A stretch of DNA of 28,648 nucleotides from a virus: the IMG/VR virus record IMGVR_UViG_3300008448_009310, positions 1 to 28,648 of that record; one strand, 5' to 3'. The position numbers and the translations under genes were made by a program. Shown in pieces: positions 1 to 28,648 of this stretch. How positions within the stretch are numbered: the first letter of the stretch is position 1; every line of letters begins with the position of its first letter. The notes beneath the pieces are model-generated. The model was not told where the DNA came from, did not search any database, and saw only the letters and a list, made by a program, of their open reading frames with translations.

Positions 1-310
1 CAGCAAAATGAGATGCGTCAAAAGACGCAACACCCGTCATGGCATTATCGCCAACGACTCGTACTGTAATAGAGTTGTTCAGTTTGCCTTGGACAGCACC
101 GCCGTCACCCGTGATCGAAACATTTCCTGTCAGCCCGTTTACACCAGTAACGCTATACGAGTCAGTTGTAAATTGGATAAGTGAGCCATTGGTTCCACCA
201 ATGAACAACTTGCCATCTACAAGATTTGCAGCGATTTCGCCCGATGTCAGAGAGGGGGTAGCACCCGCGACATCTGATCTGTATATCCGAATGTATTCTT
301 CACGCGCCAT
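1..310 (-). CDS. Tail-fibre/adhesin-like structural protein, C-terminus outside window
   Basis: Partial gene: it starts with ATG at 308-310 and runs off the left edge, so about 103 residues are visible. Residues 1-50 (MAREEYIRIYRSD..., then GEIAANLVDGKLFIGGTNG) match the N-terminus of the neighbouring protein at 399-2120 (MPRESTIQILRS..., GELAYSDVNEKLFVGDAAG) in pattern. This beta-rich N-terminal type is seen on phage tail-fibre and receptor-binding proteins. The visible part ends in an MTGVASFDASHF motif, the same repeat unit found five times in that neighbour. The ribosome site is weak (GAAGG about 11 bases upstream). It lies 88 bases after the neighbour's stop, with a hairpin between. The virion role is inferred from domain type and neighbours. 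Confidence 0.7.
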   Translation of the reverse strand, partial: MAREEYIRIYRSDVAGATPSLTSGEIAANLVDGKLFIGGTNGSLIQFTTDSYSVTGVNGLTGNVSITGDGGAVQGKLNNSITVRVVGDNAMTGVASFDASHFA

Positions 311-352
311 GGTCGATCATACCTTCGCAGAACATTTGATACAGTATGTAGA

Positions 353-377
353 CAGCCTCCCCACAAGGAGGAGGCTG
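353..377 (-). terminator. GC-rich hairpin between two adhesin genes
   Basis: An 8-bp perfect stem (CAGCCTCC/GGAGGCTG) with a 9-base loop lies 22 bases after the stop codon of the 399-2120 gene. No run of U follows on the transcribed strand, so it is not a textbook intrinsic terminator. It may attenuate, protect or process the mRNA. Confidence 0.4.
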
Positions 378-398
378 CTCAAAGATCGTCTTTTGCGA

Positions 399-2120
399 TC
401 AGAAGGTGCCGCCATCGATCTTAGCAACGACCGTGGCAACTGAGTATCCCGATCCTGCATCGTTGACGAAGGTGGTGGGTTCGACACCACCCGACAGCCC
501 CGTAAAGAATTTGAACTTGCCGCTGTCGGAGGCATCCCTGAAGATACCCGCAAACCGCTTACCGCTGCTTGTGTACTGTCCATAGAAACCGAGGTCAACG
601 CTGTCGGCTGCGTTACCTGTTCCCAACATGATCAGGGGGTCTTCAACAACGAATGAATCAACATTTGCTGTAACTACCGTTCCGTTGACTGTTAGGTTTC
701 CTGGAATTGTTACATCATTTGGAAGACCAATTGTAAAGGTGGTTGTCGATCTGCTTACATCGATCTGATTTGCTGCACCCGTGATAGTGATCGAACCGCC
801 AAGCGCAACAGTAGATCCGCTGTCTGCGCTACTTGCCTTGAGTCCAATTGTGTTTGAGGAAAGTGTAACAAGCCCCGCTGTGCTGACATTAAAGTTTGAA
901 GACGAGAACGAAGCAACACCAGTAACGCTTGCGGATGCAATACGATTGTCAATAGTTACTGTGTTTCCCGAAGTGGAGACCAACAGGGATGGACCGCCCG
1001 AAACAACAGTTTGACCTGTGACTTGGAATGGGGCGGTAGGGGTTACAAGACCCGCTGCACTTACTGAGTAGTAAGTCGAATTAAAAGCAGCAACACCTGT
1101 CAGGGTCGCAGTAGCCACTCTGTTTGTGATCGTGTTGTTTCCAACCACCGACTGAGAACCACCATCGCCCGTGATGGTGATTGCACCTGTGAGACCATTA
1201 AAAGTCTGCACACCGATGTTGTTGATGGTCTTGCCTGCACCGATGTTGATGAACGAACCCGCTTGTACCGTGTCGCCCGTGACCTGATATGCAGCAGCAA
1301 GATCAACTAATCCCGCAGCAGAAACCGTGAATCGTGTTCCGTTGAAAGATGCAACGCCAGTAACGCTAGAGGTTGCAATACGGTTGTCAATCGTTACCGT
1401 ATTGCCCGAGGTCGATACTAGTTGTGAGGAACCGCCCGAAACAACTGTCTGTCCCGTGACTTGGAACGCAGCAAGCAGATCGACATTTCCCGTAAGAGAA
1501 ACTTGGAATCTGTTAGGATTGAACGATGCGGTACCTGTCAGCGATGTTGTGGCAAGGGGTACAGTAAAAGAGACTGCCCCCGTCAAACCATTGAATGTCT
1601 GAACGCCGATGTTGTTGATCGTCTTTCCTGCACCAATGTTGATGAAGGAACCCGCTTGAACCGTATCGCCCGTGACCTGATATGCAGCAGCAAGTTTGAC
1701 ATGTCCAGTTGTGTCTACCGTGAAATGGGTATTGCTGAAAGAGGCGACACCTGTAACGCTTGTGGAAGCAAATCTTGCACCAAATGTTGTGGTGGTTCCC
1801 GATACAGTTTGTGTGATCGCACCCGATCCCGTGACAGTAAGATTGCCACCCGTACCGTTCAGGGAGTTGACAACGCTGCCACCACCGACTATACCATCGA
1901 CATATGTCTTGACAGCGGATTGCGTGGGGATAGCGTACTGACTGTTTGTAGAGAGACTTCCGCTAGTGACTTGGGCACCGACCCAAATCGAATTCCCCGC
2001 AGCATCACCAACGAACAACTTTTCGTTTACATCTGAATAGGCAAGTTCACCGAATGTCAGACCTGTTGGAGTGTCTGTTCCAGTTGAACGAAGAATTTGA
2101 ATCGTACTCTCGCGGGGCAT
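399..2120 (-). CDS. Repeat-containing tail-fibre/adhesin-like structural protein
   Basis: 573 residues from ATG 2118-2120, preceded by AGGAG at 9 bases; a TTG two codons upstream is too close to that site. Residues 1-50 form the same N-terminal module as the 1-310 gene. Residues 80-425 hold five copies of a unit centred on TGVASF-x4-F-x-V-x3-G-x-V (near 121, 193, 252, 339 and 398); four continue into QVTGxTV. The stretch VQAGSFINIGAGKTINNIGV occurs twice, at 154 and 284. Residues 475-573 (NLTVNGTVVTANVDSFVVED..., then a GFYGQY and FFTG region) resemble C-terminal domains I know from marine T4-like phage structural proteins. It ends in DGGTF, as does the next gene upstream. A late promoter motif lies at 2143-2149. 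No signal peptide or membrane segment is seen. Receptor-binding function is inferred. Confidence 0.75.
   Translation of the reverse strand: MPRESTIQILRSTGTDTPTGLTFGELAYSDVNEKLFVGDAAGNSIWVGAQVTSGSLSTNSQYAIPTQSAVKTYVDGIVGGGSVVNSLNGTGGNLTVTGSGAITQTVSGTTTTFGARFASTSVTGVASFSNTHFTVDTTGHVKLAAAYQVTGDTVQAGSFINIGAGKTINNIGVQTFNGLTGAVSFTVPLATTSLTGTASFNPNRFQVSLTGNVDLLAAFQVTGQTVVSGGSSQLVSTSGNTVTIDNRIATSSVTGVASFNGTRFTVSAAGLVDLAAAYQVTGDTVQAGSFINIGAGKTINNIGVQTFNGLTGAITITGDGGSQSVVGNNTITNRVATATLTGVAAFNSTYYSVSAAGLVTPTAPFQVTGQTVVSGGPSLLVSTSGNTVTIDNRIASASVTGVASFSSSNFNVSTAGLVTLSSNTIGLKASSADSGSTVALGGSITITGAANQIDVSRSTTTFTIGLPNDVTIPGNLTVNGTVVTANVDSFVVEDPLIMLGTGNAADSVDLGFYGQYTSSGKRFAGIFRDASDSGKFKFFTGLSGGVEPTTFVNDAGSGYSVATVVAKIDGGTF
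1189..1301 (-). repeat. Long direct repeat, copy A (within adhesin gene)
   Basis: This 113-base stretch matches 1582-1694 at 101 of 113 positions by hand count. Both copies are in the same frame and encode the FINIGAGKTINNIGVQTFNG segment plus part of QVTG. Most differences are synonymous or conservative, which points to a within-gene duplication that is still being selected. Confidence 0.85.
1582..1694 (-). repeat. Long direct repeat, copy B (within adhesin gene)
   Basis: Partner of the repeat at 1189-1301, in the same orientation and reading frame and 393 bases apart. Recombination between the copies would delete 131 codons in frame, so the pair could generate length variants of the fibre. 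Confidence 0.85.
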
Positions 2121-2142
2121 TGTCAATTTCTCCTAGGGTAGG

Positions 2143-2149
2143 TATTTAG
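2143..2149 (-). promoter_or_regulatory. T4-type late promoter motif CTAAATA
   Basis: CTAAATA on the minus strand, 23 bases upstream of the ATG at 2120 and in the short gap after the collagen-like gene. T4 late promoters use TATAAATA at -10 with no -35; I recall CTAAATA as the marine T4-like variant. Confidence 0.65.
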
Positions 2150-2153
2150 TGTC

Positions 2154-4589
<2,436 letters not shown>

Positions 4590-4618
4590 CGTAAACCCAA
4601 GGGGGGCAGTTTACGAGG

Positions 4619-4625
4619 TATTTAG
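4619..4625 (-). promoter_or_regulatory. T4-type late promoter motif CTAAATA
   Basis: CTAAATA sits in the 43-base gap between the thyX stop (4633) and the ATG of the collagen-like gene (4589), 30 bases upstream of that ATG. It fits late expression of a virion protein. Confidence 0.6.
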
Positions 4626-4632
4626 GGGTGCC

Positions 4633-5313
4633 TCATTTGGCAGTCAATGCCTTCCACGAAACAGGAAACAAAGGTTCAATAAGAGTGGAAATGGCATCGG
4701 CGTATTGCCGAACTTCCCATTGTGCATGGGGATCCGAACGCAAGGCGTACACACGGGCATACGCAGCGAGACTGCCTGTCCACCACCATTCCGTGTAAGT
4801 CCCCTGTGGAAGGATGAACCGTGCCTGCTCAGGTGCGACCCCCGAGCCGATCAGGAAGTTGTAATACCCGTGGGCTTTTGCTATCGATTCTTCGTAGATC
4901 TGTGTCAGGTGTTCCGTCATCGCATCGTGGTCGATGAAGTCCTCGCTGCCCTGCTTGGCACCATTCGTGGGCTTTGATCGCCATTGTGGGATGTAGAACT
5001 CAGGCTCGTTCGTCACATAGCGACGAGACACTTCGTTCTCCACGAACCCCTGCTTGTGCTTGAAGAGTTGTGTGCGGATGGAGATCGGTGCCTTGATACG
5101 CAGGGTGATCTGCGGATGTGCGAAAGGAGTCCAATGGTTGTGCTTGGCAAGATAGTTGATGAGTTTTTCGTCTCGCTCACCGAACTCTTCGCTTTCCTTG
5201 CTGAATGATACACGGGCAGCATTGACAACCGTTAGGTCATCACCCATGTGAGAGACATATTGAACAAATCCCACCCCGTCCAAAACGGGGATCGATTCAC
5301 GAACTGCTTCCAT
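4633..5313 (-). CDS. thyX: Flavin-dependent thymidylate synthase ThyX
   Basis: 226 residues, the usual size for ThyX. The enzyme methylates dUMP to dTMP with FAD, NADPH and methylene-tetrahydrofolate, supplying thymidylate for phage DNA. Residues 85-98 (KHKQGFVENEVSRR) are the signature corresponding to RHR-x7-S, with both arginines replaced by lysine and one extra residue before NEVS; I recall similar forms in marine T4-like phages. FLIGSGVAPEQARFILPQGTYTEWW and the C-terminal RQYADAISTLIEPLFPVSW are also typical. The ATG at 5313 follows GGAGTAAACA. It starts 3 bases after the upstream small gene and so is probably co-transcribed with it from the late-type promoter at 5577-5583. Confidence 0.95.
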   Translation of the reverse strand: MEAVRESIPVLDGVGFVQYVSHMGDDLTVVNAARVSFSKESEEFGERDEKLINYLAKHNHWTPFAHPQITLRIKAPISIRTQLFKHKQGFVENEVSRRYVTNEPEFYIPQWRSKPTNGAKQGSEDFIDHDAMTEHLTQIYEESIAKAHGYYNFLIGSGVAPEQARFILPQGTYTEWWWTGSLAAYARVYALRSDPHAQWEVRQYADAISTLIEPLFPVSWKALTAK

Positions 5314-5316
5314 TGT

Positions 5317-5559
5317 TTACTCCTGCTCTTGTGGTTCCTGAGTCGTATTGATGGCTCCGCGAATCTCAGGCTTGATCGCGTCGATTCGCTCTCCTACCTT
5401 TTGGTAGAGGGAAGCATAGATTGCTTCCTTGGCTTCGCTTGCCTTGCCATCCATGACTAGGTCGATGATCGTGGGGACATCACCAATGATCTCATCGGTA
5501 TCGGTCTCAGCCACATCAACTTCGTTTTCCATGATCTCGTCATTCTCTTCGGGGTTCAT
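5317..5559 (-). CDS. Small acidic phage protein, possibly prohead-core-like
   Basis: 80 residues, strongly acidic in the first 27 (MNPEENDEIMENEVDVAE...). A predicted helical segment at 29-70 (IIDLVMDGKASEAKEAIYAS, then LYQKVGERIDAIKPEIRGAI) follows. That pattern, a short helix, a GK-x3-A turn, and a helix ending in K-x-G/x-R-I, resembles short helical segments in T4-like head-core and scaffold-type proteins, but the match is weak and from memory. The ATG at 5559 follows GGAGGACTCTGA. A late promoter motif lies at 5577-5583. It is followed 3 bases later by thyX. Function unknown. Confidence 0.65.
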   Translation of the reverse strand: MNPEENDEIMENEVDVAETDTDEIIGDVPTIIDLVMDGKASEAKEAIYASLYQKVGERIDAIKPEIRGAINTTQEPQEQE

Positions 5560-5575
5560 TCAGAGTCCTCCATGG

Positions 5576-6607
5576 CTATTTAGCCCACCTCTTCATGGCA
5601 ATATGTCCCGCAAGTCCTGAAAATGCATTTCTTATGATGTCATGTTGGATGTTTGTCCTGCCGTTCCCTGCAAGAACCATGTCATTGATATCCTTCAACC
5701 CACGGAATCTCTCAGACCAAACACATACCTTATGACCGTCCTCCAAAAGACGCTCCATCGCTTCGGCAACTTGCTTGTTGCGAGGCTCATTGTCCAATGC
5801 ATAGATTAGGTCTGAATCCTTCAGTTCATCGGGAATATTCGTGGCATCCGACAATCCGACCATGGCTACGCAGTTGTCCAAGAACAGACTGTCCAATGGA
5901 CCTTCGACTACGATGACTTGCTTCTTGGGATCGCATCTGTCCAAGCCATACCATGTCTTTCCCGCGTCCTTGTCTGCCTTGACTGTCAGATATCGAATGG
6001 TGCTTCGATCAGGCTTACCATTCCCAATGATACGACCCTGTGCGCCAACCACCTTGCCATCTGTATCCAAGATCGGAATGACGATTCGTTCATCATCCCC
6101 TGCCTGTACATCGGGGTCAATGTTCTTAGCCCACTCGCCATAATCCTCTGAGTAATAGAGCCGACTCAGACTTTCCTTTGGCAAGCGTCTCTTGTGTGCC
6201 CACTTGACGGCGGGGTGATCGTCAGGCAGGGAATCCAATCGGGGAAGAAGGGCGAGGATCTTATCCTCTCTACGCACGGGCGCGTGTGGGAGCGCGTCCG
6301 CGTGTGTGCGCGTGTGCCCGTGCGAGACCCCCGTTTCCTTGAGTACTTCGAAGATGTACTGCTTGTATAGATTGGGATCTAGCATCTTCAACAGCCAACC
6401 TATGCTTGCGCTATAGTCGCAGTTGTGACACTTGCAGGAAAAGGATCCCTTCTTCTCGTACAGATAGAACCGAGCCTTGCTCTTGCTCTTCTGACTGTCA
6501 CCACACATGGGACATCGACACACCGCAAGACTCTGCTTCTTCCATTGAAAGCGGTCTAGGCGTGGTGATAGCAAGTTGATGTACTTCGTGTCGATGTGGA
6601 TCGGCAT
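5576..6607 (-). CDS. 61: DNA primase, T4 gp61 family
   Basis: 343 residues from the ATG at 6605-6607. A GTG eight codons upstream (6631) would give 351, but it lies inside the putative promoter; start choice is uncertain and no clear ribosome site is seen for either. Zinc-binding domain: CPMC at 32-35 and CKCHNC at 58-63. TOPRIM-type core: VIVVEGPLDSLFL near 231-243, then DLIYALDNE and LKDINDMVL. The family makes pentamer-type RNA primers with the gp41 helicase. The local sequence FYLYEKKGSFSCKCHNCDYS and NLYKQYIFEVLKE parallels T4 gp61. Between the zinc domain and the core, residues 94-111 are a His/Thr/Ala-rich insert encoded by unusually GC-rich DNA (6274-6331), resembling inserts in the helicase and deacetylase genes. 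Confidence 0.93.
   Translation of the reverse strand: MPIHIDTKYINLLSPRLDRFQWKKQSLAVCRCPMCGDSQKSKSKARFYLYEKKGSFSCKCHNCDYSASIGWLLKMLDPNLYKQYIFEVLKETGVSHGHTRTHADALPHAPVRREDKILALLPRLDSLPDDHPAVKWAHKRRLPKESLSRLYYSEDYGEWAKNIDPDVQAGDDERIVIPILDTDGKVVGAQGRIIGNGKPDRSTIRYLTVKADKDAGKTWYGLDRCDPKKQVIVVEGPLDSLFLDNCVAMVGLSDATNIPDELKDSDLIYALDNEPRNKQVAEAMERLLEDGHKVCVWSERFRGLKDINDMVLAGNGRTNIQHDIIRNAFSGLAGHIAMKRWAK
5577..5583 (-). promoter_or_regulatory. T4-type late promoter motif CTAAATA overlapping primase stop
   Basis: CTAAATA overlaps the stop codon of the primase (the TAG lies inside GCTAAATAGC) and sits 18 bases upstream of the ATG at 5559. It is framed by GGCTA/TAGCC, giving a small 5-bp inverted repeat. 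Confidence 0.6.
6274..6331 (-). repeat. GC-rich alternating purine-pyrimidine insert in primase gene
   Basis: A 58-base in-frame segment dominated by GCG, CAC, ACG and CGC codons, encoding a stretch containing HTRTHADA. The 18 bases at 6292-6309 are identical to 27849-27866 in the deacetylase gene. The surrounding gene is of ordinary composition. Confidence 0.7.
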
Positions 6608-6619
6608 TAGATTTGGAAT

Positions 6620-6648
6620 ACTGTACCCCACGATCTGTGGGGTGTCAA
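6620..6648 (-). promoter_or_regulatory. Putative sigma70-type promoter with palindromic spacer
   Basis: On the minus strand TTGACA (6643-6648) is followed by a 17-base spacer and TACAGT (6620-6625), a perfect -35 and a 4/6 -10 box. The spacer (6626-6642) is itself a 6-bp inverted repeat, CCCCAC/GTGGGG, with a 5-base loop, so the -35 and -10 flank a possible operator. It points at the primase, with the ATG 12 bases after the -10. It could serve early host-polymerase transcription. Alternatively the hairpin is an RNA structure in read-through mRNA. Confidence 0.5.
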
Positions 6649-6690
6649 GTAAAATCGCCCATGATGAGCAAAGTTATAGGATGTTATGAC

Positions 6691-6713
6691 TTGACGATTT
6701 TGGAAATCGACAA
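6691..6713. promoter_or_regulatory. Near-perfect 23-bp inverted repeat
   Basis: Arms TTGACGATTT (6691-6700) and AAATCGACAA (6704-6713) are complementary at 9 of 10 positions around a 3-base centre (TGG). It sits in the AT-rich gap between the 6779-7378 gene and the primase promoter. The form fits a dimeric repressor site or a tight hairpin; no U-run follows on the minus strand. Confidence 0.45.
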
Positions 6714-6778
6714 ATACAAAATCTTATCAATCTACTTAAAAGTCAGCAGATTCTTATTGACATGCTTATAGATAGCCG

Positions 6779-7378
6779 TCAAAGTTTGCGCTTCAACTTC
6801 TTGTTAAGGTCTTTGGTCTTCTTCAGGTTACGAGCGAAGTACATGCCACGCTTGCCTGGTGGTTCTTGTCCTGGAGACACACCCGCGATGTTCCCACCCC
6901 CGACATTGTTGACGGGAGCATCTTCGCGCTGAACAGATTCGATGGTGAAGACTTTTCCTTCATGCTTGTAGATCGGATGTCCCAAGAACTCATCCGATGG
7001 AAGAAGTTCTTCCTCTAGCACGATGGACATTGCGATTCCATGGATAGAAATCGTTCCCGCAGGAATCGCAACTGGCTCTGCATTTTCCATGATCGTGCGG
7101 TGAGTCAATCCACGCTTGGTCAGTTCCTCAAGCATTAGTCTTTCGATTGCGCTTTCGGGCATGTCATCGCTGCAATACTCTTGGATCTTATATCCATACT
7201 CTGCGACTGCATGTGGGGTGTACGGCTGCGACCAAATGGTAAACGGTTCACCCGCCTCCATGACTTGGCGCAGTTTATAGATGTACGATTCAAACCTATT
7301 CTTGCGCTCAGGGAAGTCCCTCCAAGGGCAATTCATGAGATGCTTGAAACGCTCTGTGATCAGGTGTTGAATGTCCAT
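6779..7378 (-). CDS. Hypothetical phage protein with Gly-rich linker
   Basis: 199 residues from ATG 7376-7378, overlapping the upstream stop by one base (TGATG). Residues 1-90 look helical (HLITERFKHLMNCPWRDFPE...). Residues 103-150 are beta-like (PVAIPAGTISIHGIAMSIVLEE). A linker with NNVGGGNIAGVSPG lies near 157-170, followed by a basic tail rich in Lys (NLKKTKDLNKKLKRKL). I recall NNVGxGxIAG linkers from marine T4-like phage proteins, but I cannot name the family. It is the last gene before the 170-base gap. Function unknown; a virion or packaging role is only a guess. Confidence 0.7.
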   Translation of the reverse strand: MDIQHLITERFKHLMNCPWRDFPERKNRFESYIYKLRQVMEAGEPFTIWSQPYTPHAVAEYGYKIQEYCSDDMPESAIERLMLEELTKRGLTHRTIMENAEPVAIPAGTISIHGIAMSIVLEEELLPSDEFLGHPIYKHEGKVFTIESVQREDAPVNNVGGGNIAGVSPGQEPPGKRGMYFARNLKKTKDLNKKLKRKL

Positions 7379-7770
7379 CAGATGCTCCGCAGTTTCTTTA
7401 TGATGTCCTTGTCCATTGGAATCTTGACGAGGTCAATGCTCAGGTGAAACCGAGTCGGTTGGCTGTCGGGCAAGTACTCCAAGAAGACCAAGAATGTCTT
7501 CAGTATGTAGTGCAAATCCTCGTCTATCTTGAAGAACAGGAGTTGCGTCCCTGCCTCCACCCCGAAGACATTGCAGAATGTGATTATGTGATTGAGGATC
7601 AGACGATCCCGAAGGACACCCGACTTCTTGTAGCGTCGAAAGAGACGCTTCAGGTAGACGATACGGGCAAGATCTTCTTCGAACTCTTTGACCCCCATGC
7701 ATTGGGGATTGTCGTAGTTCCGCATCGCGTATCGGACATAGTTTTCATCGGTCAGGCTGTCGCCTTTCAT
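7378..7770 (-). CDS. Conserved marine T4-like phage protein (DUF7207-like)
   Basis: 130 residues. The pattern NYDNPQCMGVKEFEEDLARI, YLKRLFRRY, LRDRLILNHIITFCNVFGVEA and LLFFKIDEDLHYILKTFLVF matches a small protein I recall in many cyanophage-type myoviruses, annotated as a domain of unknown function. It is mainly alpha-helical, with no signal peptide or membrane segment. The ATG at 7770 has no obvious ribosome site, so it may rely on coupling to the 7789-8280 gene, which ends 18 bases upstream. Its stop overlaps the next ATG by one base. Function unknown. Confidence 0.8.
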   Translation of the reverse strand: MKGDSLTDENYVRYAMRNYDNPQCMGVKEFEEDLARIVYLKRLFRRYKKSGVLRDRLILNHIITFCNVFGVEAGTQLLFFKIDEDLHYILKTFLVFLEYLPDSQPTRFHLSIDLVKIPMDKDIIKKLRSI

Positions 7771-7788
7771 TACGAAGAGCCATGGCTA

Positions 7789-8280
7789 TTAGCCGTTGGG
7801 CACGATCATCGCATGGACTTGAGTCAATCCATTTGGCAACTTGTTGGTCTCAACACGGAGTGCGAGACCATGACCGAGCATGGGGGTGATTCCGTCATCG
7901 TGATTTGTTCCGTAGGTCGTGCCGTCAGAACCAAACACGCCACCGAAACGAACAAGAGGAAGAAGTTCCTCTGTCTGTGTTGAGAGACGCATGGCACAGT
8001 CACGATCCATATGGAAATCTAGACCGACCATCTGAAGCCGACCCTGTGCCTGTTTTAGGGCAGACACAGGGTCGATGTATGGCTTCGCAGATAGCGCACC
8101 GAGATAGGTGTTGATACGAGCAATCGCTGCATTCGAAAGAGAGGACAGGTTGATGTCGGTGCCATCAAGTGCGTTGTCGCCATCCTGTGGACCTACCCGA
8201 CCACGAATGCCCACCATGTCATATGCGGCATGGGCAGCGGTTTCGTTGATTGTCTTTCTCAGTTCTTTGAACGATCTCAT
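7789..8280 (-). CDS. Hypothetical T4-like phage protein, possible head-targeted N-terminus
   Basis: 163 residues from ATG 8278-8280, preceded by GGAGTTAAC. A TTG at 8295 adds five residues but overlaps the ribosome site and the upstream stop. The N-terminus MRSFKELRKTINETA resembles the MKxF/MKTY-type leader of T4 capsid-targeted internal proteins, with an I-N-E|T site at 11-13, although P1' is Thr rather than Ala, Gly or Ser. The rest (IARINTYLGALSAKPYIDPV; QAQGRLQMVGLDFHMD; a Gly-rich LPLVRFGGVFGSDGTTYG) I do not recognise by function. It follows a probable virion protein by 11 bases, so they are likely co-transcribed. A strong inverted repeat lies inside the gene at 8039-8074. Confidence 0.7.
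   Translation of the reverse strand: MRSFKELRKTINETAAHAAYDMVGIRGRVGPQDGDNALDGTDINLSSLSNAAIARINTYLGALSAKPYIDPVSALKQAQGRLQMVGLDFHMDRDCAMRLSTQTEELLPLVRFGGVFGSDGTTYGTNHDDGITPMLGHGLALRVETNKLPNGLTQVHAMIVPNG
8039..8074. repeat. 10-bp perfect inverted repeat inside coding region
   Basis: Arms CGACCCTGTG (8039-8048) and CACAGGGTCG (8065-8074) are fully complementary around a 16-base loop. The repeat encodes PVSALKQAQG and flanking residues. It would form a stable stem in mRNA or could be a protein site. Confidence 0.55.
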
Positions 8281-8291
8281 GTTAACTCCTA

Positions 8292-9077
8292 TCAAGCGGT
8301 TGTACCAAAGGACACATAGAAGGTAGTGGCAGCAGTCAGTCCACCCGCACCATTATCGGTGACAAGAAGAGTTACTGTGCGAGGTCCGCTGTTTGCAGTT
8401 GCACCAACCTTGTTGATCTTGAACACGGCGATGTTGTTGTTGATGTCCGAAGTGGGGCCAAAGAAGGTTTCATAGATCGCGGAGGGAACACCAGTTAGGA
8501 GAGTGCTTCCTGAGATGATGTTACCCGCTGCGCCGAACTGATCGGTTACTTCAGAGAAAGAAAGATTCTGCGTGAAGTTAGCGTCATTTGCAACAACCTT
8601 GATGTAAGCGGTCTGACCACCACCAAACTGCAAGGTAGAGACTCCGTAACCATTTACGGCATAACTTCCATAATTGGCACCACTTCCAGTAGCAGAGTTG
8701 GCGAAAGAGAGACCAAGCCCATCAACACCACCCGCAGTTGCGCTGTCGCCGCTGAACGGACATGTAAAGTACGGACGAGTGTTTGCCGCTTCTCCCGATG
8801 CAGCCGCGCCACCCGTAGCCGAAATGCGACCCGCATAGGATGAACTCGTAACGCCCGTGATCGATGGATCGATTGGCATTGCAACGAGAAGTTCCATAAA
8901 CGGAGTACTGAATGTCAGGGAGGTCGCACCTCGGACACCCATCAACTGACCGCCAAGCGAAGTGCCGTCAAGTGGAAGTTCCCAACCCGCAACTGTGCGG
9001 ATGCAGCGAATCTTTTGCGATGCGTTGAGCCATGTAGGCTTAGATTCCTCGCGGTCGTTTGCGTTCCAGTAAGACAT
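8292..9077 (-). CDS. Virion structural/decoration-like protein (MSYWN family)
   Basis: 261 residues from ATG 9075-9077 with an AGGAG site 10 bases upstream. The start MSYWNANDREESKPTWL, continuing to a CIRTVAGWELPL block by residue 36, is a leader I recall on structural proteins of marine T4-like phages. The middle is Gly/Ala/Ser-rich. The C-terminal part, about 150-261, has an Ig-like beta pattern (AYIKVVANDANFTQNLSFSE; TVTLLVTDNGAGG; TFYVSFG), which suggests a capsid decoration or baseplate-surface protein. A GATAAATA late promoter motif lies at 9103-9110, overlapping the upstream stop. The exact position in the particle is inferred, not shown. Confidence 0.75.
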   Translation of the reverse strand: MSYWNANDREESKPTWLNASQKIRCIRTVAGWELPLDGTSLGGQLMGVRGATSLTFSTPFMELLVAMPIDPSITGVTSSSYAGRISATGGAAASGEAANTRPYFTCPFSGDSATAGGVDGLGLSFANSATGSGANYGSYAVNGYGVSTLQFGGGQTAYIKVVANDANFTQNLSFSEVTDQFGAAGNIISGSTLLTGVPSAIYETFFGPTSDINNNIAVFKINKVGATANSGPRTVTLLVTDNGAGGLTAATTFYVSFGTTA

Positions 9078-9102
9078 TTTTGTGGTTCTCCTCTGTGCTT
9101 TC

Positions 9103-9110
9103 TATTTATC
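9103..9110 (-). promoter_or_regulatory. T4-type late promoter motif GATAAATA
   Basis: GATAAATA lies 26 bases upstream of the ATG at 9077 and overlaps the TAA stop of the 9106-9543 gene. It differs from the T4 late consensus TATAAATA at the first base only. Confidence 0.7.
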
Positions 9111-9543
9111 CGCCGATTTTCGGTGGGTTCTTGCCCTTGCCTGCTAGACCGTCATTGGTACCGAGACTCGACTTGGAAGTCGGCTTGGCAGTCTTGCTAG
9201 CAACAGAGGCGGGGGTTTCTAGTTCATTTGCCTTATGCGAAGGGTTCGAAACCTTTCCTGCGGGAACGACTGCTGTCTTTCCCTCAAGGTGCAGTTGAAC
9301 TGCCTTGGCAAAGTCATTGGCTTCCTTGGTGGTACCACGGCAACCACAATCCTTCACAGCCTCATTGAAGAGATTGACAAGGGTGTTGCGACGATCCTCA
9401 AGGACGGTCTTTTCTGCAACGATCTTGGCGGCTTCAGCAGCCTTCTCTCCCAAGCAAGGGAGGATGTCTACATCGTTGCGATGTTCGTTTAGGAACTTGG
9501 TGATGTCAGCGACCACCTTAGAGTTGAATGGATTGTGGAACAT
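9106..9543 (-). CDS. Hypothetical late phage protein
   Basis: 145 residues from ATG 9541-9543, preceded by AGGAGACACC. Residues 1-62 appear helical (VVADITKFLNEHRNDVDILP; GEKAAEAAKIVAEKTVLEDR). A CGC pair and a lone Cys occur at 66, 68 and 30. Residues 95-145 are Lys/Ser/Pro/Gly-rich and probably disordered, ending PPKIGG. No known family recognised. A perfect TATAAATA late promoter motif stands 23 bases upstream of the ATG, and a second late motif overlaps its stop, so it is likely expressed with virion proteins. Confidence 0.7.
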   Translation of the reverse strand: MFHNPFNSKVVADITKFLNEHRNDVDILPCLGEKAAEAAKIVAEKTVLEDRRNTLVNLFNEAVKDCGCRGTTKEANDFAKAVQLHLEGKTAVVPAGKVSNPSHKANELETPASVASKTAKPTSKSSLGTNDGLAGKGKNPPKIGG

Positions 9544-9565
9544 GGTGTCTCCTGTTGATACTGGT

Positions 9566-9573
9566 TATTTATA
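9566..9573 (-). promoter_or_regulatory. Consensus T4 late promoter TATAAATA
   Basis: Exact TATAAATA, the only full consensus copy seen in the window, in the 38-base gap between the DUF5824-like gene and the ATG at 9543. No -35 is expected for this promoter class, which is read by host polymerase carrying gp55 and gp33 type factors. Confidence 0.8.
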
Positions 9574-9581
9574 GATGCGCG

Positions 9582-9842
9582 TTATCCGCCCTTTGCTTTC
9601 TTCCAAAGATCGGCATCAGCAGTCTTGCGGGTCTTGCCACCCACAATGAAAGAGTTCACACGGGCGAATGCCCATTGATGGCTTGTAGCACCAGGACGGT
9701 GTCCCCCCTTCCATGCAGCCATGCCCCTGTCATACACTTTCTTGAGGATGCCGTATGAAATGCCGCTAGCCTTTGCTTTTTTTTCCAAAGCGGCGATGCG
9801 AGCCTCTGTAATGTCTTGTTTCAGGGACTTGTAGTTTTTCAT
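9582..9842 (-). CDS. DUF5824-like small phage protein
   Basis: 86 residues from ATG 9840-9842, which overlaps the stop of the 1201-residue gene as ATGA; translation is probably coupled. Pattern: SYGILKKVYDRGMAAWKGGH, RPGATSHQWAFARVNSFIVG, then GGKTRKTADADLWKKAKGG. I recognise this as the DUF5824-type module found in phage proteins, often attached to larger ones. The WAFARVNSFI segment resembles WAGKQVNFINRM near the C-terminus of the upstream fusion, so the two may be related modules. It is basic, with no signal or membrane segment. Biochemical role unknown. Confidence 0.75.
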   Translation of the reverse strand: MKNYKSLKQDITEARIAALEKKAKASGISYGILKKVYDRGMAAWKGGHRPGATSHQWAFARVNSFIVGGKTRKTADADLWKKAKGG

Positions 9843-12800
9843 GACTTCTTCTCGGGGTTGTAGCCCCATACCTTGAGTGCGAGCAACTTGCGTGTTGGGC
9901 GACCCTTCTCGTCACGCATGCCGCCCTTGGCACCCTTCATGCGGTTGATGAAGTTAACTTGCTTACCCGCCCATTTCCAATCGTTTGGTGTCCACTTTTC
10001 CTTGGGGGTGTCAAGCATGCGGATGATGGCACGGGCAGAGTCACGACCACTTGTGATCTTCTTGCCTCCTGCTCCTGCCTTTCCTGCCTCCTTGCGAGAC
10101 AGACCCGCTTCCTTGCCCTCGTCAGAATCAAGGAACGACTGAATCTCCTTGCCCGACATGTTTACGAGTTTCTGCCACTCCTTGTAGAGAGCCGACTTTT
10201 CCTCTTCCGACTTCTCTTCGCCAAGCCGCTCACGCTCTCCTGGAGTGTCCTTCTTATATGTCTTGACGATCTCGTCGCTGCCGACCAACAGCGGGCCTCT
10301 CTTGCCCATTGCAGTCCATTGCAGGACAGCATTGATCTTCTTCGATTCGTTCAGCCAGTTCTCTGTGGTATCGGTTTCCTCGCCGTGCATCTTCCACGCA
10401 GTAGCATAGAAGACTTCCTTCCAACGCTTGCCATATCGCTTTTGGAACTCCTTCTTGATCTTCTCTTTCTTGGAGAAGCGACGAGCAGGGCCGCTTGGAG
10501 GACTGACTTCGACCAAGAGGTAGTCAAAGTCTTCGTTGATGTCGGTCTTGGGCAATTCGCTGCCCATCTCGCTATCGCGGATTTCCTTCAGCAAATCAAT
10601 GTATGAACGAGTCAATTGGGCAGCCTCCTGCATGTTACGAGTCAAGCAACGCTCCTCGTAGGCAATTGCCATACGAAGTTTGATTGCGTTTCTTTCATCA
10701 GATTCATCGATCTTGGACAGACGCTCCATTGCATCGTCGTGTTCGTAGCCATTCTTGAGAGCCTTCAACTTACCCTTCTTGGCGAGTTTCTTGTACAGGG
10801 TGCTGTACTTCGATGGCTTGGTCTTGATGTCTTTCTCATCGGGATTGACAAACTCCCATGTCTGTGGATCGTCATCAGACATTGTCTTGCGCTTTTCAAG
10901 ACGCTTCTTGCGAAGTTCGGCTTCTTTCTTGCTCAGACCCGCGACATACTTCTTGGGTAGACCCGAACCCTTGTCCTTTGGGCTTTCCTTTGTTTTACCT
11001 GTCTTGGTCTTGAACTCCTTGCCCTTCGTGACATCTGCTTCAATAAGGGGATTGCCTTCCATCTCATCGCCCATACCGAGCATGCTGAGGAAACTCATGG
11101 CACCCGACACCAACTTAGTGGCGTAGACACCAATATCAATACCACCCGATTCCATGAACTTGTGGAATAGTTTGGCAATGATCTTGCCAATCTTGTTGTC
11201 TTGGGCAAACATTGAAAGGGTAACCCCTGCGCCCGAAGCCTTGTATGCCTGAAGCATGACTTCATCGCGGACACGCATGACTTCTCGCTTGAAATCTGCG
11301 GGTGGAATCTTGCCTTTCTTGTTCACCAAAGTGAAGACCTTTGCGCTGACTGCGGGAGTCTTCATGATCTCCGCAACAGCCTTCGCAGCATCTTTGACTG
11401 CGGTCTTTTCAACAAGTTCTTCCTCTTCTTCCTCGTCGCCCTTGCGCTTGGAGTTGATATCGGGCTGTGGGTAGATCGCTTCTGCGGGATCGACAACCAT
11501 GCCTGTCTTACTGAGGAACTGCAATCCAATCAGCACCTTTGTGGACATGTGACTGCGGTCGCCAAGGCTGAACTTGATGTTGGGATATTTCTTGCCATGG
11601 AACTCAATGTCCATGAGAACCACAAGACGCTTCTTCTCACCGATACCGCTCTTGACGGTGATGCGACTGACGATCTTTTTAGTGACCTTCTTGCCATTGG
11701 GCAACTTGAAGGTGACTGTGTGATCGCCGTTGTCCTTGATGTCCTCGGCATGGATCATGTTGTAGCCGCTGTTGCCCGTGTCGATCTTGGCGGTGTACTC
11801 CGCACCATCGATCTTCACTTCTTCACGCACGGCTAGGTTGGAGAACAACTTCCAATGTGCCTTGTTGAGGATGTAATCGACCAAGTCCTCTACAAGTTCC
11901 TCCCCCTTGACATTGTTCTTGCCCTTGCCATCCTCGTAGTAGCGGTAGTAAATGTTTCCGCTACCTGGGCTTGCATTCATCTCAATGATGTATGGCTTGC
12001 CCTGATTGATGACATGGTCGATACCGACATAGTAGCACTTGCTTACCCTTGCAGCCCGCTCCACCAACTTTATTTCCTCGTCAGAAAGTTGGAAAGACCC
12101 GCCCTTTGAACCACGGGCGATATTCGTGCGGAAGTCCTTGGGTGCCTTGTCTCTCTTGGCACACGCAAAGATCTTTCCGTTCAGCACGATGCTGCGGACA
12201 TCGTTCTTGAAGTCAGGTAGGAACTCCTGAATGATGACTTCTGCCTTGTACTTCCATAGCGTCTGAAGCACCGACTTCAGGCTCTCCATGCTTTCGATCT
12301 TGGAGACACCGATGCCTTCCGCGCCCGTGAGAGTCTTCACAATGATCGGGAACTTGCCACCGACTTCCTTGACCGCAGTTTCAATGTTCTCCTCGTTGGC
12401 AACGAATGCCGTGCGGGGGTGGGGCAACTCATGCTTCTTCAGGGCGATTGCCGTCTCCAACTTGTTGGCGCACAGTTCCATGCCACCACGCTCGTTGACC
12501 ATGAACACGCCATTGTTCTGTAGGATGGTCATGATTGCGACTCCGATGTCGCTATTCATCACGCCACCGCGAACAATAGCAACCGTGTCGCTTGGATTGA
12601 TGGTGCAGTCCTTGCCTTCACCGTCATAGTTCTTGATGACGATCTTCTTCGATGCAACGCTAGAAATGTCAACCTGAGCCTTGCTCGTCTTCACGGCATA
12701 GAACTCAATCTTTCGTCGCTTGCAGATCGCTTCCATCTTCTCAATGGTGTCGCTCAGATCCTTCTCCGACGATGTGAGGGCTAGGATGGTTACCTTGTCC

Positions 12801-13444
12801 TCTCCATCCTTGGCTTCGAAGATGTACTCTTCCTTGAGGTTCAATCCTTTTCGGACATCGTTGTACATCTTCTTCTTGAGAGCCATGTCGGTTCCCGCGA
12901 CACCTGTGGCAAACTTCTTGAAGTCGCCATCAAATGCTGCTGCTCTCATCTTGGAGGCAGACATGCCCTGAACGCCCTGTGCATCATCGTCACGGGCTTC
13001 CCCTGCCTGTACGACTTCGAAGTTGTCGAATGAGTACTTGCGCTTCTTTGGATCGCGCTCGGCGGTTCTGCCCTTGTACTTTGCGATGTTCTTGAAATTC
13101 TCGACCTGATCGCTGCCTGCAATCATCACGATGTTCTTGTAGCCCAAGTCACAGACATGCAGAACCGCAGAGTATGGATCTCCCGCCTTGTTCAGAGGGA
13201 ACTTCGCCTTGGGGAAGAACTTCTTCAAGTACTCCACCTTCTGCTTATGTGTCAGGGGATTCTTTTTGGGATCCTGTGAGGTAGAGGCAAAGATGAAGTG
13301 ATCGGCATTCCGCTTGGATGCCTCGGAGAGAACTTTGTCAACAAGCACACCGTGACCGATTGTCGGTGGGTTCATGCGACCGAATGCAATGACTACCGTG
13401 TCTTTCTTCGGTGCTTCCGTGAGGTGCTGTGCAAAGTTCTTCAC
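9839..13444 (-). CDS. Fusion: nucleotidyltransferase + RimK-like ATP-grasp + RimB-like protease + phage modules
   Basis: 1201 residues, GTG start, overlapping the upstream stop as GTGA. Residues 1-11 (MKNFAQHLTEA) resemble the T4 capsid-targeting leader. Residues 15-200: cytidylyltransferase-like domain with TIGH (28-31) and a closing MSASKMR (161-167). Residues 215-530: RimK-type ATP-grasp, with the final Mg/ATP motif IIEMNASPGSGN (486-497); RimK adds glutamate to ribosomal protein S6. Residues 545-655: retropepsin-like domain of the RimB/DUF785 type, with DTG at 555-557, the VKSGIG block and LGDRSHM. Residues 680-800: unassigned helical. Residues 803-1201: Lys-rich modules, including LPKKYVAGLSKKE, TKPSKYSTLYKKL, GKRWKEVFYATAWK and the C-terminal WAGKQVNFINRMKGAKGG. 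RimK and RimB are normally separate bacterial proteins. Substrate unknown. Confidence 0.85.
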   Translation of the reverse strand: MKNFAQHLTEAPKKDTVVIAFGRMNPPTIGHGVLVDKVLSEASKRNADHFIFASTSQDPKKNPLTHKQKVEYLKKFFPKAKFPLNKAGDPYSAVLHVCDLGYKNIVMIAGSDQVENFKNIAKYKGRTAERDPKKRKYSFDNFEVVQAGEARDDDAQGVQGMSASKMRAAAFDGDFKKFATGVAGTDMALKKKMYNDVRKGLNLKEEYIFEAKDGEDKVTILALTSSEKDLSDTIEKMEAICKRRKIEFYAVKTSKAQVDISSVASKKIVIKNYDGEGKDCTINPSDTVAIVRGGVMNSDIGVAIMTILQNNGVFMVNERGGMELCANKLETAIALKKHELPHPRTAFVANEENIETAVKEVGGKFPIIVKTLTGAEGIGVSKIESMESLKSVLQTLWKYKAEVIIQEFLPDFKNDVRSIVLNGKIFACAKRDKAPKDFRTNIARGSKGGSFQLSDEEIKLVERAARVSKCYYVGIDHVINQGKPYIIEMNASPGSGNIYYRYYEDGKGKNNVKGEELVEDLVDYILNKAHWKLFSNLAVREEVKIDGAEYTAKIDTGNSGYNMIHAEDIKDNGDHTVTFKLPNGKKVTKKIVSRITVKSGIGEKKRLVVLMDIEFHGKKYPNIKFSLGDRSHMSTKVLIGLQFLSKTGMVVDPAEAIYPQPDINSKRKGDEEEEEELVEKTAVKDAAKAVAEIMKTPAVSAKVFTLVNKKGKIPPADFKREVMRVRDEVMLQAYKASGAGVTLSMFAQDNKIGKIIAKLFHKFMESGGIDIGVYATKLVSGAMSFLSMLGMGDEMEGNPLIEADVTKGKEFKTKTGKTKESPKDKGSGLPKKYVAGLSKKEAELRKKRLEKRKTMSDDDPQTWEFVNPDEKDIKTKPSKYSTLYKKLAKKGKLKALKNGYEHDDAMERLSKIDESDERNAIKLRMAIAYEERCLTRNMQEAAQLTRSYIDLLKEIRDSEMGSELPKTDINEDFDYLLVEVSPPSGPARRFSKKEKIKKEFQKRYGKRWKEVFYATAWKMHGEETDTTENWLNESKKINAVLQWTAMGKRGPLLVGSDEIVKTYKKDTPGERERLGEEKSEEEKSALYKEWQKLVNMSGKEIQSFLDSDEGKEAGLSRKEAGKAGAGGKKITSGRDSARAIIRMLDTPKEKWTPNDWKWAGKQVNFINRMKGAKGGMRDEKGRPTRKLLALKVWGYNPEKKS

Positions 13445-14643
13445 GACTCGTTTACCTTTCTATTCTGTCTGCTGAACCGCAGACGATTGACCAACTTGAC
13501 CGCCGTACCCGTTCTGACGATCACGATTCCTTCGGGGTCGGTGGGACGAATACCATCAGCATCCATGAAGAAGTGACCAAGGGCAGAGACCGCATACAAC
13601 TTTCCAAGGATCATCTCCTTGACCTTTGCGATCTTGTTATGCAGTTCAAACATAGCATTGAACTGATCCTCGTAAGCATCGATGAAAGCGAGGATGTCGT
13701 TCATGGCGGTTTCCTTCGCCTGTCTCCCCTTCTCGGTCTTCAACTTATTTAGTTCCTTTTCCAACTTAGTCTTTACATACAGTTTCAGACCACTTGCGCT
13801 GAAACTGGTCAGACCGCCGTTGATCGTGCTGTTGATGTAGGGGAGCATCAGCGGCATGAGGTCTTTACGGGCAAGCAGGGGCTTCAGGAAAGGCTTTACC
13901 TTCTTGGCTAGCGTCTCGCACTCGGTGATGCCCCGAAGCGCGGTATCGCCTTCCCCGCCCTTCAGGAGGGCAGGGGTGAGGTCGTAGATGTTCGGATCGG
14001 TGAACCAAACATCAGGATGCTGCTTGAGTTTGCTAGCGTTGAAGTTGAAGGTGGTTGCCTTCAAATCGGCAAGGGTCTTGCCTGAATACTCGGTGTGGAA
14101 TGTAATTCCAATCTTTGCGGCTGCAATCCGCTTGCCGATTTCGCTGTCAGACGGGACGGTGTATAGAATCGTATTTGGTTGGAATCCAATATGTGGCTTT
14201 CCGCCAATCGTCAGACTCTTCTTACCATCAGCGGTGAACATCAGGTCGCCCTGAAGCACACCCTTGATTCCTACCTTTGGCAAATACTTCAGGCATTGAA
14301 CCAACTTGTCTGCCAAGTCCTTGATGTCAAATCCCTTGCGAATCTCTTCTTCGGTATGAAACACCTTCTGCACTTGCTTGCCGAAGACACCCTTGATAGC
14401 GACGAAAAACTTCTTGTTCTCGGGATTGATGCCGCAGATAACAGCAGGCTTTCCATCCCATTTTGTGGACATTCCTAGCGATGTGTTGCCCGTCTTGAGA
14501 CTCTGAACGATGTCCTTCATGAAGGCAATCGCATTGTCCAAGCCACTCCCACCCTTGAGGAGCATGAGATCTTCGATGTGATCTAGGTGCTTGTTCTGCT
14601 CAGTTTGCTCCATGAGAGGGAGCATTTGCTTAAATGACAGCAT
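13441..14643 (-). CDS. Ligase-fold nucleotidyltransferase (DUF6267-like)
   Basis: 400 residues from ATG 14641-14643, with GGAGACACCCT upstream. Motifs of the covalent nucleotidyltransferase (DNA/RNA ligase) fold can be read. Motif I is K61-WDG-KPA. A motif III-like GVLQGDLMF lies at 128-136. Motif IV is EGIVIVR at 371-377, and a motif V-like AVKLV lies at 381-385. I recall this family as a conserved marine T4-like phage protein of unknown function (DUF6267). The long helical insert at 300-350 (YVKTKLEKELNKLKTEKGRQ) is unlike ordinary ligases. Catalysis is inferred; it could be a true ligase, a capping-like enzyme or a protein-modifying enzyme. It shares an operon with the fusion gene, behind the late motif at 14663-14669. 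Confidence 0.8.
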   Translation of the reverse strand: MLSFKQMLPLMEQTEQNKHLDHIEDLMLLKGGSGLDNAIAFMKDIVQSLKTGNTSLGMSTKWDGKPAVICGINPENKKFFVAIKGVFGKQVQKVFHTEEEIRKGFDIKDLADKLVQCLKYLPKVGIKGVLQGDLMFTADGKKSLTIGGKPHIGFQPNTILYTVPSDSEIGKRIAAAKIGITFHTEYSGKTLADLKATTFNFNASKLKQHPDVWFTDPNIYDLTPALLKGGEGDTALRGITECETLAKKVKPFLKPLLARKDLMPLMLPYINSTINGGLTSFSASGLKLYVKTKLEKELNKLKTEKGRQAKETAMNDILAFIDAYEDQFNAMFELHNKIAKVKEMILGKLYAVSALGHFFMDADGIRPTDPEGIVIVRTGTAVKLVNRLRFSRQNRKVNES

Positions 14644-14662
14644 AGGGTGTCTCCTGTGCGGT

Positions 14663-14669
14663 TATTTAG
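14663..14669 (-). promoter_or_regulatory. T4-type late promoter motif CTAAATA
   Basis: CTAAATAA just downstream of the tRNA gene and 20 bases upstream of the ATG at 14643. It would drive the ligase-fold gene, the 1201-residue fusion and the DUF5824-like gene as one late unit. Confidence 0.65.
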
Positions 14670-14681
14670 GCTCATATGAAA

Positions 14682-14756
14682 TAGGCGGGGCGGGAGTCGA
14701 ACCCGCATGAGGGCGATTATAAGTCACCACCTTTTACCACTATCAGGCACCCGCCC
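14682..14756 (-). tRNA. tRNA-Ile (anticodon UAU)
   Basis: Full cloverleaf by hand. Acceptor GGGCGGG/CCCGCCT (one G-U at the tip), U8, D arm CCT/AGG with GG in the loop. Anticodon stem GGTGA/TCGCC (one G-U) with loop CTTATAA, so U33 is followed by anticodon UAU, reading AUA. Five-base variable loop CTCAT. T arm GCGGG/CCCGC with loop TTCGACT. Discriminator A; CCA is not encoded. It starts five bases after the helicase stop, so it is likely cut from the same transcript. Bacteria usually read AUA with a lysidine-modified CAU tRNA; a UAU version does not need that enzyme. Confidence 0.9.
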
Positions 14757-14761
14757 GTAGT

Positions 14762-16195
14762 TTAAGACCAACCCTTTATGGTTGGCTTCTCGCGCCCGTA
14801 CCCGCCCGTGCGCCTGTGTGCGCCCCCGCCCCCGTGCGCGTGAGGGGCATCGTCTTCGTCTTGGTCATCGGCACCGTTGCCTTGAATCAACTGCTGTTGC
14901 GATTCGTCCACATCAAACAACTTCATCTTGGCACGGTCGATCCCGATCACGAACTTGCGATTCGTGGCGACATCGTTGTAGCGGTTCTTCAACTGCTTGA
15001 CCATGACCTGTCCCAACTCGTCCAACTGTTCCGTGGCGATGAGGGCGAACATGAAGTCTGCGGTGGCGGGTAGACCAAAAGATTCCGATGTGTCAGTCAG
15101 TTCCACATCGGTATTGCCGAAGCCCGAACGATTGGTCTGTGTTGCGGTGAAGATCGGCACCCCAACCTCCACAGCCAAGCCGCGAAGTTCCTCTGCAATT
15201 GCCTTGACATAGGTGTACGAATTGACATTTCCGTTCGCCTTGAAGCGAGACGATGCACAAATGTTCAGGTAATCGATGAAGATAACATCGGGCTTGAAGT
15301 TCTTCTTCAGGCGCAGTTCATCCAACAAGTGACGGAAGTGATTGGCATTCGCAGATGCCGTGGGGTACTCCTTGATCAGAAGTTTGCCTGTGATGCCCAT
15401 GGTCACCTTGGCAAGCCGCTTGGCATAGATCTCCATTGGCAACTTCTTGAGATCGTCTAATGTGATATCCATAAGGTTAGCATCGATTCGCTCTGCAATC
15501 CGCTCCTCTGCCATCTCACAGGTGATGTACAGGACATTCTTGCTCTGTGACAAGCAGTTAGCGGCATGGTGGCACATGAACAGGGACTTGCCCACGCCTG
15601 TACCCGCGAGGATGACATTCAGAGTCTTGTCGGGCACACCGCCGTTGGTGATCTTATTGAAGTAGTCTAGGTCGAATGGTGTCTTCTTTTCTACGCGGTG
15701 GTAGAAGTCGTACCGCTTCTCGGCATCCTCAATGAAATCGTGACCGATGTGTTCATCGAACGACACGCTGAGTGCCTTGGTCAGGATCTCGGGGATGGCG
15801 TTCTTCGACCGACCCTTCGCCTTCTTCTCGTCAAGGAGTTCGATGGACTCCATCAGGGCGTTGTAGACCGCCTTGTCCTTGCAGAACTTCTCGGTCTGAT
15901 CAACAAGCCACTCCTCATCAGGCTCCTCGGTGCCTTTGTCCATCGTCTCTACCAACTTGACACACTCATCAAACTCACCCTGAGATAGACCGTCCTGTTG
16001 ATTCAGGATGATCTTCAGGGCTTCGCGGGTGGGAGCGGTGGAGTACTTTTCGATGAACTCAGACACCGTGTTGAACAGCCGCTTCTCACAGGAGTCGTGA
16101 AAGTACTCCTGCTTGAGAAATGGTTGGACGCGGCGTGTGAACTCGGGTCTGTGAAGAAGACTGCGTAGGATGATGAGTTCAATCTTGTCGCTCAT
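14762..16195 (-). CDS. 41: Replicative DNA helicase, T4 gp41 family
   Basis: 477 residues, similar to T4 gp41 in length. DnaB-like hexameric helicase that unwinds ahead of the lagging strand and works with the gp61 primase. The N-terminal helical domain is at 1-170. The RecA-like core begins near 175, with Walker A ILAGTGVGKS (195-204), a VLYITCEMAEERIAERIDAN block (221-240), Walker B DVIFIDYLN (303-311), and a TATQTNRSGFG segment. The ATG at 16195 is chosen for MSDKIELIILRSLL; the ribosome site is weak. The tail from about 449 (DAPHAHGGGGAHRR, GGYGRE) is encoded by unusually GC-rich DNA at 14789-14848, resembling the inserts in primase and deacetylase, before the end KPTIKGWS. Confidence 0.95.
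   Translation of the reverse strand: MSDKIELIILRSLLHRPEFTRRVQPFLKQEYFHDSCEKRLFNTVSEFIEKYSTAPTREALKIILNQQDGLSQGEFDECVKLVETMDKGTEEPDEEWLVDQTEKFCKDKAVYNALMESIELLDEKKAKGRSKNAIPEILTKALSVSFDEHIGHDFIEDAEKRYDFYHRVEKKTPFDLDYFNKITNGGVPDKTLNVILAGTGVGKSLFMCHHAANCLSQSKNVLYITCEMAEERIAERIDANLMDITLDDLKKLPMEIYAKRLAKVTMGITGKLLIKEYPTASANANHFRHLLDELRLKKNFKPDVIFIDYLNICASSRFKANGNVNSYTYVKAIAEELRGLAVEVGVPIFTATQTNRSGFGNTDVELTDTSESFGLPATADFMFALIATEQLDELGQVMVKQLKNRYNDVATNRKFVIGIDRAKMKLFDVDESQQQLIQGNGADDQDEDDAPHAHGGGGAHRRTGGYGREKPTIKGWS
14789..14848 (-). repeat. GC-rich insert near helicase C-terminus
   Basis: A 60-base segment almost entirely of G and C, with CAC, GCG, GGC and CGC codons, encoding a Gly/His/Arg-rich tail. 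It has the same codon vocabulary as the 6274-6331 and 27836-27890 segments, but no long identical core. Confidence 0.55.
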
Positions 16196-16220
16196 ATGTT
16201 AATGCAGATCATAACATACC

Positions 16221-16255
16221 TTCTTCAGAAGGCAATAGAAATCATTTCTGAAGAA
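16221..16255 (-). terminator. 10-bp hairpin spanning the end of the methyltransferase gene
   Basis: Arms TTCTTCAGAA (16221-16230) and TTCTGAAGAA (16246-16255) are perfectly complementary around a 15-base loop holding the methyltransferase stop codon. There is no U-run. It marks the border between the glycan island and the helicase gene and may be a weak terminator or RNA processing site. Confidence 0.45.
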
Positions 16256-16871
16256 CAAAGATTCCACACCCATTCCACCAACCACTTGAATCGTCTGAGC
16301 CGTAAAACTCTTGCTTATGAAGCGTTTTAAGTTTTAGTTCGTTTATGGCACGATATGTTCCATTTTGAACTTTAGACCATGACCAATCATCAACCATGAA
16401 GATGAAGGTTTCTGCCATCGAATCGTAGTAATGTTGAAGTGCGCGGTACTGATTGATCTCTTGATGCTCACCATCGTAGAAGTAAACATCAATATTTGAG
16501 ATGCCTCTTTCTATTGGATTGAATGAGAAGCAATCCTGATCGATCAAGTTTGGCTCTCCTCCGATCAATCGCTTCCAATTATCAACAAACTCTTGACGAG
16601 GTCCACCAAATTCAGAGAAGTCATCGATAACTGTGTAGTTGAGTCTGCTGTGGTTTCCACGGAGGGCTGCAATTGCAGTAGATCCCTTCCACACCCCAAT
16701 CTCCAAGTAGTTCTTTACGATTTCCTTAGAAAGCAGTCTGTTTGCAAACCTCTTGTATTTCGCTCCCGAAAATCCCTGAATAGAAAGGATATCGTCAGTT
16801 ACATTTGACGGCTGCGTGTCATCTAGAGACTCTTGTAGGGAAGTAATGAGTTGTTCTACTCTGTTTGTCAT
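16242..16871 (-). CDS. Class I SAM-dependent methyltransferase
   Basis: 209 residues. The SAM-binding motif YLEIGVWKGSTAIAAL lies at 55-70, followed by YTVIDDF (79-85, motif II) and DVYFYDGEHQ (128-137, the metal/acidic loop of the Methyltransf_24 and macrocin O-methyltransferase group), then FIFMVDDWSW. The ATG overlaps the upstream epimerase stop as ATGA. Its place as the last gene of a sugar operon suggests O-methylation of a sugar or glycan, but the acceptor cannot be read from sequence. It ends inside the hairpin at 16221-16255. Confidence 0.85.
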   Translation of the reverse strand: MTNRVEQLITSLQESLDDTQPSNVTDDILSIQGFSGAKYKRFANRLLSKEIVKNYLEIGVWKGSTAIAALRGNHSRLNYTVIDDFSEFGGPRQEFVDNWKRLIGGEPNLIDQDCFSFNPIERGISNIDVYFYDGEHQEINQYRALQHYYDSMAETFIFMVDDWSWSKVQNGTYRAINELKLKTLHKQEFYGSDDSSGWWNGCGIFVLQK

Positions 16872-17797
16872 TGTGTTGCCTCTGTTGTACGAATGTTCTC
16901 ACCTAGCCATGCCATGAGTTTTACCTTTGGTGTCCAATCAAGAAGTTCCCGTGCTTTTGTATTGTTGCAAAGAGTATGTCGGGCTTCACCTTGTCTAGGA
17001 GGAAGGAATTTGATCGTACCATCCTCTCCTGCAATGGTTCTAGCGATATGAATTACAGAATGAGATTGTCCTGTTCCGATGTTGATGATTCCACCATTGA
17101 AGAATTTGGTAGAGGTTCCTGCTAGTATGTTTGCTGACACAATATCGGACACATGTATGTAATCCCGTGTTTGCATCCCATCTCCAACAACTGTAAGAGG
17201 CTTACCCTCTTCCTTCTGCCGCTTGAAGACAGCGACCACGGGACAGTACTGCCCCTTGTTTGACTGCCCCTCCCCGTACACATTGAAGTATCGAAGACAA
17301 ACAGTATCCATGAACCGTGGCTCGGCATACAGTTTGCACAGTTGCTCACACATCAACTTGCTTGTTGCGTAGATGTTCAGACAATCGACAGGCTCGTTTT
17401 CGTCCTGTCCACCGCCATAGCCACCCTTACCGCCGTTACCATAAATTGCGGATGTGGAAGAGAAGACAAATCGATTGACTCCACCCTTCTTTGCACAGTC
17501 CAAGATATTGAATGTCCCTGTGACATTCGATGCAAATGTCTTGGCGGGATCAGCAATGCAACGCTGAATGCTAACCTCCGCTGCCATGTGAAACACAGTA
17601 TCAACTCCCTCAAAATCCGAAGGGACTAGGTCATTGATGTCTGAATTGATGTTGATGGCACGATCATTCCACTTGAAAGATTCATGCCCTTCCGAACTTT
17701 CGTTGTCCACACAGATGACTGTGTGTCCTTGTTCGATGAGTGTGTTGACTAGGTGTGAGCCGATGAAGCCCGCACCGCCAGTAACCATGTATTTCAT
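16868..17797 (-). CDS. NAD-dependent sugar epimerase/dehydratase (GalE-like SDR)
   Basis: 309 residues, the normal length for an extended SDR acting on nucleotide sugars. Rossmann motif TGGAGFIGSH (6-15), active-site block VFSSTSAIYG (111-120), and Y143-x3-K147. RYFNVYGEGQSNKGQY and DGMQTRDYIHVSDIV are typical of UDP-glucose 4-epimerase relatives. A Gly-rich insert (GNGGKGGYGGGQ, 120-131) follows the active-site block. The likely reaction is C4 epimerisation of a UDP- or other NDP-sugar; the substrate is not determined. The start ATG is 10 bases after the upstream gene's stop, and its own stop overlaps the next ATG. Confidence 0.9.
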   Translation of the reverse strand: MKYMVTGGAGFIGSHLVNTLIEQGHTVICVDNESSEGHESFKWNDRAININSDINDLVPSDFEGVDTVFHMAAEVSIQRCIADPAKTFASNVTGTFNILDCAKKGGVNRFVFSSTSAIYGNGGKGGYGGGQDENEPVDCLNIYATSKLMCEQLCKLYAEPRFMDTVCLRYFNVYGEGQSNKGQYCPVVAVFKRQKEEGKPLTVVGDGMQTRDYIHVSDIVSANILAGTSTKFFNGGIINIGTGQSHSVIHIARTIAGEDGTIKFLPPRQGEARHTLCNNTKARELLDWTPKVKLMAWLGENIRTTEATQ

Positions 17798-17807
17798 TGT
17801 GCATACC

Positions 17808-18725
17808 TCATGATGTAAATTTCTTCAATTGCTTGCTGTGGATATGTAGGCTGAGAATTTTGGCTCTATCTCCCGTTCTGCGATCTACCACGGAGAAATA
17901 CCGTTTTCCTTGCTTGTCCCGCATCTCCTCGAATCCCCACTTTTTCGTTGCCAACATTCTTCCAATGTAATGATGACCAAAGATAGTGCCAGGTGGATTT
18001 CCATTGTTACATCCACCAAAGAACTGACCGATGCTGATCGGATCAAAGATGCCTCCGATGAAAGACCAAAACTTTGAGAAGTCGCCTTCGACCCAAACGG
18101 GAAGAGTATTCACATACACATCTCCCAACTCTCTCTGAACACGCTTCCACAAGTACATGTCATACGCTGCTTGTGGATTGTCCTTCTCGTTCATCATCTC
18201 CCAAAACTTGTCATTGATGTCCATCAAAGACCTGTAATCCTTGATGTACACCATTCCAAAGATCAGGGCATTTTCATGCTCGGCAGTCATGGCGGTTCTG
18301 TTGTACAGACGCTTCACTTTTTCGGCTACCTCATCCATATTACAATAGATCATGACATCGTTGTCGAACGAGAATGTGTTCTTCAAGTTGTGCTTTTTCA
18401 TGACCTCTTCAATATAGAAGGGGCGCATCAAGCAAGCCTTCCAAAGAGGATCCCGATCTCCTGCCCAATGCCCCGTCGAGTCAACATCATACCTAGGCTT
18501 CAGATCAGAGATTTTTTCCCACTTGACATTCAGCCGTTCGAAGTTTTCTTTGTTGGAAACATTCTCATCGTCCAAGATAACGACGATATCGCTGTTAGGC
18601 GACCACTTTCTCGCTTGCTCTAGAGATGTCCAAATGTGGTTTTCCCACGGATCGTAGTGGGTGTTCGTCTTGGGATCGTATGACTTGTTTCCCATTTGAA
18701 AAATGACAATAGATGATTCTGACAT
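17808..18725 (-). CDS. Putative GT-A type glycosyltransferase
   Basis: 305 residues from ATG 18725, preceded by AAAGGTAATC. An N-terminal SIVIFQMGNKSYD strand and VVILDDEN (48-54) suggest a GT-A nucleotide-binding fold. A DND at 121-123 (TFSFDNDVMIYCN) fits the DxD metal/nucleotide-sugar motif. The C-terminal ILSLHIHSKQLKKF resembles a closing His-containing strand found in several transferases. The CAZy family cannot be fixed by eye. It sits in a run of sugar genes, 12 bases after the previous gene, supporting glycan transfer. No membrane segment is seen, so it would act in the host cytoplasm. Confidence 0.7.
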   Translation of the reverse strand: MSESSIVIFQMGNKSYDPKTNTHYDPWENHIWTSLEQARKWSPNSDIVVILDDENVSNKENFERLNVKWEKISDLKPRYDVDSTGHWAGDRDPLWKACLMRPFYIEEVMKKHNLKNTFSFDNDVMIYCNMDEVAEKVKRLYNRTAMTAEHENALIFGMVYIKDYRSLMDINDKFWEMMNEKDNPQAAYDMYLWKRVQRELGDVYVNTLPVWVEGDFSKFWSFIGGIFDPISIGQFFGGCNNGNPPGTIFGHHYIGRMLATKKWGFEEMRDKQGKRYFSVVDRRTGDRAKILSLHIHSKQLKKFTS

Positions 18726-18737
18726 GATGATTACCTT

Positions 18738-19448
18738 TCAGGATGGATTTCTTGTGTGAATGATGCAGGGGTCTACTGGATTGCTGTATTGAGTTATGTC
18801 CTTTTCCGAGTAGACAAATGTGTTGTGCTTCCATGAGAGCAGGCTCATGATGCTTTGGTCGTGTCTGTGATCCTTGAACTCTTCGTAGTTGGGCAACCGC
18901 TGTGTGTTGGGCAAGTCTGTGAGAATCCTAGGATCTTTCGCGTACTCCAACCACTCCTTGACAAAGGACATGCTGCCCTCCGTCTTCTTGCATACGAAGA
19001 TGCTAGCCATTCGCTGATCTGCTCTTCGCATTTCCTCTGTGTCCATGCCCATCAGGACAAAGCAGTCTCGTTTTGTGAACATGCCGTTGGTCCCACACCA
19101 ACCGAATGTGAGGATGCCCATGCTGCCGATGCGATCTTCTATAGCATCTATGTCAAGCCATTTCCATGGATTACTTTGGAAGTACATTCCTGCGTCCGTG
19201 TACATGAGCCAATCGTTGGTGTTCATTTGCTCCAAGTGACGGAGAATCAGGTATGGCTTCCAAAGCCAGTATCCCGCACCTCTTGTCTGAGAAAGCGTAT
19301 ACGCATTCTCTTCTCTGAAGCGATCATCCAAGTCTTCAAGACCATATCCGATGCTCTTGTCGAATCCACCGTGAGATAGTGCGGTATCGCAACACAGTTT
19401 CTGTGATGCTTTGTATCTACCGTGGGCGTAGTTGATGTGAATTTTCAT
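18738..19448 (-). CDS. Putative glycosyltransferase (GYWLWKP family)
   Basis: 236 residues. RGAGYWLWKPYLI (56-68) and WLMYTDAGMYF (80-90) form the motif pair seen in a group of capsular-type sugar transferases, with the aspartate of YTDAG as the likely DxD counterpart. A later DQSIMSLL and IIHTRN complete the pattern. The ATG overlaps the upstream stop as ATGA, so translation is probably coupled to the RfbH-like enzyme. Acceptor and donor are unknown; family assignment is from pattern recall. Confidence 0.75.
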   Translation of the reverse strand: MKIHINYAHGRYKASQKLCCDTALSHGGFDKSIGYGLEDLDDRFREENAYTLSQTRGAGYWLWKPYLILRHLEQMNTNDWLMYTDAGMYFQSNPWKWLDIDAIEDRIGSMGILTFGWCGTNGMFTKRDCFVLMGMDTEEMRRADQRMASIFVCKKTEGSMSFVKEWLEYAKDPRILTDLPNTQRLPNYEEFKDHRHDQSIMSLLSWKHNTFVYSEKDITQYSNPVDPCIIHTRNPS

Positions 19449-20794
19449 GCAGTTGCAGAAAGATTATTAAAGAACTGATCCACAATCTTGGAGATGTATG
19501 AAATCTGTTCCTCTGTGATAACGGGGCTTGTCCCCAAGAAGAAGGTGTCTTTGGTCACCTTGGTTGCCACGGGGAAGTCATTCTTGGCATCCATATCAAC
19601 TGCTAGATGCTCATATCCAGGCTGTAGCAGAATGTTGCCACCGAAATAGTTCCTTGTTTGAATCTTGTTGTCTTCCAAGAACATCGTGAGATCGGTTCTC
19701 TTGAAGGGTGCCCCATCTCTGATTGTAAGTGGAAATGCAAACCAAGCAGGATCGGCCTTTGGTGTGGGGATCGGCAAGTGGAAGTACTGCCCGTACTTGG
19801 AGAACACATTCAAGAGCAGGGAGTAGTTTCGCTTTCTGATGTCGATGATGTTGTCCAACCGATCAAGTTGAACAAGTCCCATCGCTGCTTGCAGATCAAG
19901 AGGCTTTAGGTTGTAGCCAATCTCCTCATAGACATACTTGTGATCGAAGATCTCATCAGGCATGCTTGGAAGCCAGTTGCTGAACCGCTTCTTGCACATA
20001 CCGTTCTTAAGACAGGACGCAGCCTTGCCCGAGCAATAACAGCCTCGCCCCCACTCCCTCAGACTCTTGATCAGCATTTCCTGCTCTTTAGTTCTAGTGG
20101 CAATGAAACCACCTTCGCCCATCGTTATGTGGTGGGCAGGATAGAATGAACAACTAGCCATCTCACCGAACGAGCCTAGCATCTTGCCATCGTAGGTGCT
20201 TCCCAAGGCATCGCAGCAGTCCTCAATCAAGATGAGGTCATACTTTTTCACGATGTCCATCACGGCATCCATGTTGGGAGGATTGCCTAGGACATGTGCA
20301 AACATCAATGCCCGTGCCCCGTTCTTGGCGGCTTCCTCCAACTTGACCACATCCAAATTCAGAGTATCGACTTCAATGTCGATGAATACTGGCGTGAATC
20401 CGTTCTGAATGATGGGGTTCACAGTAGTCGGAAATCCTGCAACAGGGGTGATGATCTTGGACCCCTTCGGAAGATTCCAAATCTTCCGCGATGTGAGAGC
20501 AGACACCATCAGGAGGTTTGCGCTAGAACCGCTGTTTGTGAGACAGCCGTGATCCTTTCCAAGCCGCTTGGGGAACTTGTTTTCAAACCTAGTACCGTTC
20601 TCTCCTAGGCAGAGCCAACCACCCAAGAGGCATTCAATGACTGCGATGTACTCCTTCTCGTCCATGAACGAGCCTGAATACTGCACCCAATCAGTTCCTT
20701 CCTGCCAAGTCTTTTTCTTGGAAGAAACAATTTCGGTGACCAGTTTGTTGATCAACTGCTGCTTGTCTTCAAGACGAATGTTTAGTTCCACCAC
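19445..20794 (-). CDS. rfbH: E1/RfbH-type PLP-dependent 3-dehydratase of deoxysugar synthesis
   Basis: 449 residues from GTG 20792-20794, 9 bases after AGAGG; a TTG at 20827 would add 11. DegT/StrS aminotransferase fold: NSGSSAN at 87-93, EDCCDALGS at 191-199, and HHITMGEGG at 221-229. Ordinary aminotransferases have a Schiff-base lysine at that spot; here it is His, as in the E1 enzyme (CDP-6-deoxy-hexulose 3-dehydrase). A Cys cluster CYC-x6-C-x5-C at 252-267, followed by KRF, matches the iron-sulfur region of E1. E1 removes the C3 hydroxyl of a 4-keto-6-deoxy nucleotide sugar and needs a partner reductase, not found here. The 4,6-dehydratase encoded upstream would supply its substrate; the genes overlap by 13 bases. 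Confidence 0.88.
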   Translation of the reverse strand: MVELNIRLEDKQQLINKLVTEIVSSKKKTWQEGTDWVQYSGSFMDEKEYIAVIECLLGGWLCLGENGTRFENKFPKRLGKDHGCLTNSGSSANLLMVSALTSRKIWNLPKGSKIITPVAGFPTTVNPIIQNGFTPVFIDIEVDTLNLDVVKLEEAAKNGARALMFAHVLGNPPNMDAVMDIVKKYDLILIEDCCDALGSTYDGKMLGSFGEMASCSFYPAHHITMGEGGFIATRTKEQEMLIKSLREWGRGCYCSGKAASCLKNGMCKKRFSNWLPSMPDEIFDHKYVYEEIGYNLKPLDLQAAMGLVQLDRLDNIIDIRKRNYSLLLNVFSKYGQYFHLPIPTPKADPAWFAFPLTIRDGAPFKRTDLTMFLEDNKIQTRNYFGGNILLQPGYEHLAVDMDAKNDFPVATKVTKDTFFLGTSPVITEEQISYISKIVDQFFNNLSATA

Positions 20795-21675
20795 TTGTAG
20801 ATACCTCTTGCTTGCTTTGGTGTCCAACCTATGTTGCGAATTTTACTGGTGTTCAGCGAGTAGCGCAAGTCTTGTCCCCACCGATTCGGAACAAATTGTA
20901 TCTCGTCTCTTGTTTTTCCAAAGACATTCAAAAGCGTTTCAACCACCTCAAGATTGGTCATGTGGTTGTCTGCACCGATATTGAAGGTATCGTTCTTGAC
21001 ACCGTTCGCAATCAGGGTGTAGATTCCATCTGCATTGTCCTTCACATAAATCCAATCTCGCACATAGGAACCGTCTCCGTGGAGAGGAATCTTCTTTCCA
21101 GTTTCAAGGCAGCGAATCGACTTGGGGATCAACTTTTCATAATATTGCCGCTGACCATAGTTGTTCGAACTGCGGGTAATCAGGTAGTTGATTCCGTAGG
21201 TGCGATGATAGGAAAGAACAAGCATTTCCGCTGCTGCCTTGGACGCGGAATACGGGTTGCTAGGAGTCAGTTTGTCAGACTCGCTGAAAGACCCATTTGG
21301 TCTATCTCCATAAACCTCATCTGTGCTGATCTGTACAAATAGAGGTCTCTCATGTGGTGGCTTGCCACGGATGATCTCAAGTAGATTGTGAACCCCAATG
21401 ATGTTGCTTCTGATGAAGGGGTTTGTATCGTTGATTGAGTTGTCAACATGAGTTTCGGCAGCAAAGTTGACAAGAACATCACAAGAAGGGAGATGCTTTA
21501 TCTCGCAGATATCTGCCTTGTGGTGCTTGTAGTTTGGATTGCCATCGAAAGGCAGTTCCTCATTTGAGCAGTAGGTCATGCAGTCGAAATCAACGACCTT
21601 ATGCCCCTCTGCAAGAGCCTTTTCGACAAAGTGACTACCAATAAAGCCACGCCCGCCTGTCACAACTAGTTCCAT
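20782..21675 (-). CDS. rfbB: NDP-glucose 4,6-dehydratase (RmlB/RfbB-like), short form
   Basis: 297 residues from ATG 21673-21675, with GAAAGG upstream; an in-frame TTG at 21696 would overlap the previous gene. Rossmann motif TGGRGFIGSH (6-15), NFAAETHVDNS (70-80), catalytic ISTDEVYGD (116-124), Y142-x3-K146 in PYSASKAAAE, and RSSNNYGQRQ (168-177) are all diagnostic of dTDP-glucose 4,6-dehydratase, which makes the 4-keto-6-deoxy sugar. Usual length is about 350; here the C-terminal substrate domain is shorter and ends in GIYKWWN. Donor nucleotide (dTDP or CDP) cannot be told by eye. The next gene is the E1-type dehydratase, so the two likely act in sequence. Confidence 0.9.
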   Translation of the reverse strand: MELVVTGGRGFIGSHFVEKALAEGHKVVDFDCMTYCSNEELPFDGNPNYKHHKADICEIKHLPSCDVLVNFAAETHVDNSINDTNPFIRSNIIGVHNLLEIIRGKPPHERPLFVQISTDEVYGDRPNGSFSESDKLTPSNPYSASKAAAEMLVLSYHRTYGINYLITRSSNNYGQRQYYEKLIPKSIRCLETGKKIPLHGDGSYVRDWIYVKDNADGIYTLIANGVKNDTFNIGADNHMTNLEVVETLLNVFGKTRDEIQFVPNRWGQDLRYSLNTSKIRNIGWTPKQARGIYKWWN

Positions 21676-21692
21676 GATAAACCTTTCAGATG

Positions 21693-22520
21693 TCAAATGC
21701 CTAGAATTTTGTCAACCGCTTGCATCGTATTTATGGATGGTCTGTATCCATAGGATCGAAGTTTGTCGTTGTTGAGACAAACATCTTTCACCTGTACAAC
21801 CCGATGAAAATGCGGAGTTTCAATCGACACCAACTCCGATGATGAGTTCAGTTTGTCCTTGCTATATCGTATGATGTCGCCAATCTTGCTTGGCTCAGAG
21901 TTGCTTATGTTTATGATCTCGCCCACGGGGGCGCGAGTCACGGATGTGTTGATAGCCCTACATGCATCTTCAACATCCATGAAATCTCTGATGTTGGAAC
22001 CCCCGTCATAGAGTTTAACTGGCTCGTCTGCTCTCAAGAGGTTGATCATGTTTTGCAGAGCGTTCTTCTTGGGGGAAACACCCCTATCACCGCTGCCAAT
22101 GATGTTGGTTAAGCGAAGTATTCGGTACTTCATCCCCATCGTTTCACAGTAGCAAATCAGCATCTGCTCTGCCGCTCTTTTTGTGATGGAATAGAATCCT
22201 CTAGGATCGCAGGGATCAGATTCCTTTGTGTCTAGAGTGCAGTTCATCCCATATACAAACCAAGAACTCACAAAATTGAAAGTGGCAGTTGGATACTTCT
22301 TTCGTGAAGATTCCAACACATCAATCAACTTGCTGAGATTGGTGTCGATGTCCTTGTGCGGTTCTGTAAAGATGTGATAGTTGTGAGTCGTACTGATGAA
22401 GTACAAAATGCTGTCGGACAGCGGCTCGTCTTGATCCCGAGGAACCAACACAGTATCACCGCCATACATCTTCGCGTATGTTCCACCAACAAATCCTGTG
22501 CCACCATATACAGAGATCAT
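21693..22520 (-). CDS. NAD(P)-dependent SDR sugar reductase/epimerase
   Basis: 275 residues from ATG 22518-22520; a TTG at 22535 would overlap the upstream gene. Rossmann motif VYGGTGFVGG (4-13), FNFVSSWFVYG (81-91), Y110-x3-K114 in GFYSITKRAAEQ, RLTNIIGSGDRG, and NIRDFMDVEDACRA. It is shorter than GalE and could be the 4-keto reductase finishing the 3,6-dideoxyhexose, as abequose synthase does in bacteria. That assignment rests on context with the 4,6-dehydratase and E1 genes and is uncertain. Confidence 0.82.
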   Translation of the reverse strand: MISVYGGTGFVGGTYAKMYGGDTVLVPRDQDEPLSDSILYFISTTHNYHIFTEPHKDIDTNLSKLIDVLESSRKKYPTATFNFVSSWFVYGMNCTLDTKESDPCDPRGFYSITKRAAEQMLICYCETMGMKYRILRLTNIIGSGDRGVSPKKNALQNMINLLRADEPVKLYDGGSNIRDFMDVEDACRAINTSVTRAPVGEIINISNSEPSKIGDIIRYSKDKLNSSSELVSIETPHFHRVVQVKDVCLNNDKLRSYGYRPSINTMQAVDKILGI

Positions 22521-22524
22521 GATG

Positions 22525-23409
22525 TTAGGCCCCAATCTTCATCTGTTCAATCCACCAAGAAGACTTCAACATATTCATATTCCATGTTGTCTTACTGAAC
22601 TCTTCGTATGTCTTGTTTAGAAGGTCTTCAGTCACATCTTGGTACGAATTTACGAACAGAATCGGTAGATTTCTCTCTAGCGAGGAGTGAACATGATTCC
22701 TCTGAACAATAGGAATCACACCACAATAAAGAGACTCCCACATTCGATGTGTATCAACTCCATTACCACGCGGGCAAAGCATGAACTTGTGATCAAGAAG
22801 TTCTTCTTTGTATGACCCCAATTGACCACCCTCTACGGGCTGACGAACAGTAGCCCACGGCTTGTCCGAGAACATTGGATACAGAGGCTCACGAACATCA
22901 GGTCGAGTCCATGTACGATGGTTCACATAAAGAAGACGGTTGCCTTTTGTTTTGGCAGCATCAAGCCCCCTCTTAGCGGTTAGACCCAACACACAGAAGT
23001 CATCCGCGATTCCTAGGGGGACACCGTGTGCCCTACTGCACTCATTATTACATCCCCACCATGTGACTGAAAGTTTTGACTGCATCGCGTCAAAGATAGA
23101 GTCGGTGATTGCGTAATCACTTTGTCCCGTCAGTAGAATGAAAGGAGTGCTACATCTGTTGTTGTTCAGGTACGCAACTAGATGTCGCAAGTAGTCGAAC
23201 TTACAGTAGACTACGGATTTTGGAGTTAGGGCAGCAAAGTTAAACAGATTGATATAATCGCCGTGATGATTGCTTCTACGGGCAACTTGCTGTGCTGTTG
23301 GGGGAATTCGATATGCGCCATCCAATGCAGATATGGCAAACCAAAAATCACATTTGGATATTAGGTTTTGAGAACTTAGTACCTCTGTTGGCTCAATTTG
23401 CAGATTCAT
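22525..23409 (-). CDS. Exostosin-like glycosyltransferase
   Basis: 294 residues from ATG 23407-23409, overlapping the upstream stop as ATGA. The C-terminal half contains HKFMLCPRGNGVDTHRMWES followed by LYCGVIPIVQRN, the GT47/exostosin-type donor-binding pattern. LLYVNHRTWTRPDVREPLY precedes it. The N-terminal half (FWFAISALDGAYRIPP...) is not recognised. No membrane anchor is present, unlike many eukaryotic exostosins, so it would act in the cytoplasm. Donor sugar unknown. Confidence 0.8.
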   Translation of the reverse strand: MNLQIEPTEVLSSQNLISKCDFWFAISALDGAYRIPPTAQQVARRSNHHGDYINLFNFAALTPKSVVYCKFDYLRHLVAYLNNNRCSTPFILLTGQSDYAITDSIFDAMQSKLSVTWWGCNNECSRAHGVPLGIADDFCVLGLTAKRGLDAAKTKGNRLLYVNHRTWTRPDVREPLYPMFSDKPWATVRQPVEGGQLGSYKEELLDHKFMLCPRGNGVDTHRMWESLYCGVIPIVQRNHVHSSLERNLPILFVNSYQDVTEDLLNKTYEEFSKTTWNMNMLKSSWWIEQMKIGA

Positions 23410-24197
23410 AGTTCGTGTCGATTCTCCCTGAACCATGTCTCCCCTGGGTACATGTGAGGAGTTTCCATGCCCGTTCTAGTCTTGAAGGGCGTAGCCATGC
23501 AGCCACATGCTTTGTTAGTTCCTGTCGGATCCTCTTCCATCTTCATCCCAAACATGAAGTGAGTATTGTAAGCGGTGTACTTACTGTTTGGCTTGGTCTT
23601 GGTGTTCTTTCCAGGCAAGCACTTTTCGTCGCAGTTGTAGAGCAGATTTGGTGTGAGATAGTTTCGCATGTGGCGACCAAAACGATTCTCAAATCGCCAC
23701 ATCCAATCGCCATCCTCCTCACCAAAGCCAATCAGTCTCTCGTCAAAGTATCCAACTCTTGATGGATCCGTCATGTCCTTTCGATACACACAGAAATGAC
23801 CCCAATGGTAGTTGATTCGGAAGGACTCGTCGCTCTGAGTCCGATTTTCAACAAGCATCTTCTCAAAGTCATCGAAGAACCCATCCTTGAAAATGGTGTC
23901 ATCGCTGAGGATCAGGGTGTAGTCATGGCTTGTGAAGTTCACGGAGGTGTTCCACATGAAAGAACAACCACGCATAAATGGCGACATCACAAGGTAGGTG
24001 TTTGGGAAGTTGGAGGCATAGTTAAGCATGCCCCTTCGATAGTCTTCACTAAACGGCTCGTTGTTTTGACCGTTAACAAAGATCACCTTCTCAACGCTCG
24101 GTCTCTGACGGTGAAGGTTCGCAAGAAGAACCTTGAAGTACGAATCGAATCTATAGACATATGTCTGAACTGCGATGCTGTAAGTTGGTTTTTCCAT
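23406..24197 (-). CDS. GT2/GT-A-like glycosyltransferase
   Basis: 263 residues from ATG 24195-24197; a TTG five codons earlier lies against the upstream stop. YSIAVQTYVYRFD starts the fold, LILSDDTIFKDGF (95-107) gives the DxD-like SDD, and IGFGEEDGDWMWRF (about 156-169) is the acidic ED motif of GT-A enzymes that bind the acceptor. Cys residues in the last third are frequent (NCDEKC, CGC). Coupled to the exostosin-like gene through ATGA. Sugar and linkage unknown. Confidence 0.8.
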   Translation of the reverse strand: MEKPTYSIAVQTYVYRFDSYFKVLLANLHRQRPSVEKVIFVNGQNNEPFSEDYRRGMLNYASNFPNTYLVMSPFMRGCSFMWNTSVNFTSHDYTLILSDDTIFKDGFFDDFEKMLVENRTQSDESFRINYHWGHFCVYRKDMTDPSRVGYFDERLIGFGEEDGDWMWRFENRFGRHMRNYLTPNLLYNCDEKCLPGKNTKTKPNSKYTAYNTHFMFGMKMEEDPTGTNKACGCMATPFKTRTGMETPHMYPGETWFRENRHEL

Positions 24198-24208
24198 GTT
24201 GTAGTCTT

Positions 24209-24856
24209 TCAAATCTTAACTCGTTGAATTTGATCGTGTGGGATCGGCTGAAATGGTGCTTGCGAAACAGTCGAAGACCATTGATACTTGCACATCACCT
24301 TGTCGATTACCAATTCTGTCTTCGCTTTTGAGATTGCGTCCATGACAAAGATGGTGTCCTCTTGAGTGTTTGAATCGCCAAAAGGAATGTTTCTTGCAAA
24401 CGCAGTCTTCCATGCACACCAATGCCAAGGCGGTCGATTACAAGGAATGGGATTGCCGCGATCATCTGTGGCTAGTTGATCGAAAGGAAACTTACAGTTG
24501 TGCTTGAGACTTGTGCGGATAGTCCACGACTTGCCATCGATGTTTGCATCTTGGTTATAGCAAATGACATCCACATCCAAATCGTTGATAATAGCCTTCC
24601 GCATGGTTTCAACGAAGTCAGGGGTCACATCGTCATCATCATCAATGATGCATGTGTACTTGCCTTGAGCGATGTGAAACAGGCACGACCTCTTTCTGCC
24701 AATGCTCATGACCCTGTTGTCCATGATAGTCAGCACTTCAATGTCCTTCTGATCACCGATCTGTGACAGAAGCCTAGCATAAAGAGGCTCCAAATGCATT
24801 CGTGTTCTGTTCGGAAGGCTCGGAATACCGATTGTAAGTTTGATGTTCTTGTTCAT
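24209..24856 (-). CDS. GT2-family glycosyltransferase
   Basis: 215 residues from ATG 24854-24856, with AGGTGG upstream and an ATGA overlap with the previous gene. LTIGIPSLPNR opens the fold; DNRVMSIGRKRSCLFHIAQG leads into CIIDDDDDVTPDFVE (69-83), the nucleotide-sugar/metal site. PWHWCAWKT and NTQEDTIFV fill the acceptor side. The block DNR-x-MSIG-x-KR...DDDD is shared almost word for word with the next gene upstream (24853-25449), so the two look like a tandem duplication that has diverged. Confidence 0.85.
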   Translation of the reverse strand: MNKNIKLTIGIPSLPNRTRMHLEPLYARLLSQIGDQKDIEVLTIMDNRVMSIGRKRSCLFHIAQGKYTCIIDDDDDVTPDFVETMRKAIINDLDVDVICYNQDANIDGKSWTIRTSLKHNCKFPFDQLATDDRGNPIPCNRPPWHWCAWKTAFARNIPFGDSNTQEDTIFVMDAISKAKTELVIDKVMCKYQWSSTVSQAPFQPIPHDQIQRVKI

Positions 24857-25449
24857 CGTGCCACCTGATGGTTGTGCGTCTCTTCGAAAGTCTTGCTGCA
24901 CTTGTAGTTGTAGATCACTCCCTCAATCCACTCCTCTTTCTTGAGGTAATGGCGAATACCCATGCTGAACGAACGGTCCTCCCCGCTGTTCCATGGTGGA
25001 AACCCAACCTGTACAGCAATTGCCCTACGAACAGCATTGAGGTGGTTCGGGGGTCGATAGTACACCTTGCCCTCATGATCATCAATCCATTGAGTATAGC
25101 GAAGCGAGTGAATGAACGGTCGGCTATAACCATCTGAGAAGACGATCTCGCCCGTGAGGGACGAGCAGTCGGGGTTCTTCGTCAGAGCATTCAGAACCTT
25201 TTCGATATAGTCGGGGCTGACCGTGTCATCGTCATCAACAAAGGCAACATACTCGCCTGTTGATTGGGTGAGCAGCATGTTGCGCTTCTGCCCGATGCTC
25301 ATCTGCCTGTTGTCAGACAGGGACAGCACTTCGACATTTCGCTTGCCGATCTGATTTGCCAGTTCGGCTTTCAGTTGCTCAAGTTTGGGCTTCCGCTCCT
25401 CTAGGCTAGGAATCAGAATAGAAAGTTTATGCATTGGTCGCCAAGACAT
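24853..25449 (-). CDS. GT2-family glycosyltransferase (paralogue of downstream gene)
   Basis: 198 residues from ATG 25447-25449, which follows AGGAG at 7 bases. A second ATG at 25434 is possible but has no site. KLSILIPSLEER opens the GT-A fold; DNRQMSIGQKRNMLLTQSTG precedes VAFVDDDDTVSPDYIEKV (68-85). GEDRSFSMGIRHYLKK is the acceptor/ED region. It is close to the full catalytic domain without extra modules. Its stop overlaps the paralogue's ATG. Confidence 0.85.
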   Translation of the reverse strand: MSWRPMHKLSILIPSLEERKPKLEQLKAELANQIGKRNVEVLSLSDNRQMSIGQKRNMLLTQSTGEYVAFVDDDDTVSPDYIEKVLNALTKNPDCSSLTGEIVFSDGYSRPFIHSLRYTQWIDDHEGKVYYRPPNHLNAVRRAIAVQVGFPPWNSGEDRSFSMGIRHYLKKEEWIEGVIYNYKCSKTFEETHNHQVAR

Positions 25450-26155
25450 TCTTGATCTCCTCGGGCTTTAGGTCAAAGTTTCTTGCAAGACGCTCCTCAA
25501 AAAGCGGCTTGTCGTGTGCATACATTTCGGGAGACTCGTTCCGCGCATGGAGTGCATCGGGAGTCGTAGCCCCAACCCATTGGTGCTGAATGATGACATG
25601 ATCAATGAACACGACCTTGCCAAGCATCTTCGCAACTTCCGTGAACTCATTGTCGCAGAATACGGACTTATACCCAGGGTAGTAAAGGTACCCAAAGCGT
25701 TCGAAATACTTGCGCCCCAAGATGGATAGTGTGATCAACTTGTTGCCTCCTGAGAATCCATCGTTAAACCACAGGACACCATCCGTGTCGGGGAAGAACT
25801 TCGCCATCGCCCGTGCAATGACATCGTCGTAACCTCCGTGGATAGGAATCATATCATCGGATGCAAGCAGGATGACATCGGGATTCAGGCGACGAACCAC
25901 ATCCAAGTCAGCGTTGATGGCAGAGATCTTGCCCGTGGACTTGCCACATACGGGATGGATACGCCCCTCAAGTTGTGAATTCAAACGACTGAACAGCGAC
26001 CACATGTTGTCATTGTTCATGCTCGGATCGTCGTGATCAAACGAAACAACGAAATGTACCTCATGCATCCCCGAAAGGAAGTTGATGTACTTGTTCAATA
26101 CTCCCACAAACTTTTCAGGTCGCCCCCGCGTGGGGAACTTAATCACCATTCTCAT
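25427..26155 (-). CDS. GT2-like glycosyltransferase
   Basis: 242 residues from ATG 26153-26155, chosen because AGGGAG lies 6 bases upstream; earlier starts lack a site. FPTRGRPEKFVGVL starts the fold; VVSFDHDDPSM (36-46) and ILLASDDMIPI (95-105) give the nucleotide and DxD-like sites. SVFCDNEFTEVA and VIIQHQWVGAT sit on the acceptor side. First gene of the 12-gene sugar island. It overlaps the small acidic gene by 17 bases and the next gene by 23. Confidence 0.8.
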   Translation of the reverse strand: MRMVIKFPTRGRPEKFVGVLNKYINFLSGMHEVHFVVSFDHDDPSMNNDNMWSLFSRLNSQLEGRIHPVCGKSTGKISAINADLDVVRRLNPDVILLASDDMIPIHGGYDDVIARAMAKFFPDTDGVLWFNDGFSGGNKLITLSILGRKYFERFGYLYYPGYKSVFCDNEFTEVAKMLGKVVFIDHVIIQHQWVGATTPDALHARNESPEMYAHDKPLFEERLARNFDLKPEEIKNVLATNA

Positions 26156-26644
26156 CGGTCTCTCCCTTGTCATCATCGATGAACTCTACGACAGCATTCC
26201 CCGAATAATCGGCGGCATACTGCTTGGCTCGGCTGTAAAGAGATGAATCAACCTCACGGACATACTTGATGAAGTTGAGTGCGAAGTTCTGAATCGCATC
26301 ATCAACCATCTGCTGCTCCTCTTCAGTCATCTCCTCGTCTTCCTCAGGATGCTCGTCGCCGTAGTCGCGGTCATCGTTTGGTAGATTGATGCCACACTCC
26401 TCGGCAAGTTCCCGCATAGAGCAACCGAAGACCATGGCGGGTGTTCCCTCTCCAAGCCAACCGCCCAAGCAGTTGTGTTCAATCCATTCAACTGCCTCGT
26501 CTTCCTCCATGTTGTCTCGCTTGATCAGAATGTCAATACAGCGACCATAGTCATAGACCGCGATTGCGCTCTTCTGACCGAATCGGCGCAGGACACCGAT
26601 GAATGCGGGTTCAAAGCCGTCCCATAGGAGCGGCGGTGTATCAT
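26139..26644 (-). CDS. Conserved acidic phage protein of unknown function
   Basis: 168 residues from ATG 26642-26644, overlapping the uvsX stop as ATGA. A longer ORF start at 26714 lies fully inside uvsX and is rejected. WDGFEPAFIGVLRRFGQKSA, YDYGRCIDILIKRDNMEEDE and AVEWIEHNCLGGWLGEGTP form a pattern I recognise from uncharacterised proteins of phages and other genomes. The second half is very acidic (DEHPEEDEEMTEEEQQMVDD). Position after uvsX hints at a replication or recombination accessory, but nothing in the sequence proves it. Confidence 0.75.
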
Positions 26645-27687
26645 TCGACATCCTTGACCTCCTCCATGTCCTCATCCTGTCCGTACTTGAACTCCTTGGC
26701 AGCAGCCTCATCAAGAGCCTTGATCACATCCTCTGTGAACCACTTCTCAGGATTCTTGATGATCTTGGATTCAAAGTCAGACTTGCCATCAGGGAATTGA
26801 ACCTTGTTTGCAACCTTCTTGAAGATTGCATGCTTGATGCCTAGATCGATCAGACCGTAATACCGATCAAGACCGCTATCGAAGTTCAGGAGGACATCAA
26901 CCACGCGGTTCTCCTTGGTGAGGCGGCTCTTGTAAGCCTTGCAATGAATGATGTTGCCGATGATCTGTCCGTCACCGTCCTTGTGCTTCTTCTTGGACAG
27001 GTAGATGATCGTAGTTGCGGCGTACTTGAGACCGCTGCCGCCACCCATCTCCTTGGTCGGGACATATGCACCCACAACATCGTAGGTGTGGTTCGTCACA
27101 ATCATGGGAATGTTATGCTTGCCCAACTTGAGGGTCACGGTGCGGAAGACAGACTTGATGACCTGACTGCGGGTCATGTCGCGGACTTCCTTGCCTTCTG
27201 TGCTGTCGTTCATCTCCTTGGAAGTCGAAAGCATTCCAAGAGAGTCAAGCACGATCATCATCGGCTTTCGCTCTGCCTTGTCCAACTTGCCGTAGTTCTC
27301 AAGGATCTGAAGCACCTGATGACGGAACTGCTCCACGGTGGAGACAGGGAACACGGCAACGCGAGTCTTGTCAAGACCACGCTCGGCAATCATCGTGCTT
27401 GTCACAGCCTGTTCGGAATCGAAGTACAGGATCGCCCCGTCCTTGTTGTCCTTGAGGAACTGCGCTGCGATGCCTAGGGCAAAGTATGTCTTGCCCGTGG
27501 CAGACTCACCCGCGATTCCTAGGATCTTGTTGTCGGGGATTCCCCCCTTCAGACTGCCCGATACGAGGGCATTGAAGGCGTAGGAGCCTGTATCGATGAA
27601 GCCACCGACATCGGCTTCCAAACCATCGTTTGCGATAGAGGCGTATTCGTTACCGCTGTTCTTGACGAGTGTCTTCAGAAAGTTCAT
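26641..27687 (-). CDS. uvsX: UvsX, RecA-like recombinase
   Basis: 348 residues from ATG 27685-27687, with GAGGTATACACA upstream. Walker A GESATGKT at 60-67, Walker B MMIVLDSL at 143-150, and loop features VTNHTYDVVGAY and EMGGGSGLKYAATTIIYL. It forms filaments on single-stranded DNA and drives strand exchange, repair and recombination-dependent replication. Length fits T4 UvsX, which is about 390. The acidic C-terminus (DEDMEEVKDVE) is typical. Followed directly by the small acidic gene and then the glycan island, and preceded by the deacetylase. Confidence 0.96.
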   Translation of the reverse strand: MNFLKTLVKNSGNEYASIANDGLEADVGGFIDTGSYAFNALVSGSLKGGIPDNKILGIAGESATGKTYFALGIAAQFLKDNKDGAILYFDSEQAVTSTMIAERGLDKTRVAVFPVSTVEQFRHQVLQILENYGKLDKAERKPMMIVLDSLGMLSTSKEMNDSTEGKEVRDMTRSQVIKSVFRTVTLKLGKHNIPMIVTNHTYDVVGAYVPTKEMGGGSGLKYAATTIIYLSKKKHKDGDGQIIGNIIHCKAYKSRLTKENRVVDVLLNFDSGLDRYYGLIDLGIKHAIFKKVANKVQFPDGKSDFESKIIKNPEKWFTEDVIKALDEAAAKEFKYGQDEDMEEVKDVE

Positions 27688-27720
27688 TGTGTATACCTCA
27701 CTAGGTTGATTTAGTTAATC

Positions 27721-28494
27721 TTACACCAAGCCATCGGGCTTGTCAAAGGGATCCGAGCCATATTTACAAACCTTCTCAAAAGTTTCGTATGTGTAGCCAA
27801 CTTCATTCAGAGTCTTTAGGACTTGCTCCAACTCCTCCCGCGTGATGTGCGCGTCCGCGTGTGTGCCCGTGTGTGCGTCCGCGCCCGTGGGGCGAATGTC
27901 ATGGAAGATGATGCTGATGCCCTTCTGAGCCTCTGCGGTCTCCCGTAGCCCCTCTAGGACGCGCTCCATGGCTCCGCTGCGGATCAGGGCTTCCCGTGGC
28001 TCCTCTTCCTTACCGAGTCTGTTCGGACTGAAAAACATGCGTTGTCCTGAGTAGAAGTGCGACTCGTTCCCAGGTCTTACATAGCAAAAGAATGGACTCA
28101 CGGCTGAGTAAAGAGTCTCATCAAAGTGAGAGTATGGAAATGCGAAGTGGGTCGGCTTGAATCCCGCTCCTGCCATGTCTTCCATTGCGGGAAGCACCTC
28201 GTCATCGATGTAGCGGTCGATGTCATAACGGCGACTGTACACCAATGCATCCTTATGACTCTTGCTATGACAGCCAATCACATGACCATCCTCGCGCAGT
28301 TCCTTGAGCATCTGAAGTTCGCTGACTTCCAACATGTGGAACGAATCGACATAGAACGCAACCTTTGCGTTGTACTTGTTGAACAGGTCACGGCATGCAT
28401 ACCAGTTCGACACCGAATGGTCATCGAACGAAAGGTGTACATGTGGGTACTTGACCTTTTCCTCGCTGAGAAATGATCGGAATGCCTGAGCCAT
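27721..28494 (-). CDS. NodB-type polysaccharide deacetylase (CE4)
   Basis: 257 residues. NodB motifs: LSFDD (21-25), GCHSKSH (74-80), a modified FAFPYSHFD (117-125), and IIFHDI (195-200). Family members remove N- or O-acetyl groups from polysaccharides such as peptidoglycan, chitin or capsule. Between IIFHDI and the last helix (REELEQVLKTLNEVGYTYETF) residues 201-217 carry a His/Thr/Ala-rich insert encoded by GC-rich DNA, related to the primase insert. No signal peptide is seen, so a cytoplasmic or virion role is more likely than secretion. A CTAAATA motif lies just upstream, although the gene sits between replication genes. It could be an adhesin-processing enzyme or part of the glycan system. 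Confidence 0.88.
   Translation of the reverse strand: MAQAFRSFLSEEKVKYPHVHLSFDDHSVSNWYACRDLFNKYNAKVAFYVDSFHMLEVSELQMLKELREDGHVIGCHSKSHKDALVYSRRYDIDRYIDDEVLPAMEDMAGAGFKPTHFAFPYSHFDETLYSAVSPFFCYVRPGNESHFYSGQRMFFSPNRLGKEEEPREALIRSGAMERVLEGLRETAEAQKGISIIFHDIRPTGADAHTGTHADAHITREELEQVLKTLNEVGYTYETFEKVCKYGSDPFDKPDGLV
27836..27890 (-). repeat. GC-rich alternating purine-pyrimidine insert in deacetylase gene
   Basis: An in-frame segment made of GCG, GAC, GCA, CAC, ACG and GGC codons, encoding GADAHTGTHADAH, a near-palindromic peptide. GCGTCCGCG occurs twice (27851-27859 and 27875-27883). The core at 27849-27866 is identical to the primase copy. Confidence 0.7.
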
Positions 28495-28500
28495 ACGCTC

Positions 28501-28507
28501 TATTTAG
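28501..28507 (-). promoter_or_regulatory. T4-type late promoter motif CTAAATA
   Basis: CTAAATA just after the stop of the upstream gene and only 7 bases before the ATG at 28494, so a transcript from here would be almost leaderless. The deacetylase gene has no clear ribosome site, which fits this spacing poorly unless the transcript starts further upstream. Confidence 0.5.
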
Positions 28508-28508
28508 G

Positions 28509-28648
28509 TCAGGCGAACAGACCTTCCAACGAGCCTTGCTCCTTGACCTTCCACCCGATGCAGTTGAGAATGTTCGATAGTGGTTCGATGAAAGCCTTCT
28601 CAAACTGAGTCTCACGGTCAATGAAGCCATCAAGCGCAAACTCCTCGG
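28509..28648 (-). CDS. 43: C-terminus of probable DNA polymerase gp43, start outside window
   Basis: Only the last 46 codons are present. They encode FIDRETQFEKAFIEPLSNIL and CIGWKVKEQGSLEGLFA. The FEKAFIEPL block and the GSLEGLFA tail parallel the end of T4-type DNA polymerases, whose last residues bind the gp45 sliding clamp. Its position upstream of uvsX also fits the T4 43-uvsX order. The call depends on this short tail, so it is moderate. Confidence 0.7.
   Translation of the reverse strand, partial: EEFALDGFIDRETQFEKAFIEPLSNILNCIGWKVKEQGSLEGLFA

Follow-up and report, generated by a model that had tools for sequence, protein, structure and literature searches.

Why do three unrelated genes of one phage, coding for a DNA primase, a replicative helicase and a polysaccharide deacetylase, carry the same kind of short GC-rich stretch, and is it the DNA or the peptide that comes first? 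The initial annotation offered two explanations: a small element that spreads within coding sequence, or a Z-DNA-prone DNA signal tolerated as peptide. The 28,648-nt stretch under study (hereafter the window) matches without a difference an IMG/VR viral contig of 168,426 bp (G001, the parent contig) from position 98798 of that contig onward. Judging by its gene content, the window comes from the interior of a T4-like phage genome. The features discussed below are as follows.

5576..6631, minus strand: DNA primase gene (PHROG 47, E 1.2e-74, profile search)
6273..6326, minus strand: primase-linker tract in two-base register, separating the zinc-finger from the TOPRIM-type part
6292..6309: primase copy of the 18-mer GCGCGTCCGCGTGTGTGC
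14762..16195, minus strand: DnaB-like replicative helicase gene (PHROG 19, E 6.7e-124; Pfam DnaB_C)
14791..14844, minus strand: helicase tract in two-base register, C-terminal tail of the DnaB-like helicase
27721..28494, minus strand: polysaccharide deacetylase gene (Pfam Polysacc_deac_1, E 5e-14)
27837..27892, minus strand: deacetylase tract in two-base register, loop after HDIRP
27849..27866: deacetylase copy of the 18-mer

Zinc-finger and TOPRIM-type are what we take the two primase parts to be; the start codon of this gene may lie further in, and the alignment with its homologues begins at MPIHID. The nearest named isolates share about 40% identity in the primase and about 60% in the helicase (Synechococcus phages, Melnitz and others), and the 15 helicase matches listed stop at residues 429-448, ahead of the tract. 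The deacetylase had no match in the phage collection. All three tracts occupy stretches where the protein looks indifferent, namely an interdomain linker, a C-terminal tail and a loop. Structure prediction gave poor models for the primase (mean pLDDT 46) and the deacetylase (54), so disorder of the linkers is inferred from position and alignment.

Elsewhere in the window, an Rfam tRNA match (14682-14756) fills the gap that separates the helicase stop codon from the neighbouring gene. An 811-residue product (2154-4589) has 9-base repeats and an extended Gly-X-Y region resembling collagen and is probably a tail-fibre protein, and a 1201-residue protein (9839-13444) combines a RimK-like ATP-grasp domain, a zinc-protease-like domain and other parts.

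Two tracts share an 18-base word

The initial annotation reported 18 bases common to the primase and deacetylase genes, and this was borne out in full. The window has two copies of GCGCGTCCGCGTGTGTGC and no more, at 6292 and 27849; after the 18 bases come one mismatch and then 6 identical bases, and both copies are read in the same frame as ACA CAC GCG GAC GCG, giving THADA. The next-best match in the parent contig, which is the helicase tract, has 3 mismatches, and a search of viral contigs found the exact 18-mer in just two, the parent contig and one relative.

Low-complexity strings easily share long words, and a model that keeps the two-base register and the palindrome ban described below reaches 18 common bases about once in a thousand trials (P = 0.001, 3000 trials; mean 9.2). 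In 2000 trials each, however, dinucleotide shuffles of the two tracts shared at most 16 bases, and codon shuffles at most 17. Chance or plain GC-richness is contradicted by these shuffles, none of which reached 18, and also by the even lags, the phase of A, the third positions, the synonymous recoding and the homologous sites in several lineages reported below; we consider it very improbable. The remaining two tract pairs have 9 bases in common each, which is ordinary (P 0.35 and 0.57), and the helicase copy is thus alike in vocabulary only.

The tracts follow a two-base register

The grammar of the tracts is simple: C (or G) stands at one position and A or G at the next, and GGG and CCC fit without breaking the register. 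Across 24 tracts, 6-base self-matches were found at even lags (among them 37 at lag 6, 65 at 8, 28 at 14, 36 at 18 and 30 at 20), and all odd lags scored 0 except 1 (one match), 17 (8) and 31 (1). Multiples of three were not preferred. The total of 408 self-matches compares with 138 in shuffles (maximum 185 in 300), an excess at short lags. TRF detected weak even-period arrays in the primase tract (periods 8 and 18) and the deacetylase tract (16 and 10) and no array in the helicase tract. The A's are confined to one two-base phase in 297 out of 309 cases (34 tracts, several from close relatives), as opposed to 67.8% in shuffles.

The rhythm also governs synonymous choice. Fourfold third positions were in register in 272 out of 303 cases (23 tracts), where the codon use of the genomes predicts 155.8 (z 13.8), with the reservation that tracts were first chosen by composition, which favours register. 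The same reservation holds for the window, where 35 of 36 third positions follow purine-pyrimidine alternation (19.1 expected): 12/12 in the primase tract (6.4), 12/12 in the helicase tract (6.5) and 11/12 in the deacetylase tract (6.2). T was never used at the third codon position in the tracts of the parent contig (0/52, 19.2 expected).

Less biased is a test in which the peptide is held fixed and the observed codons at protein-anchored sites are compared, by assumed Z costs, with 400 synonymous recodings each. The observed codons had the lower cost (P < 0.05) in 22 of the 24 rows from nine tract-bearing contigs, the exceptions being the deacetylases of G004 (0.085) and G006 (0.070); in a tract-free contig, G003, none of the three rows was significant (0.062, 0.070 and 0.097). 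The 28 rows include one chance pattern match in G007 (P 0.985), which was excluded, and the anchors missed some sites, such as the deacetylases of G007 and G013.

Additionally, every one of the three reading frames is used for the word CACGGGC (12, 10 and 27 times in 32 tracts, relatives included). Since the two-base rhythm disregards the three-base code, the DNA pattern seems to be primary, with the protein following it and the encoded residues (H, T, A, R, G, P, D) being whatever that pattern happens to spell. A DNA-level alternation of purines and pyrimidines tolerated as peptide, as the initial annotation had proposed, is well supported by the register, the third positions and the three-frame word, as well as by the intergenic tract and the Z-cost ranks described below. 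These linkers are a clean case of a DNA-level rhythm of two overriding codon choice inside genes, in homologous positions of several phage lineages.

One tract lies between genes

In two related loci, L085 and L086, a tract is found between genes, flanked on one side by the immediately preceding RNA-like element, 70 bases long and perfectly conserved, and on the other by a TAAATA box, presumably a late promoter. The two intergenic tracts differ by 2-base steps, and a third locus, L081, holds a decayed version.

The 70-base non-coding element itself (2768-2837 of L085) is letter-perfect in 13 of 154 loci, whereas L085 and L092 agree at no more than 73% of positions over the 590 bases that surround it. 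It has tRNA-like ends; neither ARAGORN (5 of its loci) nor Rfam (3 of them) recognized it. In L085 and its relatives it stands just before the counterpart of the gene that is next to the helicase stop in the window.

Homologous linkers carry tracts in related phages

A Markov scanner, whose scores are circular for the nine tracts on which it was trained, gave 52 bits to the deacetylase, 48 to the helicase and 44 to the primase tract of the parent contig, with the next-best match at 22. It matched the same three genes in G002 and G005, found a clear helicase tract and weak ones at the other two sites (18 and 17 bits) in G004, and found no tracts in G003. Tracts are present at all three sites in G006, G007, G008 and G013 and at both sites covered by the contigs G011 and G012. 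None was found at these sites in G009, where the helicase and deacetylase are present, or in G014, which has all three genes. Altogether, 10 of the 13 family contigs examined have tracts at the covered sites, with letters that differ between relatives. GC content is 0.40 to 0.47 in the three tract-free contigs and 0.46 to 0.57 in the others for which a figure is given.

The untrained scans are free of the scanner's fault. A 50-base two-phase likelihood scan ranked the primase, helicase and deacetylase tracts 1, 2 and 4 in the parent contig and put the three sites on top in G005. It also drew in two further linkers: the five together are the top five in G006 and stand within the top six in G008, where another site is fourth. 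The fourth linker belongs to a small protein (MSDII...MGILGG) without a family match and bears tracts in G006, G007 and G008. The fifth belongs to a PHROG 23027 protein and bears them in G001, G006, G008, G011 and G012.

We then scored 48-nt windows by the cost of adopting the Z form, using assumed cost values, and called outliers those below the best of ten Markov genomes. The three best windows of the 168-kb parent contig are the primase, helicase and deacetylase tracts, in this order (32.1, 35.2 and 35.4, compared with 47.5 for the best Markov genome), which agrees with the predicted Z-DNA proneness suggested in the initial annotation. Outliers numbered six in G001, four in G004, three in G005 (exactly its three tract sites), seven in G006, six in G008, four in G012 and none in G003; the five linkers account for 24 of these 30, and the remaining 6 are in other parts of proteins. 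The fifth linker is no outlier in G005 or G003, nor is the fourth in G001. In G003 the fourth linker contains the strongest two-base-periodic stretch of the contig, in a CA-rich form. No outliers occurred in 50 kb each of the named T4-like phages S-CAM9 (GC 0.40), Melnitz (0.37) and phiM12 (0.484). All three window tracts alternate purines and pyrimidines over 24 nt with at most 3 errors, as do three further stretches of the window and 22 stretches of the parent contig in all.

Tract content follows the palindrome ban of each genome

The parent contig contains no ACGT, AGCT or CCGG, although 419, 415 and 559 are expected from trinucleotides, and 79 GGCC rather than 478. All three missing words are also absent from the window. 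ACGT and AGCT are both absent in 10 of the 13 family contigs; the exceptions are G002 (one ACGT), G014 (four) and G006 (three of each). Two ACGT were found in L081, a locus of a further contig, and both words are present in G015, a contig outside the family. CGCG is missing from G005, G009, G012, G013 and G014 and occurs once in G007 and three times in G006, and some lineages additionally purge TCGA or CTAG. Synonymous shuffles agreed with the purge in all five contigs tested. It looks like extreme restriction-site avoidance. In the stretches of S-CAM9, Melnitz and phiM12, ACGT and AGCT are retained and it is other palindromes that are scarce (for example GATC, 4 vs 176 expected in Melnitz, and GGCC, 15 vs 148 in phiM12).

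Each tract obeys the ban of its own genome. CGCG stands 2-4 times in every one of 13 tracts of G001, G002, L009 and G008, in one of three tracts of G004, and in none of 14 tracts of G005, G006, G007 and G012. From the letters alone, a T-free strand has no stop codon on either strand and can form no four-base palindromes other than CCGG, GGCC, CGCG and GCGC; the lack of stops and of most palindromes may help such DNA to be tolerated.

At the synonymous level, the coding sequence of the parent contig is also purged of words that are not palindromes, namely ATCGAG (1 vs 75 expected), TTCGAG (1 vs 53), GACGAC (2 vs 57), GACTGG (1 vs 52) and CCAG (92 vs 556). Genes for N6/N4-type DNA methylases are present in G005-G008, with a match below the cut-off in G003 and none in G001; C5 methylases were found in none of the six contigs searched.

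In the CGCG-free class, 13 tracts together contain 20 copies of a second word, CGCACGGGCG, compared with 1.4 expected under the register-plus-ban model; two members of this class rest on short stretches (L011, 0 CGCG in 15.8 kb; L085, 0 in 4.2 kb). Register and ban were thus rejected as the whole source of this sharing in that class. We also rejected a 10-base site confined to tracts in the parent contig, where 7 of the 9 exact copies of CGCACGGGCG lie outside them. CACGGG is over-used at synonymous sites throughout the genome (142 vs 46.5, tracts included), and CGCACGGGCG is partly such a genome-wide habit.

A source in the host genome was rejected as well: a 19-base core pattern matched one place each in Virgisporangium, Helcobacillus and Microbacterium, which we take to be high-GC Actinobacteria, and no host repeat. 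In viral contigs, a 17-base core pattern matched 10 stretches, from family members and others. Some of the non-family contigs, G015 among them, hold long simple repeats.

In the primase and deacetylase, tracts seem to replace linker sequence

The initial annotation called the segments inserts. The primase linker (LKETG to ED) has 20 residues in the window and 19 in the tract-free L013 and L015; the helicase tail has 49, and the closest lineage that lacks a tract (L052 and others) has 50. Among all distinct helicase tails, tract-free ones range from 41 to 55 residues and tract-bearing ones from 45 to 60. The deacetylase loops of the tract-free G009 and G014 are about equal in length to that of the window, and longer primase tracts occur in G006, G007 and G013. 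Given these near-equal lengths, no clean empty site was seen in tract-free relatives, be it in the primase linker, the helicase tail or the deacetylase loop, nor any alignable junctions, which makes the term insert doubtful. As far as the alignments tell, in the primase and deacetylase the tract stands in place of the linker and is not added to it.

What makes and keeps the tracts

If function resided in the peptide, for example in a His-rich or disordered linker, the DNA pattern would be a by-product. The deacetylase offers some grounds for this: A-H-x-G-T-x-A is kept in 8 of 8 homologues in one alignment, in one lineage with AT-rich codons, and a shortened G-T-H-A persists even in the tract-free G014. 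However, the core is lost in G009, the primase and helicase tract peptides are not conserved between lineages, synonymous positions follow the register, one word is read in three frames, and one tract lies between genes. The primase comparison takes in L016 and L017; L018 gave a blank row, from an upstream stop or a fragmentary sequence. The same peptide in the same place in orthologues, which would speak against the proposals of the initial annotation, was thus found for part of the deacetylase loop and not for the primase or helicase, and we think a peptide-level function unlikely. We are equally sceptical of a small mobile or copied element moving between sites of the genome. In its favour are the 18 bases common to two genes and the greater similarity of tracts within a genome than between genomes (P 0.002 and 0.0006). 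Among tracts of a single genome flavour this excess weakens (P 0.02 and 0.054), no inverted repeats of at least 16 bases were found over the window tracts, linker lengths reveal no clean empty site, and the exact 18-mer is limited, among viral contigs, to the parent contig and one relative.

The main rival explanation is that the tracts are kept as a selected DNA structure that would flip easily into Z-DNA or a similar form and might absorb supercoils, or mark a place for recombination, where the DNA is transcribed. The Z-cost outliers in six of seven family contigs, mostly at the five linkers, their absence from the S-CAM9, Melnitz and phiM12 stretches, the 24-nt alternation of the window tracts and the tract-bearing homologous linkers of several lineages are all consistent with it. 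On the other hand, GGG and CCC, common in the tracts, weaken Z-forming power; T is avoided even though TG costs as little as CA in the assumed cost table; G003 has no outlier, a fifth of the outliers (6/30) lie elsewhere in proteins, and the fourth and fifth linkers are not kept throughout. Nor does purifying selection show strongly on the register. In comparisons of close relatives, the tracts have diverged as fast as their flanks (106/795 and 2050/14691 sites; the pairs are not independent), and register-breaking transversions are just slightly rarer in them (34/106 vs 802/2050). We therefore prefer regrowth with tolerance; selection for structure seems to us rather unlikely.

According to this preferred explanation, which we believe about as readily as we doubt it, the tracts are simple-sequence DNA with a (C/G)(A/G) rhythm of two bases. 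Replication slippage in even steps, together with the copying of short pieces, would make and renew them at places that the protein can tolerate, and the same kind of DNA would be regrown while its letters turn over. The tracts would survive because a nearly T-free strand cannot hold a stop codon in any frame and spells a hydrophilic peptide. Slippage or short copying is suggested by the internal repetition, the weak even-period arrays and the length changes in unit steps (2 bases between L085 and L086, CCCACG-type copies between G006 and G007, the two cases examined). Among tract substitutions A-G changes outnumber C-T changes (49:23), as opposed to 500:748 in flanks. Evidence against this explanation comes from the partly conserved deacetylase peptide, from register-breaking changes being just slightly rarer in tracts than in flanks, and from the lack of tracts in G003, G009 and G014 where the sites are covered. 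Slippage alone also leaves the sharing of CGCACGGGCG and the persistence of tracts at homologous sites unexplained.

A more speculative idea, to which we give tentative and limited credence, is an element defined by register and not by sequence, selected at homologous linkers and regrown with new letters under the restriction-site ban of each genome. If this were true, unrelated proteins would share a DNA structure and not a peptide. If the tracts are selected, they are a small and convenient system in which to study the role of alternating purine-pyrimidine DNA in a phage. If they are not, they show how slippage can write protein linkers that restriction-site avoidance then trims, and they caution against taking shared peptides such as THADA for protein homology.

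Comparison with known systems

Simple-sequence, or cryptically simple, DNA is known from coding regions, and the tracts resemble it in their short-lag self-similarity, small-step length changes and low-complexity peptides. They differ from it in the two-base register that runs through GGG and CCC, in a vocabulary common to unrelated genes, in homologous sites across lineages and in having no pure repeat array. No description of such tracts in phage linkers was found among the literature matches listed, which consisted of titles and abstract openings and lay mostly outside subscription journals.

In a survey of prokaryotes, RY patterns are described as generally suppressed (PMC4060949). The three tracts, putatively Z-prone, match the surveyed RY tracts in reaching 24 nt with at most 3 errors; unlike those, they lie inside coding linkers of a phage family and override synonymous choice. 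Rickettsia palindromic elements are described as in-frame insertions of about 150 bp in unrelated genes (PMC10969869). Although our tracts are 31-95 nt long (scanner bounds), have neither a palindrome nor a fixed peptide, and showed no clean empty site in the relatives compared, they likewise place the same kind of DNA, in frame, at tolerant sites of unrelated genes.
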